Of a DNA stretch of 64,000 nt, positions 1 to 64,000 are shown one piece after another. The notes beneath the pieces were generated by a model. The model did no database searches and was not told the DNA's origin. It was given only the letters and a program-made list of their open reading frames with translations. The position numbers and the translations under genes are program-made. How positions within the stretch are numbered: the stretch's first letter is position 1; the number at the start of each line of letters is the position of its first letter. The stretch comes from Rhodobacter sp. NTK016B. GTDB taxonomy: Bacteria > Pseudomonadota > Alphaproteobacteria > Rhodobacterales > Rhodobacteraceae. The stretch spans positions 124,001-188,000 of the forward strand of contig NZ_JAFKOK010000005.1 in the NCBI RefSeq assembly GCF_017303295.1. The letters run 5' to 3'.

Positions 1-1
1 G

Positions 2-550
2 GAAGCGATGACGCCGGGCGATTACGCGCGGGGCGGCGCGGGCCTGCGAATCTATTGGGGCTGGTTCGACAGCCCGTTCGGCGCGGCGCTTGTGATGGGG
101 ACGGACAAGGGGCTGTGCGGCATGGGCTTTGCCGCCGAGATGGGGGCCGAGGCCGCCTTTGCCGATCTGGTGCGCCGCTGGCCCAAGGCCGATTACGTCG
201 AGGACCCGATGCGGCTGAAGCCTTGGGTGGATACGGCCTTCGGCCATGAGGGCGGGCTGCGCGAGACGCCGCTCTATCTGATCGGCGCGCCGTTCCAGAT
301 CAAGGTCTGGGAGGCGCTGCTGACCATCCCGTCGGGGCATGTGACCACCTATTCCGAGATCGCCCGCGCGATCGGCAGCCCCAAGGCAAACCGGGCGGTG
401 GGCGCGGCGGTGGGGCGCAACCCGATCAGCTGGCTCATCCCGTGCCACCGCGCGATTGCCAAATCCGGCGCGCTGACGGGCTATCACTGGGGGCTGCCGG
501 TGAAGCGGGCGATGCTGGCCTGGGAGGCCGCGCGCGAGGACGCGGCGTGA
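2..550 (+). CDS. methylated-DNA--protein-cysteine methyltransferase, 5' partial
   Basis: Suicide DNA repair protein that transfers alkyl groups from O6-alkylguanine (and O4-alkylthymine) onto its own cysteine. The catalytic motif IPCHRAI is plain, with Cys about residue 146 counted from the ATG at position 8, and the helix-turn-helix/Asn-hinge region (TTYSEIARAIG, then NRAVGAAVGRNP) sits before it as in the family. The frame stays open to the window edge. The residues EAMTPGDYARGG just upstream of and across the ATG resemble the linker after an AraC-type DNA-binding domain in Ada-like two-domain proteins, so the true protein probably begins outside the window and carries an N-terminal AraC domain (inference). 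A stand-alone Ogt starting at position 8 remains possible. Confidence 0.9.
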   Translation, partial: EAMTPGDYARGGAGLRIYWGWFDSPFGAALVMGTDKGLCGMGFAAEMGAEAAFADLVRRWPKADYVEDPMRLKPWVDTAFGHEGGLRETPLYLIGAPFQIKVWEALLTIPSGHVTTYSEIARAIGSPKANRAVGAAVGRNPISWLIPCHRAIAKSGALTGYHWGLPVKRAMLAWEAAREDAA

Positions 551-701
551 CGGGTCGCAGCACGGGCTGCAACACGGGCAGCAATCCGCCGATCAATCGA
601 TCGTGACGCGCGGTCCGCAACATGGCCACTGTGCGCGCCGCACGGCATTGGCTAATCTGCGCTCCGACAGTTTTGTCCCCAAGGACTTAAAGGAGATTTC
701 C

Positions 702-1328
702 ATGACCGCAACGAAGGCGATGGCGGCGATGACCGCTCTGGCTCTGATGGCTGCCTGCACCACCTCGACCGGCGATCCCTATCGCACCGGCACCGGCGCG
801 CTGACCGGCGCGGCCGTGGGTGGCCTGCTGGGTTCGATGGTCGGGGATCGTGGCGACGCGGCGATCGGTGCCGGGATCGGCGCCATCGCGGGCGGCATGA
901 TCGGCGCGCATATGGACCGGCAGGCGGCAGAGCTGCAGGCTTCGCTGGGCTCGAACGCGCAGGTCGTGAATACCGGTCAGGAAATCGTCGTGACGATGTC
1001 GCAGGATATCCTGTTCGCCACCGACAGCTCGGCCGTCCGTCCGGATCTGCAGGCGAACCTGCGGGCCGTGGCGCAAAACATCAACAGCTACCCGCTGAGC
1101 GTGCTGTTCGTCACGGGCCACACCGATTCGACCGGCTCGGACGCGTATAACCAGACGCTGTCGCTGCGCCGCGCCGATGCGGTGGCCGGTGTGCTGATCT
1201 CGTCCGGGGTGCCTGCGCAGCGCGTTCAGACCCGTGGCATGGGCGAAAGCCAGCCGGTGGCCTCGAACGAGACCGCGGCAGGCCGCGCGCAGAACCGCCG
1301 CGTGGTGCTGACGATCCGTCCGAACTGA
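702..1328 (+). CDS. OmpA-family outer membrane lipoprotein
   Basis: 208-residue envelope protein. A short signal peptide ends in a lipobox (LALMAAC), so the mature protein should be anchored by a lipidated cysteine. A glycine-rich segment (about residues 25-70, GALTGAAVGGLLGSMVGD and repeats of GAGIGAIAGG) resembles the Gly-zipper seen in similar lipoproteins. The C-terminal half is an OmpA peptidoglycan-binding domain: FATDSSAVRPD, TGHTDSTGSD and LSLRRADAVAGVL, ending QNRRVVLTI. The ATG at 702 is chosen over in-frame codons from 603 because AGGAGA lies just upstream and the signal peptide begins there. It probably ties the outer membrane to the cell wall. A GC-rich stem-loop follows the stop codon. 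Confidence 0.9.
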   Translation: MTATKAMAAMTALALMAACTTSTGDPYRTGTGALTGAAVGGLLGSMVGDRGDAAIGAGIGAIAGGMIGAHMDRQAAELQASLGSNAQVVNTGQEIVVTMSQDILFATDSSAVRPDLQANLRAVAQNINSYPLSVLFVTGHTDSTGSDAYNQTLSLRRADAVAGVLISSGVPAQRVQTRGMGESQPVASNETAAGRAQNRRVVLTIRPN

Positions 1329-1363
1329 TCTGCCCGCGCAGAACCTGCGCTATCTTGTTTCGG

Positions 1364-1387
1364 GGGCCGGACCGCGTTGTCCGGCCC
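1364..1387 (+). terminator. stem-loop after OmpA-like gene
   Basis: GGGCCGGAC (1364-1372) pairs with GTCCGGCCC (1379-1387) over a 6-nt loop. It is followed by an A/T-rich stretch, not a clean T run, so it is a probable but not canonical intrinsic terminator. Confidence 0.55.
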
Positions 1388-1470
1388 TCAATTATTCTGT
1401 CCGGTTTTCTGCGCAGCCAGTTGCCCGGCGGCGGGGGCGGTCATATCTTTTGACCAATCAGGGGGGAAAG

Positions 1471-2241
1471 ATGCCGTTTCAGCCGGTCCAACAAGAAAAA
1501 CTCTCGCACGGGGTCGTTCGCCAGATCGAGCTTCTGATCCTGCGCGGCTTGCTGCGTCCGGGCGAGCGTCTGCCGTCCGAGCGCGAACTGGCCGAGCGGA
1601 TGGGCGTGAGCCGCCCGTCGCTGCGCGAAGCGATTGCCGATCTGCAAGAGCGCGGGCTGCTGGTCAGCCGCGCGGGGTCGGGCGTGTTCGTCGCGGATAT
1701 GCTGGGCTCGGCCTTTTCGGACGCGCTGATCAAGCTGTTCGCGTCGCATGAAGAGGCGGTGGTCGATTACGTCAGCTTCCGGCGGGACCTCGAAGGCATG
1801 TGCGCCGACCGCGCAGCGCGGTTCGGCTCGGACACCGACCTGAAGGTCATTGACACCGTGTTCCGAAAGATGGAAGCCGCGCATCTGAAGCGTAACCCGT
1901 CCGACGAGGCCGAGCTCGACGCGGAATTCCACCTCGCCATCATCGAGGCAAGCCACAACATCATCATGCTGCACACGATGCGGGTGATGTTCGACTTGCT
2001 GAAGGCCGGCGTTTTCTACAACCGCCAGCAGATGTTCCGCCAGCGTTCGACGCGGGATCTTCTGCTCGAGCAGCACAGGGCGATCAATGCGGCGATTCAG
2101 GCGCGCGATCCTCAGGCCGCCCGGCTTGCCGCCGAGGCGCATATGAACAAGGTCGAGCAGACGCTCGGCGAATTGCGGCGCGCAGATCGCAACGAAGATG
2201 TCGCGCGGCTGCGGTACCAACACGAACTGGCGCGGGAGTAA
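1471..2241 (+). CDS. GntR-family (FadR/FCD subfamily) transcriptional regulator
   Basis: 256-residue DNA-binding regulator. The N-terminal winged helix (about residues 10-75) contains GERLPSERELAERMGVS and LREAIADLQERGLL, the GntR signature. The C-terminal all-helical FCD ligand domain (about 90-240) has the expected metal/ligand histidines and acids in EFHLAIIEASHN and LLLEQHRAI. FCD regulators usually sense organic acids such as pyruvate, lactate or sugar acids, and this one is close in style to PdhR/LldR, but no catabolic operon is adjacent, so the effector and target are unknown. ATG 1471 is preferred to TTG 1450 because a GGGGGGAAAG purine tract directly precedes it. Confidence 0.88.
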   Translation: MPFQPVQQEKLSHGVVRQIELLILRGLLRPGERLPSERELAERMGVSRPSLREAIADLQERGLLVSRAGSGVFVADMLGSAFSDALIKLFASHEEAVVDYVSFRRDLEGMCADRAARFGSDTDLKVIDTVFRKMEAAHLKRNPSDEAELDAEFHLAIIEASHNIIMLHTMRVMFDLLKAGVFYNRQQMFRQRSTRDLLLEQHRAINAAIQARDPQAARLAAEAHMNKVEQTLGELRRADRNEDVARLRYQHELARE

Positions 2242-2249
2242 GCGACCAA

Positions 2250-2414
2250 ATGCCCGATTACAGCAAATCCGGGGGCCGTGGCGCCTCGGGGAAACATCCG
2301 CGCAACAAGACGGTGAACGAGCATCCGAAAGGGAAGCTGGGCGGCGATGCCGACAAGACGGCGCTGATCGAACGGATGAAGAAGGCGGCTGAGAAAAACC
2401 AGCAGGCCGATTGA
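2250..2414 (+). CDS. small basic hypothetical protein
   Basis: A 54-residue open frame starting 8 bases after the GntR stop codon. It is hydrophilic and rich in Lys, Gly and Asp (SKSGGRGASGKHPRNK near the start, ALIERMKKAAEKN near the end), with no signal peptide or membrane segment; the last third could form a helix. It is not a family I recognise. It lies between the regulator and the ccrM terminator and may be cotranscribed with the regulator. Codon use matches neighbouring genes, which supports it being real, but length and low complexity leave doubt. Confidence 0.55.
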   Translation: MPDYSKSGGRGASGKHPRNKTVNEHPKGKLGGDADKTALIERMKKAAEKNQQAD

Positions 2415-2464
2415 AACGGACACGCCGGAATCGCTTGACCGACCCGGCGTTGCGCTATCTGATG

Positions 2465-2494
2465 AAAAAAAGCCCCCGCCACGAAGGACGGGGG
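2465..2494 (-). terminator. intrinsic terminator of ccrM
   Basis: Read on the minus strand, CCCCCG and CGGGGG (2489-2494 and 2473-2478) close a 10-nt loop and are followed, after one C, by seven T residues (2471-2465). It lies 52 bases beyond the ccrM stop codon. Confidence 0.8.
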
Positions 2495-2546
2495 AAAGTG
2501 GCGTCCATGCTCACAAGCACGGACGCTGGCGGTAAACTGTATTGCG

Positions 2547-3707
<1,161 letters not shown>

Positions 3708-3714
3708 TTAAGAT

Positions 3715-3753
3715 GATTCAAGTTGGAGTCCGCGTCAATTCCCTTTCTGAATC
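3715..3753. promoter_or_regulatory. cluster of three GANTC methylation sites upstream of ccrM
   Basis: GATTC at 3715-3719, GAGTC at 3726-3730 and GAATC at 3749-3753 all fit GANTC, within 39 bases of the rnhB-ccrM gap. Random expectation is about one per 256 bases. In Caulobacter the ccrM promoter contains GANTC sites that make its transcription depend on methylation state; the same role here is an inference. Confidence 0.6.
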
Positions 3754-3772
3754 AGTCCCTTATTTTGCGTTC

Positions 3773-4405
3773 TTAACACAACATCTTGCGCACGGGGGCG
3801 AAGGAGCGCCTATGATGGGGGGTAATCCCCCTCTCTTGCAGAGCCTTCAGGTGCGCGGGCGAGGGGTAGCCCGCGTTCTTTTCCCAGCCATATCCGGGGT
3901 TTGCGAGCGAAAGTTCACGCATTATTTCGTCACGCTCTACCTTGGCCAGGATCGAGGCTGCGGCAATCGACAGGCTGCGGCTGTCGCCCTTGACGATGCA
4001 TTGCGCGGGGATGGTCAGGTCGCGCGGCAGGCGGTTGCCGTCGATCAGCGCATGGGTCGCGGCGGGGGCCAGCGCGGCCAGCGCGCGCACCATCGCCAGA
4101 TGGCTGGCCTGCAGGATATTGAGGGTGTCAATTTCGTCGACACTGGCATGGGCGACGGCCCAGGCGACGGCGCTGTCGCGGATCTCTTGCGCGAGCCGCA
4201 GGCGGGCGGGTTCACGCAGGCGCTTTGAATCGTCGATCCCATCGGGAATGCGCGCGGGGTCAAGGATCACCGCCGCCGCCGTCACCGGCCCTGCAAGCGG
4301 GCCGCGCCCGACCTCGTCGACGCCGGCCACCAAGGGCACGCCAAGCGCGGTTTCAAGCGACAGGTCGGGAAGCGGGCGGTCGGGTTTGGGATGGATCTTG
4401 GGCAT
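3773..4405 (-). CDS. rnhB: ribonuclease HII
   Basis: 210-residue nuclease that cuts the RNA strand of RNA-DNA hybrids, including single ribonucleotides embedded in DNA. The metal-binding acids are visible: [14 protein letters not shown] near the N-terminus gives the first Asp-Glu pair and the GR-G basic motif, DSKRL follows, then HALIDGN and the late Asp in KVERDEIM. Length is normal for bacterial RnhB. ATG 4405 (MPKIHPKP) is used; the open frame extends upstream to 4537 but that part looks unlike the family and runs across the terminator hairpin of the neighbouring gene. ccrM follows 114 bases downstream on the same strand. Confidence 0.93.
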
Positions 4406-4461
4406 GGGCCGAGAAACCACGCCACAGGGGTTCAGGCAAGCCACAGGACCGTGCGATAGGC

Positions 4462-4489
4462 AAAAGGGGCGGGCCCGAAGGCCCGCCCC
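4462..4489 (-). terminator. intrinsic terminator of the Cys-repeat exported protein gene
   Basis: GGGGCGGGCC (4466-4475) pairs with GGCCCGCCCC (4480-4489) over a CGAA tetraloop (TTCG on the minus strand); on the minus strand TTTT follows. It separates the upstream gene from rnhB. Confidence 0.75.
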
Positions 4490-4583
4490 CTGTCCGGGTT
4501 TCCCCGGCTCACGCATCCCGATCGCCTTGCCGTTCAAAAGGGCTTGCTATCAAAAGGCTTGGCGCGGCGACCGGGACGGTGAC

Positions 4584-5291
4584 TCAGTAGCCCGACTGCC
4601 GCAGGCAGGTGGCGTTATAGATTCGGTCGCCATTGGTCGCGGTGACGCGGCAACGGCCCGGCAGGTTGTGATAGCCCGCATTGCGCAGGCAATGCGCCCA
4701 ATAGCCCTGCACGCTGCGTCCGTTCTGGCGATAGGACATCAGGCAGCGGTTGGGCATGTCACCCCGCACCCGGGGCTGGCCATAGTGTTGCGGAGGCGAG
4801 ACGCGCGGCGGCTGGGCCTGAATCGGGGGCGAATAGGGCTGATGGCGCGGCGGCGAGTAATAGCCGCCCTGACCGCGATAGCCGGCCTCGTACAGGCATT
4901 CGGCGATATAGCCGCGCCGCGTGTGACCGCCCCGCAGCCGGAACTCATAGCTGCAGCGGCTGGGAAGGCCCTGATACCCCGCGCGGCGCAGGCAGCGGGC
5001 GTTGTAGGATTGCACGTTGCGATGGTTGACGCGAATGGTTTCCAGACAGGAATTCGGCAGCGCCCAGCGGCCGTAATATTGCGGCGTGTGGTTGTCGTCG
5101 ATCGCGTTGACGATGGCGCCGATGACGATGGCCCCGGCCAGAAAGCGCAGGATGTCTTCGGCATCGGCTTTGGCCGGGCGCGCGGTGGCGCCGAGACCGG
5201 CAAGAATAACGGCGAGGGCGGCCACCAGCATCGTCACCCGATGCGGCAAGGCGCGCATCCCGACGGCGGGAGTGCGGGAGAGGGATGTCAT
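4584..5291 (-). CDS. exported protein with four Cys-paired repeats
   Basis: 235 residues with an N-terminal hydrophobic segment (about 19-36, MLVAALAVILAGLG) and a likely signal cleavage near AKA-D at 43, so probably periplasmic or membrane-attached; a second hydrophobic stretch (FLAGAIVIGAIVNAI, 50-64) follows. From residue 78 it holds four copies of a unit of about 29 residues, LPxxC ... R ... Y ... CLRxAGY, at about 78-106, 109-138, 179-207 and 210-235. The pairs are separated by a Pro/Tyr/Gln-rich linker (142-176). Eight spaced cysteines suggest one disulfide per repeat. ATG 5291 (MTSLSRTP) is chosen over an upstream frame. I do not recognise a named family; function unknown. Confidence 0.75.
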   Translation of the reverse strand: MTSLSRTPAVGMRALPHRVTMLVAALAVILAGLGATARPAKADAEDILRFLAGAIVIGAIVNAIDDNHTPQYYGRWALPNSCLETIRVNHRNVQSYNARCLRRAGYQGLPSRCSYEFRLRGGHTRRGYIAECLYEAGYRGQGGYYSPPRHQPYSPPIQAQPPRVSPPQHYGQPRVRGDMPNRCLMSYRQNGRSVQGYWAHCLRNAGYHNLPGRCRVTATNGDRIYNATCLRQSGY

Positions 5292-5428
5292 GACAAGACC
5301 TTTCAGAATGTCGGTTACGCGGAATGTCGGTGGCACTGGGCGCCGCGGCATCGGGTCTGAGACCCCTGATGCACGCGGCGCGCGTGTTGACCGTCATGTC
5401 TTCAGCCTGCGCAAGCCGTGCCTGAGAG

Positions 5429-5494
5429 GCAATATCGGGGGGTGGTTATCGGATAACCTCGGCGAAAAAGCGCCCCGCAGGGGGTCGATATTGC
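5429..5494. repeat. 66-nt nested palindrome (possible structured leader or cruciform)
   Basis: Outer arms GCAATATCG (5429-5437) and CGATATTGC (5486-5494) are perfect complements. Inside lie GGTTATC/GATAACC (5444-5450 and 5452-5458, one-base centre) and CCCC-GCA-GGGG (5473-5483). The three stems would make a three-way junction in RNA. It ends 61 bases before the start codon at 5556. Confidence 0.5.
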
Positions 5495-5555
5495 ATAGCG
5501 GGGCCGGGTTGCGCATGGTCGGCAGGTATCCGCCCTACGAAAGCCCGAGATCGCC

Positions 5556-5846
5556 ATGACCTTCCGTTCCATGATTCTCACCGCCGCCACGCTCACGGCG
5601 CTTGCAGCGCCCGCGCATGCCGCCTGCTATGCCGAGTACCGGGCGCAGCGGCAGAATCCCGTCCAGCTTGCCTTTGGCGTGGCCGAGATCCGCGGCGGGG
5701 CCTGCAATGCGCAAGCCGCCGCCAATTATCTGCGCAACGCGCTGGGCCGCTCTGGCTGGACCTTGTCGAATATTGTGTCCACAGTTAACTCGAACGCCGC
5801 ACCGGGAAATTCGGGTTATACGAATGGCCATTATCTCCGCTTCTGA
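5556..5846 (+). CDS. small exported protein, unknown function
   Basis: 96 residues with a clear Sec signal peptide (MTFRSMILTAATLTALAAP, cleavage near AHA-A at 22-23). The mature part of about 73 residues has two cysteines (CYAEYRAQ and GGACNAQAA) that could form a disulfide and a Trp in GRSGWTLSNIVS. Similar short exported proteins with this Cys and GWTL pattern occur in Rhodobacteraceae as far as I recall, without an assigned role. Its stop codon lies inside the following gene (23-base overlap), which implies translational coupling with the membrane winged-helix protein. Confidence 0.75.
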   Translation: MTFRSMILTAATLTALAAPAHAACYAEYRAQRQNPVQLAFGVAEIRGGACNAQAAANYLRNALGRSGWTLSNIVSTVNSNAAPGNSGYTNGHYLRF

Positions 5847-6528
5847 AACCAGCCTGACGCGCGCGGGTTCGCGCGCGATCGTTCTGGGGATCGCTGCCAT
5901 CGTGCTGATTCTGGCGCTGGCAGCGGTTCTTTTGTTCATCAATCTGCCCGACACGAACGAATTCAACGCGCGTGTCCTGCAGATCTTCAACGACAATGCC
6001 GATCTGACCGGCAATGCCGAGCTGCGGCTGCTTGAGATCCTTGCGCAATCGGGGACGACCTTTACCGAGGTGCTGGTCAGTTACCGGGGGGTGATCTTCG
6101 TGTTGATCGTGTTCGCCAGCCTGCTGCTCATCACCTCTCTGGTGCTGGTGCTGGTGCTGATCGGGCTCAACCGCAAACTGGCGCAGGTGCAGAAGACCGG
6201 GATTCAGGTCTCGACGCTGGTTATCAGCAGGGGCGAGCGCAAGGTCTATATCAACGATCTGGAATTCAACCTGACCGAGGCCGCGGTCGAAGCGCTGGCG
6301 GTGCTGGCCGAGGCGCGGATGGACGATGAGATGATGTCGGGCGCGCAGCTGGAATCGGTGATCTCGGGGCGCAGAGAGTCCGATTGCGAGGAAGCGGCGG
6401 GCGCCACGCGCATCAAGCGTCTGCGGGATTCGCTGGGCAACCAGATGGTGAGCGAGCTTCTGGTGCGCAACATTCCCCGGCAGGGCTATATGCTGGCCGT
6501 TGGAAAAGACGTGATCCGCATGATCTGA
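5824..6528 (+). CDS. two-TM protein with C-terminal winged-helix DNA-binding-like domain
   Basis: 234 residues. Hydrophobic helices lie at about 18-40 (VLGIAAIVLILALAAVLLFI) and 89-115 (GVIFVLIVFASLLLITSLVL), enclosing an acidic loop of about 48 residues that would face the periplasm. After the second helix comes a region resembling an OmpR/PhoB-type winged helix (about 133-226): a beta hairpin ISRGERKVYIND, helices around NLTEAAVEALAVLAEA, a possible recognition helix RIKRLRDSLG and a wing RNIPRQGYMLAV. This suggests a one-component regulator acting from the membrane, as in ToxR/CadC but with the DNA-binding domain at the opposite end. Start ATG 5824 overlaps the upstream small gene. Targets and signal are unknown; non-DNA-binding use of the domain is possible. 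Confidence 0.78.
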   Translation: MAIISASETSLTRAGSRAIVLGIAAIVLILALAAVLLFINLPDTNEFNARVLQIFNDNADLTGNAELRLLEILAQSGTTFTEVLVSYRGVIFVLIVFASLLLITSLVLVLVLIGLNRKLAQVQKTGIQVSTLVISRGERKVYINDLEFNLTEAAVEALAVLAEARMDDEMMSGAQLESVISGRRESDCEEAAGATRIKRLRDSLGNQMVSELLVRNIPRQGYMLAVGKDVIRMI

Positions 6529-6550
6529 GCGTAGCAGACGCGCGATGCGA

Positions 6551-6580
6551 AAAGGGCGGCCGGGGTTCCGGCCGCCCTTT
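6551..6580. terminator. bidirectional terminator
   Basis: AAAGGGCGGCCGG (6551-6563) pairs with CCGGCCGCCCTTT (6568-6580) over a 4-nt loop; T-rich or A-rich flanks serve both strands. It lies between the convergent winged-helix gene and the CoaBC-like gene. Confidence 0.85.
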
Positions 6581-6598
6581 CGTTTTGTGGGGGAGTGT

Positions 6599-7867
6599 TT
6601 ACTCGGCGGCGTTCAGCATCGCCGGGCTGTCGATCAGCCCTTCCAGATAATCCGAGATCGCGCGGGCGATGGCGCGCTTGTCATCGACCGGCGTCACGCC
6701 GTCCGATGTCACCATCAGCGCGCGCTGATCGGTGCCGCGCGTATCCTCGCCCCGCGTAGCGACGACCAGACCCGCGCGGTCCAGCCGTTTCGACGCGACG
6801 CGGACCAGCTCTTCTTCGGTCACGCCTTCGAGATACTTGAACGCGACCGTATGCATTCGCGTATCCGCGTTCATCGCAAGGTCGATCACCTTCTCGGTCG
6901 GTTCCAGATCCAGCGTCAGGCTGGACTGGCCCGAGGCGATCTTGCCGGTGACCGCCTGACGCGGACGGTAATCCGCCACCCCGGCCGAGAACACGCCCGC
7001 CCAGAGCCCCGATTTCACCCGCGCGACGACGGTATCGCGATACTCGTCAAAGGTGCGGGTCACGGTGATCGGCATCGGGGTCTTGGGCCGCCACGCGCCG
7101 TCGCCGAGGATCAGCTCGGTTTCGGCGCCGCGCCAGACCAGCTCTTCGGCCAATTGCGCGCCCAGACGGCCCCGAAAGCGGTTGACGATCCGGCGGACGC
7201 CGTCGATCGGAACCGGGGTCGGACCGGCGGTAACCATGATCCGGCGCCCCTGCAGCGGCGACTCGCTCAGCGCACGCCCCACGGCGATGCACAGGAACTC
7301 GGTCGAGGGCAGGTTGTGCTTGCCATAGGCGTCACGCGGCGCGATCAGCTGAACGCCCTGAGCCGCCAGCCTGCGCGCGTTGTCGACAAGCTGAGCGTTG
7401 TGCATGGTGCCATGCATCGTCGGCGCGACCAGCACCTTGGTGCGGCCCTGTTCCATCCGGCCCAGAGCCGAGATCAGCGTCGAGGTGACGACGGTGTCGC
7501 CGATCCCGTGCGCCATCTTGGCGATGGTCGAATGAGTTGCCGGGGCAACAAGGTAGGCATCAAAAGGCTGCTCGTCGCTGAGATGCTCGGCGCGCCAGGT
7601 CAGGCCGGTCACGACCGGACCCAGCGTGGCCCATTCCAGCGCCTCGCGCGCGACGTAGTTCAGCGCGTCCTCGCTGGCGAAAGCGGTGACGCTGGCCCCG
7701 TGCCGGCGCAGACCGCGCGCCAGTTCGGGGGTCTTCATCGCCGCGATGCCGCCGGTCACGAGCAGCGCGATGCGCTTGCCCGCCAGCCGGTCCGAGGCCC
7801 GTGGCACGTCGTGGTCGCCCATGGACGAGGGCGTCGGGGCGCCAAAGTCCCAGTCGTAGATGCTCAT
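6599..7867 (-). CDS. divergent CoaBC-like flavoprotein (PPC decarboxylase-like + PPC synthetase-like)
   Basis: 422 residues with the CoaBC two-domain order: an HFCD flavoprotein domain (about 28-195; VTGGIAAMK at 37-45, a candidate catalytic His95, APATHST at 108-114, PTMHGTMHN at 149-157) and a CoaB-like domain (about 207-410; VTAGPT, NRFRGRLG, SAGVADYRP, GKIAS). CoaBC makes 4'-phosphopantetheine from phosphopantothenate and cysteine. Differences from the usual enzyme are marked: the PxMN motif reads PTMH, the usual ACGxxGxGRM clamp is replaced by a segment around AYGKHNLPSTEF, and VAND near the end reads VATR. It overlaps the upstream transglutaminase-like gene by 4 bases (ATGA). It is either a variant CoaBC or a paralogue acting on another cysteine or peptide substrate; I favour the paralogue. 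Confidence 0.8.
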   Translation of the reverse strand: MSIYDWDFGAPTPSSMGDHDVPRASDRLAGKRIALLVTGGIAAMKTPELARGLRRHGASVTAFASEDALNYVAREALEWATLGPVVTGLTWRAEHLSDEQPFDAYLVAPATHSTIAKMAHGIGDTVVTSTLISALGRMEQGRTKVLVAPTMHGTMHNAQLVDNARRLAAQGVQLIAPRDAYGKHNLPSTEFLCIAVGRALSESPLQGRRIMVTAGPTPVPIDGVRRIVNRFRGRLGAQLAEELVWRGAETELILGDGAWRPKTPMPITVTRTFDEYRDTVVARVKSGLWAGVFSAGVADYRPRQAVTGKIASGQSSLTLDLEPTEKVIDLAMNADTRMHTVAFKYLEGVTEEELVRVASKRLDRAGLVVATRGEDTRGTDQRALMVTSDGVTPVDDKRAIARAISDYLEGLIDSPAMLNAAE

Positions 7868-8925
7868 GCGCTGGCCTCGCTCCCGGTGACGGACTCGGCG
7901 GCCGAGCCCAGCCAGCGCAGATGCACGCCGCGTGCCCGGTCGACATGCGTGTTGAGCGCTTCGAAATGCCGGGTCTCGAACCGGCTTTTCTTGCCCATCT
8001 CACCGGCGATCGAGTCGACGACGGAGATGTCGAACAGATCCTTGTGCTGGATTTCCAGACAGGGAATGTAAGGCGCGCCCTCGGTCAGGACCGGCTCTTC
8101 GCGATGGGCCATCCACGGGAACATTTCCAGGAAGATGCGGTAGCTGGCGTAGTCATAAGACGAATCCACGCCGTGCCAGACACCATTCAGCTTCACCGCG
8201 GCGAAGTAGTGGCGAACGGTCGGGCGCTGCAGCGCCAGCCAGCTCGATGGCATCAGCTTGCCCAGAACCGAGGTCGGCATCGGCACTTCGACGAAGCCCG
8301 CTTCCAGACCGGCGGCGCGCATCAGGGCAACCTGAAGGTTGGTTTTGGTCGTGCACATGCCAACGCCACGCTTCAGCGTGTCCGAGGCGCGTTCCTGCCA
8401 CGCGCCGAAGCGATAGGGGAAACCGTGCACGAATTTCAGGATCGCCTCGGCGGTGCTGACGGGCGACGCGCGGCGCAGGCGCGCGGCCTGACGGCGGATT
8501 TCCGGGTGGTCGACGTCGCAAAGCGAATCGGCCTCGGGCAGTTCAGGGGCCGGAGTCGCGGCGGCTTCGGCCAGCGAGGCGGCCATCAGAGCCTTGGTCA
8601 GACCACGACGCAGATCCATCGGCAGGGTCGTGGTATCCACCACCCAAACCCGCGCAGGACGGTCCAGCGCCTGCAGCGCGCAATCCGCCTCACCGAAATG
8701 GTTGCCGGGTCCGAACCAATCCGTGGTGCCCGCAAGGCGGCCATCCAGCACCACATGAAGTGGCGAGTTCGTGTCCGTGGGCAAGATGTCGCCCGCTTCA
8801 AGATAATCGATCGTCCCGAAGCTGAACAGTTCCGCCTCTCGCCCGGGCAGGAACAGCCCGAGGGTAGAGTCTGAAAACATATTCAGCAATTCGGAGTTGT
8901 ATTTGTCGAAAGCAGCTACCTGCAT
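7864..8925 (-). CDS. cNMP-binding-like domain fused to transglutaminase-like domain
   Basis: 353 residues, soluble. The N-terminal 110 or so residues look like a cyclic-nucleotide-binding fold: LFLPGREAELFSF, HVVLDGRLAG, GNHFGEADCALQALDRPARV, the last matching the phosphate-binding cassette FGE...R-A. Residues about 135-300 look like a transglutaminase/cysteine-protease fold with the three expected catalytic positions: Cys191 in GVGMCTTKTNL, His239 in VRHYFAAVK and Asp254 in HGVDSSYD. The fusion suggests a peptidase, amidase or crosslinking activity gated by a nucleotide or similar ligand (inference). ATG 8925 is used rather than TTG 8937, with a weak GGGGG ribosome site. It is first in a two-gene operon with the CoaBC-like gene. 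Confidence 0.78.
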   Translation of the reverse strand: MQVAAFDKYNSELLNMFSDSTLGLFLPGREAELFSFGTIDYLEAGDILPTDTNSPLHVVLDGRLAGTTDWFGPGNHFGEADCALQALDRPARVWVVDTTTLPMDLRRGLTKALMAASLAEAAATPAPELPEADSLCDVDHPEIRRQAARLRRASPVSTAEAILKFVHGFPYRFGAWQERASDTLKRGVGMCTTKTNLQVALMRAAGLEAGFVEVPMPTSVLGKLMPSSWLALQRPTVRHYFAAVKLNGVWHGVDSSYDYASYRIFLEMFPWMAHREEPVLTEGAPYIPCLEIQHKDLFDISVVDSIAGEMGKKSRFETRHFEALNTHVDRARGVHLRWLGSAAESVTGSEASA

Positions 8926-9045
8926 GTGAACCCCCAATAGTCTCGACGTTTTTTGCTATTCGCCCCGCCCCCATCCAAAACTGGCAACCTGAATGGGTGC
9001 GATCACAACGCTAGGTTAACGCCTGAATGCACGCACAAGAAGAAG

Positions 9046-9098
9046 AATGTTGCATTTATGGAAACAAACTTCTGAAATGACTCACAGAATGCAACATG
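9046..9098. promoter_or_regulatory. paired AATG-n3-CAT sites, candidate operator
   Basis: AATGTTGCATT (9046-9056) and AATGCAACATG (9088-9098). The 10-mers ATGTTGCATT and AATGCAACAT are perfect reverse complements, and each box is itself close to palindromic. Their centres are 42 bp apart, about four helical turns, so bound dimers would lie on the same DNA face. Confidence 0.5.
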
Positions 9099-9196
9099 CT
9101 GCGGCGCAGAAAGCTGCCTGATCATCGCGCCGACAGCGAGGTCATCTGAAATTTTCGTCAGAGAATGGCTTTCTGTAGTTGAAATGCCCCGCTCTT

Positions 9197-9212
9197 CTGT
9201 CAATCCTGACAG
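9197..9212. promoter_or_regulatory. CTGTCA-N4-TGACAG palindrome
   Basis: Perfect 6-bp inverted repeat with a 4-base spacer (ATCC), 72 bases before the first transporter start codon. Size and position fit a dimeric repressor or activator site for the ABC operon; the regulator is unknown. Confidence 0.4.
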
Positions 9213-9283
9213 GACGCGCCGAAGGAGGCCGGCACCGGCGATCAACGTCGGGTCGGAAAGGCGCGGGTCTGGGAGGACCGTCC

Positions 9284-10159
9284 ATGGATGTGTTGCAACT
9301 GCTGTTGAGCGGGCTCGCCAACGGCTGTGTCTACGGCCTCGTGGCCTTGGGATTCGTGCTGATCTACAAGGCAACCGAAGCCGTCAATTTCGCGCAGGGC
9401 GATTTCATGATGCTCGGCGCGTTCGTCATGGTGGGGCTGGTGAACCCCCATTTCATGGGATTGAATTTCTGGCTGGCGGTACCGATCGCGCTGCTGATCA
9501 TGGGGGCGCTGGGCTATCTGCTGGATCTTGCCGTGCTGCGGTTCATGTTCGGACAGAGCCAGACGGCGGTGGTGATCCTGACGATCTCGCTGGGTTTCGT
9601 GATCCGCTTCATTGCTGGCGTGATCTGGGGCCATGAGCCGCAAAGCCTGCATTCCCCGCTGGCACTGGGCGACGTTCGGTTCGGCGGCGTAGTCTTGTCG
9701 CTGGCCGATATCGCGGTGATCGTCGTCACGCTGCTGATGACCCTGGCGCTGTGGCAGTTCTTTCAGCGCACCAAGCTGGGTCTGGCGATGCAGGCCGCGT
9801 CGCAAAACCAGATGGCCGCCTATTACATGGGTATCCCCGTGAAGCGGGTTCAGGGCGCCGTCTGGGCGCTGGCCGGGATCGTCGCCTGCGTGGCGGGGAT
9901 TCTCTACGCTTCGAAAGGGGCGATCGACATTTCGTCCGGGTTCATCGGTATCAAGGCCTTCGCTGCAGCGGTGATCGGCGGCTTCGGAAGCCTGCCGGGC
10001 GCGTTGATGGGCGGTATCATCGTCGGCGTGATCGAACCCTTTGCCGCGCGCTATCTGCCCACCGGCTATTCGCAGATCGCCCCCTACGCGATTCTCATCT
10101 TCGTGCTGGTGTTCCGGCCGCACGGGCTGTTCGCGCAAGTCCGCGTCAAGAAGGTCTGA
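9284..10159 (+). CDS. LivH-type ABC transporter permease
   Basis: 291-residue inner-membrane permease of the hydrophobic amino acid uptake (HAAT) family. It begins with the typical LivH N-terminus (MDVLQLLLSGLANGCVYGLV), followed by about eight hydrophobic segments, the GLAMQAASQNQMAAYYMGI cytoplasmic loop that contacts the ATPases, and the KAFAAAVIGGFGSLPGAL motif near the C-terminus. A GGGAGG ribosome site precedes the ATG. It opens an operon of six genes (permeases, two ATPases, acyl-CoA ligase, binding protein). HAAT systems import branched-chain amino acids, amides or aromatic and dicarboxylic acids; the ligase downstream argues for an organic acid here. Confidence 0.9.
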   Translation: MDVLQLLLSGLANGCVYGLVALGFVLIYKATEAVNFAQGDFMMLGAFVMVGLVNPHFMGLNFWLAVPIALLIMGALGYLLDLAVLRFMFGQSQTAVVILTISLGFVIRFIAGVIWGHEPQSLHSPLALGDVRFGGVVLSLADIAVIVVTLLMTLALWQFFQRTKLGLAMQAASQNQMAAYYMGIPVKRVQGAVWALAGIVACVAGILYASKGAIDISSGFIGIKAFAAAVIGGFGSLPGALMGGIIVGVIEPFAARYLPTGYSQIAPYAILIFVLVFRPHGLFAQVRVKKV

Positions 10160-10163
10160 GTCC

Positions 10164-11243
10164 ATGCGTTTTCATTTCAAGACATCGTACGATCAGGACA
10201 TCCGGCTGTTCCCCGACTGGTGGAACTTCTCGCTCTACCTTGCGCTGTTGCTTCTGATGCTGGTGCTGCCGTGGCTGATCGACGGCTTTTATCTGGGCGA
10301 AGTCACCAACGTACTGATCTGGGCGGTCGCCGGTCTGGGGCTGATGCTGCTGACCGGGCAGACCGGGCAGGTGAGCCTCGGACATTCGGCCTTCATGGCG
10401 CTGGGCTGTTATTCCTGCGTGAACTTCATGGAGCTGGGGCTGCCCTTTCTTGCGGCCTTCCTGCTGGCGGGCGTGGTGACCGGGATCATCGGCGCGATCA
10501 TCGCGATTCCGGCACTCAAGCTGCACGGCGTGTATCTGGCGATCTTCACGCTGGCGCTGGCAATTCTGGCCGACGACCTGATCGTCATCCTCGAGCCCTG
10601 GACGGGCGGCGTGAACGGCTATTTCGCCCCGGTGATCGAGATCTTCGGCATCGAGATCAACCGCTGGGCCGCGCCCGAGACGTGGTATTACCTCGCGCTG
10701 GGCACATCGGTCTTCGTCGCGCTGCTGTATCGCAACCTGCTGCGCTCGCCCCTTGGCCGCGCTTTCGCCGCCGTTCGGGATTCCGAGATTTCCGCGCAGG
10801 CGATGGGCGTGGACGTGGCGCGCACCAAGACGATGGCTTTCGGGCTGTCCTGTGCCTTTGCGGGCCTTGGCGGGGCGCTGATGGGCCTGTTCGCGGGGGC
10901 CTTCAACAACGAGACCTTCAACTTCCTCATCGCGATCCAGCTTCTGATGATGATCATCATCGGCGGTCTGGGCTTTATCCACGGCGCGTTTCTGGGCGCC
11001 ATCGTCATCGCCTTCCTGCCGCAATTCCTGTCGATCCTGACCGACAATCTGGGCTCGGCCTCGATCCCCGGTCTGGAAACCGGCGTGTTCGGCATGATCC
11101 TGATCGCCTTCATCTTGTTCGAGCCGATGGGCCTGTACGGACGCTGGCTGAAGATGCGCACATGGCTTGAGCTGTTCCCCTTCGCCCGCCGCGACATGTT
11201 CCGTCGCCAGAAAACCTATCTGAAGACGGAGCGCCTGAGATGA
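10164..11243 (+). CDS. LivM-type ABC transporter permease
   Basis: 359-residue second permease of the HAAT importer, starting 4 bases after the first. About nine hydrophobic segments are visible. Family motifs are GQTGQVSLGHSAFMALGCY in the first third, GRAFAAVRDSEISAQAMGVD (the EAA-like loop that docks the ATPase) near residue 205, and FLIAIQLLMMIIIGGLGFIH further on. The C-terminal tail is charged (RRDMFRRQKTYLKTERLR). Its stop codon overlaps the next ATG (ATGA), so expression with the ATPase is probably coupled. Confidence 0.9.
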   Translation: MRFHFKTSYDQDIRLFPDWWNFSLYLALLLLMLVLPWLIDGFYLGEVTNVLIWAVAGLGLMLLTGQTGQVSLGHSAFMALGCYSCVNFMELGLPFLAAFLLAGVVTGIIGAIIAIPALKLHGVYLAIFTLALAILADDLIVILEPWTGGVNGYFAPVIEIFGIEINRWAAPETWYYLALGTSVFVALLYRNLLRSPLGRAFAAVRDSEISAQAMGVDVARTKTMAFGLSCAFAGLGGALMGLFAGAFNNETFNFLIAIQLLMMIIIGGLGFIHGAFLGAIVIAFLPQFLSILTDNLGSASIPGLETGVFGMILIAFILFEPMGLYGRWLKMRTWLELFPFARRDMFRRQKTYLKTERLR

Positions 11244-12040
11244 GCCTGCTTGAACTCGACGGCGTCACGCTGAAATTCGGCGGCGTCACGGCGGTGAACA
11301 ACCTGTCGATGTCGGTCAACGAAGGCGAGGTCTTCGCGCTGGTCGGCCCGAACGGAGCGGGGAAATCCACCGTTTTCAACATGATCTCGCGGTTCTACCG
11401 GCCGGTTCGCGGCTCGATCCGGTTCGATGGCGGTGATCTGCTGACACACCGCGCGCATGAGATCGCCAATCTGGGCATCGCGCGCACCTTCCAGAATATC
11501 GAGCTGTTCGAGCGTGCCACGGTGCTGGAGAACCTGCTGGTCGGACGGCATCGGCACCGGCGCTCGACCCTGCCCGAGCAATTGTTCTTCACCGGCCGCG
11601 TGCGCGCGGAAGAGCGCGCGCACAGGCTTGCGGTCGAGGAGGTGATCGATTTCCTCGATCTTCAGGTCTACCGCGACAAGATGATCGCCGGGCTGCCTTA
11701 CGGCGTGCGCAAGGTGGTGGAACTGGCGCGCGCGCTGGCGACGAAACCGCGCCTGTTGCTGCTGGACGAACCGGCCTCGGGGCTCAGCGTCGAGGAAACG
11801 CAGGACATGCGCTGGTGGATCGACGACATCCGGCGGCAGATGGGCATCACGGTGCTGATGGTCGAGCATGACATGGGCCTTGTGTCCAAGGTCTGCGATC
11901 GGGTGCTGGCGCTGGCCGATGGCGCGAAACTGGCCGAGGGCACGCCCGCCGAGGTTCAGTCGCATCCGGCGGTGATCGAGGCCTATCTGGGCACCTCGGC
12001 GGTGTCGAAGACCGCGAATGCACAGGGAGAGCGGATATGA
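11240..12040 (+). CDS. LivG-type ABC transporter ATP-binding protein
   Basis: 266-residue cytoplasmic ATPase. Walker A is GPNGAGKST (about residue 36), the Q-loop is in IARTFQNIELF, the family's unusual signature reads GLPYGVRKVVELARAL (LivG proteins have YG-x-R/Q instead of LSGGQ), Walker B is LLLLDEPASGL and the switch His is in MVEHDMGLV. The extended C-terminus (LAEGTPAEVQSHPAVIEAYLG) is also typical. It works with the second ATPase, encoded next with a 4-base ATGA overlap, to drive the permease pair. Confidence 0.92.
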   Translation: MSLLELDGVTLKFGGVTAVNNLSMSVNEGEVFALVGPNGAGKSTVFNMISRFYRPVRGSIRFDGGDLLTHRAHEIANLGIARTFQNIELFERATVLENLLVGRHRHRRSTLPEQLFFTGRVRAEERAHRLAVEEVIDFLDLQVYRDKMIAGLPYGVRKVVELARALATKPRLLLLDEPASGLSVEETQDMRWWIDDIRRQMGITVLMVEHDMGLVSKVCDRVLALADGAKLAEGTPAEVQSHPAVIEAYLGTSAVSKTANAQGERI

Positions 12041-12807
12041 GCGCACTTCTTGAGGTCAACAATCTGGAAACCTTCTATGGCCCGATCATGGCCATTCGCG
12101 GCGTCAGCCTCGAGGTTCGCAAGGGGCAGGTCGTCACCGTGCTGGGCGCGAACGGCGCAGGGAAGACGACGCTTCTAAAGACCATTTCGGGGATCATGGA
12201 CCCGGAAAAGGGCCAGATCCTGTTCGAAGGCGAACAGATACAGGGCCGCGAGCCGCATCAGGTGGTGCGGCGCGGTATCGTGCAGGTTCCCGAAGGGCGC
12301 GAAGTCTTTCCGCTGCTCACGGTCGAGGAAAATCTCAGCCTCGGGGCCTATACCCGGTCGGACCGCGCCGAGATCGCGCGCGACCGGGATCTGGTCTTCA
12401 GCTATTTCCCGATCCTTGCCGAGCGGCGCGAGCAGGAAGCGGGCACGCTGTCGGGCGGTCAGCAACAGATGCTGGCGATCGGGCGTGGGCTGATGCTGCG
12501 GCCCAAGATCATGCTGCTGGACGAGCCGTCGCTGGGCCTGTCGCCGCTTCTGACGCAGGAAATTTTCGACATCCTGCGGCGTCTGAACAAGGATGAAGGC
12601 GTCACCATGATGCTGGTCGAACAGAATGCCGCCGTGGCGCTGGATCTGGCCGATCAGGGCTACGTGATGGAACTGGGCCGCATCGTCATGGCCGACACCG
12701 CCGAAAAGCTGGCCGCATCCGAGGACATTCAGAGCTTCTATCTGGGCCACGCGAACGAGGGCGCGCGGGGCGAGCGGCGTTGGAAGAAAAGGAAGACGTG
12801 GCGATGA
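12037..12807 (+). CDS. LivF-type ABC transporter ATP-binding protein
   Basis: 256-residue ATPase. It has Walker A GANGAGKTT, the LivF-specific RGIVQVPEGREVFPLLTVEENL, the signature TLSGGQQQMLAIGRGLM, Walker B IMLLDEPSLGL and the switch region MLVEQNAAVAL. The C-terminal tail past about residue 235 (HANEGARGERRWKKRKTWR) is unusually basic and longer than in many LivF proteins; it overlaps the beginning of the ligase gene. It pairs with the upstream LivG-type ATPase. Confidence 0.92.
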   Translation: MSALLEVNNLETFYGPIMAIRGVSLEVRKGQVVTVLGANGAGKTTLLKTISGIMDPEKGQILFEGEQIQGREPHQVVRRGIVQVPEGREVFPLLTVEENLSLGAYTRSDRAEIARDRDLVFSYFPILAERREQEAGTLSGGQQQMLAIGRGLMLRPKIMLLDEPSLGLSPLLTQEIFDILRRLNKDEGVTMMLVEQNAAVALDLADQGYVMELGRIVMADTAEKLAASEDIQSFYLGHANEGARGERRWKKRKTWR

Positions 12808-14666
12808 GCGGAGAGAAGATTCTCAAAGGCGTTCGTGTCAATGCCGAGCCCGGCCAGCGCCCGATCCGCATCGACGGCCATGTCACGGTGCCCGCGCTGC
12901 TGCGCGCGCGCTGTCAGGAAAACGGCATGGCCACCGCGCATCGCGAAAAGGATCTGGGCATCTGGCAGACCTATAGCTGGAACGACTATCTGACCAGCGC
13001 GCGGTTGATCGGCATGGGCCTGCGGGCGCTGGGCCTGCAGCGGGGCGACGCGATTTCCATCCTGTCCGAGGACAACAAGGAATGGATGTATATCGACATG
13101 GCCGCGCAATGCATGGGCGCGATCTCGTCGGGGGTCTATACCACCGACAGCGCCCAGCAGCTGGCCTATCTGGTCAATGACAGCGAAACCAAGTTCCTGT
13201 TCGTCGAGAATGACGAGCAGCTCGACAAGTTCCTCGAAGTCGCGGGCCAGATGCCGTCGCTCGAAAAGGTCATCATCCTTGACCCCGAGGGGCTGCACGA
13301 CTTCGCGCATGAGAAATGCCTGTTCCTCGACGATCTTTACGATCTGGGCCGCCGTCACGACGACGAGGCCATCTTCAACGCCGAGATCGACAAGGCGAAA
13401 CCCGATGATGTCTGCGTGCTGATCTATACCTCGGGCACAACCGGCCAGCCCAAGGGCGTTCAGCTGACGCAGGAAAACATCATGGCGGGGATGGAATGCT
13501 CGCTCTCGGGGCTGGGCTTCGAGAAACGCGCCGAGCAGCTGTGTTTCCTGCCGCTGTGCCATATCCTTGAGCGGATCGTGTCGCTGTATACGCCGCTGAT
13601 CGTGTCCTCGACGGTGAATTTCGCCGAAAGCCCGGAAACCGTGTTCGACAATCTGCGCGAGATTTCGCCGCATGGTTTCGTCGCCGTGCCGCGCGTGTGG
13701 GAAAAGATCTATTCGCGCGTTCTGGTCATGGCGCAGGAATCCACCGCTTTGGGCCGCTGGGCCTTCGGGCAAGCGATCAAGGCCGGGCGCGCGCGGGCCG
13801 ATTACCTTCTCGATGATAAGCCGGTGCCGTCGGGTGTCGCGCTGCGCTACAGGGTCTGGGATTTCCTGGTGCTGGCCAATCTGCGGCGGATGTTGGGCAT
13901 GGACCGGATCCAGCGCGGCCTGACCGGCGCCGCGCCGATCTCGCCCGACTTGCTGCGCTGGTATCACGCGATCGGCGTGCCGCTTTACGAAGGCTTCGGC
14001 ATGTCCGAGACGGCGGGCGTCGCCACCATCAACCTGCCCGAGGCGAATGCCACAGGCTCGGTCGGGCGCCCCAATCCCGGCGTTCAGGTGCGCCTCTCGG
14101 CTGAAGGCGAGATACAGCTCAAGGGGCTCAATATCTTCAAGGGCTATCTCAACAAGCCCGACAAGACCGCCGAGGCCTTTACCGAGGACGGCTGGCTGAG
14201 AACCGGCGATGTCGGGCGTATCGACAATCAGGGCTTCCTGACCATCACGGGCCGCATCAAGGACATCATCATCACCGCCGGCGGCAAGAATATCACGCCC
14301 GCCGAGATCGAGAGCCGGCTGAAATTCAGCCATTACATCAGCGATGCGGTGATCATCGGCGACCGGCGCAAATATCTGACCTGCCTGATCATGATCGATC
14401 AGGAGAATGTCGAGAAATACGCGCAGGACCACAAGGTTCCGTTCAGCGACTTCCGCTCGCTGTGCCGGGCCGAGCCGGTGCTCGATCTGATCCGCGCCGA
14501 GGTGGACGCGGTCAACAAGGAGTTCGCGCGCGTCGAGCAGATCAAGGATTTCCGCCTGATCGACGTGCTTCTGACGGCCGAGGATGAGGAGCTTACGGCC
14601 ACGATGAAGCTGAAACGCGCAACCGTCGAAACGCGCCACAAGGCGCTGATCGACGCGATGTATTGA
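12804..14666 (+). CDS. AMP-forming acyl-CoA synthetase/ligase
   Basis: 620-residue cytoplasmic enzyme of the ANL superfamily, which activates a carboxylic acid with ATP and joins it to CoA. The P-loop-like motif YTSGTTGQPKG is at about residue 214, GFGMSETAGVATINLP follows, then LRTGDVGRIDNQGFLTITGR (the hinge) and the late catalytic-lysine region (ATMKLKRATV). The length and style resemble long-chain FadD15-like ligases. It is embedded in the ABC importer operon between the LivF-type ATPase and the binding protein, starting on an ATGA overlap; alternative starts are GTG 12798 and TTG 12780. The linkage suggests imported acid is trapped as a CoA thioester. Substrate chain length cannot be told from sequence by eye. 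Confidence 0.9.
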   Translation: MSGEKILKGVRVNAEPGQRPIRIDGHVTVPALLRARCQENGMATAHREKDLGIWQTYSWNDYLTSARLIGMGLRALGLQRGDAISILSEDNKEWMYIDMAAQCMGAISSGVYTTDSAQQLAYLVNDSETKFLFVENDEQLDKFLEVAGQMPSLEKVIILDPEGLHDFAHEKCLFLDDLYDLGRRHDDEAIFNAEIDKAKPDDVCVLIYTSGTTGQPKGVQLTQENIMAGMECSLSGLGFEKRAEQLCFLPLCHILERIVSLYTPLIVSSTVNFAESPETVFDNLREISPHGFVAVPRVWEKIYSRVLVMAQESTALGRWAFGQAIKAGRARADYLLDDKPVPSGVALRYRVWDFLVLANLRRMLGMDRIQRGLTGAAPISPDLLRWYHAIGVPLYEGFGMSETAGVATINLPEANATGSVGRPNPGVQVRLSAEGEIQLKGLNIFKGYLNKPDKTAEAFTEDGWLRTGDVGRIDNQGFLTITGRIKDIIITAGGKNITPAEIESRLKFSHYISDAVIIGDRRKYLTCLIMIDQENVEKYAQDHKVPFSDFRSLCRAEPVLDLIRAEVDAVNKEFARVEQIKDFRLIDVLLTAEDEELTATMKLKRATVETRHKALIDAMY

Positions 14667-14710
14667 AACATCAAGACAGGGCCCTCGTGGCCCGAGAAGG
14701 GGAGGAAGAC

Positions 14711-15898
14711 ATGAAGACCAAGTTTATGATCGCCGCCGCCATCATGGCCGTGGCCGGCACAGCGGGCGCGCAGACGCGCGGCGTCACCGACAGCGAGATC
14801 CTGATCGGCGGCGCGCATGACCTGTCGGGCGTGTTCGCGGCGGTGTCGACCCCGGCGGTGAACGGCGCCAACCTGTTCTTCGAGCAGGTCAATGCGAATG
14901 GCGGCGTGCATGGCCGTCAGATCCGCTACATCACCGAGGATCACGGGTATCAGCTGCCGCGCGCGACGCAGGCCTATAACAAGCTGATCGAGCGCGACGG
15001 CGTCTTTGCGATGCTGCTCAATCTGGGCACGCCGCATAACCTTGCGCATTACCCGCTGATGGAGCGCCGCGGCGTTCCCAATATCAGCCCGCTGACCGCC
15101 GCGCGGGCGATCCTGCCCGAGCCGCCGGGCATGAACTTCGTCGCGTTCTCGAGCTATTACGATCAGGTGCAGGCGGGGATCGAGTATCTGAATGCCGAGA
15201 CCGGCGCGACCAATGTCTGCGCGATGTACCTGCCCACCGATTTCGGCGAAGAGATCGCGACGTCGTCGCGCGAAGCGGCCGAACGTCTGGGGCTGAACTT
15301 CGTCGATGAGACCACGCACCGCCCCGACGAGCAGGACTTCGTCGGCGCTGTCAGCCGTCTGCGCGATGCGGGCTGCCAGATCATCACGCAGGCTCTGGGC
15401 GTGCGGGCCGGGATCACGGTCGTCGGCACCGCCAAGCGGCTGGGTTGGGAAGACGCGATGTTCCTGACCACCTCGGCCGGGTTCCTCGAGCCGGTGGCGA
15501 TGGTGCCGGGCGGCGTGACGGACGGGCTTTATGCCTCGTCGGGCTGGCAGGATCTCTATGCCCGCGCGAACGAGGAGGCGCCCGCCGCCTTCATCGAAGC
15601 CTATCAGGCGCGCTACGACCAGCCCGCTTCGGGCTTCGCGATGCTGGGCTACACGGCGGCGCAGAACCTCGTGATGGCGCTGGAAGAGGCCGGGCCTGAC
15701 CTGACCACCGAGAACTTCGTGGCGGCGATGGAATCGCTCGATTTCGATGACGCGCTTCTGGGCACGCATGTCAGTTACGGCGCCGATCATCAGGGGTCGA
15801 ACGACATCTTCATCAGTCAGGTCGGCGACGGCGCATGGCACACCATCGCCCGGATCGACGGCGATACGATGGAAATGGTCGATATGACCGGCGAGTGA
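14711..15898 (+). CDS. periplasmic substrate-binding protein of the Liv-type importer
   Basis: 395 residues with a Sec signal peptide (MKTKFMIAAAIMAVAGTAG, cleavage near AGA-Q). The mature start (RGVTDSEILIGGAHDLSGVF) and YNKLIERDGVFAMLLNLGT are characteristic of type I (LivJ/LivK, Peripla_BP_6) binding proteins, which close on the ligand between two lobes. A good ribosome site (GGAGGA) precedes ATG 14711. It is the last gene of the operon and ends in a strong terminator. Its ligand is unknown; association with a CoA ligase argues against plain leucine, isoleucine or valine uptake. Confidence 0.9.
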   Translation: MKTKFMIAAAIMAVAGTAGAQTRGVTDSEILIGGAHDLSGVFAAVSTPAVNGANLFFEQVNANGGVHGRQIRYITEDHGYQLPRATQAYNKLIERDGVFAMLLNLGTPHNLAHYPLMERRGVPNISPLTAARAILPEPPGMNFVAFSSYYDQVQAGIEYLNAETGATNVCAMYLPTDFGEEIATSSREAAERLGLNFVDETTHRPDEQDFVGAVSRLRDAGCQIITQALGVRAGITVVGTAKRLGWEDAMFLTTSAGFLEPVAMVPGGVTDGLYASSGWQDLYARANEEAPAAFIEAYQARYDQPASGFAMLGYTAAQNLVMALEEAGPDLTTENFVAAMESLDFDDALLGTHVSYGADHQGSNDIFISQVGDGAWHTIARIDGDTMEMVDMTGE

Positions 15899-15924
15899 TC
15901 GCGACGCAGGCAATGCGCCATGCG

Positions 15925-15955
15925 AAAGGGGCCGCGAAAGCGGCCCCTTTTTCTT
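15925..15955 (+). terminator. intrinsic terminator of the ABC/ligase operon
   Basis: AAAGGGGCCGC (15925-15935) pairs with GCGGCCCCTTT (15940-15950) over a GAAA tetraloop and runs into TTTTTCTT. A GTG/GTGGTC simple repeat (about 15956-15977) follows before the gltB stop codon. Confidence 0.85.
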
Positions 15956-16001
15956 GTGTGGTGGTGGTCGTGGTGGTGGCGGGCCGAAGCCCGCCGCGCG
16001 A

Positions 16002-19000
16002 TCACTCAGCCGGCATTGCCGCCGGTTCGACCGACAGCGGATGCGGCAGGTTCACCAGCATCTCTTTCGGGCAGATCTGGACGAAGTTCGACTTCTCCAC
16101 ATCCCAGCGGCGCAGGATCTCGGTGCCGCGCACGCTTTCCGTCTCGGCCACGTGCTGCTCGATCAGGCCTTTCAGCTCGGCTTCCCAATGGTCCACGGTC
16201 ACCGGGCAGGTCACCAGCGTTTCCATGTTCAGCATGTCCGCCGCCAGCCCTTCGGGGTCGTAGACATAGGCCATGCCGCCGGTCATGCCCGCGCCGAAAT
16301 TCGCGCCGATAGACCCGAGGATCACGGCCACGCCGCCGGTCATGTATTCGCACCCGTTCGAGCCGCAGCCCTCGATCACCACCTTGGCGCCCGAGTTCCG
16401 CACCGCGAAGCGCTCGCCCGCACGGCCCGCCGCGAACAGCGTGCCCGCCGTGGCCCCGTAGAGCACGGTGTTGCCGATGATCGTGTTCTCGGCCGCGTCC
16501 AGCGGCGAGGACATGCGCGGACGCACCACGATCAGCCCGCCCGACAGACCCTTGCCGACATAATCGTTGGCATCGCCGAAGACCTCGATCTTCATGCCGC
16601 GGACCGAGAAGGCGCCCAGCGACTGCCCGGCGGAGCCAGCCAGTTTCACCGTCAGGTGGTCGGCCTGAAGCGTGTTGTTCATGCCGAACTTCTTGACGAT
16701 ATGGCTGGCCGCGCGCGTGCCCACCGTCCGGTGCGTGTTGCGCACCGCGTAGCTGAGCTGCATCTTCTCGCCTTCCTCGAAGAAGCGGGCGGCATCGCGG
16801 ATGATCTCGCTGTCCAGCGTCTCGGGGACCGAGTTGCGCGGCTTGTCGCGGTCGTAGCGGATCTTGCGCGCCCCATCGACGGTGATCAGCATCGGGTTCA
16901 GGTCGAGGTCATCGAGATGCGCGGCACCCCGGCTGACCTGCGTGAGCAGATCGGCGCGGCCGATGATCTCGTCGATCGACCGGGCCCCGAGGCTGGCGAG
17001 GATCTCGCGCACTTCCTGCGCGTAGAAGGTGATAAGGTTGACCACCTTGTCCGCGTTGCCGGTGAATTTCTGGCGCAGCTCTTCTTTCTGCGTGCAGACG
17101 CCGACCGGGCAGGTGTTCGACTGGCACTGGCGCACCATGATACAGCCCATCGCGATCAGCGCGGCGGTGCCGATGCCGTATTCCTCGGCGCCCAGCATCG
17201 CGGCCATGACAATGTCGCGGCCCGTGCGCAGACCGCCATCGGTGCGCAGCGTCACCCGGTCGCGCAGGTTGTTCATCGCCAGAACCTGATGCGCCTCGGT
17301 CAGGCCCATCTCCCACGGCAGACCCGCATACTTGATTGAGGTCGCGGGCGAGGCCCCGGTGCCGCCGTTATGGCCCGAGATAAGGATGATGTCGGCCTTG
17401 GCCTTGGCCACGCCAGCGGCGATCGTGCCGACGCCCGAGGACGCTACCAGCTTCACCGTGACCTTGGCGCGCGGGTTGATCTGCTTGAGATCGTAGATCA
17501 GCTGCGCAAGGTCTTCGATCGAATAGATGTCGTGGTGCGGCGGCGGCGAGATCAGCGTGACGCCCTTGGTCGAGTGACGCAGCTTGGCGATCAGGTCGGT
17601 GACCTTCATGCCGGGCAGCTGACCACCCTCGCCGGGCTTGGCGCCTTGGGCGACCTTGATCTCAAGTTCCTCGCAATGCAGCAGGTATTCGGCGGTGACG
17701 CCGAACCGGCCCGAAGCCACCTGCTTGATCTTGGCCGAGGCGTTGTCGCCATTGGGTTCGGGCGTGAAATCGTCGGGGCTTTCGCCGCCTTCCCCCGAAT
17801 CCGACTTGGCGCCGATTCGGTTCATCGCGATGGACAGCGTGCGGTGCGCCTCGGGCGAGAGCGCGCCCAGCGACATGCCCGGCGTGACGAAGCGCTTGCG
17901 GATCGAGGTGATCGATTCGACCTCTTCGATCGGGATCGCGCGGCCCAGCGGTTTGAAGTCCAGAAGGTCGCGCAGATGGATCGGCGGGTTTGCCTGCAGC
18001 GCGGCGGTATACTTGCGCCACATGTCGTAGCTCGCGCGGTCGCAGGCCGATTGCAGCAGGTGCATCGTCTGCGCTTCCCATGCGTGCTTTTCGCCCGAGC
18101 GCCGCGCCTTGTAGAAACCGCCCACCGGCAGCGGGCCCACGGGCATCTTCCAGCCCTTGGAATGGACCTCGACCAGCTTCATCTGGATACCGTGCAGACC
18201 GATCCCCGAGATCCGGCTGTGCATGCCGGGGAAGTAATCGGCGACCAGCGCGCGCGACAGGCCGACGGCTTCGAAGTTCAGACCGCCGCGATAGGACGAG
18301 ATGATCGAAATCCCCATCTTCGCCATGATCTTCAGCAGACCCGCATCGACCGCGTCACGGTAACGGCGCATGGCTTCGACCAACGACCCGTCGAGCAGGC
18401 CGCGGTCGATCCGGTCGGCGATGGTGTCTTCTGCCAGATAGGCGTTCACGGTCGTCGCGCCGCAGCCGATCAACACCGCGAAGTAATGCGGATCGACGCA
18501 TTCGGCCGAGCGCACGTTGATCGAGGTGAAGGTCCGCAGGCCCTTGCGGGTCAGCCACGAATGAACCGCACTGGTGGCAAGGATCATCGGCATCGGCACC
18601 CGGTTGGGGCCCTGCTTTTCATCCGTCAGCACGATATGGGCGTTCCCCGAACGCACGGCGTCCTCGGCCTCGGTGCGGATCCGCTCGAGCCCGTTGCGCA
18701 GCGCGTCTTCGTCGCCATCGTCGTCGAAGGTGCAGTCGATCACCGCCACGCCGCCGCCGAATTGCTCGACCATGACGCGGAATTCCTCGTTCGCGATGAA
18801 CGGCGATTCCAGCATCAGGATTTCGGTCTGGGCGCTGGATTCGTCCAGCACGTTCTTGAGGTTGCCGAACCGCGTCTTCAGCGACATCACCCGGCTTTCG
18901 CGCAGGCTGTCGATCGGCGGGTTGGTCACCTGGCTGAAATTCTGACGGAAGAAGTGGCTGAGCGGACGGTAGATCTTCGACAGCACCGCCGAGGGCGTAT

Positions 19001-20540
19001 CATCCCCCATCGAGGCCACGGCTTCCTTGCCGTCCTCGGCCATCGGCGAGAGGATCTGCTCGACCTCTTCCATCGAATAGCCTGCGGCGATCTGGCGGCG
19101 GCGCAGATCCTCGCCTGAGAACATCGGCGCTTCGGGCACGTCGCGCAGCAGCTCGTTCAGGTCGACGATCTTGTCGATCCATTCCCCGAAGGGCTGGCTC
19201 GACGCCAGACGATCCTTCAGCGCAACGTCGCGGTACAGATGGCCGTCTTTCATGTCGACGGCGATCATCTGCCCCGGACCCAGCGCGCCTTTTTCGCGCA
19301 CCGTCATCTCGTCGGTCGGAACCATGCCGGTTTCCGAACCCGCAATCAGCATCCCGTCGCCGGTCACGACATAGCGCATCGGGCGAAGGCCGTTCCGGTC
19401 GAGACCGGCGCAGACCCAGCGACCATCGGTCATCGCCAGAGCGGCGGGGCCGTCCCACGGTTCCATCACCGAGTTGCAGTAGGAATACATGTCCTGCCAC
19501 GCTTTCGGCAGCTCGACCGTGGTTTTCGACCACGCTTCGGGCACCAGCATGGTTTTCGCCATCGGCGCCGAGCGACCCGAGCGCACCAGCACTTCGAAAA
19601 CCGCGTCCAGCGCACCCGAATCCGAGGTGCCCGCCGGGATGATCGGCTTGATATCCTCGGCCATGTCGCCGAAGGCCGACGAGGCCATGCGGATCTCGTG
19701 CGACTTCATCCAGTTGACGTTGCCCTTGAGCGTGTTGATCTCGCCGTTATGGGCCAGCATGCGGAAGGGCTGCGCCAGCCACCATTGCGGGAAGGTGTTG
19801 GTCGAATAGCGCTGGTGATAGATCGCGAAGGACGAGATGAAACGCTCGTCTTTCAGGTCCGGATAGAACTCGGCCACCTGTTCGGCCAGCATCATGCCCT
19901 TGTAAATCACCGAGCGGCAGCTCAGCGAGCACAGATACAGGCCTTGGATCTGCGCATCGGCGGCGGCTTTCTCGATCCGGCGGCGGATGACATAGAGCTC
20001 GCGCTCGAAGGTTTCTTCGTCGGTGCCCTTGGTGTTGCGGATCAGGATCTGCTCGATCTCGGGGCGCGTCGCGTTGGCTTTCTCGCCCAGCACCGAGGTG
20101 TCGACGGGAACGTGGCGCCAGCCGTAGATATAATAGCCCATCCGCAGCACTTCGGTCTCGACGATCGAGCGGCAGCGTTCCTGCGCGCCAAAATCGGTGC
20201 GCGGCAGGAAGACCTGACCCACGGCGATCAGCGCATCCAGATCGGGCTCGTGCCCGGTGCGGCGGATCTGGTCATAGAAGAAGGGGACGGGGATCTGCAC
20301 ATGGATGCCCGCGCCGTCGCCGGTCTTGCCGTCGGCATCGACCGCGCCCCGGTGCCAGATCGCTTTCAGCGCGTTGATCCCGTTCACCACCACTTGGCGC
20401 GAGGGCTTGCCGTCAATGGACACGACAAGACCCACGCCGCAGGAGGCATGCTCGTCATCGGCCTTGTAGAGGCCGTTCTCATCCATCCACTGGCGCTTTG
20501 CCTCTTCGGCGGCGACCCAGCTTTCGTCATAGACGGTCAT
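16002..20540 (-). CDS. gltB: glutamate synthase (NADPH) large subunit
   Basis: 1512 residues, the normal length. It converts 2-oxoglutarate and glutamine to two glutamates with electrons from the small subunit. An N-terminal class II glutaminase domain begins at Cys34 (EHASCGVGL), implying removal of a 33-residue propeptide. The central FMN-binding synthase domain includes SDSGEGGESPDDF and ISGHNGGTGASP. The 3Fe-4S ligands are in CIMVRQCQSNTCPVGVC. The C-terminal beta-helix GXGXG domain is rich in turns such as NTVLYGATAGTLFAAG. It is encoded downstream of gltD but not adjacent to it: two small genes lie between. The start is ATG 20540. Confidence 0.97.
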   Translation of the reverse strand: MTVYDESWVAAEEAKRQWMDENGLYKADDEHASCGVGLVVSIDGKPSRQVVVNGINALKAIWHRGAVDADGKTGDGAGIHVQIPVPFFYDQIRRTGHEPDLDALIAVGQVFLPRTDFGAQERCRSIVETEVLRMGYYIYGWRHVPVDTSVLGEKANATRPEIEQILIRNTKGTDEETFERELYVIRRRIEKAAADAQIQGLYLCSLSCRSVIYKGMMLAEQVAEFYPDLKDERFISSFAIYHQRYSTNTFPQWWLAQPFRMLAHNGEINTLKGNVNWMKSHEIRMASSAFGDMAEDIKPIIPAGTSDSGALDAVFEVLVRSGRSAPMAKTMLVPEAWSKTTVELPKAWQDMYSYCNSVMEPWDGPAALAMTDGRWVCAGLDRNGLRPMRYVVTGDGMLIAGSETGMVPTDEMTVREKGALGPGQMIAVDMKDGHLYRDVALKDRLASSQPFGEWIDKIVDLNELLRDVPEAPMFSGEDLRRRQIAAGYSMEEVEQILSPMAEDGKEAVASMGDDTPSAVLSKIYRPLSHFFRQNFSQVTNPPIDSLRESRVMSLKTRFGNLKNVLDESSAQTEILMLESPFIANEEFRVMVEQFGGGVAVIDCTFDDDGDEDALRNGLERIRTEAEDAVRSGNAHIVLTDEKQGPNRVPMPMILATSAVHSWLTRKGLRTFTSINVRSAECVDPHYFAVLIGCGATTVNAYLAEDTIADRIDRGLLDGSLVEAMRRYRDAVDAGLLKIMAKMGISIISSYRGGLNFEAVGLSRALVADYFPGMHSRISGIGLHGIQMKLVEVHSKGWKMPVGPLPVGGFYKARRSGEKHAWEAQTMHLLQSACDRASYDMWRKYTAALQANPPIHLRDLLDFKPLGRAIPIEEVESITSIRKRFVTPGMSLGALSPEAHRTLSIAMNRIGAKSDSGEGGESPDDFTPEPNGDNASAKIKQVASGRFGVTAEYLLHCEELEIKVAQGAKPGEGGQLPGMKVTDLIAKLRHSTKGVTLISPPPHHDIYSIEDLAQLIYDLKQINPRAKVTVKLVASSGVGTIAAGVAKAKADIILISGHNGGTGASPATSIKYAGLPWEMGLTEAHQVLAMNNLRDRVTLRTDGGLRTGRDIVMAAMLGAEEYGIGTAALIAMGCIMVRQCQSNTCPVGVCTQKEELRQKFTGNADKVVNLITFYAQEVREILASLGARSIDEIIGRADLLTQVSRGAAHLDDLDLNPMLITVDGARKIRYDRDKPRNSVPETLDSEIIRDAARFFEEGEKMQLSYAVRNTHRTVGTRAASHIVKKFGMNNTLQADHLTVKLAGSAGQSLGAFSVRGMKIEVFGDANDYVGKGLSGGLIVVRPRMSSPLDAAENTIIGNTVLYGATAGTLFAAGRAGERFAVRNSGAKVVIEGCGSNGCEYMTGGVAVILGSIGANFGAGMTGGMAYVYDPEGLAADMLNMETLVTCPVTVDHWEAELKGLIEQHVAETESVRGTEILRRWDVEKSNFVQICPKEMLVNLPHPLSVEPAAMPAE

Positions 20541-20554
20541 GGCAAGTCTCCTGT

Positions 20555-21001
20555 TCAGATTTCGGCGTTGGGGGCGTATTTGGCGAAGACTTCGGCACGC
20601 GTCATGGTGTCCCGTCCTTCGCCCGCATAAGAGAAACTGTCGGGCTTCTGGTCGATGTAGATCTCATTGGTCATCGTCAGCCCGCCCGCATCGTCCAGCA
20701 GGCCGATGGGAAGCTCCAGAGATGCCGACATCGGCCCTTCGGCCGTCAGGTGGTAGTAAAGCGGGGTTCCGCATTTGTTGCAGAAGGCGCGCTCGGCCCA
20801 GTCCGAGGACTGGATCCGCGTGATCGACTCGGTGCCCTGCCACGTGACATTGGCCACGGGCGTGGTGATGCCCAGAAGCGCAGAGCCGGTCCAGCGGCGG
20901 CACATTTCGCAATGGCAGGCGCCGAATTCCAGATTGACCAGCTCGGCCGTGAAGCGAACGGCGCTGCACATGCAGCCGCCGGTGCGGGTTGTCGTGCTCA
21001 T
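20555..21001 (-). CDS. GFA/CENP-V family zinc protein
   Basis: 148 residues, a single GFA domain (glutathione-dependent formaldehyde-activating enzyme type). Zinc ligands are visible as CMCSAVRF, GACHCEMCRRWTG and CNKCGTPLYY, the standard C-x-C / C-x-C-x2-C / C-x2-C spacing. Most family members are of unknown substrate; a glutathione-adduct role is only a family label. It lies 14 bases upstream of gltB, and its start overlaps the stop of the preceding exported-protein gene (4 bases), so it should be cotranscribed with the glutamate synthase genes. Confidence 0.85.
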   Translation of the reverse strand: MSTTTRTGGCMCSAVRFTAELVNLEFGACHCEMCRRWTGSALLGITTPVANVTWQGTESITRIQSSDWAERAFCNKCGTPLYYHLTAEGPMSASLELPIGLLDDAGGLTMTNEIYIDQKPDSFSYAGEGRDTMTRAEVFAKYAPNAEI

Positions 21002-21702
21002 GTCCGTTCCCCCGGTAGAAGCTCACCGCTCATCATCTGGCCACAGCCATGAAGCGGCAGGGTCGAGCCGTAACCCGGCTCGCCTTCGTGGATAAAGCGG
21101 CTGGGCGAGCTGTCGGTTGTCACGCTCGCGCCGTCGATCTCGGTCGTGCGCAGGCCGCCGAAGAAGCGGCGGTAGTGGCGCGAGGCATATTCCTCGCCCG
21201 ACGACTCGCTCAGTTCGGTGCCGTCCATGGCCAGAAGGCGGAAGCTGTACTGCGTGCGCTCAAGCTCTTCGCCGTCGATCATTTCGGTTTCGCCCAGCAG
21301 GCGGTCATAGCCTTCGACCCGCACCCGCTGTCCCGATGGAAGACGCTGGACAAAGGACCAGTCGTCGCGCCCGGTCTCAAACAGCGTGGTGATCGAAGAC
21401 GGGTCCTCGGCGGGTTGTTCGGTGATCGTCCAGCCGCCATCGGGCAGTGATCGATCGCGCAGCCATTGGGCCTCGGCATCGATCTCGTTGATGTAGATCG
21501 CGCCTTCGGCATCGAAAGTGATGCGCCAGCGATGACCGGGGGCGTTCTCGCAGATGAAATACTGCGACACCGTGCAGTTGCGCGACTGCTCGGTCATCGT
21601 CAGGCTGCACCCTGCGGGCGGCACGAATTCGTCGGCGAGCGCCGGCAGGGCAAAGCCCGTCATCGCGGCCGTCACCGCCAGAAGGCGGAGCCGGGCGTCC
21701 AT
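20998..21702 (-). CDS. exported protein of unknown function in the glt operon
   Basis: 234 residues with a signal peptide (MDARLRLLAVTAAMTGFALP, cleavage near ALA-D). The mature protein has cysteines in AGCSLTM, NCTVSQYFICEN and, at the end, LHGCGQMM, plausibly disulfide-linked in the periplasm. The body is acidic and beta-rich by eye (HRWRITFDAEGAIYINEI, YSFRLLAMDGTEL). No named family recognised. Start ATG 21702 overlaps the gltD stop (TGATG arrangement), which shows tight coupling to the glutamate synthase operon although a metabolic link is not obvious. Confidence 0.75.
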   Translation of the reverse strand: MDARLRLLAVTAAMTGFALPALADEFVPPAGCSLTMTEQSRNCTVSQYFICENAPGHRWRITFDAEGAIYINEIDAEAQWLRDRSLPDGGWTITEQPAEDPSSITTLFETGRDDWSFVQRLPSGQRVRVEGYDRLLGETEMIDGEELERTQYSFRLLAMDGTELSESSGEEYASRHYRRFFGGLRTTEIDGASVTTDSSPSRFIHEGEPGYGSTLPLHGCGQMMSGELLPGERT

Positions 21703-23138
21703 CACTCGGCCGCCACGGCAGCGGGCGCCGCCAGATACTCAAGAATCGACTGCGCCGCTTCGCGCCCGTCGCGGATTGCCCAGACCACCAGCGACGCGCC
21801 GCGCACGATGTCGCCCACAGCGTAAACGCCCGGCAGGCTGGTCGCGTGGGTGGTGTGGTCGCAGCGGATCGTGCCCCAGCGGGTCACGGTCAGTTCGGGC
21901 ACATCCCACAGCGCGGGCAGTTCTTCGGGTTCGAAACCCAGCGCCTTGATCACCAGATCGGCGGGCTCGACGTAATCGGCACCCTCGATCAGTTCGGGCG
22001 AACGACGGCCCGACAGATCGGGCGCACCCAGACGCATTTTCTGCACGACGACGCCTTCGACAATCTCGCTGCCTTCAAACCCGGCGGGCGCGGTCAGCCA
22101 GACGAAATCGACGCCTTCTTCCTCGGCATTCTGCACTTCGCGCTGCGAGCCTGGCATGTTGTCGCGGTCGCGCCGGTAGAGCAGCTTGACCGACGTCGCG
22201 CCCTGACGCACGGCGGTGCGCACGCAATCCATAGCCGTGTCGCCGCCGCCGATCACAACGACGCGCTTGCCATTGGCATCAAGACGGCCCGAGTCGAAAT
22301 CTTCGACCTCGTCGCCGAAGCTCTTGCGGTTCGAGGCGGTCAGATAGTCCAGCGCCTTGACGATGCCGTTCAGATCCGCGCCCTTGCCGCCAAGGTCGCG
22401 CGATTTGTAGACGCCCGTGGCGATCAGCACGGCGTCGTGCTTGCCGCGGATCGCGTCAAAGCTGATGTCCTGACCGACGGTGCAGTTCAGAACGAATTGC
22501 ACGCCCGCTGCTTCCAGCTGTTCGACGCGGCGCATGACCACGTCCTTTTCCAGCTTGAAGCCGGGGATGCCATAGGTGAGCAGCCCGCCGGCGCGATCAT
22601 AACGGTCATAGACCGTGACCTGCAGGCCCGCGCGGCGCAGATTGTCGGCGGCGGCAAGACCACCCGGACCCGCGCCGATGATGGCGACCGACTGATCGCG
22701 CTCTTCAAGCGGGGCGCCGACCTTGACCCAGCCTTTTTCCCACGCGGTGTCGGTGATGTATTTCTCGACCGCGCCGATGGTGACAGTGCCGTGGCCCGAT
22801 TGCTCGATCACGCAATTGCCTTCGCACAGACGATCCTGCGGGCAGATGCGGCCGCAGATCTCGGGGAAGGTATTGGTCGATTGCGACATCTCGTAGGCTT
22901 CTTGCAGACGGCCCGTCGCCGTCAGCATCAGCCAGTCGGGGATATTGTTGTGCAGCGGGCAATGCGACTGGCAATAGGGAACGCCGCACTGGCTGCAGCG
23001 GCTGGCTTGCTCCTGCGCCTTTTCCGCCGCGTATTCGCGGTAGATTTCGGCGAAATCCTCACGACGCTCGCCCGCCGTCCGTTTGGTCGGCATTTCCTTG
23101 GACGTGGTCACGAATTTGAGCATAGGCTGTTTTGCCAT
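21702..23138 (-). CDS. gltD: glutamate synthase small subunit
   Basis: 478 residues. It feeds NADPH electrons through FAD and two 4Fe-4S clusters to GltB. Cys motifs are RCSQCGVPYCQSHCP and CGRICPQDRLCEGNC near the N-terminus; the FAD Rossmann motif is GAGPGGLAAADNLRRAG (about 155-171), and the NAD(P)H motif is IGGGDTAMDCVRTA. ATG 23138 (MAKQPMLKF) is the family start; the frame is open upstream to 23189 but that part is not GltD-like. It leads a four-gene minus-strand unit: gltD, an exported protein, a GFA protein and gltB. The gap upstream contains repeated ACCTAT elements. Confidence 0.96.
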   Translation of the reverse strand: MAKQPMLKFVTTSKEMPTKRTAGERREDFAEIYREYAAEKAQEQASRCSQCGVPYCQSHCPLHNNIPDWLMLTATGRLQEAYEMSQSTNTFPEICGRICPQDRLCEGNCVIEQSGHGTVTIGAVEKYITDTAWEKGWVKVGAPLEERDQSVAIIGAGPGGLAAADNLRRAGLQVTVYDRYDRAGGLLTYGIPGFKLEKDVVMRRVEQLEAAGVQFVLNCTVGQDISFDAIRGKHDAVLIATGVYKSRDLGGKGADLNGIVKALDYLTASNRKSFGDEVEDFDSGRLDANGKRVVVIGGGDTAMDCVRTAVRQGATSVKLLYRRDRDNMPGSQREVQNAEEEGVDFVWLTAPAGFEGSEIVEGVVVQKMRLGAPDLSGRRSPELIEGADYVEPADLVIKALGFEPEELPALWDVPELTVTRWGTIRCDHTTHATSLPGVYAVGDIVRGASLVVWAIRDGREAAQSILEYLAAPAAVAAE

Positions 23139-23206
23139 GGGTACGGCCTCCCGATGTGTCGCGCACAAATACTCTGAACCGCGATGCAATAAAAGTCAGT
23201 ATGTGT

Positions 23207-23287
23207 GACCTATATCCACTTTATTTTGGCTCACGCAAGCCTTTCGGGCGTTTTTTTGCGATTAATAGGTCAGCAAGTGATACCTAT
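23207..23287. promoter_or_regulatory. three ACCTAT elements upstream of gltD
   Basis: GACCTAT (23207-23213), its reverse complement ATAGGTC (23265-23271) and ACCTAT (23282-23287). The last two form ATAGGT-N11-ACCTAT, an inverted repeat. The block lies in the 214-bp gltD/uppP divergent gap and could be an operator for either gene. Confidence 0.35.
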
Positions 23288-23352
23288 GTTTTCGGATGAA
23301 GCCCCCGGGGTTTGGCAGTAAGGTGCCGGCGCACAGGCCGGAGTCTCGTCGA

Positions 23353-24156
23353 ATGCCGCTCTACCACATCCTGATTCTCGCATTGATTCAGGGCATTACC
23401 GAGTTCCTTCCGATCTCGTCCTCGGGCCATCTGATCCTTTTTCCGCAATTGACGGGGATGCAGGACCAAGGCGTCGCGCTGGATGTGGCAGTGCATGTCG
23501 GGACGCTGTTTGCCGTCATGCTCTATTTCCGTGACGACGTGATGGCGGTGCTTCGCGGCATTCCGGACATGATCCGTGGGCGATTCGACTCGGACGGGGC
23601 GCGCATGGCGGGCCTTCTGGCGGTTGCCACGCTCCCCGTGATCGTGGTCGGCCTGATCCTGAAAGTCACCGGGATGGTCGATGCGATGCGCTCGATCACG
23701 GTGATCGGCTGGACCATGCTGGGATTCGGCATCGTCCTTTATGTTGCCGACAAGATGGGCCGTGAAACCCGTCGGGCCGAGGGCTGGAATCTGCGCGACG
23801 CGATCATCCTTGGCTTGTGGCAGGCCGTGGCCCTGATCCCGGGCACGTCACGCTCGGGCAGCACGATCACCGGCGCGCGGTTTCTGGGATTCGAGCGTCA
23901 TGACGCCGCGCGGCTGTCGATGCTGATGTCGATCCCGACGATCATCGCCTCGGGGGCGATCACCGCGCTGGATCTTGTCGAGACGGCGAATGCGCAGGCG
24001 GCGATTGACGGCGCCATCGGCGCGGCGATCAGTTTCGTCGCTGCGCTTGTCGCGCTGAAGCTGATGATGAAGTTCCTCGCCGCCGTCAGTTTCACGCCCT
24101 ACGTGATCTACCGGATCGCGCTGGGCGTGTTCCTGCTGTGGCTCGCTTATTCCTGA
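23353..24156 (+). CDS. uppP: undecaprenyl-diphosphatase
   Basis: 267-residue integral membrane enzyme (BacA type) that recycles undecaprenyl diphosphate to the monophosphate carrier used for peptidoglycan and O-antigen export; overproduction gives bacitracin resistance. Both family signatures are present: ALIQGITEFLPISSSGHL near the N-terminus and LIPGTSRSGSTITGARFLG around residue 165, contributing the catalytic Glu, Ser and Arg residues. About eight hydrophobic helices are visible. ATG 23353 fits the family start (MPLYHILILALIQG). The last 10 bases overlap the end of the convergent NDUFA9-like gene. Confidence 0.95.
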   Translation: MPLYHILILALIQGITEFLPISSSGHLILFPQLTGMQDQGVALDVAVHVGTLFAVMLYFRDDVMAVLRGIPDMIRGRFDSDGARMAGLLAVATLPVIVVGLILKVTGMVDAMRSITVIGWTMLGFGIVLYVADKMGRETRRAEGWNLRDAIILGLWQAVALIPGTSRSGSTITGARFLGFERHDAARLSMLMSIPTIIASGAITALDLVETANAQAAIDGAIGAAISFVAALVALKLMMKFLAAVSFTPYVIYRIALGVFLLWLAYS

Positions 24157-25133
24157 CGACGCAGGCCCTTGGCCGATTCCTTGATCGCAGCGTATTGCCC
24201 GGCGGGCCGGAAGCGCCACAGATAGGTCGGCAGGATCAATTCCATCGGGGTGGGGACGATACGCAGATCGTGCAGCGTCTTCGCCTCGTCCGAAACGACG
24301 TTGTCGCTTTGCAGATCGGCAATCTGATCGCGGGTCAGCGGGTTCTTGACGATCCCGATGGTCAGGAACTGCACCACGCCCATCAGCCGCGAAACCAGCC
24401 CTGCCATCCAGCGCGGCATGTTCACGATCACGCGGTTGCGGCGGATCTCATCCAGCATCATCGTCATCAGTTCGCGGAAGGTCATCACGTCAGGACCGCC
24501 CAGTTCGTACACGCCGGGTGCGGCATCGCCCATCGCGCCCTTGGCGGCGGCTTCGGCGACATCGTCGACATAGACCGGCTGGAACTTCGTGTGACCGGCG
24601 GTGATCGGCAGGACCGGCGACGAACGCACCATCCCGGCGAAGCGGTTGAAGAACTCGTCCTCGGGGCCGAAGATCACCGAAGGGCGCAGGATCACGACGT
24701 TCGGGAAGGCGTCACGCACGGCGTCTTCGCCCGCCGCCTTGGCGCGTGCGTAACCGCTGTCCGACTGCGCATTGGCGCCGATGGCCGAGATATGCACCAT
24801 CCGGCCCACGCCCGCCTCGGATGCCAGCCGCGCAACGCGGCCCGCGCCGTCGGCCAGAACCGCCTCGAAGCTGTTCTTGCCGCTTTCGGTCAGGATGCCC
24901 GCGCAGTTCACCACCGCGTCGGCGCCTTCCAGCACGGCGCGAATCGAGGCGTCGTCGCGGATGTTGCACAGGACCGGCTCGACCTGACCGACGACACCAT
25001 AGGTGCGCACGAAGAGATGCTCGCTGGGACGGCGCGTGGCGACGCGAACGCGCCAACCCGCCTGTGCCATGCGGCGGGCAACATAGCGCCCGACAAAGCC
25101 CGAACCGCCCAGGATGGTGACAAGTTTCGACAT
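24147..25133 (-). CDS. complex I NDUFA9-like, atypical extended SDR protein
   Basis: 328 residues. The Rossmann motif at the very N-terminus reads ILGGSGFVGRYVARRM, followed by NCAGIL and VVILRPSVIFGPEDEF, characteristic of NDUFA9/NuoE-associated atypical SDRs (a5). In mitochondria NDUFA9 is an accessory subunit that binds NADPH and stabilises complex I; bacterial relatives in alphaproteobacteria are presumed to be related to complex I or quinone biology. The catalytic YxxxK is present in form (GYARAKAAGEDAV). It stands alone, convergent with uppP (10-base overlap), and is transcribed away from the tRNA-Leu gene. Confidence 0.85.
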   Translation of the reverse strand: MSKLVTILGGSGFVGRYVARRMAQAGWRVRVATRRPSEHLFVRTYGVVGQVEPVLCNIRDDASIRAVLEGADAVVNCAGILTESGKNSFEAVLADGAGRVARLASEAGVGRMVHISAIGANAQSDSGYARAKAAGEDAVRDAFPNVVILRPSVIFGPEDEFFNRFAGMVRSSPVLPITAGHTKFQPVYVDDVAEAAAKGAMGDAAPGVYELGGPDVMTFRELMTMMLDEIRRNRVIVNMPRWMAGLVSRLMGVVQFLTIGIVKNPLTRDQIADLQSDNVVSDEAKTLHDLRIVPTPMELILPTYLWRFRPAGQYAAIKESAKGLRRQE

Positions 25134-25292
25134 TTCGCCCTCCGTACAGAGATCGCTGCGTCCATAGCGTTGTCTTGCTGAATACCTCTGGCCCCCCGCG
25201 TGGACAAGTTAAAACCACGAAACCGGCTAAGGGCTTGCTGCGATGCGGCGAGAGATTTCTTTCCCCACCGCGCGATTTTTTCACGAGCCCCG

Positions 25293-25321
25293 TTGACAGT
25301 GCCCGAGGGCACGGATAATCA
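25293..25321 (+). promoter_or_regulatory. sigma-70-type promoter of tRNA-Leu
   Basis: TTGACA (25293-25298), a 17-base spacer and TAATCA (25316-25321), 16 bases before the mature tRNA. The spacer contains a perfect palindrome, GTGCCC-GA-GGGCAC (25299-25312). Confidence 0.7.
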
Positions 25322-25337
25322 GCCGCTCACGCAACCG

Positions 25338-25424
25338 GCCCAGGTGGCGGAATTGGTAGACGCGCTAGCTTCAGGTGCTAGTTTCCGTAAGGAAGTGGAG
25401 GTTCGAGTCCTCTCCTGGGCACCA
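25338..25424 (+). tRNA. tRNA-Leu (anticodon CAG)
   Basis: 87 bases including an encoded CCA end. The acceptor stem is GCCCAGG (25338-25344) with CCTGGGC (25414-25420), followed by A and CCA. The D-arm begins TGGCGGAATTGGTAGACGC, typical of class II leucine tRNA. The anticodon stem CTAGC/GCTAG encloses the loop TTCAGGT, giving CAG, which reads CUG, a codon used very heavily in this window. A long variable arm (about TTTCCGTAAGGAAG) and the T-arm GGTTCGAGTCC follow. It has its own promoter and terminator. Confidence 0.97.
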
Positions 25425-25436
25425 ATTGCAAGAACG

Positions 25437-25477
25437 AAAACCCCGCAAGGTTCAAAGCCTTGCGGGGTTTTTGCTTT
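25437..25477 (+). terminator. intrinsic terminator of tRNA-Leu
   Basis: CCCCGCAAGG (25441-25450) pairs with CCTTGCGGGG (25458-25467) and continues into TTTTTGCTTTT. The A run before the stem makes it workable in both directions. Confidence 0.92.
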
Positions 25478-25672
25478 TCAGACCCTTCGCGTGGCAATGC
25501 CCATGGCACAGCGCCCCGCCGGATCGGGGAATGCCCCCGTCACGCGCCGTCTCGCGGCCCGCTCAGCGTTGCAGATCCCGAAGGCCGCGCATAGCCTGCA
25601 CGCCGATGGGCCGGGGGCGCTCCGCCACCCGCCAGACACAAACACGGCCCCGCCACCGAACCGGAGACCTGA

Positions 25673-26875
25673 ATGCCCGACGCTTATCTTTGCGACTATG
25701 TCCGTACGCCCATTGGCCGCTTTGGCGGTGCCCTGTCTTCGGTCCGGGCTGACGATCTGGCCGCGATTCCCCTGCGGGCGCTGATCGAGCGCAATGCCGG
25801 CGTCGACTGGGCGGCGGTCGATGACGTGATCTATGGCTGCGCCAATCAGGCGGGCGAAGACAATCGCAACGTCGCACGCATGGCCGCGCTGCTGGCAGGG
25901 CTGCCGGTCGAGGCGTCGGGCACCACGATCAACCGCCTGTGCGGCTCGGGGATGGACGCGATTCTGGCCGCCGCCCGCGCGATCAAGGCGGGCGAGGCCG
26001 ATCTGATGATCGCGGGCGGTGTCGAGAGCATGTCGCGCGCGCCCTTCGTCATGCCCAAGGCCGAGTCCGCGTTTTCGCGCAACAATGCGGTTTATGACAC
26101 GACCATCGGCTGGCGCTTCGTCAATCCGTTGATGAAGGCGCAATACGGCGTCGATTCGATGCCCGAGACTGCCGAGAATGTCGCTGTCGACCATGCGATC
26201 GCGCGCGCCGATCAGGACGCTTTCGCCCTGCGCAGTCAGCAGAAGGCCGCCGCCGCGCAGGAAAACGGGCGTCTGGCGAAAGAGATCACGCCGGTCGAGG
26301 TGAAGAGCCGCAAGAGCACCAGCATCGTCGATACCGACGAGCATCCGCGCGCTTCGACCACGCTGGCGGATCTTGAGCGTCTGCGCCCCATCGTGACGGC
26401 CGAGGGCAGCGTGACGGCGGGCAATGCGTCGGGCGTCAATGACGGGGCTGCGGCGCTGATCGTCGCCTCGGAAGCTGCGGTCAAGGCTTATGGCCTGACG
26501 CCCATCGCACGCATTCTGGGCGGTGCGACCGCCGGGGTGCCGCCGCGCGTGATGGGGATCGGCCCGGCGCCGGCGTCGCAGAAACTGATGGCGCGGCTGG
26601 GCCTGTCGGCGGCGGATTTCGACGTGATCGAACTGAACGAGGCCTTTGCCTCGCAGGGGCTGGCCACGTTGCGCCAGCTTGGCATTGCCGATGACGACCC
26701 GCGTGTGAACCCCAATGGCGGCGCTATCGCGCTGGGCCATCCGCTGGGCATGTCGGGCGCCCGCATTACCGGCACAGCGGCGCTTGAGATGCAGTTGAAC
26801 GGTGGGACGCGCGCGCTGTGCACGATGTGCATCGGTGTGGGGCAGGGCATCGCCGTCGCGCTCGAGCGCGTCTGA
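25673..26875 (+). CDS. pcaF: thiolase, probable 3-oxoadipyl-CoA thiolase
   Basis: 400 residues. Degradative thiolase that cleaves a 3-oxoacyl-CoA with CoA. The acyl-accepting Cys90 lies in NRLCGSGMD, the His356 base in GHPLGMSGAR and the second Cys386 in CIGVGQG. The N-terminus (CDYVRTPIGRFGGALSSVRADDL) and YDTTIGWRFVNPLMKAQYGVDSMPETAEN are strongly like PcaF/PaaJ, which form acetyl-CoA and succinyl-CoA in the beta-ketoadipate and phenylacetate pathways. No pca or paa genes are adjacent, so the physiological substrate is inferred only. The start ATG follows GGAG. A hairpin terminator lies just after the stop codon. Confidence 0.9.
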   Translation: MPDAYLCDYVRTPIGRFGGALSSVRADDLAAIPLRALIERNAGVDWAAVDDVIYGCANQAGEDNRNVARMAALLAGLPVEASGTTINRLCGSGMDAILAAARAIKAGEADLMIAGGVESMSRAPFVMPKAESAFSRNNAVYDTTIGWRFVNPLMKAQYGVDSMPETAENVAVDHAIARADQDAFALRSQQKAAAAQENGRLAKEITPVEVKSRKSTSIVDTDEHPRASTTLADLERLRPIVTAEGSVTAGNASGVNDGAAALIVASEAAVKAYGLTPIARILGGATAGVPPRVMGIGPAPASQKLMARLGLSAADFDVIELNEAFASQGLATLRQLGIADDDPRVNPNGGAIALGHPLGMSGARITGTAALEMQLNGGTRALCTMCIGVGQGIAVALERV

Positions 26876-26883
26876 TCTCTGTT

Positions 26884-26909
26884 GGCGCAGCCTTCCGGGC
26901 TGCGCCGTT
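26884..26909. terminator. bidirectional stem-loop between thiolase and DUF3775 genes
   Basis: GGCGCAGCC (26884-26892) pairs with GGCTGCGCC (26898-26906), then GTTT. It sits between convergent genes. Confidence 0.6.
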
Positions 26910-26923
26910 TCGCCCGCTCCGGA

Positions 26924-27247
26924 TCAGCGGTCGTAGAAATCCTCTTCCGCCTCGGTCACATCGATTTCCAAGGCTTCAAGCCCGGATTCAAGGTTCTCGG
27001 ACAGATGCGGCATACCCATCAGGTAATCCGCCGTCGGTGCCGTCGCCTCGGCATAGGCGGTCTTCAGCGCGTCGTCGAAATCTTCGGGTTCGAACGCGCC
27101 GCGACCGACCCAGGCGATGGCGACGAGATTGGCTTTCTCATCTTCGTTGAGCGCGTCGATGAAGGCGTGCAATTCCGCGGTCCGGCCGCGTTCACGGGCC
27201 TGAAAGATGATATGGACCACTTTCTTGATGCTGATCTCGGGCGTCAT
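26924..27247 (-). CDS. DUF3775 family protein
   Basis: 107 residues, acidic, soluble and monocistronic. The pattern MTPEISIKKVVHIIFQARE, LNEDEKANLVAIAWVGRGAF, ATAPTADYLMGMPHLSENLE and GLEALEI is that of the DUF3775 family common in Rhodobacterales. No catalytic motif is visible and the role of the family is unknown to me. It is preceded by AGGAGA just upstream of the ATG. Convergent with the thiolase gene. Confidence 0.8.
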   Translation of the reverse strand: MTPEISIKKVVHIIFQARERGRTAELHAFIDALNEDEKANLVAIAWVGRGAFEPEDFDDALKTAYAEATAPTADYLMGMPHLSENLESGLEALEIDVTEAEEDFYDR

Positions 27248-27318
27248 CGGAATCTCCTGCGTTGGGGATCAGCATCGCCTTGATGGGGCACGGGTGCAAG
27301 AGGATGCAGCGACCCGGA

Positions 27319-28050
27319 TCAGCCGCGCGCGAAGATCCGGTTCCACAGGCCGGTGGGCAATACCCGCCCGGCGCGGAACAGCCACGAGAATACAGCCGGG
27401 AACGACGTCGCCGGACGCTCATTGCGGATCGCCCTGAGGACATGCCCGGCGGCTTCGTCGGGCTGCATCAGGAAGGGCATCGAGAATTCGTTCTTGTCGG
27501 TAAGACGGGTCTTGATGAAACCCGGATTGACCAGCTGAACCGCCACGCCGGTGCCCTGCAGATCGGCCTGCAGCCCCTGCGCAAGGTTCATCAGCCCGGC
27601 CTTGGACTGCCCGTAGCCCAGGCTGCCGGGCAGGCCCCGGAACCCGGCCAGCGAGCCGGTCAGCACGATGCGCCCCTTGTCGCGCGCGATCATCGCGGGC
27701 AGCACATGGCCCAAGACGCGCACCGCGCCGGTCAGGTTCACGTCGATCATCGTCTCGATCTTGGCGCTGTCCCATTCCTGCGCGCTGAGCGGCCAATAGG
27801 CGCCGGCCAGATAGATCAGCCCGTCGATCTCGCCCGCCTGTCGGGCGGCGCGGGCCACGGATTCGGGGTCGCTGACATCCACGGGCAGGGGCCGCCCGCC
27901 GGTTTCCAGCGCGACCTCGCGCAGCCGGTCCTCGGAGCGGGCGGACAGCAGCAGATCCGCGCCATCCCGAGCCATGGCCGTCGCCACAGCGTGTCCCAGC
28001 CCCTCGGACGCGCCGATCAGCCACCAAGTCTGTCCCGCAAGCGTCTTCAT
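27319..28050 (-). CDS. short-chain dehydrogenase/reductase in the RpoE-linked operon
   Basis: 243 residues. Classical SDR: the cofactor loop reads IGASEGLGHAVATAM near residue 11, DVSDP binds adenine, the NAG-equivalent motif is YLAGAYWPLS, the catalytic Ser is in LTGSLAG and the Tyr-Lys pair in GYGQSKAGLMN, with VNPGFIKT after it. ATG 28050 is chosen; it overlaps the DUF3833 gene by 4 bases. It is the last gene of the four-gene minus-strand operon divergent from rpoE-chrR. The equivalent R. sphaeroides cluster also ends in an SDR gene (from memory). Substrate unknown; an oxidised lipid is plausible. Confidence 0.85.
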   Translation of the reverse strand: MKTLAGQTWWLIGASEGLGHAVATAMARDGADLLLSARSEDRLREVALETGGRPLPVDVSDPESVARAARQAGEIDGLIYLAGAYWPLSAQEWDSAKIETMIDVNLTGAVRVLGHVLPAMIARDKGRIVLTGSLAGFRGLPGSLGYGQSKAGLMNLAQGLQADLQGTGVAVQLVNPGFIKTRLTDKNEFSMPFLMQPDEAAGHVLRAIRNERPATSFPAVFSWLFRAGRVLPTGLWNRIFARG

Positions 28051-28598
28051 GCCGGAACCCTCCGCATCGTCGCGACCAGCTCGGCCACCTTGATGCCGAA
28101 CTTGCGGAACTGGCTGCGGTTGATGATCGTGCCGTTGTCGGTGAGGTACATCCAGTCCGTCACGTCCAGGACCCAGCCCCCCGCCTTTTCCGGCAGGCGA
28201 ATGCGATAGCACAATTGCAGCGCGGCGCCTTCCTGACGACCGCGGCCCGGATCGGCCAGATCGTCGGCCTCGGCCCGGATGTCGCCGTCATTGGCCAGTG
28301 TCAGGCGCCATTGGCGGATCTGCGTTTCGCCGCTGGAATAGCGGAAATGTTCGTCCAGAACGCCGCGATTACCTTCCCAGCGCCCCTGCATATCGGCCAC
28401 GAAACGCGAATTGACGCGGCCCAGCGGGCCATAGATCACGCCTTCGCACAGAAGCGGGCCGTCCAGATGGTGGCGGAGGTCGAATTGCGGCTGCTGTGTC
28501 GCGTAATGCGCCGGGCGCTGGGCGGTGAAGCCGATGAAATTGCGCGCCACCAGCGTCAGCACCGCGACAGCGGCAAGGGCAAGCAGAATCTCCGTCAT
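28047..28598 (-). CDS. DUF3833 family protein
   Basis: 183 residues. One N-terminal hydrophobic helix (MTEILLALAAVAVLTLVA) anchors or exports it. The body contains DLRHHLDGPLLCEGVIYGP, GRVNSRFVADMQGRW, FRYSSGETQIRQW and DWMYLTDNGTIINRSQFRKFG, the last being the hallmark of DUF3833, which has a lipocalin-like predicted fold. It overlaps the DUF1365 gene by 4 bases on one side and the SDR gene on the other, so the operon is tightly coupled. The role is unknown; the genes travel with the singlet-oxygen/lipid-modification cluster. Confidence 0.85.
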   Translation of the reverse strand: MTEILLALAAVAVLTLVARNFIGFTAQRPAHYATQQPQFDLRHHLDGPLLCEGVIYGPLGRVNSRFVADMQGRWEGNRGVLDEHFRYSSGETQIRQWRLTLANDGDIRAEADDLADPGRGRQEGAALQLCYRIRLPEKAGGWVLDVTDWMYLTDNGTIINRSQFRKFGIKVAELVATMRRVPA

Positions 28599-29350
28599 CG
28601 CGAGACCTCCTGTTCCGGCGGCACGGGATGCGGGCGGTAGACCGCGCCCTTCCACCACAATTTGAGCGCCTGCCAGTGGATCAGCGCCAGCACCCGGCGC
28701 GAGCCGAAGGGGCGGCGCAGCATCGCGCGAAGCAGGCTGCCGGTCGTCGCAGGGCGGCGCGGGCCGGTCAGCGTGGCAACCAGCCCGCCGCCCGCATGGT
28801 TATAGGCGATGCGAATGGCGATCCGGTCGGGGCGAATGTCGAAGCGGAAGCGATATTCCCCCTCGACCGGCTGGAAGGGCGATACATGGAAGACCTTGCG
28901 CGCTTCCAGCGTGTCCTCGGGCCCGATCGGGGTGAAGCCGTCATTGTGGCACAGATAGGAATGGCGGTCGCCGAAAGTGTTGTTGACCTCGGCGATCACG
29001 CAGATCAGTGCGCCTTGCTGATCGTGGCACAGCCAGAAGCAGACCGGATTGAACACATGACCCAGCACGCGTGGCTGGGCGAGCAACTCGATCCGCCCGA
29101 TACGCGGCGCCTCGGTTGTCGCCATCACCGCGCGCACCCATTCCGCGCCCTTGCCCGCGCCGCGTTCTCCGCCATGGTCGCGGTCGTGCAGCGACACCAG
29201 ATTGGCGCGGTTGCGCGAGAACAGGCGCGGGGCCTGTTGCGGGCTTTCGGCATCGAGCAGCAGGTAATCGACGCCATAGGAAAACCGGTTCGACAGCGTG
29301 TCGTTGCGCCCGTGGAACGTGTGCCCGGCGATATGTTCGATAGTGCTCAT
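28595..29350 (-). CDS. DUF1365 family protein
   Basis: 251 residues, soluble. DUF1365 markers include FSYGVDYLLLDAE, FSRNRANLVSLHDRDHG, VLGHVFNPVCFWLCHD, VIAEVNNTFGDRHSYL and KVFHVSPFQPVEGEYRFRF. The family nearly always sits beside an FAD amine-oxidase-type protein and, often, cyclopropane fatty acid synthases. In R. sphaeroides the homologue beside rpoE is reported to influence the singlet-oxygen response (from memory). Overlaps both neighbours by 4 bases. Biochemical activity unproven; a role in fatty-acyl modification is inferred from partners. Confidence 0.88.
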   Translation of the reverse strand: MSTIEHIAGHTFHGRNDTLSNRFSYGVDYLLLDAESPQQAPRLFSRNRANLVSLHDRDHGGERGAGKGAEWVRAVMATTEAPRIGRIELLAQPRVLGHVFNPVCFWLCHDQQGALICVIAEVNNTFGDRHSYLCHNDGFTPIGPEDTLEARKVFHVSPFQPVEGEYRFRFDIRPDRIAIRIAYNHAGGGLVATLTGPRRPATTGSLLRAMLRRPFGSRRVLALIHWQALKLWWKGAVYRPHPVPPEQEVSR

Positions 29351-30639
29351 GCCGCCTCGGCTTCAGCGCCCGCGCCCATTTTCTTGACCACGTCCACCGC
29401 GCTGGCGAAGCCGTCTTCGTGGAAGCCGTTCTTCATCCACGCACCGCAGAACCACGTGTTGCGCCGCCCGTTCAGGACCCGCAGCACATCCTGCGCGGCG
29501 AAAGCGGCGATGTCGTAGACCGGGTGGCGGAAGGTGTTTTCGTCATAGATGCATTCTTCGCGGATCTGCCGGGTGCTGTTGAGCGTGACGAACATCGGAT
29601 CGTCCTGCGGGATCGGCTGCAGCGAGTTCATCCAGTAGGTCAGGCTGATCCGCTCGCGGTCCTCGGGCGAATGCTCGGTATAGCTCCACGACGACCAGAC
29701 CTTGCGGCGCTTGGGCATCAGCGTCTCGTCGCAATGCAGGACGGCATGGTTGTCCTGATAGCGCACCGCACCCAGCGCGGCGCGTTCGGTCGCGCTGGCA
29801 TCGGAGAGAAGCGAAAGCGTCGTGTCCGAATGCGTGGCGAAGATCACCTCGTCGAAGGTCTCCCAATCGCCGCCTTCCAGCCGGATCTCGACCCCTTCGG
29901 GCAGGCGCCGCACGCCGGCGGTGGGGGCACCCAGCCGGATGTCGACCCCGCGCACCCGCAGATCGCGCTCGAGCCGGTTGACGTATTCGATCGAACCGCC
30001 GCGCACAGTGTGCCACTGGTGCTGGCCGTTATTCGACAACAGCGCGTGGTTGCGGAAGAAATCCACCATCGCGCGGGCCGGGAAATCCATGATTTTGTCG
30101 GTAGGCGTCGACCAGATCGCGCCCGAGAACGGCGCGATATAGCGTTCGCGGAACCAGCGGCCCATGCCCAGCCGGTCCATCAGGCCACCGATGCTCATGT
30201 CGCGGTCGGTCGCGGCATGAACCGCCTTGGCGTTGAACCGCACGATATCACGCACCATGCGCAGGAAACGCGGATCGGCGATGTTGCGGCGCGAGGCGAA
30301 CAGCGTGTCGAGATTGGCCAGCGCGTATTCGCAGGCACCCTTGTCGAAAGACGCGCCGAAACTCATCGAGGCGGGCGCCGTGGGCACGTCGAGCGCTTCG
30401 AACATCGCCGTCAGATTGGGGTAATTGGCATGGTTGAAGACGATAAAGCCGGTATCGACCGGCTGATCGTTGAATCTGCCCGCCATGACAGTGCGCGCAT
30501 GGCCGCCAAGGCGCGGCTCGGCCTCGATCAGAGTCACGCGGTGGCCGGGCGCCAGAAGCCACGCGGCTGCCATCCCGGATATCCCCGCGCCGATGATGGC
30601 GATGCGCTTGGGCGGAACTGGAACGGACTCGAACGGCAT
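29347..30639 (-). CDS. FAD-dependent amine-oxidase-family protein
   Basis: 430 residues. The N-terminal FAD Rossmann motif is IGAGISGMAAAWLLAPGHRV followed by EAEPRLGGHA, the pair typical of flavin amine oxidases, desaturases and isomerases. VDTGFIVFNHANYPNL and the C-terminal HPVYDIAAFAAQ and TWFCGAWMKNGFHEDGFASA match the protein usually annotated beside DUF1365 and cyclopropane-fatty-acid synthase genes. It probably oxidises an acyl chain of membrane phospholipid. ATG 30639 has a GGGAG ribosome site. It is the first gene of the operon divergent from the ECF sigma/ChrR pair, and so a likely target of that sigma factor, although no clear matching promoter was found on this strand. Confidence 0.88.
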   Translation of the reverse strand: MPFESVPVPPKRIAIIGAGISGMAAAWLLAPGHRVTLIEAEPRLGGHARTVMAGRFNDQPVDTGFIVFNHANYPNLTAMFEALDVPTAPASMSFGASFDKGACEYALANLDTLFASRRNIADPRFLRMVRDIVRFNAKAVHAATDRDMSIGGLMDRLGMGRWFRERYIAPFSGAIWSTPTDKIMDFPARAMVDFFRNHALLSNNGQHQWHTVRGGSIEYVNRLERDLRVRGVDIRLGAPTAGVRRLPEGVEIRLEGGDWETFDEVIFATHSDTTLSLLSDASATERAALGAVRYQDNHAVLHCDETLMPKRRKVWSSWSYTEHSPEDRERISLTYWMNSLQPIPQDDPMFVTLNSTRQIREECIYDENTFRHPVYDIAAFAAQDVLRVLNGRRNTWFCGAWMKNGFHEDGFASAVDVVKKMGAGAEAEAA

Positions 30640-30751
30640 CTTACACTCCCGATGGTTTGCAAAGGGTACGCGCGAAAAACGGAAACGGATGAAGCAAAAC
30701 CGAAAAAAAGCAAAATCGGGCGCTATTTGATGAAAAAAACCGACGGGCGAG

Positions 30752-30780
30752 TGATCCGGTCCGGGCGCTATGTCGTAACA
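30752..30780 (+). promoter_or_regulatory. RpoE/ECF11-type autopromoter
   Basis: TGATCC (30752-30757), an 18-base spacer and TAACA (30776-30780), matching the TGATCC and TAAnn elements known for R. sphaeroides RpoE promoters. It lies about 105 bases upstream of the rpoE GTG start. Confidence 0.7.
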
Positions 30781-30884
30781 AGCCCATGTTGCAAGACGTT
30801 CGGGATCCGCAGACACTCGCCATGCCGGTGCCGCCCATGGGGCGGGCGCCGGAGGGTCGATTTGCCGACGGAGGGCCGCGTGAC

Positions 30885-31430
30885 GTGACCAGAGACGATG
30901 AAAGCCTGCGCTACGCCAAGCTGATGCAAGCCGTGGCGCGCGATGCCGATAAGGCGGCTTTCGCGGCGCTTTTCACGCATTTCGCCCCAAGGGTGAAGGC
31001 GTTTCTGATCAAGTCGGGCGCCACGCCCGCGATGGCCGAGGATTGCGTACAGGACGTGATGGCGACGGTCTGGCGCAAGGCGCGGATGTTTGATCCGTCG
31101 CGGGCTTCGGTCGCGACGTGGATCTTCACCATCGCCCGGAACCGCCGCATCGACTTGCTGCGTCGCGACCGGCGCCCCGAGCCGGAAGAGCTGCCATGGG
31201 GGCCCGAACCCGAACCCGACCAGCTCGATACGCTGGTCATGCAACAGGAATCCGAGCGGCTGGGCGACGCGCTTGCCCGGTTGCCGGAAGATCAGCGCGC
31301 GTTGATCGAACGAGCTTACTTCGGCGATCTGAGCCATTCGCAGATCGCCGCCGCCACGGGGCTGCCCCTTGGCACCATCAAATCGCGTATCCGTCTGGCG
31401 CTGGAAAAGCTGCGCCAACACATGACCTGA
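30885..31430 (+). CDS. rpoE: ECF sigma factor RpoE (singlet-oxygen response, ECF11 type)
   Basis: 181 residues. Sigma-2 region (about 25-95: FTHFAPRVKAFLIKSG, WRKARMFDPSRASVATWIF, IARNRRIDLLRRDRRP) and sigma-4 region (about 125-178: LARLPEDQRALIERAYFGDL, GLPLGTIKSRIRLALEKLR). Matches the R. sphaeroides RpoE layout, including the PSRASVATWIFTIARNRRID stretch. It directs transcription of protective genes when ChrR releases it in response to singlet oxygen. GTG 30885 is chosen over ATG 30786 or 30822 because GGAGGG lies 9 bases upstream and the protein then begins like the known one. chrR follows 12 bases later. Confidence 0.93.
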   Translation: MTRDDESLRYAKLMQAVARDADKAAFAALFTHFAPRVKAFLIKSGATPAMAEDCVQDVMATVWRKARMFDPSRASVATWIFTIARNRRIDLLRRDRRPEPEELPWGPEPEPDQLDTLVMQQESERLGDALARLPEDQRALIERAYFGDLSHSQIAAATGLPLGTIKSRIRLALEKLRQHMT

Positions 31431-31442
31431 GGACAAGAACAG

Positions 31443-32084
31443 ATGATCCGTCATCACCTCTCAGACGCCCTGCTGACCGGCTATTCGGCCGGAACCCTTC
31501 CCGAGGCGTTCAATCTGCTCGTCGCCACGCATGTGTCGATGTGCGACGAATGCCGCGTCCGCCTGCAGGCGCAGGACGCGGTCGGCGGCGCGCTGCTGGA
31601 AGACAGCGCCGTGATGGCGATGGCCGACGGCGCGCTGGCCGCCACGCTTGCGCGGATCGGCGATGACGCGCCAGAAACCCCGGCACCCCGCCCGGCCTCG
31701 CCCGGCATTTTCCCCGCGCCCTTGCAGGACTATGTCGGCGGGGACAGCGATGCGGTCGCGTGGCGCAGCGTCGGCGGCGGTGTGCGGCAGGCGATCTTGA
31801 CGCAGGCGCCGGGCAGCAGCGCGCGGCTGCTCTACATTCCGCCCGGCACGGCGGTGCCCGATCACGGTCACCACGGCACCGAGCTGACGCTGGTGCTACA
31901 GGGCGCCTTCCATGATGAGACCGACCATTTCGGGCGCGGTGATGTCGAGATTGCCGACGAGGCGCTTGAACATACCCCGGTCGCCGATACGGGGTCGGCC
32001 TGCATCTGTCTGGCCGTGACCGATGCGCCACTGCGCTTCAACGGGCTGATCCCGCGCTTGCTGCAGCCGTTCCTGAAAATCTGA
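31443..32084 (+). CDS. chrR: zinc anti-sigma factor ChrR
   Basis: 213 residues. The N-terminal ZAS domain has His5, His30, Cys34 and Cys37 (ATHVSMCDECR), the zinc site that holds the sigma factor. The C-terminal cupin keeps His141, His143, Glu147 (PDHGHHGTELTLVLQG) and His177 (EALEHTPVAD), the same positions described for the R. sphaeroides cupin zinc site needed to respond to singlet oxygen. The order sigma then ChrR, with short spacing and a shared autopromoter, gives negative feedback. A hairpin terminator follows. Confidence 0.95.
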   Translation: MIRHHLSDALLTGYSAGTLPEAFNLLVATHVSMCDECRVRLQAQDAVGGALLEDSAVMAMADGALAATLARIGDDAPETPAPRPASPGIFPAPLQDYVGGDSDAVAWRSVGGGVRQAILTQAPGSSARLLYIPPGTAVPDHGHHGTELTLVLQGAFHDETDHFGRGDVEIADEALEHTPVADTGSACICLAVTDAPLRFNGLIPRLLQPFLKI

Positions 32085-32144
32085 CGACGCGCCGGCCTGG
32101 TGTAAGGGCGGACGCGAAAACCACAGGGGGCGGGCGAAGACCGT

Positions 32145-32173
32145 ATCGGGGGCACAAGCGGCCCCCGATTTTT
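32145..32173 (+). terminator. intrinsic terminator of rpoE-chrR
   Basis: ATCGGGGGC (32145-32153) pairs with GCCCCCGAT (32161-32169), ending in five T residues. It lies between chrR and the convergent aminotransferase gene. Confidence 0.88.
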
Positions 32174-32186
32174 CATATGTCGCGGC

Positions 32187-33365
32187 TCAGAGAACCGTGG
32201 CGATGGCCTTGGCGACATGCGGGATGGTTTCTTCGGTCAGCCCGGCCATGTTCAGCCGTCCGCCGCCCACAACATAGACGCCGAATTCCTCGCGCAGGCG
32301 GGCGATCTGCTCTTCGTTGCCGCCCAGAACCGAGAACATGCCCCGCTGATCGGCGAGAAAGCCGAACCGGTCCGAGCCGCATTCGCTGCGCAGGGCGTCG
32401 GCAAGCTGGCGGCGCAGGGCGTTCATGCGGTCGCGCATCTCGGTCAGTTCGTGCTCCCACGTTGCGCGCAGGGCGTCGTCTTCCAGAATCATCGTCACCA
32501 GCCGCGCACCGTGATCGGGCGGGAAGCTGATGGCCTGCCGGTTGATCGTCTCGAGCGTGCCCTGAACGGCGGCGCGCTCGTCCTCGGGGCTGATGACCAG
32601 ACAGCAGCCGGCGCGGTCGCGGTACAGCCCGAAATTCTTCGAGGCCGACGCCACGACGATCATCCGGTCCACCTGTCCGGCCAGCGCCCGAAGGCCCGCC
32701 GCGTCTGCGTCCAGCCCGTCGCCAAAGCCCTGATAGGCGATGTCGATGAAGGGCAGAACGCCCTTCGATTTGCAGAAGTCCGCCACCCGCGCCCAGTCGT
32801 CGGCGCTCAGATCGGCGCCGGTCGGGTTGTGACAGCAGCCATGCAGCATCACCACGTCGCCCGCTTTCGCGGCGTTCAGGTCTTCCCACATGCCCGCGCG
32901 GTCGAGACTGCCGCTTTCGGCATCGTAATAGCGGTAGGTCTGGAATTTCAGACCCGCCGCCTTGGTCAGCGCGAAGTGGTTGGGCCATGTGGGCGTCGAA
33001 ATCCACACCGTCGCATCCGGATTCGCCTGATGGATCAGCTCAAGCCCCTGACGGACACCGCCGGTGCCGCCGGTCGACGAGCTTCCGGCAAGACGCGCGG
33101 CGGGAACCGCGTCGCCCAGAACCAGCGCCGCCACGGCTTTGGAATGTGCGGGATCGCCCGACAGCGAGGTATAGGCCTTGGTGTCCTGCTGCGCGAGAAG
33201 CTGCTCTTCGGCCAGTTTGACCGCGCGCATGACCGGCGTGTGGCCGCTGACATCCTTGTAGACGCCGAGGCCGAGGTCGACCTTTCGCTCGCGCGCATCC
33301 TCGCGATACATCGTCATGACCTTCAGGATCGGATCGGCGGCCGGGGCGGGCAGGCTCTGGAACAT
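32187..33365 (-). CDS. aspartate/aromatic amino acid aminotransferase
   Basis: 392 residues, fold type I PLP enzyme of the aspartate/TyrB subgroup (class Ia-gamma). The internal aldimine Lys243 is in SASKNFGLYRDRAG, the cofactor-binding Asn-Pro in HGCCHNPTGADLS, the Asp in PFIDIAYQGF, and the N-terminus LPAPAADPILKVMTMYRED is typical. It transaminates aspartate, tyrosine or phenylalanine with 2-oxoglutarate. It is the last gene of a three-gene minus-strand unit (sulfurtransferase, GNAT, this). Precise preference (AspC versus TyrB) cannot be set by eye. Confidence 0.92.
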   Translation of the reverse strand: MFQSLPAPAADPILKVMTMYREDARERKVDLGLGVYKDVSGHTPVMRAVKLAEEQLLAQQDTKAYTSLSGDPAHSKAVAALVLGDAVPAARLAGSSSTGGTGGVRQGLELIHQANPDATVWISTPTWPNHFALTKAAGLKFQTYRYYDAESGSLDRAGMWEDLNAAKAGDVVMLHGCCHNPTGADLSADDWARVADFCKSKGVLPFIDIAYQGFGDGLDADAAGLRALAGQVDRMIVVASASKNFGLYRDRAGCCLVISPEDERAAVQGTLETINRQAISFPPDHGARLVTMILEDDALRATWEHELTEMRDRMNALRRQLADALRSECGSDRFGFLADQRGMFSVLGGNEEQIARLREEFGVYVVGGGRLNMAGLTEETIPHVAKAIATVL

Positions 33366-33381
33366 GGCGTTCTCTCTTCTC

Positions 33382-33948
33382 TCAGGTCAGGGGTTGCTTG
33401 GCGGTAAAGTCCCGTGCCAGCGTCCGGGTATGCACTTCGGTCTTCAGCGGCGAGAAGCCCATGCGCTGATATTGCGCCAGCGCGCGGGGATGATCGAGGG
33501 TGCAGGTATTGACGGTCATGCGGGTGGTGCCTTCACGCTCCCAGCCCGTCAGGATCGCGGTTTTCAGAAGCCAGCTTCCCAGCCCCATCCCCACCGCTTC
33601 GGGGACCAGCCCGAAATAGGCCAGATCGCAGGTGCCCGTCTCGCGCCAGTCGAGCATGAAAAAGCCCTGCGGCCAGCCCTTGCCCATCAGCGTGTACAGC
33701 GACACGTCGGCATGCTGGACCCAGTCGGCGATCGCCGCGTCGCCCATCGCGTGTTTGTCGGTCCACGCATAGTCGCGCCCGACCGCGTTATAAAGCGTCA
33801 GGAACCACCATGCGGGCGGGGTATCCGCGTGGGTCAGGATCACATCGCGGCCCACCGGCAGCGAGGGCCAGCCATAGCCCGGCCGCTGGGTCATTTCGAG
33901 CCACGTGACGCGGTAATCGACAGCTTCGCCGGCCTTGTAGAGCGTCAT
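33382..33948 (-). CDS. GNAT-family N-acetyltransferase
   Basis: 188 residues. A GNAT domain occupies the second half: acetyl-CoA loop region AVGMGLGSWLLKTAILTGW, then TRMTVNTCTLDHPRALAQYQRMGF, the characteristic C-terminal beta4-alpha4-beta5. The N-terminal part has several Trp residues (PAWWFLTLYNAVGRDYAW), a pattern of a Rhodobacteraceae/Rhizobiales GNAT subgroup whose substrate I do not know. It begins 1 base before the end of the preceding sulfurtransferase gene region (stop at 33950) and is followed 16 bases later by the aminotransferase gene, so it is cotranscribed. Confidence 0.85.
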   Translation of the reverse strand: MTLYKAGEAVDYRVTWLEMTQRPGYGWPSLPVGRDVILTHADTPPAWWFLTLYNAVGRDYAWTDKHAMGDAAIADWVQHADVSLYTLMGKGWPQGFFMLDWRETGTCDLAYFGLVPEAVGMGLGSWLLKTAILTGWEREGTTRMTVNTCTLDHPRALAQYQRMGFSPLKTEVHTRTLARDFTAKQPLT

Positions 33949-33949
33949 G

Positions 33950-34801
33950 TCAGCCCTTCTCGACCTTCAGGTCGGGATACATGCCCCATTCGCTCCACGA
34001 TCCGTCGTAAAGCGCGTGTTGCGGATGGCCCAGACGTTCCAGCGCCAGTGACAGGATCGCCGCCGTGACGCCCGAACCGCAGGACGTGATGATCGGTTTC
34101 GACAGATCGACGCCCGAGGCTTCGAACGCGGCGCGCAGGCCCGCGTCGTCCTTCATCGTGCCATCTTCGTTCAGCAGGTTGCCGAAGGGGGTGTTCTTGG
34201 CGCCCGGAATATGGCCCGAACGCAGGCCGGGCCGGGGTTCCTCGACTTCACCCTTGAAGCGCGCTTCGCCGCGCGCATCCACGATCTGCCAGTCACCCAG
34301 CTTCGAGGCCGAGGCGACCTGGCTCACATCCTTGACCATATGCGCCTGACGCTGGGTGGTGATGTGGCGGTCGCGCACGACGGGCGGCAGATCCTCGGTC
34401 TCGCGGTTCTCGCGCAGCCATTTCGGGAAGCCCCCGTCCAGCACGGCGACATCCATCTTGCCCATCAGCTTGAAGGTCCACCACACGCGCGGCGCCGAAA
34501 ACAGGCCGACGCTGTCATAGACCACGACCTGATGCCCGTCGCCCACGCCCATCGCCCGCATCCGCGAGATGAACTTCTCGGGCGGCGGAGCCATGTGCGG
34601 TAGCGCGCTGCGCTGGTCGCTGATCTCGTCAATATCGAAGAAACGGGCGCCGGGAATATGCGCGGCCTGATATTCGGCCTTCGAATCGCGATCCGAGCCG
34701 GGCATGTGCCACGAAGCATCGAGGATGCGCAGATCCGGGTCGTTCAGATGCGCTGCCAGCCAGTCGGTGGACACCAGCGTCCGCGGGTCGTCACTCGCCA
34801 T
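33950..34801 (-). CDS. sseA: 3-mercaptopyruvate sulfurtransferase
   Basis: 283 residues made of two rhodanese domains. The first (about 8-135) is the inactive one; the second (about 165-280) holds Cys241 in ITSCGSGVTA. The CGSGVT active loop specifies mercaptopyruvate sulfurtransferase rather than thiosulfate sulfurtransferase (usually CRKGVT). Other marks are HIPGARFFDIDEISD and RSGHIPGAKNTPF. It moves sulfane sulfur from mercaptopyruvate to thiols or cyanide. First gene of the unit that ends in an aminotransferase, which could make 3-mercaptopyruvate from cysteine; a functional link is plausible. Confidence 0.92.
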   Translation of the reverse strand: MASDDPRTLVSTDWLAAHLNDPDLRILDASWHMPGSDRDSKAEYQAAHIPGARFFDIDEISDQRSALPHMAPPPEKFISRMRAMGVGDGHQVVVYDSVGLFSAPRVWWTFKLMGKMDVAVLDGGFPKWLRENRETEDLPPVVRDRHITTQRQAHMVKDVSQVASASKLGDWQIVDARGEARFKGEVEEPRPGLRSGHIPGAKNTPFGNLLNEDGTMKDDAGLRAAFEASGVDLSKPIITSCGSGVTAAILSLALERLGHPQHALYDGSWSEWGMYPDLKVEKG

Positions 34802-34986
34802 CTCTCGCTCCCTGTTCAGCTACGCAACACCGTTACCGAATGCGGGACGGTAAGGGCAAGGCCAGATACGGGAGATCGGCGGCCCGTGGCCCGTGAAACC
34901 GGTGTGAAACCGGACTTGAATGGCCCCGGAACACGGAATGCGCCTGGGTGCTGGCGCGGCGGGTGGTGTCGCGCTAAGTCAGCGAC

Positions 34987-36078
34987 ATGCGACAGACACT
35001 GACCGAACTCTACGATGCCAAGGTAGCCGCAGGCGAGCTTCGCCCCGACGCGGCGCAACGCGCCCTTCTGCCCGCGCTGGAAGAAAGGCGTGCCTTTCTG
35101 GAACAGCCGGTGAAGAAGGGGCTTCTGGGCGGGTTCTTCAAGAAGGCGCCCGATGGCTACAAGGGGCTTTACCTGTGGGGCGGTGTCGGGCGTGGCAAGT
35201 CGATGCTGATGGACCTGTTCGAAAAGTCGGTCGATATCCCCGACAAGCGCCGTGTCCATTTCCATGCCTTCATGCAGGAAGTGCATCACGGCATGCACGA
35301 GGCGCGCAAAACCGGGGTCGATGACGCGCTGGCACCGGTGGGCCGCAAGGTCGCCGACGAGGTCCGCCTGCTGGCCTTCGACGAGATGCAGATCACCGAC
35401 ATCACCGATGCGATGATCGTGGGGCGTCTGTTCCAGATGCTGTTCGATGCGGGCGTCACGGTGGTGACGACGTCGAACCGGGTGCCCGAGGATCTGTACA
35501 AGAACGGGCTCAATCGCGCGCTGTTCGTCCCCTTCATCGACCTGATCCGCCAGAAGATGGATGTGATCGAGATGGAGAGCGAGACGGATTACCGCCAGCA
35601 CCGGCTGAGCGGCCAGAAAGTGTTCTTCTCGCCCGCCGGGGCCGAAGCGCGCGCGGCGATCAACACCCTGTGGGACGAATTGACCGGCCATAGCAACGGG
35701 ACGCCGCTTGTGCTGGACGTGCAGGGGCGCCGGGTCGAAGTGCCGCAACACCATAACGGCGTCGCGCGGGCCTCGTTCTGGGACCTGTGCGCCAAGCCGC
35801 TGGGGCCCGCGGATTATCTGGCGCTGGCCGAACGGGTTCGGGTGCTGATTCTGGAAGACATTCCGCGCCTGTCATCGTCGAATTACAACGAGGCCAAGCG
35901 CTTCGTCACGCTGATCGACGCGCTTTACGAGGCCAAAGTGAGGCTGATCGCATCGGCGGCAGACGATCCCGAAAACCTGTATGCCGAGGGCGCCGGGTCG
36001 TTCGAATTCGAACGCACGGCCAGCCGCCTGCGCGAGATGCAGGCGGCTGACTGGGGCGGGGACGGGTCCGAGGGTTAA
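34987..36078 (+). CDS. zapE: AFG1-family ATPase ZapE
   Basis: 363 residues. P-loop GVGRGKSMLMDLF (about residue 62) and the Walker B region LLAFDEMQITDI, with the family's FHAFMQEVH, NGLNRALFVPFIDLI and SFWDLCAKPLGPADYLALA. ZapE is a Z-ring-associated ATPase in bacteria; its mitochondrial relative AFG1/LACE1 assists turnover of respiratory-chain proteins. Monocistronic; its stop codon overlaps the end of a small convergent gene by 4 bases. The start ATG gives the usual short N-terminus. Confidence 0.92.
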   Translation: MRQTLTELYDAKVAAGELRPDAAQRALLPALEERRAFLEQPVKKGLLGGFFKKAPDGYKGLYLWGGVGRGKSMLMDLFEKSVDIPDKRRVHFHAFMQEVHHGMHEARKTGVDDALAPVGRKVADEVRLLAFDEMQITDITDAMIVGRLFQMLFDAGVTVVTTSNRVPEDLYKNGLNRALFVPFIDLIRQKMDVIEMESETDYRQHRLSGQKVFFSPAGAEARAAINTLWDELTGHSNGTPLVLDVQGRRVEVPQHHNGVARASFWDLCAKPLGPADYLALAERVRVLILEDIPRLSSSNYNEAKRFVTLIDALYEAKVRLIASAADDPENLYAEGAGSFEFERTASRLREMQAADWGGDGSEG

Positions 36079-36260
36079 CCCGAAACGCCCACCTTTTCGA
36101 TCTTGGTATAGGCCTTGAGCTTCGCGTCGCCCTTGGTGCGTTCGCGTTTTTGCAGCTCTCTGGTGGCGGCGCTGGGCATTCCTGCCTTTTCCGCCGCGGT
36201 GAATTTCTCAAGCCGGCCTTTCGACGGGCCGTGGTCGTGATCCAGCGGATGCTTGGACAT
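36075..36260 (-). CDS. small basic hypothetical protein
   Basis: 61 residues, Lys-rich (MSKHPLDHDHGPSKGRLEKF, RELQKRERTKGDAKLKAY), with no hydrophobic segment. AGGAG lies close upstream of ATG 36260, supporting a real start; the frame is open further upstream but without family-like sequence. Composition suggests a nucleic-acid-binding or stress-type small protein, but no family is recognised. It lies convergent to zapE, overlapping stops by 4 bases. Confidence 0.6.
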   Translation of the reverse strand: MSKHPLDHDHGPSKGRLEKFTAAEKAGMPSAATRELQKRERTKGDAKLKAYTKIEKVGVSG

Positions 36261-36320
36261 GATAGCCTCCTCGTTTCGATACGACTTCAGCCCGGACGGT
36301 AGCGCAACCAAGCCATCAAG

Positions 36321-37208
36321 TCACGCTGCGGTTGCGAAGCGCTCTTGCTGCGGCAGCATCGTGCGCAGGACCTCGCCGAGCGGCGTCGCGCGAAAGTCGG
36401 GCAGGCACGTGGACAGGGCCTTGCCGGACAAGCGGTGCGGCGTGTCGTAAAGATAGCGCATCTCGGACAATTCCCGCGCCAGCTCCGAGAACGGCGCGCC
36501 AAGGCGCAGCGCCCACCACGGAAAGCGGCGGATGCTCAGCGGATGTCCGGTCATTTGTGACAGCGCCTCGGTCAGTTCGCGCGTGGTGAGGGTATGGCCG
36601 GGAAAGGCCGTATCGCTGAACGCGGGAAGTTCGGCGCGTTTCTCGGCCAGCATCACCATGACGCGCGCCATGTCGGGCAGATAGGCATAAGCGTGATCCG
36701 CATCCGGGTCGCCCATGGTCGTCACGATACCCTTGTCCAGCTTTCTCAGCATGACGATGCTCATCAGGTCCTGATCGCTGTCGGGGTCGATGAAGTCGCC
36801 CGCATGCAGGATGATCGTCTGCACCCCGTCCGCCGCGGCATCCCTGTAGCGGGCTTCAACCTCGGCACGAATGCGGCCCTTGCGGGTGACCGGGCGGTGC
36901 GGCGTGGTGTCGTCCCACGGGCCGGGCTGACTGCCATAGACATAGACATTGCCCGGAAACAGCACGGTCGCGCCCGAGGCTTTCGCAGCCGCAAGAACCT
37001 GTGTGGTGATCGCGGGCAGGATCGTCGCCCAGTCGTGGTAATTCGGTGGGTTGAGGCCGTTGAAGATCACGTCGCAGCCGAGGGCCGCCTTGGTCATGTC
37101 GGTGCCGCGCTGATAGGCGCGGGTCGACCAGCCGGCGGCGCGGAAGGCCCGTGCGACATGGTCACCGACCTTGCCGTTGGCGCCGAGGATAAGAGCAGTC
37201 TGTGTCAT
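36321..37208 (-). CDS. NAD-dependent epimerase/dehydratase-like protein
   Basis: 295 residues. Rossmann motif ILGANGKVGDHVARAFRAAG at the N-terminus, VIFNGLNPPNYHDW, VLFPGNVYVYGSQPGPWDD (the Ser/Tyr position of extended SDRs) and ILHAGDFIDPD. The YxxxK pair is not obvious, so it may be an atypical, NmrA- or sugar-epimerase-like protein. ATG 37208 follows a GGAG site. It is divergent from a LysR regulator across an 88-base gap, the usual arrangement in which LysR controls the neighbouring gene. Confidence 0.85.
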   Translation of the reverse strand: MTQTALILGANGKVGDHVARAFRAAGWSTRAYQRGTDMTKAALGCDVIFNGLNPPNYHDWATILPAITTQVLAAAKASGATVLFPGNVYVYGSQPGPWDDTTPHRPVTRKGRIRAEVEARYRDAAADGVQTIILHAGDFIDPDSDQDLMSIVMLRKLDKGIVTTMGDPDADHAYAYLPDMARVMVMLAEKRAELPAFSDTAFPGHTLTTRELTEALSQMTGHPLSIRRFPWWALRLGAPFSELARELSEMRYLYDTPHRLSGKALSTCLPDFRATPLGEVLRTMLPQQERFATAA

Positions 37209-37296
37209 GGGTGTCTCCTTGCGATGCCTCAGGGTGTACGCATGGACAGGCCTCATCGGAATTGCATGACTTCGTATGTCGTGTATTCATTTGTGA

Positions 37297-38199
37297 ATGG
37301 ATGCGTTCCGCTTTCTCGACTGGTCTCTGGTTCAGGCTTTCCTGTCGGTGGCCGAAACCGGCAGCCTGTCGGGCGCGGCGCGGGCGCTGGGCCGCAGCCA
37401 GCCGACGCTGGGGCGCCAGATCCGCGCGATCGAAGATCAGCTTGGTGTCGAGCTGTTTCACCGCCAGCCGCGCGGGCTGGAACTGACCGATACCGGCGCC
37501 GCCCTGATCGACCCCGCACGGCAGATGCGCGCGGCAGCGAATGCGATGACCCTTGCCGCAGCGGGGCGCGAGGACCGGCTGGAGGGCAGCGTGCGCATCA
37601 CCGCCTCGGTCGCGGTGTCGGTCTGGCATCTGCCGCAGGTGCTGACCGCGATCCGCAGGCAGGAGCCGCGCATTTCCATCGACCTTGTGCCGTCGGACCG
37701 GTCGTCGAACCTGCTTTACCGTGAAGCCGATATCGCCATCCGCATGTATCGCCCCACGCAGCAGGACCTGATTACCCGCCATCTGGGCGACACCGCCATA
37801 GGCGCCTTTGCCGCGCAAAGCTATATCGAGCAACACGGCGTGCCCGCCACGCCCGCCGATCTGGCCGGGCATGACCTCATAGGTCAGGATCGCGAGACGC
37901 TGCTGATCGAGGGGATGCAAAGCCTCGGCGTCACCGCCACCCGCGAGATGTTCGCCTTTCGCTGCGACGACGTGGCGACGGGATGGGAATTGGTGCGCGC
38001 GGGCGCGGGGATCGGCTTTGCGCAGCGCAGCTTCGGGCGGCGCGATCCGACGGTGCGCGAGCTCGATTTCGGGATCGACCTGCCGACGCTGCCGGTCTGG
38101 CTGACGGCGCATGAAGCGATGCGCCGCACGCCGCGTGTTCGTCGGGTCTGGGATCTCTTGGCCGAGGCGCTGGTTTCGGCGATGGACCTTACTCGCTGA
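37297..38199 (+). CDS. LysR-family transcriptional regulator
   Basis: 300 residues. N-terminal winged helix (about 8-65): WSLVQAFLSVAETGSLSGAA, ALGRSQPTLGRQIRAIEDQL, GVELFHRQPRGLELTDTG. The rest is a periplasmic-binding-like effector domain (about 95-295). It probably controls the divergent epimerase-like gene and its own expression from the 37209-37296 gap; the effector is unknown. Its 3' end overlaps the convergent exported-protein gene by 11 bases. Confidence 0.92.
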   Translation: MDAFRFLDWSLVQAFLSVAETGSLSGAARALGRSQPTLGRQIRAIEDQLGVELFHRQPRGLELTDTGAALIDPARQMRAAANAMTLAAAGREDRLEGSVRITASVAVSVWHLPQVLTAIRRQEPRISIDLVPSDRSSNLLYREADIAIRMYRPTQQDLITRHLGDTAIGAFAAQSYIEQHGVPATPADLAGHDLIGQDRETLLIEGMQSLGVTATREMFAFRCDDVATGWELVRAGAGIGFAQRSFGRRDPTVRELDFGIDLPTLPVWLTAHEAMRRTPRVRRVWDLLAEALVSAMDLTR

Positions 38200-38596
38200 G
38201 GACCGGCCCGGCGCCGTATCCCACAAGCGTCATCACCAGCGGGCGCAGATTGCCGGAAACCTGCGCACAGCGCGCGGGTTGGCTGTCGAACATCGCGCGG
38301 GCGCGGGGGTAATGCGTGGCGTAGAGGTCGTTTTCGGGGATGCCCAAGCTTTCGCCCAGGGCCAGCCCGCTGATCCAGAGGATCTCGGCCTCTTCGACCG
38401 TCAGATCGCTGGGCGTGGTGTCGCAGACTTCCAGCGACACCGACATGGCCACAACGTCATCAAGCAGGGTCTGTCGCCGCTCTTGCGAGAGTTCGGCGAC
38501 ATTCGGCGGTCGGACCTCGACGACATCGGCCAGACCGGGCAGCGGAGAGAAAAGGCCAAACGCTGCGGAGGAGAGTATCAGGGACGAAAAACGCAT
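38189..38596 (-). CDS. exported protein of unknown function
   Basis: 135 residues with a signal peptide (MRFSSLILSSAAFGLFSP, cleavage near GLA-D). The mature protein is acidic with Cys in LEVCDTTPSD and PARCAQVSG, a possible disulfide. No recognised domain. ATG 38596 used. The 3' end overlaps that of the LysR gene. Confidence 0.7.
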   Translation of the reverse strand: MRFSSLILSSAAFGLFSPLPGLADVVEVRPPNVAELSQERRQTLLDDVVAMSVSLEVCDTTPSDLTVEEAEILWISGLALGESLGIPENDLYATHYPRARAMFDSQPARCAQVSGNLRPLVMTLVGYGAGPVLSE

Positions 38597-38725
38597 CGCT
38601 AAAATCCTCGGGCTCAAATGCACGGGGACGAGGGTAACACGGCACCGGCGTTCGGCGCAGACCGAAAACGGGCCTCATCCGCTGTTGAACGGTGCTGTCG
38701 CGGAGAGACCCGGCGTGTGGAAATC

Positions 38726-38754
38726 TTGACCACACGGCACAGGCAGGCTAGGCC
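38726..38754 (+). promoter_or_regulatory. possible sigma-70 promoter of leuB
   Basis: TTGACC (38726-38731), 17-base spacer and TAGGCC (38749-38754), 32 bases before the leuB start. The -35 is good, the -10 weak. Confidence 0.35.
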
Positions 38755-38786
38755 GCTCACGCATCCGTAATTCAAGGAGTCCCGCC

Positions 38787-39893
38787 GTGGCCAATCCTTC
38801 CATCCTGATCCTCGCCGGCGACGGCATCGGCCCCGAAGTCATGGGCGAGGTGAAGAAGATCATCACCTGGTACGGCGACAAGCGCGGCCTCAGCTTTGAC
38901 GTGAGCGAGGATCTGGTGGGCGGCTGCGCCTATGACGCGCATGGCACCCCGCTGACCGACGCGACGATGGCCAAGGCGCAGGAAGTGGACGCGGTTCTTC
39001 TGGGCGCCGTGGGCGGTCCGAAATACGACACGCTGGATTTCAGCGTGAAGCCCGAACGCGGCCTGCTGCGTCTGCGCAAAGAGATGGATCTCTATTCCAA
39101 CCTGCGCCCGGCCCAGTGCTTTGACGCTTTGGCCGATTTCAGCTCGCTGAAGAAGGACGTGGTGGCCGGTCTCGACATCATGATCGTGCGCGAGCTGACC
39201 TCGGGCGTCTATTTCGGCGAGCCGCGCGGCATCCACAAGGAAGGCAACGAGCGCGTCGGCATCAATACCCAGCGCTACACGGAATCCGAAATCGCGCGCG
39301 TCGCCCGCTCGGCGTTCGAGCTGGCCCGCAAGCGCGGCAATAAGGTCTGCTCGATGGAGAAGGCCAACGTGATGGAATCGGGCATCCTGTGGCGCGACGT
39401 CGTGCAGGAAATCCACGACGCCGAATACCCCGATGTCGAGCTGTCGCATATGTATGCCGATGCGGGCGCCATGCAGCTGACCCGCTGGCCCAAGCAGTTC
39501 GACGTGATCGTCACCGACAACCTGTTCGGCGACCTGCTCTCGGATCTCGCGGCGATGCTGACCGGTTCGCTGGGGATGCTGCCCTCGGCCTCGCTCGGGG
39601 CGCCGATGGCCAATGGCCGCCCGAAAGCGCTGTATGAGCCGGTGCATGGCTCGGCCCCCGATATCGCGGGTCAGGGCAAGGCGAACCCGATCGCCTGCAT
39701 CCTCTCCTTCGCCATGGCGCTGCGTTATTCCTTCAGCGAACTGACCGAGGCCGACCGTCTGGAAAAAGCGGTCGAGAAAGTCCTCGCCGACGGTCTGCGC
39801 ACGGCCGACCTGATGGGCCCGGATGGCGGCACCCCGGTTTCGACCGCCGAGATGGGCGACGCGATCATCGCGGCGCTGGACGCCAGCCTCTGA
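38787..39893 (+). CDS. leuB: 3-isopropylmalate dehydrogenase
   Basis: 368 residues. Oxidative decarboxylation of 3-isopropylmalate to 2-oxoisocaproate in leucine biosynthesis. Family motifs: [12 protein letters not shown] at the N-terminus, [15 protein letters not shown] (substrate arginines), [20 protein letters not shown] (metal-binding aspartates) and [17 protein letters not shown] (NAD site). GTG start at 38787 with AAGGAG 7 bases upstream. No leuC or leuD adjoin it. Followed by a strong hairpin terminator. Confidence 0.96.
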
Positions 39894-39918
39894 CACCCGT
39901 CACAATCGACAAATGAAC

Positions 39919-39947
39919 GGCCCGGCAGCTTCTGCCGGGCCTTCTTC
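39919..39947 (+). terminator. intrinsic terminator of leuB
   Basis: GGCCCGGCAG (39919-39928) pairs with CTGCCGGGCC (39932-39941) over a CTT loop, followed by TTCTTC. Confidence 0.8.
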
Positions 39948-40187
39948 ATGGTCAAGGCGCGACATACCCGATTTGCGCTCTTGTCATACCGGCCCCGAGA
40001 GCCGGATTTTCGGCCCCGTTCGGGGGCCTCCCGGGTGTCGAGAAACCGGCATCGCCGGGGGATGGCGGCGGACGGTTTGGGGCCGCGAAGGCCGTCCGGC
40101 CCTTATGGGCGCGACGTCAATTTAAATCCGCGAAATCGCGGTAATTCTGTGCGTTTCTCATATCAAGGTTATCGGGTGATTGTTTTG

Positions 40188-40203
40188 TGTGCAGGGCTGC
40201 ACA
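40188..40203. promoter_or_regulatory. TGTGCAG-GG-CTGCACA palindrome
   Basis: Perfect 7-bp inverted repeat with a 2-base centre, 125 bases before the start codon at 40329, inside an A/T-rich promoter region. Candidate operator. Confidence 0.4.
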
Positions 40204-40328
40204 TTTGGCGGCTCATTTTGGAAGATATGCGACGGATTGATGACAGCCGGGGGCGACCCTACCTCCCGTTCATGACCGGAAACGATCATCCAAAACACAC
40301 ACAGACAGACCTGAAAGAGAGACTGAAA

Positions 40329-40694
40329 ATGAACCGCTTTGCTATCTCCGCCACCGTTGCTTTCGTTGCTCTGGGCGCCGTTGCCGCCAACGCGTCGGAC
40401 CTCGCCGCCAATGGCGTGACCAACCGCAACGCTTCGAACGCCGCTGAAGTCACCAGCAACGGCCAGATCGAATTCCGCGCCGGCGACGTCTACACCACGC
40501 GCGAACTGGTTGCCGCTGGCCTCGAAGCCTCGGACATCGTCGAAGTCGGCCCGCGCAAACAAGTCGAAGTCCGCGCCGGTGACGTCTATTCGTCGCGCGA
40601 ACTGCAAGCGACGGGCCTGAACGCCAGCGACGTGCTGACCGTCAACGACTACAGCGCCGATGCCGGCAACCGTCCGTTCAACGTCACGCGTTGA
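40329..40694 (+). CDS. exported protein with a tandem duplicated motif
   Basis: 121 residues. Signal peptide (MNRFAISATVAFVALGAVA, cleavage near NAS-D at 23). The mature protein contains two copies of a unit of about 27 residues, RAGDVYTTRELVAAGLEASD (from about 50) and RAGDVYSSRELQATGLNASD (from about 82), which are about 75% identical. Asn/Ala-rich segments flank them. No cysteines. The repeats may form a small beta-alpha unit; function unknown. The codons are very regular and highly expressed in style. It has its own long leader and a strong GC hairpin after the stop codon. Confidence 0.78.
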   Translation: MNRFAISATVAFVALGAVAANASDLAANGVTNRNASNAAEVTSNGQIEFRAGDVYTTRELVAAGLEASDIVEVGPRKQVEVRAGDVYSSRELQATGLNASDVLTVNDYSADAGNRPFNVTR

Positions 40695-40735
40695 GCAGCC
40701 TGATCTTCCGACGGCATATCCAAGCCGATCGCTCA

Positions 40736-40763
40736 CGACGCGCGCCAGCTCTGGCGCGCGTCG
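40736..40763 (+). terminator. stem-loop after the exported-repeat gene
   Basis: CGACGCGCGCCAG (40736-40748) and CTGGCGCGCGTCG (40751-40763) form a very long GC stem, followed by AAATGTTTTC. Confidence 0.65.
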
Positions 40764-40900
40764 AAATGTTTTCACGGGGGCGTTGTGCAGCCCGCGTGCG
40801 ACAGAACAAAGATCACCGAATGGATGGCCTTAGTCCGAATTGGTGAAGCCGCCCCGGCGCCGCGTTGGTACACCCGCGTGGCATTGCCCGGAGGCCCCGC

Positions 40901-41341
40901 ATGTCTTTTCTCAAAATCCTTACCGTCACCCTTACGAGTGCCATCCTGTCCGCCGCGCCCCTTTTCGCGCAAGTCGCCACGCCCCGCGACGCGGTGGCGG
41001 CCATGACCGAGGCAGTCGCCGCGCGCGATGCCGATGCCGTCGCCGCGCTTTATGCCCCTGACGCTGCGGTCTTTCTGTTCAACGGTCCGATCCTGTCGGG
41101 CCGCGATCAGGTCCGCGAGATCTGGGCGCGCAACTTCGCCAATGGCTATGACAGCCTGACCGTCACGCGCCAACGCAGCGAGACCGGCAGCGACAGGGCC
41201 GCGTTGGTCATGCTGTGGCGCGCGACCATCGCCCCGCCGGGGCAGGCGCCGCAACAGGTGCAGGGCCGGTCGCTTCTGTATCTTGTCAGGGTCGATGGCG
41301 GCTGGCTGATCTCGGCCGATATGTGGCAGCCGGGAAGCTGA
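40901..41341 (+). CDS. exported SnoaL/NTF2-like protein
   Basis: 146 residues. Signal peptide (MSFLKILTVTLTSAILSAAP, cleavage near FAQ-V). The body shows the NTF2/SnoaL/DUF4440 pattern: DAVAAMTEAVAARDADAVAA, LYAPDAAVFLFNGPILSGRD, VREIWARNF and the C-terminal LLYLVRVDGGWLISADMW. Such proteins form cone-shaped ligand pockets with varied or no catalytic activity. ATG 40901 has GGAGG upstream. Six bases separate its stop from the convergent exoD-like gene. Confidence 0.8.
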   Translation: MSFLKILTVTLTSAILSAAPLFAQVATPRDAVAAMTEAVAARDADAVAALYAPDAAVFLFNGPILSGRDQVREIWARNFANGYDSLTVTRQRSETGSDRAALVMLWRATIAPPGQAPQQVQGRSLLYLVRVDGGWLISADMWQPGS

Positions 41342-41347
41342 CCTCGC

Positions 41348-41947
41348 TCACAGCAGGTAGACGACCAGCCCGATCACCACGCCGATAAAGCCGAAGCCGA
41401 TCAGCGCGAAGAGCCCGTCGCGCAGCAACAGGGTCAGCGCCATCATCGTCACCGCTGCCCCGAGGATCGAGGACGAGAACGGCACGAGTTCGAGCATCGG
41501 CATCACCAGACCGCAGAGCATGCACAAGAAATGCGTGATCCGGTCGAAGGGCGGCGAGACAAGGAATTGCAGCCGCGCCTTGGTGCGCTTGTCGATCCAG
41601 CGCGCGGGCTTGCGCAGGCTGTCGGTGGCGTCGCGCAGGCGTTTGGACGGGATCGTGCGCTGATCCAGAAAGCGCGGAATCCATAGCGACGAGCGACCGA
41701 AGAACATCTGCCCGGCCACCAGCGCGATCACCAGCCCGCAGAAGCTGGAAAAGAACGGGATGCCCGAGAGCGGCGTCACCACGATCAGCGCCGGGGCCAG
41801 AAGCACCGGCACGAAGGACGCGTGTTCGAGCGCCCGCAGGACCTCGCCCAGCGTCGTCTTGTCATCGCCTTTGGCGGCGTTGCGTATGTCTTCGACGACC
41901 TCGGCCATGCTTTGCAGGCCGCTGGCGTCGACATCCTGGGCGCTCAT
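41348..41947 (-). CDS. ExoD-family membrane protein
   Basis: 199 residues with about four hydrophobic segments (VPVLLAPALIVVTPLSGIPF, CGLVIALVAGQMFFG, MLCGLVMPMLELVPF, GLFALIGFGFIGVVIGLVVY). The motifs LLAPALIVVTPLSGIP and GRSSLWIPRFLDQRTI are those of ExoD, first described in Sinorhizobium exopolysaccharide and nodule-invasion mutants. Its biochemical role is not settled. ATG 41947 (MSAQDVD) selected. Single gene, transcribed away from purU. Confidence 0.88.
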   Translation of the reverse strand: MSAQDVDASGLQSMAEVVEDIRNAAKGDDKTTLGEVLRALEHASFVPVLLAPALIVVTPLSGIPFFSSFCGLVIALVAGQMFFGRSSLWIPRFLDQRTIPSKRLRDATDSLRKPARWIDKRTKARLQFLVSPPFDRITHFLCMLCGLVMPMLELVPFSSSILGAAVTMMALTLLLRDGLFALIGFGFIGVVIGLVVYLL

Positions 41948-42229
41948 CTTTTCAGGGTCTCCGGGTTTGACAGCTTGGAATCTGGCGCGTCCCGGTCGCT
42001 CGTCAACCAAGACGTGCGCGGGCGCCGCGCTGCCGCACCAGCCGCGCCCGCGCCGTTTTCCGGGCAGGGCGCCGGCAGGCAGGGAAAAAGTTCACCATCC
42101 GCGTCCCGGTGCTGCGTTTCGGCGTCGCTGGTATCGCGATTTGCGTCGCGGGCGTACCTGCAGGGGCGTATGCTGCGCCGCAGTATCGGCTAGACTTCCA
42201 GCGAGACGCCCGAATAAGGAACTTTTTCG

Positions 42230-43114
42230 ATGACCTCTTACGTCCTCACGGTCCGCTGCGATACGCAGCGCGGCATTGTCGCCGCGATCTCGGGCTTTCT
42301 GGCCGAGAACGGATGCAACATCACCGATGCCGCGCAATTCGACGATCAGGAAACCGCCTGCTTCTTCACGCGCATCACCTTCGTCGCCGAAACCGGCGCG
42401 GACCCCGAGACGCTGCGCGCAGGCTTCGCGCCGGTCGCCGAGCGGTTCGGCATGGAATGGGGCATCAACGACACCGCCAAGCGGATGAAGGTTCTGCTGA
42501 TGGTGTCGAATTTCGGCCATTGCCTGAACGACCTGCTCTATCGCTGGCGCATCGGCGCGCTGCCGGTCGAGATCGTCGGCGTGGTGTCGAACCACCTGAC
42601 CTATCAGAAGGTCGTGGTGAACCACGATCTGCCGTTCTACCACATCAACGTCACCAAGCAGAACAAGCCCGAGGCCGAGGCGCGTCTGCTCGAAGTTGTC
42701 GAGAACTCGGGCGCGGAACTGATCGTGCTAGCGCGCTACATGCAGGTGCTGTCGGATGCGCTGTGCACCAAGATGTCGGGGCGGATCATCAACATCCACC
42801 ACTCGTTCCTGCCGTCCTTCAAGGGCGCGAACCCCTATAAGCAGGCGTTCCAGCGCGGGGTAAAGCTGATCGGCGCCACGGCGCATTACGTCACCGCCGA
42901 TCTGGACGAAGGGCCGATCATCGAACAGGACATCGTGCGCATTACCCACGCACAATCGGCCAGCGATTACGTGTCGCTCGGGCGCGATGTCGAAGCGCAG
43001 GTTCTGGCGCGCGCGGTGCATGCGCATGCTCAACATCGCGTGTTCCAGAACGGCAACAAGACCGTCGTCTTCCCGGCCTCGCCGGGGGCCTATGCCTCGG
43101 ATCGCATGGGCTGA
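42230..43114 (+). CDS. purU: formyltetrahydrofolate deformylase
   Basis: 294 residues. Hydrolyses 10-formyl-THF to formate and THF, balancing one-carbon pools. An N-terminal ACT domain (about 1-80; YVLTVRCDTQRGIVAAISGF) is the regulatory part; the C-terminal formyltransferase-like domain has LLMVSNFGHCLNDLLYRW, IVLARYMQVLSD, IINIHHSFLPSFKGANPY with the catalytic His, and the late Asp in SASDYVSLGRDVE. AAGGA precedes the ATG. Monocistronic, followed by two GC hairpins. Confidence 0.95.
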   Translation: MTSYVLTVRCDTQRGIVAAISGFLAENGCNITDAAQFDDQETACFFTRITFVAETGADPETLRAGFAPVAERFGMEWGINDTAKRMKVLLMVSNFGHCLNDLLYRWRIGALPVEIVGVVSNHLTYQKVVVNHDLPFYHINVTKQNKPEAEARLLEVVENSGAELIVLARYMQVLSDALCTKMSGRIINIHHSFLPSFKGANPYKQAFQRGVKLIGATAHYVTADLDEGPIIEQDIVRITHAQSASDYVSLGRDVEAQVLARAVHAHAQHRVFQNGNKTVVFPASPGAYASDRMG

Positions 43115-43163
43115 AATCGCGAAGTTGCGCGATTACCATACCGGGGCGTCCATGGGGCGCCCC
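43115..43163 (+). terminator. two consecutive stem-loops after purU
   Basis: AATCGCG/CGCGATT (43115-43121 and 43128-43134), then GGGGCG/CGCCCC (43143-43148 and 43158-43163), followed shortly by GTTTT. Probable termination region. Confidence 0.5.
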
Positions 43164-43184
43164 GCTGCGTTTTGGGGGCCACAA

Positions 43185-43213
43185 TTGACGTGCGGGGCCG
43201 TCAGGTCTAAGCC
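43185..43213 (+). promoter_or_regulatory. sigma-70-type promoter of the rnd-lptCAB-rpoN unit
   Basis: TTGACG (43185-43190), a 17-base spacer and TAAGCC (43208-43213), 34 bases before the rnd start codon. Confidence 0.5.
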
Positions 43214-43247
43214 AAGCGCCAGTTTCCGCGGTATCGAAAGCTTGAGC

Positions 43248-43859
43248 ATGGCGACGCATCTCTATTCCCAGGACCTTCCCGATGATCTGGATCTGGGTCC
43301 GGTTGTCGCCATCGACTGCGAAACCATGGGGCTCAATCCGCATCGCGACCGGCTGTGCCTGATCCAGCTTTCCGGCGGCGGCGGCAATGCGCATCTGGTG
43401 CAGATCACCCAGGATCAGGACGATGCGCCGAACCTCAAGCGGCTGCTGGCGGATCCGAACGTGATCAAGCTGTTCCATTACGGGCGCTTCGACATCGCGG
43501 TGATGTATCACCGCTTCGGCGTGCTGGCCGCGCCCGTCTGGTGCACCAAGATCGCCTCGAGACTGGTGCGCACCTATACCGACCGGCACGGGCTGAAGAA
43601 CCTGCTGTCGGAACTGGTGGGCGTCGATATCTCGAAGATGCAGCAATCCTCGGATTGGGGCGCGCCCGAGATCACGCAGGCGCAGCGCGACTATGCCGCC
43701 TCGGACGTGCTGCATCTGCACCGCCTGAAAGCGGTGCTCGAAGGGATGCTGGCGCGCGAAGGCCGCAGCGAGGTGGCGCAGGCCTGTTTCGATTTCTTGC
43801 CGACCCGCGCGAAGCTTGACCTTGCCGGTTGGCCGGATATCGACATTTTCTCGCATTGA
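43248..43859 (+). CDS. rnd: ribonuclease D-like 3'-5' exonuclease
   Basis: 203 residues, a DEDDy exonuclease domain without the HRDC domain of full-length E. coli RNase D. Acidic residues: Asp-Glu in AIDCETMGLN, Asp in YGRFDIAVMYHRFG and the late Tyr-Asp in RDYAASDVLHLH. The short form is usual in alphaproteobacteria, where it lies next to lptC. It trims the 3' ends of tRNA precursors or other structured RNAs. Start ATG 43248, one base before lptC overlap region; lptC begins 1 base after its stop codon. Confidence 0.9.
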   Translation: MATHLYSQDLPDDLDLGPVVAIDCETMGLNPHRDRLCLIQLSGGGGNAHLVQITQDQDDAPNLKRLLADPNVIKLFHYGRFDIAVMYHRFGVLAAPVWCTKIASRLVRTYTDRHGLKNLLSELVGVDISKMQQSSDWGAPEITQAQRDYAASDVLHLHRLKAVLEGMLAREGRSEVAQACFDFLPTRAKLDLAGWPDIDIFSH

Positions 43860-43860
43860 T

Positions 43861-44487
43861 ATGGCGATAACGGATCCCGACAGCAAAGCTCCTGCGCGCT
43901 ACAGCAAGCTGGTCAGCATCCTGAAGGTCGTGCTGCCGCTTGCCGCGCTGATCCTGCTGTCGCTGGTCTTCATGCTGGCGCGCACCGTCGACCCGACCGA
44001 AGCGATTTCCAACGCCGAGATTGATGTCGAAGAGCGCGCGCGCGATCCCCGTCTGTCGGGTGCGCATTTCGCTGGGGTGACCGATGATGGCGCCGCGCTG
44101 ACCATCCGCGCCGAGACCGCGCGCACCGATCAGGATGCGACCGTCCGCTTCGAGGTGACGGGCCTGTCGCTGTTGATCGAGGGCGCCGATGGCGAGCGGA
44201 TGGAGGCTCAGGCCGAGGCCGGCGTCATCGATCGCGGCAACGGCACCTTCGTCATGCGCGGCGGGCTGGAGCTGAGCGTCACGCCGGGTTACACCTTGCA
44301 GACCCAAAGGCTGAGCGGGCTTCTGGACACCACGCTGATCCGCGCCCCGTCCGAGGTTTCGGGCACCGCTCCGGCGGGCACGATCACCGCCGGACGTATG
44401 GAGTTGCGCGGCGATTCCGGGGACGGCACGGGTTATGTGCTTGTTTTCGGGGGCGGGGTGCGGTTGAACTATCAGCCAGAAAACTGA
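43861..44487 (+). CDS. lptC: LPS export protein LptC
   Basis: 208 residues. One N-terminal membrane helix (ILKVVLPLAALILLSLVFML, about 19-38), then a periplasmic beta-jellyroll domain that passes lipopolysaccharide from LptB2FG to LptA. Recognisable pieces are the acidic linker with SNAEIDVEERARDPRLSG, the domain body and the C-terminal TAGRMELRGDSGDGTGYVLV. ATG 43861 is 1 base after the rnd stop. Sequence conservation of LptC is low, so the name rests on position before lptA and lptB plus topology. Confidence 0.88.
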   Translation: MAITDPDSKAPARYSKLVSILKVVLPLAALILLSLVFMLARTVDPTEAISNAEIDVEERARDPRLSGAHFAGVTDDGAALTIRAETARTDQDATVRFEVTGLSLLIEGADGERMEAQAEAGVIDRGNGTFVMRGGLELSVTPGYTLQTQRLSGLLDTTLIRAPSEVSGTAPAGTITAGRMELRGDSGDGTGYVLVFGGGVRLNYQPEN

Positions 44488-44497
44488 GGGGGCTTTC

Positions 44498-45019
44498 ATG
44501 CCGCGTCGTCATCTTCGCCTGATCCATGCGTTTCTCGTAGCGCTTTCGCTCGCTGCGACGGGGGGTGCCGGTACGGCGCTGGCCCAGGACGGGGTGCAGA
44601 TCACGTTCGGGGAATCCCTGCGCCTGTCCGGGGCCGAGATCGAGGTCACGGCCGATCAGCTCAGCGTCGATCAGACCAGCGGTTCGACCGAGTTCACCGG
44701 CAACGTGATGGCGGTGCAGGGCGAAATGCGCATCGCCGCCGGGGCGATCCGGCTGGAATATTCCACCGGCGCGCAAAGCGGCACGCAGCGGATCTCGCGG
44801 CTGATCGCTTCGGGCGGAGTAACGATGACCACCCCGAACGAGGCGCTCGAAGCGCGCATGGCGACCTATTCGCTGGATGCCCAATCGCTGGAAATGCAGG
44901 GCGATGTGCTGCTGGTGCAGGGGCCGAACATGCTGTCGGGCGAACGTTTCGTCGCCGATCTGAGGGCCGGAACCGGACGCATGATCGGTCGCGTGCGTAC
45001 CGTCATCCGGATGGAATGA
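44498..45019 (+). CDS. lptA: LPS transport periplasmic protein LptA
   Basis: 173 residues with a signal peptide (about 1-29, ending LAQ-D). OstA-like domain: EIEVTADQLSVDQTSGSTEF, TGNVMAVQGEMRIAAGAIRL and ARMATYSLDAQSLEMQGDV. LptA bridges the periplasm by stacking its jellyrolls between LptC and LptD. It is 10 bases after lptC and 7 bases before lptB; the three gene products act together. Confidence 0.92.
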   Translation: MPRRHLRLIHAFLVALSLAATGGAGTALAQDGVQITFGESLRLSGAEIEVTADQLSVDQTSGSTEFTGNVMAVQGEMRIAAGAIRLEYSTGAQSGTQRISRLIASGGVTMTTPNEALEARMATYSLDAQSLEMQGDVLLVQGPNMLSGERFVADLRAGTGRMIGRVRTVIRME

Positions 45020-45026
45020 CCCCGCC

Positions 45027-45767
45027 ATGGATGACGGTCCCGACGCGGCTGCCGGATTGCAGATCCGCGACCTGAAGAAAAGCTACAAGCGACGGCCGAT
45101 CCTGAAGGGGATCGATCTGGATCTTCGCCGGGGCGAGGTCGTGGCGCTTCTGGGTCCGAACGGCTCGGGCAAGACCACGTGTTTCTATTGCGTGGCCGGG
45201 CTTGTTCCGTCGGACGGGGGCCGGGTGTCGATCGACGGGCGCGATGTCTCGGGCTGGCCGATGTATCGCCGCGCGCGGCTCGGCATCGGCTATCTGCCGC
45301 AGGAAATGTCGATCTTCCGGGGCCTCTCGGTCGAGGACAATATCGCCGCGATTCTTGAAATCTCGGTCCCCGACCGCGCGACGCGCGCCGCCCGGCTGGA
45401 AGAATTGCTCAGCGAATTCAACATCGCCCGGCTGCGTAAATCGCCCGCTCTGGCCCTGTCGGGCGGCGAGCGGCGGCGCGCCGAGATCGCGCGCTGCCTT
45501 GCCTCGAACCCGTCCTTCGTTCTGCTCGACGAACCCTTTGCCGGGGTCGATCCGATCGCCGTGGGCGACATCCGCTCGCTGGTCTCGGACCTGACCGCGC
45601 GCGGGATCGGCGTGCTGATCACCGATCACAACGTGCGTGAAACCCTTGAGATCGTCGACCGAGCCTATATCCTTCATGATGGAAAGGTGCTGATGAGCGG
45701 CACCCCGGACGAGGTTGTGGCGAATGACGATGTACGCCGCGTCTACCTTGGTGACACTTTCCGCTGA
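45027..45767 (+). CDS. lptB: LPS export ATPase LptB
   Basis: 246 residues. ABC ATPase that powers LPS extraction from the inner membrane with LptFG (genes not in this window). Walker A GPNGSGKTT, Q-loop GYLPQEMSIFRGLSVEDNI (diagnostic of LptB), signature LALSGGERRRAEIARCL, Walker B FVLLDEPFAGVDPI and switch ITDHNVRETLEI. The C-terminus ends VRRVYLGDTFR, also characteristic. Confidence 0.96.
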   Translation: MDDGPDAAAGLQIRDLKKSYKRRPILKGIDLDLRRGEVVALLGPNGSGKTTCFYCVAGLVPSDGGRVSIDGRDVSGWPMYRRARLGIGYLPQEMSIFRGLSVEDNIAAILEISVPDRATRAARLEELLSEFNIARLRKSPALALSGGERRRAEIARCLASNPSFVLLDEPFAGVDPIAVGDIRSLVSDLTARGIGVLITDHNVRETLEIVDRAYILHDGKVLMSGTPDEVVANDDVRRVYLGDTFR

Positions 45768-45785
45768 GCCCTGCGGGATGCCGCT

Positions 45786-47066
45786 ATGGCCCTGAACTCC
45801 CGGCTGGAACTGCGGACACAGCAGCGTCTCGCGCTGACCCCCGAGCTTCGCACGCGGCTCAGCGTGTTGCGGATGACCCCCGCCGAGCTTGACGAGGCGC
45901 TTGCCGCCGAAGCCGCGCGAAATCCGTTTCTCAAGCGCAACGCGACAAGCACCGTCGGCCCCGCCACCGGGCTTGGCCCGCTGGACTGGATCGCCGCGCG
46001 GGAGGCACCGTTTCAGGACGATCTGCGCCGCCAGATCGAGCGCAAGGCACTGAACCCTCAGGTGCGGGCGATGGCGCTTTACCTGATCACCGAACTGGAT
46101 GCGGACGGGTTTCTCGAGGTCGATCTCGATGAGCTGGCGGCAGAGCTGGATCTGTCCGCCGATCCGCTCGTCCGCGCGCTTGAGGTCCTGCAAAGCTGCG
46201 AGCCTGTGGGGATCGGCGCGCGCTCGGTCAGCGAAAGCCTTGCGCTGCAGCTTGCCGCCAAGGGCATGGCCCGGACGGACGCGCAGGCGACGGTGGCCCT
46301 GCTGTCCGATTTCGCGCGGCTGAACTGGCCGGCTATTCAGTCGGCTTTGGGGATCGGTCTGGCCGAAGCGCGGGCGCGCGCCGCCCTTCTTCGCACGCTG
46401 TCGCCGCGCCCGCTGGCCAATGGCGAAACCGCCCGCGCCGCGCCTCTGGTTGCCGATCTGCATGTGTCGCGCGATGATTCGGGGCGGATCGCCGTCGTGC
46501 CCGCGCATACCGCCCGCCATTCCGTCGGGCTGGATGAGACGCTGGTTCACAAGGCCGAGGCCGAAGGCTTCGCGCCCGAACTTCTGGCGCGAGCGCGGGC
46601 GATGCTGGCGGCCATAGATCAGCGGGGGCTGACACTGGCTCGGATCGGCGAATGGTTGCTGGAAAAACAGGCCGGGTTCTTCGAGCGGGGACTGGACGCG
46701 CTGGCGCCTGCGACGCGGCTGGATCTGGCCGCCGATCTGGGGCTGCATCCGTCGACCATCAGCCGCGCTCTGGCGGGCAAGGCGATCGACGTGGATGGCC
46801 GGTTGTGGCCGCTTTCGACATTTTTCTCGGCTGCACTGCCGGGCAAGGACGGATTGCTGTCGGCCCGTGCCGTGCAGCGCCGGGTCGCCGAGATGATCGC
46901 CGCCGAACCCGAGAGCCGACCGCTCTCGGATGAGCGAGTGGCCGGTTTGTTGCGCGCGCAAGGCGTTGACATCGCCCGGCGAACTGTCGCCAAATACAGA
47001 CAAGGCCTGCACATTCCCTCGTCTGCCATGCGGCGGCGACTGGCTGCCGACCGGCGCAGGGAATGA
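45786..47066 (+). CDS. rpoN: RNA polymerase sigma-54 factor
   Basis: 426 residues, shorter than the 470-500 of most RpoN. Region I at the N-terminus (LELRTQQRLALTPELRTRL) is present though poor in glutamine; the acidic region II is nearly absent. The core-binding domain runs about 75-260, the DNA-binding domain has GLHPSTISRALAGKAI (HTH) and the RpoN box is ARRTVAKYRQ near residue 400. It recognises -24/-12 promoters activated by bEBPs, such as nitrogen-regulated genes. Position after lptB and before hpf and ptsN is the conserved one. Compact RpoN proteins are known in Rhodobacter. Confidence 0.95.
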   Translation: MALNSRLELRTQQRLALTPELRTRLSVLRMTPAELDEALAAEAARNPFLKRNATSTVGPATGLGPLDWIAAREAPFQDDLRRQIERKALNPQVRAMALYLITELDADGFLEVDLDELAAELDLSADPLVRALEVLQSCEPVGIGARSVSESLALQLAAKGMARTDAQATVALLSDFARLNWPAIQSALGIGLAEARARAALLRTLSPRPLANGETARAAPLVADLHVSRDDSGRIAVVPAHTARHSVGLDETLVHKAEAEGFAPELLARARAMLAAIDQRGLTLARIGEWLLEKQAGFFERGLDALAPATRLDLAADLGLHPSTISRALAGKAIDVDGRLWPLSTFFSAALPGKDGLLSARAVQRRVAEMIAAEPESRPLSDERVAGLLRAQGVDIARRTVAKYRQGLHIPSSAMRRRLAADRRRE

Positions 47067-47147
47067 CCGCGAAACGACAGGTTGAGAAGGCGGATCGGCC
47101 GGGCGTCATGTCGGCTTCCGGTCACCCGCCGCAAGAAGGAGAGGTCC

Positions 47148-47714
47148 ATGCGGTACCAGATCAGCGGCAAACAAATCGATGTCGGCGAAGCGCTGCAGAC
47201 ACATGTCGACAGCGAGCTGGGGAATGTGATGGAGAAGTATTCCCAGCGCCCCACCGACGCCAACATCGTCTTTTCCCGCGATGCCCACATGTATGTCTGC
47301 GAATCGACGGTGCATCTGAGCTCGGGCCTGACCGCTCAGGCCAAGGGTCAGGCGACGGAAATCTACGCTGCATTTGATGCGTGTTTGGAGCGCATGGACA
47401 AGCAATTGCGCCGCTACAAACGCCGTCTGAAGGACCATCACCGCGAGCGGACGGGCCCGGTTGAATTCAACGGGGCTTCCTCGTATATCCTCGCCGGTGA
47501 CGACGGGTCGGACGGGGAAGAGCCGGACTCCCTGCAGCCGATGATCATCGCCGAGATGGAAGCGCGTATTCCGTCGTTCTCGGCCGGTGAGGCGGTGATG
47601 CAGATGGAGCTTCAGCATGCCCCGGTTCTGGTGTTCCGGAATGAGCGCCACGGAGGCCTGAACGTGGTCTACCGGCGTGAAGACGGAAATATCGGGTGGA
47701 TTGACCCGCAGTGA
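47148..47714 (+). CDS. hpf: ribosome hibernation promoting factor, long form
   Basis: 188 residues. N-terminal S30AE domain (about 1-105; MRYQISGKQIDVGEALQTHV, RDAHMYVCESTVHLSSGL, ASFDACLERMDKQLRRYKRR-like stretch) and a C-terminal dimerisation domain (about 130-188; ARIPSFSAGEAVMQMELQ and LNVVYRREDGNIGWIDP). The long form directly makes 100S ribosome dimers in stationary phase. ATG 47148 has AAGGAGAGG; an upstream frame from 47082 is ignored. A stem-loop (47724-47748) separates it from ptsN. Confidence 0.93.
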   Translation: MRYQISGKQIDVGEALQTHVDSELGNVMEKYSQRPTDANIVFSRDAHMYVCESTVHLSSGLTAQAKGQATEIYAAFDACLERMDKQLRRYKRRLKDHHRERTGPVEFNGASSYILAGDDGSDGEEPDSLQPMIIAEMEARIPSFSAGEAVMQMELQHAPVLVFRNERHGGLNVVYRREDGNIGWIDPQ

Positions 47715-47723
47715 TTTCGGTCC

Positions 47724-47748
47724 GGCCTCCGGGGATAACCCGGGGGCC
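47724..47748 (+). other. intergenic stem-loop hpf-ptsN
   Basis: GGCCTCCGGG and CCCGGGGGCC (one G-T pair) around ATAA; no T run follows, so it may be an mRNA processing or attenuating hairpin, not a terminator. Confidence 0.4.
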
Positions 47749-47780
47749 GTGCCCAAAATGAACGTAGGCAGGAGCACTGC

Positions 47781-48245
47781 ATGGAAGTGGCCGATCTGTT
47801 GACCCCCGGAGCGATCCGGGTCTGCAACGCCGTGAAGAGCAAGAAGCGCCTGTTTCAGGATCTTGCGGAAATCGCCGCCGCTGCACACGAGATCGACGAA
47901 TCGATTGCTGTCGATGCTCTGCAAGAGCGTGAAAGCCTGGGCCCGACCGGCGTCGGGCATGGCGTTGCGCTGCCGCATGCACGGATCGATGGGATCGACC
48001 GCGTCCGGGGCGTGTTCGTGCGTCTTGACCGGCCGCTCGATTACGGCTCGGTCGACCGTGCGCCGGTGGATCTGGTCTTTGCCCTGTTTGCCCCCGTCGA
48101 TGCCGGGGTCGAGCATCTGAAAGCGCTGGCGCTGATCTCGCGCACGCTGCGTGACCCCGCGGTCTGCGCCAAGCTGCGCGCGAACGAGGAATCGGATGCG
48201 CTGTTTGGCATCCTGACCGAGACCACGGATACCAAGGCCGCCTGA
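47781..48245 (+). CDS. ptsN: nitrogen PTS EIIA component PtsN
   Basis: 154 residues. Single EIIA-Ntr domain with the phosphorylated His in GVGHGVALPHARIDGI. PtsN is the last acceptor of the PtsP-PtsO phosphorelay and regulates potassium transport, nitrogen responses and other targets by protein contact. It lies in the standard rpoN-hpf-ptsN arrangement; the transcript ends in a strong hairpin with six T residues. Confidence 0.95.
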   Translation: MEVADLLTPGAIRVCNAVKSKKRLFQDLAEIAAAAHEIDESIAVDALQERESLGPTGVGHGVALPHARIDGIDRVRGVFVRLDRPLDYGSVDRAPVDLVFALFAPVDAGVEHLKALALISRTLRDPAVCAKLRANEESDALFGILTETTDTKAA

Positions 48246-48256
48246 ACCGGCCCGTT

Positions 48257-48282
48257 CCCGGCGATGCTGCCGGGGCTTTTTT
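48257..48282 (+). terminator. intrinsic terminator of ptsN
   Basis: CCCGGC (48257-48262) pairs with GCCGGG (48269-48274), then GC and TTTTTT (48277-48282). Confidence 0.88.
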
Positions 48283-48292
48283 CAGACCAACC

Positions 48293-48943
48293 TCAGAACG
48301 GAACCGGCGAGCGGAATGTCAGCGCTTCGCCGGTCATCGGCTGTCGCAGCCGCAATTCCTCGGCATGCAGCATGAGCCGCGGATAGTCGCGCGCCGCGCC
48401 TTCGGCATAGAGCGGATCGCCCAGAATCGGGTGCCCCATCGCCAGCATGTGAACCCTCAGCTGATGACTGCGCCCGGTGATTGGCTTCAGCGCCACACGG
48501 CTGTTGTCGCCTTCGCTTTTCAGCACGCGCCAGTCGGTCTGCGCCGGTCGTCCCTCGACCGGATCGACCTTTTGCCGGGGGCGGTTCGGCCAATCGACGC
48601 ACAGAGGCAGGTCGACGCGGCCTTTCTTCTCGTCCGGATGGCCCGCGATCAGGGCGATATAGCGCTTTTGCGTGCGCCGCTCTTCGAACTGCTTGCCCAG
48701 ATGCGCCTGCGCCTGCGGTGTCAGCGCGAAGACGATGACGCCTGACGTGTCCAGATCCAGCCGGTGCACCAACAGCACCTGCGGATGCTGCGCCCTGAGC
48801 CGCGCGATCAGGCAATCGGCCTTGTCCTCGCCCCGGCCGGGCACCGTCAGCAGGCCCGAGGGTTTCTCGGCAACCAGCAGGTCGTCGTCGAGATACAGGA
48901 TCTTCGGATCACCGGGGGGCGGGGCATAGACGAATTCGGTCAT
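48293..48943 (-). CDS. RluA-family pseudouridine synthase
   Basis: 216 residues. Catalytic Asp in HRLDLDTSGVIVFA, with KPSGLLTVPG before it and KPITGRSHQLRVHMLAMGHP after it, all RluA-type motifs. Without an N-terminal S4 domain and with this short length it resembles RluA (23S rRNA U746/tRNA U32) more than RluC or RluD; target assignment is an inference. Convergent with ptsN. Confidence 0.9.
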   Translation of the reverse strand: MTEFVYAPPPGDPKILYLDDDLLVAEKPSGLLTVPGRGEDKADCLIARLRAQHPQVLLVHRLDLDTSGVIVFALTPQAQAHLGKQFEERRTQKRYIALIAGHPDEKKGRVDLPLCVDWPNRPRQKVDPVEGRPAQTDWRVLKSEGDNSRVALKPITGRSHQLRVHMLAMGHPILGDPLYAEGAARDYPRLMLHAEELRLRQPMTGEALTFRSPVPF

Positions 48944-48969
48944 GCCCCCGCTTATCGGGCGCGCCGCGA

Positions 48970-49311
48970 TCAGTCCAGCGTGCGCAAAAGCTTGCGTTCC
49001 AGCGGCGCCAGCACCCCGCGCAGGGTCGCGCCGCGTTTGAGCGTCTGACCTTCTGGGCCGAACAGCGCGTAGAGCCCCTGCTTGTTGCGCAAGGCGGGGA
49101 TCTTTTCGACGCGATAGATCGGATTCTCGGCGGCGCGGCGGAAGATGCTGAAGACCGCGCGGTCGCGCAACGGCGAAATGCCGTAATCGCGCCAGTGACC
49201 GGCGGCGACGAAGCGCCCGTAGACCGAGAGGATTTCGCCAAGTTCGAAACGGTCGAAGCTGACCTGTTCGGGATAGGACGCCTTGGGCGGGACAATGCGT
49301 TGCACGTTCAT
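48970..49311 (-). CDS. DUF2794 family protein
   Basis: 113 residues, basic. VSFDRFELGEILSVYGRFVA, GHWRDYGISPLRDRAVFSIF and NPIYRVEKIPALRNKQGLYAL are the DUF2794 pattern widespread in alphaproteobacteria; function unknown. The open frame extends upstream to 49545 but only the part from ATG 49311 looks like the family. Twenty-six bases separate it from the pseudouridine synthase gene downstream. Confidence 0.85.
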   Translation of the reverse strand: MNVQRIVPPKASYPEQVSFDRFELGEILSVYGRFVAAGHWRDYGISPLRDRAVFSIFRRAAENPIYRVEKIPALRNKQGLYALFGPEGQTLKRGATLRGVLAPLERKLLRTLD

Positions 49312-49514
49312 AAGGAAATCGTGGCGCCGGTGCGGGGGGAAATCAAGGGCAGGGCCGTCAATCGTGGCAGTTTTAGGGGTTTTCCCATGGGCTGCGTCGC
49401 CAACGCGCGGCGTCTGCCCTCGAATCGCCGTTTTCTTGGGGTAGCGTTTCGGCGTGACCGGCGCATAGGGATGCTGCGCGAGCCCCCACTCGGACAGGAT
49501 CCGCTTCGGGCACG

Positions 49515-49542
49515 AAAAAGGCCGGGCGCTTCGCGTCCGGCC
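49515..49542 (-). terminator. intrinsic terminator of the I78-like lipoprotein gene
   Basis: GGCCGGGCGC (49520-49529) pairs with GCGTCCGGCC (49533-49542, one G-T pair); on the minus strand it runs into five T residues (49519-49515). Confidence 0.8.
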
Positions 49543-49616
49543 CACGTTTTCAGGCGGAATGTTCAGGCGGTATTCTCAGGTGGCGCCGGTGCCATGGCCC
49601 CGGCGCGAAACCCCGC

Positions 49617-50015
49617 TCAGCCGCACGAGATCGACACCACCCGCTGACGGTTCTCGGCATCGACAACGACGTTCACGCGGTTCTCGTTGTGATCCATCGT
49701 GATCGGATCGCCCTCGGCATAGACGCGGACCGGACCCGGCGCCGGGAAGGGCTGTGGCGCGACCGATCCCACGAAACCCTGCAGACTTTGCGCGCCGCAG
49801 GGATCCGAAGCGCTGGTGGGAAGTTGCTGTTGCGGCGGCTGCGCGGGCGCCGTGCCGGAGATGTCGGGCGACGAGGGTATGCTGGACATCGGCTCTTCCA
49901 CCATCGGCGGCTGGGCCGCGATGGGCGTCCGATACGAGGGCGCGGGCGTCATCGGGGTCATGTTGCAGGCGGTCAGGGCCAGCGCGACGGTGCCAAGGGC
50001 AAGGATGGATTTCAC
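49617..50015 (-). CDS. I78-type peptidase inhibitor-like lipoprotein
   Basis: 132 residues. Signal peptide with lipobox (LALTACN) and a Pro-rich linker ([12 protein letters not shown]). The C-terminal 60 residues match the I78 inhibitor family: [34 protein letters not shown] and the closing VVSISCG, where the two Cys would form a disulfide. The GTG start at 50015 is preceded by AGGAAG. Family members inhibit serine proteases such as subtilisin (Aspergillus elastase inhibitor type), but many bacterial copies are untested. Confidence 0.8.
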
Positions 50016-50091
50016 GGTCAACTTCCTTTCGGTCTTGCAGGGCGCCGACCGGCGCCCTCTGGACAGGGTGCTATCAAAACAATATCTGGCC

Positions 50092-50571
50092 ATGATGGCC
50101 CAGAAGAAACACGATCCCAACAGCAAAGTCATCGCCGAGAACCGGCGGGCCCGGTACGACTACTTCATCGAGGATGATCTCGAATGTGGACTTGTCTTGA
50201 TGGGGTCCGAGGTCAAGTCGCTGCGGGAAGGCCAGGCCAATATCGCCGAGAGCTATGCCTCGGTCGAGGATGGCGAGCTGTGGCTGATCAACGGCGCTAT
50301 CGCCCCCTATCTGCAGGCCAAGACATGGGGCCACGAAGAGCGGCGCAAGCGCAAGCTTCTGGTCAGCAAGAAGGAACTGGCGCGGCTCTGGGCGGCGACC
50401 GCCAAGGACGGCATGACGCTGGTGCCTCTGGTGATGTATTTCAACGACCGCGGGATGGCGAAGCTGAAAATCGGCATCGCCAAGGGCAAGAAGCTGCATG
50501 ACAAGCGCGAGACTTCGGCCAAGCGCGACTGGGACCGCCAGAAACGGCGCCTGCTGAAAGAGCACGGCTGA
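50092..50571 (+). CDS. smpB: tmRNA-binding protein SmpB
   Basis: 159 residues (158 from the second ATG at 50095). Partner of tmRNA in rescuing stalled ribosomes. Family motifs: [56 protein letters not shown], and the C-terminal tail [20 protein letters not shown] that enters the decoding centre. Divergent from the lipoprotein gene, with a 76-base gap. Confidence 0.95.
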
Positions 50572-50631
50572 GCGCTTTGTGCTGAAGCCGTGAAGGGGGG
50601 CTGTCTGCCCCCCCCCTCTTGGCCTGCGGCC

Positions 50632-50675
50632 AATTCACCCCCGAGGATATTTTCGGATCAAAGATGGGGTGAATT
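50632..50675. repeat. inverted repeat with GAGGATATTTT core
   Basis: AATTCACCCC (50632-50641) and GGGGTGAATT (50666-50675) are perfect complements enclosing CGAGGATATTTTCGGATCAA and four more bases. It lies between convergent smpB and dapB. Sequences with this core recur between genes in Rhodobacteraceae as I recall, so it may be a dispersed element and may terminate both transcripts. Confidence 0.5.
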
Positions 50676-50690
50676 CGCTTTGTGGCGGGG

Positions 50691-51500
50691 TCAGAGCCCC
50701 AGCACGGCGGCCATGTCGTATTCACCGGCGGGTTTGCCCCGCGCCCAGAGCGCCGCTTTGACCGCGCCGCGCGCGAAGACCGAGCGGTCCGAGGCGACGT
50801 GGCGCAGGATGATGCGCTCGCCATCGGCGGCGAACATCACGTCATGCTCGCCGATGATGTCGCCGCCGCGAATGGCCGAGAAGCCGATCGTGCCGGGTTC
50901 GCGCGGGCCGGTGATGCCGTCGCGACCGCGCACCGCGGCCTCGTCCAGCGACACGCCCCGGCCCTCGGCGGCGGCCTGACCCAGCATCAGCGCGGTCCCC
51001 GAGGGGGCATCGACCTTGTGGCGGTGATGCGCTTCGATCACCTCGATGTCGTAATCGGGGTCCAGCGCCTGCGCGACCTGTTTGGTCAGCGCGACCAGCA
51101 GGTTCACGCCGAGGCTCATATTCCCCGCCCGCACGATCACGCCGTCGCGCGCGGCTTCAGCGATATGGGCAAGGTCGTCCTTGGTCATGCCGGTCGTGCC
51201 GATCACATGCGCGCAGCCCGCCTGCATGGCCTGCGGAGCCAGCGCCACGGTTGCGGCGGGCGCGGTGAAGTCGATCACCGCCTGCGCGCCCTTCAGCGTC
51301 GCCGCCGGATCGTCCGACACCGTGACACCATTGGCCGCACCGCCCAGGATTTCGCCCAGATCCTTGCCGATCCAGGCATGGCCGGGGCGTTCCAGGACAC
51401 CGGCGAGATGCGCGCGCTCGCTGGCGGCGATCACCTGCAGCAGCATCCGGCCCATCCGGCCCGAGACGCCATTCACCACGATTCCGGCGGTATCGGTCAT
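50691..51500 (-). CDS. dapB: 4-hydroxy-tetrahydrodipicolinate reductase
   Basis: 269 residues. NAD(P)H-dependent reduction in the diaminopimelate/lysine pathway. Rossmann motif [18 protein letters not shown] at the N-terminus; the catalytic region [20 protein letters not shown] is diagnostic, preceded by [11 protein letters not shown] and [13 protein letters not shown] 51500 selected (MTDTAGIV). The gene runs convergent to smpB and divergent from rbfA. Confidence 0.96.
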
Positions 51501-51590
51501 GTCAAACTCCTGTGTTGGGCTGTGCATAACCTGCACCGGGGATCAGGAAAACCGCTTTTCGCCGGACCCGTCTTGCCCTAGATCAGAGCC

Positions 51591-52067
51591 ATGTGTGCAA
51601 AACGTTTCTCTCAGGGTTCGGGACCCAGTCAGCGCCAGCTGCGCGTGGCCGAGGTCATCCGTCACAAGCTGGCCGAGGTGTTGGCGCGCGGCGACGTTCA
51701 CGATCCGGAGCTGTCGCGCTTCTCGATCACCGTCTCCGAGGTCACGACCTCGCCCGATCTGAAACACGCCACCGCCTATGTGATGCCGCTGGGCGGGCAG
51801 GGCGAGCAGGATGCGCTGAAGGCGCTGCGGCGTAACAAGGCCGAGCTGCGGCGGCAGGTATCGCGCGAACTGAGTCTGAAATTCGCGCCGGATCTGAAAT
51901 TCGAGCTCGACGGCACGTTCGACCGGATGGACGACGCGCGGCGGATCTTCAACGATCCGCGCGTTCAGGCCGATGTCGCCAACAGCGATGACCCGCAGGA
52001 CGGCGCCACCGACAGTGACGGAGACCGGGCCGGAGACCGGGACGGAGACGGGGACGATGGCCGCTAG
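51591..52067 (+). CDS. rbfA: ribosome-binding factor A
   Basis: 158 residues. 30S assembly factor with a KH-like domain (about 15-125): RQLRVAEVIRHKLAEVLARG, DPELSRFSITVSEVTTSPDL, KHATAYVMPLGGQ. The tail from about residue 130 is almost only Asp, Gly, Arg and Ala and is encoded by a 12-bp tandem repeat (52020-52053); such tails are variable. The last 11 bases overlap the start of the phosphodiester glycosidase gene, so the two are probably coupled. Confidence 0.92.
   Translation: MCAKRFSQGSGPSQRQLRVAEVIRHKLAEVLARGDVHDPELSRFSITVSEVTTSPDLKHATAYVMPLGGQGEQDALKALRRNKAELRRQVSRELSLKFAPDLKFELDGTFDRMDDARRIFNDPRVQADVANSDDPQDGATDSDGDRAGDRDGDGDDGR
52020..52053 (+). repeat. 12-bp tandem repeat in the rbfA 3' end
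   Basis: GGAGACCGGG (52020-52029), GGAGACCGGG (52032-52041) and GGAGACGGGG (52044-52053), period 12. It keeps reading frame (4 codons per unit) in both overlapping frames and ends just before the next gene's ATG at 52057. Confidence 0.75.
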
Positions 52068-52830
52068 GCCGGGTCTGGCCGCGCTTTCGGCGCTGGTGCT
52101 GGTGTCGGTGCTGGGGGCCATGGCCCCTGAGTCCGCCGACGCGGCCGAAAACCCGTGTTGCCGCGAAACCGAGTTCGAGGGCCAGAGCTTTGCCCTGTGC
52201 ACGGTCAGCGCCGATCAGGATCTGCGCCTGTTCCTGTCGGACGAGACGGGCGAGGTCTTCGGCACCTTCAACCGGCTGGAGACAGCGCTGGAAGGGCAGG
52301 GCAGCCGGCTGATCTTTGCGATGAATGCCGGCATGTTCCATTCCGACCGCGCGCCCGTGGGCCTGTATGTCGAGGACGGCGAAGAGCGCGCCGGAATCGT
52401 CACGCGCGAAGGGCCGGGCAATTTCGGGCTGCTGCCCAACGGGGTTTTCTGCATCGCTGAGGGCGGATTCTCGGTCGTCGAGAGCCGCGCTTTCGCCGAA
52501 ACGCCGCCTGCCTGCCGCTATGCCACGCAATCGGGGCCGATGCTGGTGATCGACGGGACGCTGCATCCGCGTTTCCTGCCGGATTCGGAGTCGCTGTATG
52601 TGCGCAACGGCGTGGGTGTCAGCGATGACGGGCAGGAGGCCTGGTTCGTGATCTCGGATCAGCCGGTGACCTTCCATCTTTTCGCGCGCTACTTCCGCGA
52701 TGCCTTGGGCGCCAATAACGCGCTCTATTTCGATGGCAGCGTGTCGCGGCTTTACGCACCGGAATTGCAGCGCGCGGATTGGGGTCTGCCGCTGGGTCCG
52801 ATGGTGGGGCTGGTCGCGCCTGCGGGCTGA
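52057..52830 (+). CDS. exported phosphodiester glycosidase family protein
   Basis: 257 residues with a signal peptide (MAARPGLAALSALVLVSVLG, cleavage near ADA-A). The body is like the NAGPA/phosphodiester glycosidase domain: LIFAMNAGMFHSDRAPVGLY, GNFGLLPNGVFCIAEGGFSV, YATQSGPMLVIDGTLHPRF, and the catalytic region NALYFDGSVSRLYAPEL (Asp-Gly-Ser). Several Cys near the mature N-terminus (NPCCRETEF, FALCTVS). ATG 52057 overlaps rbfA; upstream codons in the frame fall in its repeat. Substrate unknown, probably envelope glycan. Confidence 0.85.
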   Translation: MAARPGLAALSALVLVSVLGAMAPESADAAENPCCRETEFEGQSFALCTVSADQDLRLFLSDETGEVFGTFNRLETALEGQGSRLIFAMNAGMFHSDRAPVGLYVEDGEERAGIVTREGPGNFGLLPNGVFCIAEGGFSVVESRAFAETPPACRYATQSGPMLVIDGTLHPRFLPDSESLYVRNGVGVSDDGQEAWFVISDQPVTFHLFARYFRDALGANNALYFDGSVSRLYAPELQRADWGLPLGPMVGLVAPAG

Positions 52831-52881
52831 GGGGGTTTTCCCGCGCCTTTCGCTGCCTATCTGTTGGGGCAGAGGTGGCCC

Positions 52882-54318
52882 ATGCTGACGATCGATTTCG
52901 ACAATTCCTATGCCCGCGAGCTTGAGGGCATGTATCTGCCATGGCAGGGCGCGGTGGCGCCCGAGCCCGCTTTGGTCTGGCTGAACGAGGCGCTGGCGCT
53001 TGAGCTGGGGCTTGATCCGCAGGCGCTGCGCGGGCCGGAAGGGCTGGCCATGCTGACCGGCACCGGGATGCCCGAGGGTGCCTCGCCGCTGGCAATGGCC
53101 TATGCCGGGCATCAGTTCGGCGGTTTCTCGCCGCAGCTTGGCGACGGACGCGCGCTGCTGGTGGGCGAAGTGACCGACCGGCAGGGACATCGGCGCGACA
53201 TTCACCTGAAGGGCAGCGGCAAGACGCCGTTTTCGCGCGGGGGCGACGGCAAGGCGGTGCTGGGGCCGGTGCTGCGCGAAGTGCTGATCGGCGAGGCGAT
53301 GCACGGGCTGGGCATTCCCACAACCCGCGCGCTAAGTGCCACGACAACGGGCGACACCGTCTGGCGCGAAGGCCCGCAAAAGGGCGCGGTGCTGGCCCGG
53401 GTGGCGTCGAGCCATCTGCGGGTGGGCACGTTCCAGTTCTTCTATTCCCGTCAGGAAACCGCGCGTCTGCGGCGGCTGGCCGATTACGCCATTGCCCGCC
53501 ACGATCCCGATCTGGCGGGTCAGCCCGACCGCTATCTTTCCTTCCTGCACCGGGTGATCGAGCGGCAGATGGCGCTGGTGGCGCAGTGGATGGCGGTGGG
53601 CTTCGTGCACGGCGTGATGAACACCGACAACGTGGCGGTCTCGGGCGAGACGATCGATTACGGGCCGTGCGCCTTCCTTGACCGCTACGATCCGGCGGCG
53701 GTGTTTTCCTCGATCGACGCGCAGGGGCGTTATGCCTATGGCAACCAGCCGCTTCTGGCGCGTTGGAACCTTGCGCGGCTGGCCGAGACGCTGTTGCCGC
53801 TGATCGCCGACAATCCTGACGAGGCCCTGCCGGAATTGCAGGTCGTCATCGAGGGCGGCGAGGGGATCTATGCGGCCCACAGGCGTCGTCTGTTCGGCGC
53901 GAAGCTGGGCGTGGCCGAGGCCGAGGATTCGCTGATCGACGGCTTCCTTGACATGATGGCGCGACAGGGTGCGGATTTCACCGGCAGCTTCCGGTCGCTG
54001 GGCGAGGCCGCGCGCGGCCGCAAGGGGGCGGTGCGGGCCTATCTTGGCGCGGATGATGCGCTCGAGGGCTGGCTTGCGGAATGGGCGTCGAAACGCACGG
54101 CCTCGGGCGACGAGATGGACCGCGTGAACCCGCTCTACATCCCGCGCAACCATCAGGTCGAGGCCGCGCTGGCGGCCGCCAATGACGACGATCTGACGCC
54201 GATGCACCGGTTGCTCACGGTATTTGCCGATCCCTTCACCAAACGCGACGGATACGAAGATCTTGAGAGCCCGGCAGCAGACGGGTCCGAGGGCTACGTT
54301 ACCTTCTGCGGAACCTGA
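52882..54318 (+). CDS. SelO/YdiU family protein AMPylase
   Basis: 478 residues. Pseudokinase that transfers AMP from ATP to protein hydroxyls; family members act on redox proteins. Seen: MAYAGHQFGGFSPQLGDGRA (N-terminal hallmark), HLKGSGKTPFSRGGDGKAVL, ARVASSHLRVGTFQFF and MAVGFVHGVMNTDNVAVSG with the metal-binding Asn and Asp. The C-terminus ends TFCGT; the Cys corresponds in position to the redox Cys/Sec seen near the end of other SelO proteins. ATG 52882 is preferred to TTG 52864. Likely follows the glycosidase gene in the same transcript (51 bases). Confidence 0.92.
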   Translation: MLTIDFDNSYARELEGMYLPWQGAVAPEPALVWLNEALALELGLDPQALRGPEGLAMLTGTGMPEGASPLAMAYAGHQFGGFSPQLGDGRALLVGEVTDRQGHRRDIHLKGSGKTPFSRGGDGKAVLGPVLREVLIGEAMHGLGIPTTRALSATTTGDTVWREGPQKGAVLARVASSHLRVGTFQFFYSRQETARLRRLADYAIARHDPDLAGQPDRYLSFLHRVIERQMALVAQWMAVGFVHGVMNTDNVAVSGETIDYGPCAFLDRYDPAAVFSSIDAQGRYAYGNQPLLARWNLARLAETLLPLIADNPDEALPELQVVIEGGEGIYAAHRRRLFGAKLGVAEAEDSLIDGFLDMMARQGADFTGSFRSLGEAARGRKGAVRAYLGADDALEGWLAEWASKRTASGDEMDRVNPLYIPRNHQVEAALAAANDDDLTPMHRLLTVFADPFTKRDGYEDLESPAADGSEGYVTFCGT

Positions 54319-54703
54319 TCGCCGCCGCTTGCCTCTGACGGGGGTGTCGCAGGGCGGGTTGACGCAAGAGCTGCGCGGCGGCGAGTTGGGAAAGACCGGG
54401 CAGAAGCCCGTCGAGCCCGCCGCCGCGCGTGACGGCGGCAAGGATCGGCATCACGGTCATTGCCCCCAGCGGCAGGGCATAGCCGAAAGCCCGGATCAGG
54501 AGCGGCAAGGCGAGGATGGCGAGGGCCACCAGCAGCTGCCGCGCAAGCGCCCGGTCGCTGATGAACAGCCCGAGCGGGCGCAATGTCGGATTGAACCGGT
54601 CGTGAAGCTTAAGGAAATGCCCGGCGGCACCGCCCCGCGTTAACAGATCGAGCATCGACGCGTGAAAAAGCGGGGAAAGCCAAAGCGCCAGCCCGCACAG
54701 CAA
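54299..54703 (-). CDS. hypothetical membrane protein, possibly truncated
   Basis: 134 residues from a TTG codon. Hydrophobic segments (LCGLALWLSPLFHASMLDLL and LLVALAILALPLLIRAFGYALP) surround FLKLHDRFNPTLRPLGLF. The opposite strand is rich in Gln and Arg as expected for the complement of a membrane protein, and no other gene occupies 54319-54703, which supports it. There is no ATG near the start, a stop lies only 8 codons upstream, and the C-terminus is basic (ALRHPRQRQAAAIRFRRR) and overlaps SelO. It could be a decayed gene. No family recognised. Confidence 0.4.
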   Translation of the reverse strand: MLCGLALWLSPLFHASMLDLLTRGGAAGHFLKLHDRFNPTLRPLGLFISDRALARQLLVALAILALPLLIRAFGYALPLGAMTVMPILAAVTRGGGLDGLLPGLSQLAAAQLLRQPALRHPRQRQAAAIRFRRR

Positions 54704-54808
54704 AGCGCTGCGAGCCCGCGCAAGGCGTCATATCGGGAGATTTCGCGTGGCATGGGCGGCAATCTGGCACATCGCCAAAAGCGGCGCGGTAAATTTTCTT
54801 AGGAACGG

Positions 54809-55189
54809 ATGAAACTCTTTGTGTCCGGGCCGCGTTATCGGCGCATGACCCGTATTCTCGCTGTGTTTCTGGGTGTGTTTCCTTCGGCCGTGCTGGCGTT
54901 CGAGCCGCTGACGGACGGTAGCGAATTCCGGCGCCTTGTCTTCGGCAATGACCTGACCCGGCTGGGCGTCCGGCTGCAGGTGCGCGCGGACGGGCGGATC
55001 ACCGGCTCCGGGCTGGGGCAGCCGGTATACGGGGAATGGGAATGGCGAGACGGGTATTTCTGCCGCACGCTGTTCTGGGACGGCGACGATCTGGGCGCGG
55101 ATTGCCAGCTTGTCCTGCGCGACGGTGACAGGCTGCGTTTCGTCACCGAGCGTGGCGCCGGAATCGGCGCCAGTTTTCGTATCCGCTGA
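54809..55189 (+). CDS. small exported protein, unknown function
   Basis: 126 residues. Signal peptide after a basic start (RYRRMTRILAVFLGVFPSAV, cleavage near VLA-F). Mature part: DLTRLGVRLQVRADGRITGS, GEWEWRDGYFCRTLFWDGDD and LGADCQLVLRDGDRLRFVTE, with two Cys likely disulfide-bonded. Homologues in Rhodobacterales are sometimes labelled dihydrodipicolinate reductase, which this sequence does not support. ATG 54809 is preferred over 54845 because AGGAA lies 5 bases before it. Function unknown. Confidence 0.72.
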   Translation: MKLFVSGPRYRRMTRILAVFLGVFPSAVLAFEPLTDGSEFRRLVFGNDLTRLGVRLQVRADGRITGSGLGQPVYGEWEWRDGYFCRTLFWDGDDLGADCQLVLRDGDRLRFVTERGAGIGASFRIR

Positions 55190-55206
55190 CGACACCGCCA
55201 AGGGGT

Positions 55207-55227
55207 GGTGCGTTCACAGCACGCACC
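55207..55227. repeat. GGTGCGT-N7-ACGCACC inverted repeat
   Basis: Perfect 7-bp arms (55207-55213, 55221-55227) with loop TCACAGC, between convergent genes. The sequence looks like a dispersed palindromic unit and could also end transcripts. Confidence 0.45.
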
Positions 55228-55237
55228 CTACAGCCGC

Positions 55238-55426
55238 TCAGAAATCGATGGCGAGGCCCTTTTTTTCCCAATCGCCGTAGCGCACGGGTTCCGGCCCTTT
55301 GCGCCCGCCCAGCTCTTTGGGCATTGGCGTCGCCTCGGCTTCGGCCTTACGGCGGCGTTCATCGGCTTCGGCCAGCGCGCGCTGGGCGGCAGGCGGAAGA
55401 TCGGCGCGGCGATCAGCTTCGGACAT
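55238..55426 (-). CDS. DUF1674 / SDHAF4-like protein
   Basis: 62 residues. Disordered, Ala/Arg/Glu-rich start and the conserved C-terminus KELGGRKGPEPVRYGDWEKK ending in AIDF, the hallmark of DUF1674 (SDHAF4), an assembly factor that binds the flavinated succinate dehydrogenase subunit in mitochondria and alphaproteobacteria. ATG 55426 (MSEADRRAD) selected. Divergent from rsmB. The sdh genes are not in this window. Confidence 0.88.
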   Translation of the reverse strand: MSEADRRADLPPAAQRALAEADERRRKAEAEATPMPKELGGRKGPEPVRYGDWEKKGLAIDF

Positions 55427-55502
55427 CGGCTTTCCTCGCACAGGGCAACGGGGTAAGGGCTAGGTAGCCCTGCCCCTGTCACTTCGCAACCCCGAGGACC
55501 CG

Positions 55503-56726
55503 ATGACGCAACATGCCGATCCCCGCCGGATGGCCGCTACGCTGGTCGCGGGCGTTGTCGAGGGCCAGATGCTGCCCGACGTGTTCCTGCCGCCCGCCGA
55601 ACCCGCCGCCCGCGCCCGCGCGCAGCGGCTGGCACTGGCCACGCTTCGCAACTTCGCGCGCACGCAGGCCGTGCTGGGGCCGATGCTGCGTCACGAGCCC
55701 CCGGCGCCGGTGATGGCCGCGCTTCGGGTGGCCTGTGTCGAGCTTCTGGAAATCGGCGAAGCGCCGCACGGTGTCATCAACGCGACCGTCGAGAGCCTGA
55801 AACACGACCGCGCGGCGGTGAAGGCGGCCAGCATGGCGAACGCCGTGCTGCGCAAGGCGGCGGCGTTCGAAGGCTGGGCCGAGCTGCCGGTGCAGCCGCT
55901 GCCGGGCTGGCTGAAGCGGCGGTTGAAATCCGTCTATGGTGCCGAATCCGTTGCCGCGATCGAGGCCGCGCATCACCGGGGCGCGCCGCTGGATCTGTCG
56001 CTGAAGCCGGGCCGCGCGGCGCCCGAAGGGGCCGAGCCTGTCGGGGCCTCGTGGCGGTTGCCCGCCGGGGTTCAGGTCAGCGCGCTGCCGGGGTTCGAGG
56101 CGGGCGATTGGTGGGTGCAGGACGCGGCGGCGGCCCTGCCCGCGCTTCTGCTCGATGCCGGGCCGGGCGAGACGGTGCTCGATCTGTGCGCGGCGCCCGG
56201 CGGCAAGACGATGCAGCTGGCCGCGACCGGCGCGCGGGTCACCGCGCTGGATCTGAGCGACGGGCGGCTCAAACGGCTGCGCGACAATCTGGCCCGCACC
56301 GGGCTGGCGGCCGAAATCGTCTGCGCCGATGCGCTGGACTGGACGCCGCCCGCCCCGGTCGATGCCGTTCTGCTGGATGCGCCCTGTTCGGCCACCGGCA
56401 CGATCCGCCGCCATCCCGATCTGCCCTTCGTGCGCAAACCCGGCGATGTCGCGGCGCTGACCGAGTTGCAGGCGCGGCTGATCGACCGCGCGCTGGGCTT
56501 TTTGAAACCGGGCGGGCGGCTGATCTACTGCACCTGCTCGCTGCTACCCGACGAGGGCGAGGCGCAGATCGCCGCCGCGTTGAAGCGTCACGCGGATCTT
56601 CGGATCGACACGGCAGCGCTGTCCCTGGGCCGGGCGACGGGCGAGGGCGGCTGGCGCACGCGGCCCGACGATCATCCGGACGGCATCGACGGTTTCTACA
56701 TGGCCCGGCTGTACCGGGCGGGATGA
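55503..56726 (+). CDS. rsmB: 16S rRNA m5C methyltransferase RsmB/NOP-family protein
   Basis: 407 residues. N-terminal NusB-like RNA-binding domain (about 5-135) and a C-terminal AdoMet methyltransferase (about 205-400): VLDLCAAPGGKTMQLAATG, LDAPCSATGTIRRHPDLPF (first catalytic Cys) and LIYCTCSLLPDEGEAQI (second Cys). RsmB methylates C967 of 16S rRNA. GAGGA precedes the ATG. Same-strand run continues into the heparinase-like gene after 56 bases; this order is common in the Rhodobacteraceae. Confidence 0.9.
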   Translation: MTQHADPRRMAATLVAGVVEGQMLPDVFLPPAEPAARARAQRLALATLRNFARTQAVLGPMLRHEPPAPVMAALRVACVELLEIGEAPHGVINATVESLKHDRAAVKAASMANAVLRKAAAFEGWAELPVQPLPGWLKRRLKSVYGAESVAAIEAAHHRGAPLDLSLKPGRAAPEGAEPVGASWRLPAGVQVSALPGFEAGDWWVQDAAAALPALLLDAGPGETVLDLCAAPGGKTMQLAATGARVTALDLSDGRLKRLRDNLARTGLAAEIVCADALDWTPPAPVDAVLLDAPCSATGTIRRHPDLPFVRKPGDVAALTELQARLIDRALGFLKPGGRLIYCTCSLLPDEGEAQIAAALKRHADLRIDTAALSLGRATGEGGWRTRPDDHPDGIDGFYMARLYRAG

Positions 56727-56782
56727 CAGCGGCGGGCCGGGGCGCTATGCCCTGAGAGAACGCTCGCAACGGGGATCATGGC

Positions 56783-58537
56783 ATGGAGCAGGGCTGGGCA
56801 GCGCGCAAACGCCGGTGGGGCAATCGCCTTGCCCTGCGTGCCATGCGCCGGGCGCCTGCGGCCAAGGGCTTCCATGCGATCCCCGAACCCCGCACCGTGG
56901 GCTTTTTTGCCAAGGGGCGGCAGCTTGCGGCGGGGAATTTCCTGCTGCACGGCCATATGGTCGAAACCCTGCAGCCTTGGGACGAAGAGCCGCCCAGTCA
57001 GGGATTCGCGGCGGAATTGCATGGCATGGCGTGGCTCGACCATCTTGCCGCTGCCGGTGACCGCGAGGCGCGGCTGGCAGCGCAGGGCTGGGTGTTCGAC
57101 TGGATCCAGCGCTTCGGCCTCGGGCAGGGACCGGGTTGGCAGCCCGACCTGACCGGGCGTCGCGTGCTGCGCTGGCTCAATCACGCGATGTTCCTGCTGG
57201 CCGCGCGTGACGAGGCCGAGCGCGCGCCGTTCTTCGCCGCTTTGGGGCGGCAGACGGCCTATCTGGCGCGGCGCTGGCAATATGCCGATCCCGGTCTGCC
57301 ACGGTTCGAGGCGCTCACCGGCTTTCTCTACGCGGCCTTCGCGCTGGAGGGGATGGAGCGCCACCGCGCCGATGCGCTGGCCGCGCTTGAACGCGCCTGC
57401 CGCGAGGATATCGCCGCCGATGGCGGTTTGGCGAATCGCTGCCCCGAAGACCTGCTGGAAGTCTTCACGCTGCTCAGCTGGGCGATGACCGCGCTGAGCG
57501 AGGCCGAGGCCGCGATCCCCGATGCGCTCGATGCCGCGTTGGCGCGGATCGCGCCCTGCCTGCGCACGCTGCGCCATACCGATGGCGGGCTGGCGCGGTT
57601 TCATGGCGGCGGACGCGGGATGGAGGGGCGGCTTGAGAATGCCCTTGCCGTCGCGCCGGTTCCGATCGGGCCGAACCGGGCGCGGGCGATGGGCTATGCG
57701 CGGCTCGAAGGCGGGCGCTGTTCGGTCATCGTGGACGCGTCCGAGCCCCCGCGCGATGCCGCCGCGACGCGGGCGCATGCGTCGATGCTGGCGTTCGAGC
57801 TGACCTCGAACCGGCGCCCGCTGATCGTCAATTCGGGATCGGGCGTGCCGTTCGGGCCGGAATGGGAAAAAGCGGGTCGCGCGACCAATTCGCATTCCAC
57901 GTTATCGATCGACGGCTGGTCCTCGGCCCGGTTCGGTCGCCCCTCGCGCCCCGAGGAAGGCGGCGCGCCCTTGGTCGAAGGCCCCTCGCTGGTCACCTTG
58001 CACCGCACCGACGAGCGCGACGGATCGTCGCTGCTGCTCAGCCATGACGGCTATGTCGCGACCCACGGGCTTACCCATGTGCGCGCGCTGTCGCTGGGCG
58101 AGGACGGGCGCGTGCTGCTGGGCGAGGATACGCTGGCCGCGCTTGAACCCGCGCACAAGACGACCTTCGAGGCCGCGCTGGTCAAAACGAAAATGCGTGG
58201 AATCTCTTACGCCTTGCGGTTCCATCTGCACCCCGATGTCGATGCCTCGCTCGATCTGGGCGGCAGCGCGATTTCGGCGGCTTTACCTTCGGGCGAGATC
58301 TGGGTGTTCCGCTTCGACGGACCGGGACGGCTGTCGCTTGAGCCCTCGGTCTATCTGGAAAAGGGGCGTATGGCCCCGCGTCCGTGCCAGCAGATCGTCG
58401 TTCGGGCCGCGATCCTCGACGATAGCAGCCAGATAAACTGGACACTGGCAAAGGCACAGGATACCCCGCTGGCGATCCGTGACATCGGCCGTGACGACGA
58501 TCTGGCCCTGCCGCGGGACCTGTTTGCTCTCGACTGA
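56783..58537 (+). CDS. heparinase II/III family protein
   Basis: 584 residues, no obvious signal peptide. N-terminal alpha-barrel (about 80-300; [40 protein letters not shown]) and C-terminal beta-sandwich (about 330-570; [52 protein letters not shown]). The layout is that of polysaccharide lyase-like heparinase II/III proteins; the alphaproteobacterial members beside purH have no proven substrate. It ends 14 bases before purH. Confidence 0.88.
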
Positions 58538-58551
58538 GGATAGCTTCCCCC

Positions 58552-60135
58552 ATGACCGATCTCGTCCCCGTCAAACGTGCCCTGCTTTCCGTCTCCGACA
58601 AATCCGGGCTGATCGAGCTGGGTCAGGCGCTGGCCGCAAAGGGCGTTGACCTCGTTTCGACCGGCGGCACCGCCAAGGCACTGCGCGAGGCGGGGCTGGC
58701 GGTCAGGGACGTCGCCGAGCTGACGGGCTTCCCCGAGATGATGGACGGCCGCGTGAAGACGCTGCACCCGATGGTGCATGGCGGTCTGCTCGCGCTGCGC
58801 GACGATGCCGGGCACAAGGCGTCGATGGACGAACACGGTATCCTGCCGATCGATCTGCTGGTGGTGAACCTGTACCCGTTCGAAGCCACCGTCGCGAAGG
58901 GCGGCGTTTACGACGATTGCGTCGAGAATATCGACATTGGCGGTCCGGCCATGCTGCGCGCAGCGGCCAAGAACCATGCCTATGTGACGGTCATCACCGA
59001 CCCCGAAGACTACGCGCCGCTGCTCGATCAGCTGGAACAGGGCGGCACCACCGCGCGCTTCCGGCAGGAATGCGCGGCCAATACCTATGCCCGCACCGCC
59101 GCCTATGACGCCGCCGTCAGCGCGTGGTTCGCCAAGACGCTGGGGATTGCAGCCCCCCGTCGCCGCGCTTTTGCCGGGACGCTGGCCCAGACGCTGCGCT
59201 ATGGCGAGAACCCGCATCAGTCGGCGGCCTTCTACACCGATGGCTCGGGTCGTCAGGGTGTTGCCACCGCCGTGCAGCATCAGGGCAAGGAACTGAGCTA
59301 CAACAACATCAACGACACCGACGCCGCTTTCGAGCTGGTGGCCGAGTTTGATCCCGCCGACAGCGCCGCCTGCGCCATCATCAAGCACGCCAATCCCTGT
59401 GGCGTGGCGCGCGGCAAGACCCTGCTCGAGGCCTACAAGGCCGCGTTCGATTGCGACCGGACCTCGGCCTTCGGGGGGATCGTGGCGCTGAACAAGCCGC
59501 TCGACGCCGAAACCGCGCAGGAGATCACCGGCATCTTCACCGAAGTGGTCATCGCGCCCGGCGCCTCGGACGAGGCGAAAGAGATCTTCGCCGCCAAGAA
59601 GAACCTGCGCCTGCTGACCACCGACGGGCTGCCCGACGTGCGCGCGGGCGGTCAGACGTTCCGGCAGGTCGCGGGCGGGCTGCTGGTTCAGGACAAGGAT
59701 TCGGGCTTCATCGGTATGGAGGACCTCAAGGTCGTGACCAAGAAGGCTCCGACGCCTGAACAGATGACCGACCTGCTGTTCGCGTGGAAAGTCGCCAAGC
59801 ACGTCAAGTCGAACGCCATCGTCTACGTCAAGGACGGCGCCACCGTGGGCGTGGGCGCGGGCCAGATGAGCCGCGTCGATTCGGCCCTGATCGCCGCCAA
59901 GAAGGCCGAGCGCATGGCCGAGGCGCTGAACCTGCCCCAGCCGCTGACGATTGGCTCGGCGGTGGCGTCGGACGCGTTCTTCCCCTTCCCCGACGGGCTG
60001 ATGGAAGCCGCCGCCGCCGGTGCGACTTGCGTGATCCAGCCCGGTGGCTCGATGCGCGACGCCGAGGTCATCGCAGCTGCGGATGAGGCCGGGCTTGCCA
60101 TGGTCTTTACCGGCATGCGCCATTTCCGGCACTGA
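58552..60135 (+). CDS. purH: bifunctional AICAR formyltransferase/IMP cyclohydrolase
   Basis: 527 residues, full length. Last two steps of purine synthesis. N-terminal IMP cyclohydrolase (MGS-like; [49 protein letters not shown]). C-terminal AICAR transformylase: [42 protein letters not shown] with the catalytic Lys-His and [25 protein letters not shown] lies upstream of ATG. Followed 4 bases later by lspA. Confidence 0.97.
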
Positions 60136-60139
60136 GCCC

Positions 60140-60619
60140 ATGCGCACAGCCTTCTGGACCTCGTTCCTCGTTCTGGCCGTCGATCAGGCGCTGAAATGGC
60201 TGGTCGTCGTCGGCCTGAACCTGCGCGAGCAGTTGCTGATCGATCTCTGGCCGCCCTACCTGACGCTGACCATGGCGTGGAACCGGGGCGTGAATTTTGG
60301 CCTGTTCGCCGATGATTCCGTCTGGCTGCGCTGGTTCCTGATCATCCTGCCGGTGGTGGTGTCGGTCTGGGTCTGGCGCTGGGTGAAAAAGGAAGGCGCG
60401 CGGACCGGGCTGCAGATCGCGGCGGGTTTCCTGATCGGCGGCGCGCTGGGCAATGCCATCGACCGGCTGATCTGGGGGGCGGTAGCGGATTTCCTGAACG
60501 TCACCTGCTGCGGAATCCGCAACCCATGGGCGTTCAACGTGGCCGATATCGCGATATTTGTCGGCGCCTTCGGGCTTATCCTTGTCTCGGGCGCCAAAAC
60601 GACCCGTGACGAAGGGTGA
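60140..60619 (+). CDS. lspA: lipoprotein signal peptidase
   Basis: 159 residues, four membrane helices. Aspartic peptidase II that removes signal peptides from diacylglyceryl prolipoproteins. Catalytic aspartates in GGALGNAIDRLIWGAVADFL and AFNVADIAIFVG; N-terminal FLVLAVDQALKWLVV and the AWNRGVNFGLF motif are also family marks. ATG 60140 lies just past the purH stop codon. A DUF3035 lipoprotein gene, itself a substrate type for this enzyme, follows. Confidence 0.95.
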   Translation: MRTAFWTSFLVLAVDQALKWLVVVGLNLREQLLIDLWPPYLTLTMAWNRGVNFGLFADDSVWLRWFLIILPVVVSVWVWRWVKKEGARTGLQIAAGFLIGGALGNAIDRLIWGAVADFLNVTCCGIRNPWAFNVADIAIFVGAFGLILVSGAKTTRDEG

Positions 60620-60675
60620 GGCTTCGGATAAGAAAGGCCTGAACTTCTGACCTGTCGCAGACAACCGGAACCGCA

Positions 60676-61206
60676 ATGACGTTTCTTCGCATCTCCGCCG
60701 TCGCGGCCCTTGCCCTCGCTTCGCTGAGCGCCTGTTCCAATGACGGCGAGGTTCCGCGCCTGATGAACCTGCAGTCGCATCAGGATTCGCCCGACGAATT
60801 CTCGATCGTGCCGACGCAGCCGTTGCAGGCGCCGCCCGATTATCAGGCGCTGCCCACGCCCACGCCGGGCGGCGGGAATCTGGTCGATCCCGATCCCCGC
60901 GCCGCGGCGGTCGAGGCCTTGGGCGGTCGGGTATCGGCCGAGCGGACCTCGGGCGTGCCGGCTGCCGATGCGGGGCTGGTGCAATATGCCGGGCGCAACG
61001 GCCTGTCGGCCGATATTCGCGCCACGCTTGCCGCCGAGGACGAGCAGGTGCGCCGTGGCGGACGGGGCCGGATCCTTGAGCGGGTGTTCAACTCGAACAT
61101 GTACCGCGCCGCGTACGAGGATCAGATCCTCGATCCGCAGGCCGAATTGCTGCGCTGGCGCGAAGCGGGCGTGCGTACCCCGGCCGCGCCGCCGCCGCCC
61201 GAGTGA
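60676..61206 (+). CDS. DUF3035/BamF-like outer membrane lipoprotein
   Basis: 176 residues. Lipobox ALASLSAC at the N-terminus. Conserved DUF3035 pieces: EVPRLMNLQSHQDSPDEFSI, PLQAPPDYQALPTPTPGGGN, DPDPRAAAVEALGG and an Arg-rich helix with FNSNMYRAAYEDQILDPQAE. The family corresponds to BamF, an alphaproteobacterial accessory lipoprotein of the beta-barrel assembly machine (described in Caulobacter). Two M16 peptidase genes follow. Confidence 0.85.
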   Translation: MTFLRISAVAALALASLSACSNDGEVPRLMNLQSHQDSPDEFSIVPTQPLQAPPDYQALPTPTPGGGNLVDPDPRAAAVEALGGRVSAERTSGVPAADAGLVQYAGRNGLSADIRATLAAEDEQVRRGGRGRILERVFNSNMYRAAYEDQILDPQAELLRWREAGVRTPAAPPPPE

Positions 61207-61335
61207 GATAAGGGTGGCGCGGGGCACTTCGCCTGCGTCACCGTCCGCTCCGACAGCTTCACAAACGCGTACACCCCGTTGCTTAGTCCGGGCCGCCCCG
61301 TCATTCTGCGCGGCAACTGAGACGGAGCGTGTTTT

Positions 61336-62667
61336 ATGGTCGTTGCCAAGCGTCTGATCCTTGCCGCGTTGGCCTGGGCGGTGACCGCCCTTGCCGCTGC
61401 AGCAGAAGACCCGCAGCTTTTCACATTGGATAACGGCATGCAGGTCGTGGTGATCGAAGATCACCGCGCGCCGGTGGTCGTGCATATGGTCTGGTATCGC
61501 GTCGGCGGGGCCGACGATCCGGCCGGTCAGTCGGGCATCGCGCATTACCTCGAACACCTGATGTTCAAGGCGACCGACAATCTGGAAGAAGGCGAATTCG
61601 ACCGGGTGGTGCAGGCCAATGGCGGCACCCACAACGCCTTCACCAGCTGGGATTACACCGCCTATCACCAGCGCGTCGCTGCCGACCGGCTGGCGCTGAT
61701 GATGGAGATGGAGGCCGACCGCATGGTGAACCTGCGGCTGGACCGCTCCGACTGGCTGCCCGAGCGTGACGTGATCCTGCGCGAACGCGGCCAGACGCTG
61801 GAATCCAGCCCCGACCGCCAGTTCGGCGAGCAGCTGCGCGCGGCGCTGTACCAGAACCATCCCTATGGCCGTCCGATCATCGGCTGGCGCCACGAGATGG
61901 AGCAGCTTACCGGCGAGATCGCCACCGATTTCTACCGCGTGCATTACTCGCCCAACAACGCGATCCTCGTCGTTGCCGGCGATGTCGAGGCCGAGGACGT
62001 TCTGGAACTGGCGCGCGAATATTACGGGCCCATCCCCGCGGTCGAGGATCTGCCCGAGCGGCACCGCCCGCAGGAACCGCCGCAACTGGCCGAACGCCGG
62101 GTCATCATGGAGGACGCCCGCGTCGCACAGCCCTATGTGCACCGGCTCTACCTGACTCCGACGCGCACGCCCGACGATCAGCGACAGGCGGCGGCGTATC
62201 AGGTGCTTGCGGCCCTGCTGGGCGGCAGTGCGCAGACCTCGATCCTTGAGCGGCGGCTGACCTATGACGAGGGCATCGCGATCAGCGCCTGGGCCGGGTA
62301 TTCGGGCTCGGGGCTCGATAGCGGGACCTTCACGCTGGGCATCATGCCCGTGGATGGCGTCTCGCTCGACGATGCCGAGGCCGCGCTGGACCGTGTGCTG
62401 GCGAACTTCCTTGAGGAAGGCGTCGATATGGAGCAGCTCGAACGCGTGCGGATGCAGATCCGGGCCGAGGCGATCTATCAGCTCGACGACACGCAGGCGC
62501 GCGCGCAAAGCCTTGGCGCCGATCTGGCGCTGGGTTTCACCGTCGAACAAAGCGAGGAATGGCTCGACCTGCTCGAACAGGTCACGCCCGAGGAAATCAT
62601 GGCCGCCGCGCGGCGGCTCGACCGGCATGCGTCGGTCACCGGCTGGCTGAGGGGAGTCGAAGAGTGA
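61336..62667 (+). CDS. M16-family zinc peptidase, catalytic subunit
   Basis: 443 residues with a signal peptide (about 1-23, LILAALAWAVTALAAAAE). The inverted zinc motif HYLEH lies near residue 75 (GIAHYLEHLMFK), with the downstream Glu in LALMMEMEADRMVNLRL. Second half carries the YTPxR-like RLYLTPTRTP. M16B peptidases of this kind degrade periplasmic or misfolded peptides and pair with an inactive partner. The stop overlaps the partner's GTG start (GTGA), giving strict co-expression. Confidence 0.92.
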   Translation: MVVAKRLILAALAWAVTALAAAAEDPQLFTLDNGMQVVVIEDHRAPVVVHMVWYRVGGADDPAGQSGIAHYLEHLMFKATDNLEEGEFDRVVQANGGTHNAFTSWDYTAYHQRVAADRLALMMEMEADRMVNLRLDRSDWLPERDVILRERGQTLESSPDRQFGEQLRAALYQNHPYGRPIIGWRHEMEQLTGEIATDFYRVHYSPNNAILVVAGDVEAEDVLELAREYYGPIPAVEDLPERHRPQEPPQLAERRVIMEDARVAQPYVHRLYLTPTRTPDDQRQAAAYQVLAALLGGSAQTSILERRLTYDEGIAISAWAGYSGSGLDSGTFTLGIMPVDGVSLDDAEAALDRVLANFLEEGVDMEQLERVRMQIRAEAIYQLDDTQARAQSLGADLALGFTVEQSEEWLDLLEQVTPEEIMAAARRLDRHASVTGWLRGVEE

Positions 62668-63989
62668 TACGTTTTCTGTCCGCCATCGCGCTGACGCTGG
62701 GTCTGGCAATGCCGGCCGGCGCCATCGACCTGCAGGAAGTCACCTCGTCCGAAGGCCATACCGCGTGGCTGGTCGAAGAGCATTCGATCCCCTTCGTTTC
62801 GATCGAGATCATCTTCACCGGCGGCGCGTCGCTGGACCCCGCCGGTCGCGCCGGTGCGGTGTCGCTGATGACCTCGCTGTTGTCCGAGGGCGCGGGCGAT
62901 TACGACGCGCAGGGTTATGCTGCCGCGCTCGAGGCGACCGCCGGGAATGTCAGCTTTGAAGCCGGGCGTGATTCGGTGTCGCTGACGATCAAGGCGCTCA
63001 GCGAGAACCGCGACGACGTGATCGATCTGGCGATGCTGGCGCTGACCGAACCGCAATTCGGGCAGATGAGCCTCGACCGCGTCCGTGCGCAGACCATCGC
63101 CGCGCTTGAACGCGCGGCGCAAAACCCCAACACCATCGCCCAGCAGACCTATGCGCGGCTGGGCTATGCCGGGCATCCCTATGCGACGCCCACGGACGGG
63201 ACGCCCGCGACCGTGGGGTCCTTTACGCTCGACGACATCCTCGACGCCCATCGCGCGGCGTTCACCTCGGACCGGGTCTATGTCGGCGCTGCCGGTGACA
63301 TCACCCCCGCCGAGCTGAGCGCGATTGTCGACCGCGTCCTGAGCGCGCTGCCCGAGGCCGATCGCCCGCTGCCCGAATATCGCGCTTTCGATGCTGGACC
63401 CGGCGTGACCGTGGTGCCGTTCCCCGGCCCGCAATCGGTGATCCAGTTCGGCGTGCCCGGCATTCCCGCCGATGACGACGATTTCATGGAAGCCTATCTG
63501 CTCAACGAGATCTTCGGCGGTGGCGGTTTCACCTCGCGGCTGATGTCCGAGATCCGCGAAGAGCGCGGGCTGACCTATGGCGTTTATACCTCGCTGGCCT
63601 CGAACCAGTTCGGCGACAGTTTCGTCGGGCGTATGTCCACCGGCAACGAAAACGCCGCCGCCGCTATCGATCTGGTACGCGAGCAGTTCCAGTGGCTGGC
63701 CGATGGCGGCATCACGCAGGCCGATCTGGAGCGGATCCAGACCTATCTGACCGGCGCCTATGCCCTGCGCTTCGACGGCAACGAATCGATCGCGCGGATT
63801 CTGGCGTCGATGCAGTTTCAGGGCTTCCCGCTGGATTACATCAACATCCGCAACGACCTTGTCCGCGCAGTGACGCTTGAGGATATCCAGCGCGTGGCAC
63901 AGCGTCTGGCGCATCCCGACCAGCTTCATTTCGTGGTCGTGGGGCAGCCCGTGGGGCTTGAGCAGGACGCCGCCGCACCCGCCGAATAA
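62664..63989 (+). CDS. M16-family peptidase, non-catalytic partner
   Basis: 441 residues from GTG 62664. Signal peptide (MIRFLSAIALTLGLAMPAGA). M16 fold but with no HxxEH motif at the expected place (there GRAGAVSLMTSLLSEGAG), so it probably does not bind zinc. The C-terminal half contains the conserved GGGGFTSRLMSEIREERGLT and YGVYTS, used in substrate clamping. It forms a heterodimer with the upstream HYLEH protein by analogy with other M16B pairs. Ends 11 bases before the window edge. Confidence 0.92.
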   Translation: MIRFLSAIALTLGLAMPAGAIDLQEVTSSEGHTAWLVEEHSIPFVSIEIIFTGGASLDPAGRAGAVSLMTSLLSEGAGDYDAQGYAAALEATAGNVSFEAGRDSVSLTIKALSENRDDVIDLAMLALTEPQFGQMSLDRVRAQTIAALERAAQNPNTIAQQTYARLGYAGHPYATPTDGTPATVGSFTLDDILDAHRAAFTSDRVYVGAAGDITPAELSAIVDRVLSALPEADRPLPEYRAFDAGPGVTVVPFPGPQSVIQFGVPGIPADDDDFMEAYLLNEIFGGGGFTSRLMSEIREERGLTYGVYTSLASNQFGDSFVGRMSTGNENAAAAIDLVREQFQWLADGGITQADLERIQTYLTGAYALRFDGNESIARILASMQFQGFPLDYINIRNDLVRAVTLEDIQRVAQRLAHPDQLHFVVVGQPVGLEQDAAAPAE

Positions 63990-64000
63990 CGCGGAAACGC

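Follow-up and report, generated by a model that had tools for sequence, protein, structure and literature searches.

A divergent CoaBC-like flavoprotein encoded with a transglutaminase-like protein: a candidate phosphopantothenoylcysteine decarboxylase in Rhodobacterales

The window analyzed here, a stretch of 64,000 nucleotides, belongs to a genome of 4.84 Mb in 86 contigs and carries two overlapping genes on its reverse strand, whose products we call P0001 and P0002 (Table 1). Both open reading frames, along with the ATGA shared by the stop of one and the start of the other, are present in the sequence as the first-pass annotation had noted. Among named organisms, Pararhodobacter species have the genes most similar to the pair, with P. 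marinus at 92% for P0002, and the source is accordingly taken to be a Pararhodobacter-like bacterium of the Rhodobacterales. In a search of the titles and abstract openings of open-access literature, no account of the P0001/P0002 pair was found.

Table 1. Features at the locus, in window coordinates
Feature	Position	Strand	Basis
P0001, divergent CoaBC-like flavoprotein, 422 aa	6599..7867	-	Pfam, TIGR00521, fold match
P0002, degenerate cNMP-binding-fold and transglutaminase-like domain, 353 aa	7864..8925	-	Pfam, relatives, model
ATGA stop/start overlap of P0001 and P0002	7864..7867	-	ATG of one and TGA of the other share 4 bases
LIV-type ABC transporter genes, AMP-binding acyl-CoA ligase, periplasmic binding protein	9284..15898	+	

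The arrangement of the two genes is well preserved. Outside one clade, discussed below, that lacks the CoaC half of canonical CoaBC, every row (16 of 16, from 15 distinct loci) has the identical 4-base overlap; within that clade, a 12-bp gap is present at all six loci. The 22 P0001 rows represent 21 distinct loci, the L005 and L030 proteins being identical. This recurrence means that the pairing is not a matter of chance. Across the order, P0001 is present in 5 of 292 genomes (E 1e-60 or better) and P0002 in the same five (E 1.5e-100 or better), with weak P0002 matches in 16 further genomes, the best of which reaches 8.3e-10. In a genus designated g64, 10 of 37 genomes have P0001, and these ten are also the ones with P0002. 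Of 299 genomes drawn across the phylum, the window's own was the sole one with P0001 at E 1e-50. A genome collection searched with P0002 yielded 10 Pararhodobacter-type loci, all with P0001 and P0002 adjacent. Four Geobacter-type loci (L035-L038) encode P0002 relatives and no P0001 within the loci fetched, and each of these four genomes has one canonical CoaBC match. The collection was scanned with P0002 as the query and P0001 was searched in sampled genomes, so P0001 relatives may exist outside the sampled groups.

The surroundings of the pair vary between genera. The LIV-type transporter operon, in which the second permease and two ATPases were named from their sequences, is divergent from the pair in 11 of 11 Pararhodobacter-type loci, including the window, with its first permease gene next to the pair. 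In g64 all nine loci compared have serC-serA near the pair, the tenth (L146) falling outside the comparison; the names serA, serC, htpX, chaN-like, dut, and moeB are likewise tentative, sequence-based assignments. The LIV operon genes had no match near the pair in the G134 and G258 loci (19.0 and 18.5 kb), and the eight further g64 loci, two of them short at 4.6 and 8.9 kb, gave just weak ABC-ATPase matches (29-32%), in L141. Among ORFs of at least 100 aa, four clusters are common to Pararhodobacter-type and g64 loci: P0001, P0002, one ABC ATPase (from L141 alone in g64, at about 30% identity), and an ORF pair from L033 and L142. The P0002 of L140 was found by tblastn and is absent from this ORF comparison. 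The transporter and acyl-CoA ligase operon was considered as a part of the unit and set aside; it adjoins the pair in Pararhodobacter-type genomes alone and is probably outside it. P0001 and P0002 co-occur in g64 and stay adjacent while their neighborhood differs by genus, and they are thus a tight two-gene unit, as had been proposed from the window.

P0001 has the build of a CoaBC. The Pfam Flavoprotein (3.4e-22) and DFP (7.2e-27) families match it in CoaBC order, with residues of about 30 to 200 forming a CoaC-like HFCD domain and residues 205 to 410 a CoaB-like domain. Its match to the TIGR00521 CoaBC model (6.8e-59, 199.9 bits) lies below the equivalog cut-off of 219.7, in keeping with its original description as a divergent PPC decarboxylase/synthetase. 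The AlphaFold model has a mean pLDDT of 76, dropping below 50 at residues 1-19 and 296-322, and its best fold match is the CoaBC of Mycobacterium smegmatis in complex with CTP and FMN (2.6e-20, TM-score 0.50); TvaF and SpaF are also among the matches. An N-terminal tail is conserved (DWDF..APTPS.MGDHDVP), in a part of the model with low confidence. In an unrooted tree that sampled 9 of the 22 P0001 rows, a very long branch separates these from each of the 14 canonical rows, and the tree program warns of long branches. P0001 falls outside the group formed by the six canonical rows from Rhodobacterales (100/100), on which basis a recent origin by duplication of that order's CoaBC was rejected.

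A second simple explanation, that P0001 is the essential CoaBC of the organism, is excluded by a canonical CoaBC elsewhere in the window's genome (contig C85, 403 bits). PF02441 has four matches over cut-off there, namely P0001, the canonical CoaBC, and two others, with a weak fifth. Across the 292 genomes, 290 have a CoaBC match over cut-off, and five have a best E near 1e-55 to 1e-59 (G134, G258, G006, G241, and G281). In G006, G241, and G281 the CoaC part lies inside a frame of 530-547 aa and is not lost, so the two genomes under cut-off are taken to be G134 and G258. The corresponding loci of those three genomes, all of genus g7 (L104, L101, and L103, respectively), contain two TIGR00521 matches each, and the long frame is probably an insertion inside CoaBC.

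The active site of the CoaC-like domain is a mixture of retained and altered residues. H95 is invariant in 14 of 14 rows and aligns with the canonical catalytic His (H75 in E. coli). The second Met of the PXMNXXMW motif is retained and the motif Asn is absent, as PTMH replaces PAMN in 22 of 22 rows. The flap is 6 residues shorter than in canonical proteins and lacks its Cys in 22 of 22 rows, there is a 7-residue insertion, and a Cys at about position 193, past the flap, is present in every row (22/22). In published work on AtHal3a, the His (H90), Asn, and Met act in the first step and the Cys in the second (PMC9604783), and neither AtHal3a nor yeast PPCDC can do without the Asn of the motif or the Cys of the flap (PMC9604783, PMC6168597). 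The same departures occur in proteins considered active by annotation or description: M. smegmatis CoaBC (6TGV) has PAMH and an aligned flap without Cys, and a Phocaeicola CoaBC has PAMD and a flap without Cys. The departures alone therefore do not exclude activity for P0001. In the CoaB-like domain, N229, D299, and K309 are kept in 14 of 14 rows, while AAET is lost, AND has become ATR, KxKK has become K-I-x-S, and the long loop is shorter.

P0002 is divided into a region of cNMP-binding fold at about residues 15-120 and a transglutaminase-like domain at about 140-335. The latter matches Transglut_core (PF01841) at 3.8e-7, with 30.8 bits against a gathering score of 23, and all 18 aligned rows, of which two are identical, preserve its predicted C191, H239, and D254 triad. 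The AlphaFold model (mean pLDDT 86) matches a transglutaminase-like protease at 1.6e-6 and many cNMP domains at E 5e-5 to 4e-4. Whole-chain TM-scores are low (0.20-0.28 by query) because each match spans one domain, and domain by domain the model agrees with both folds of the first-pass annotation. A PDB sequence search with P0002 found no relative, and a profile-based PDB search with its family gave one weak match (E 0.022). Of the four Pfam families expected in the pair, Flavoprotein, DFP, and Transglut_core were recovered; PF00027, the cNMP-binding family, had no match when the P0002 sequence was scanned.

The suggestion that P0002 is gated by a nucleotide is not borne out. The fold is present, but the pattern of the phosphate-binding cassette, GE[LIMV][AG]...R[AST][AST], matched none of 22 Rhodobacterales rows, of which 21 are informative; the remaining row, G609, is truncated by the end of its contig and lacks this part. 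The pattern matched in three of four Geobacter-type relatives, and PF00027 matches the two of these that were scanned (2.8e-10 and 1.2e-13). In L035 (7809-11306), from a Desulfuromonadales MAG, about 40 bp separate the cNMP-transglutaminase gene from a following gene for a CHASE2 and class III cyclase protein, an arrangement that resembles a cyclase paired with a transglutaminase under its cNMP control. From the cassette counts and this gene order, nucleotide control is plausible in the Geobacter-type relatives and, judging from sequence, was probably lost in the Rhodobacterales P0002. In two Geobacter-type loci, the cNMP-transglutaminase gene follows a large ORF that is GlnE by Pfam (L036:4487-9215) or an ORF of similar size (L037:4662-9107).

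These features bear on the idea that the pair is a cyclic-nucleotide-controlled stress or defense unit whose likeness to CoaBC is incidental. The cNMP fold of P0002 and the placement of the L035 gene directly before a cyclase gene fit this idea, as does the PADLOC PycC model, which matches the L035 cyclase part (1.6e-31) and, weakly, the cNMP part of the neighboring L035 transglutaminase protein (8e-6). However, neither P0001 nor P0002 has a PADLOC match, the cassette is unmatched in the Rhodobacterales rows, and plasmid and phage searches with P0002 found no copy. We regard a stress or defense role of this kind as highly improbable. A plasmid search with P0001 returned 53 records, all below 60% identity among the matches listed (15 of the 53).

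The strongest indication of function comes from g64. Four of its genomes (G586, G611, G614, and G616) have P0001 and a full canonical CoaBC. In six others (G134, G258, G587, G588, G609, and G610; completeness 99, 100, 99, 100, 94, and 85%, respectively), P0001 is accompanied by the canonical CoaB half alone and the CoaC half is gone. In all six, P0001 is the sole PF02441 match at E 0.1. The usual CoaB motifs are still present in the remaining CoaB gene, judging by the one at L061, and compared with G291, a g64 genome with an intact coaBC and neither P0001 nor P0002, the flanking gene order is the same and the CoaC part alone is missing. Full canonical CoaBC is present in 25 of the 27 g64 genomes without P0001. 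The other two were excluded from these 25: G592, in which CoaC and CoaB pieces lie at contig ends and CoaC is present by PF02441 search, and G593. In the latter (90% complete), neither TIGR00521 (at 1e-15) nor PF02441 nor P0002 finds a match, which may reflect an incomplete assembly. A second match of CoaB length alone thus occurs in 6 of 10 P0001 carriers. It occurs in none of the 25 genomes that lack P0001 and match coaBC in full (Fisher's test, p 1.3e-4, uncorrected for kinship). The six genomes form one clade (99/99), indicating a single loss of CoaC that was kept through the divergence of six species, so on the tree the association has an n of 1.

CoA synthesis is universal, and to our knowledge the CoaC step is performed by one well-kept enzyme family. 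With CoaB kept and CoaC lost, 4'-phosphopantothenoylcysteine (PPC) should still be made in this clade and a decarboxylase should be needed. P0001 is the only candidate of known fold found in the CoaC-less genomes, in a pathway search that covered CoaBC and PF02441, and is probably a working PPC decarboxylase despite its missing Asn and Cys. This suggests that the pair, left alone after the loss of CoaC, is able to do that essential step, and it gives substance to the link with CoA metabolism that had been guessed from the window. Alternatively, the clade may depend on pantetheine salvage or on a PPC decarboxylase of another family that lacks PF02441.

Selection on the two genes is purifying. 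In a first run over 14 of 22 loci, P0001 dN/dS was 0.05-0.15 by domain and group: the CoaC-less clade lies at 0.05-0.07, and the Pararhodobacter-type loci and the g64 loci with canonical CoaBC at 0.10-0.15. We take this as evidence that P0001 is under constraint. Constraint is weakest in the N-terminal domain of P0002 (0.17-0.29). A second run, over 9 of 10 g64 loci and without pairs whose dS was 0.2 or less or not computable, gave 0.118 for P0001 overall versus 0.059 in the CoaC-less clade, and 0.092 versus 0.058 for the P0002 transglutaminase domain. The controls are mixed, as serA is flat (0.056 in other g64 and 0.052 in the CoaC-less clade), serC also falls (0.074 to 0.044), and htpX was computable in the CoaB-only group alone. 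There is thus only a hint of increased constraint on P0001 in the CoaC-less clade, with a drop that is only partly specific.

Taken as a whole, the genome comparisons point toward a role in biosynthesis, at the decarboxylation of PPC. The reading we favor, with some confidence, is that P0001 represents a second CoaBC of deep divergence, that its HFCD domain works as a PPC decarboxylase, and that it is made together with the transglutaminase-like cysteine hydrolase P0002. The FMN of P0001 would oxidize the thiol of PPC, His95 would act as in known PPC decarboxylases, and CO2 would leave to give 4'-phosphopantetheine. Most carriers would use P0001 beside a canonical CoaBC, and in the one g64 clade whose canonical CoaC half is deleted, P0001 would carry the decarboxylation.

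It is also conceivable that both domains of P0001 are active and that it is a full alternative CoaBC, perhaps for another nucleotide or other redox conditions. Purifying selection acts on both domains, and the K-I-x-S Lys loop is like that of streptococcal CoaB, whose families match the C-terminal end of P0001. This would be at odds with the altered CoaB motifs and the shorter loop described above, and with the retention of canonical CoaB in 6 of 6 CoaC-less genomes, as if P0001 replaces the decarboxylase alone. We consider a full CoaBC improbable; the altered motifs and the retained CoaB suggest that P0001 provides a decarboxylase rather than a synthetase.

A further explanation is that P0001 is an HFCD flavoenzyme acting on a cysteinyl amide or peptide, like EpiD or TvaF, with P0002 as a peptidase or amide-forming partner and with the CoaC-less clade relying on another PPC decarboxylase or on pantetheine salvage. 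EpiD decarboxylates oxidatively and leaves the enethiol as its product, and the missing Cys of the reduction step in P0001 would fit such an enzyme. The fold matches to TvaF and SpaF point the same way, and CoA synthesis leaves the transglutaminase partner unexplained. The locus comparison covered ORFs of 100 aa or more, a size above that of short precursor peptides. Yet P0001 keeps the two-domain layout of CoaBC with conserved CoaB Asn229, Asp299, and Lys309, its match to NCBIfam CypD is just E 0.018 (14.3 bits, below a 215-bit cut-off), and in the CoaC-less clade CoaB is retained and P0001 is the lone PF02441 match. Action on another substrate therefore seems unlikely to us.

The part played by P0002 is less clear, and the decarboxylase model requires no role for it from these data. 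P0002 could act in the same pathway, for example by hydrolyzing or transferring a pantetheine-type amide or by modifying the N-terminal tail of P0001, but we hold this as doubtful. Even more speculative is an alternative two-protein phosphopantetheine route able to replace canonical CoaC, in which P0002 would take part in the chemistry or its control, perhaps by transferring an amide to or from a pantothenoyl group bearing cysteine or cysteamine. The pairing with P0001 connects the hitherto unstudied cNMP-transglutaminase proteins with a defined pathway, and a second CoaBC family that apparently replaced CoaC in one clade offers a natural test of which active-site residues PPC decarboxylation needs.

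Among known systems, the transglutaminase-like cysteine protease of Cytophaga hutchinsonii (3ISR) is the best fold match to P0002 and shares its PF01841 family and Cys-His-Asp residues; unlike proteases of this type, P0002 is fused to a cNMP-fold domain. The Geobacter-type proteins have the same two-domain layout at about 30% identity but differ from P0002 in their matched cassette (3/4) and in lacking P0001 in the fetched loci. In the yeast Hal3/Cab3 split PPCDC, not every polypeptide carries all of the catalytic residues (PMC9604783). P0001 resembles these proteins in its incomplete catalytic set, although no second PF02441 protein to supply the Cys was found in the CoaC-less genomes. The M. 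smegmatis CoaBC (6TGV), a solved example of the bifunctional enzyme, also has His in the motif (PAMH; PTMH in P0001) and a Cys-free flap. Bifunctional CoaBC (Dfp; TIGR00521) shares with P0001 its domain order, HFCD fold, catalytic His, and the CoaB Asn, Arg, Asp, and first Lys. P0001 departs from it in its score below cut-off, very long branch, altered CoaB motifs, 7-residue insertion, 6-residue flap deletion, conserved N-terminal tail, and the transglutaminase-like partner that accompanies it at each P0001 locus examined.
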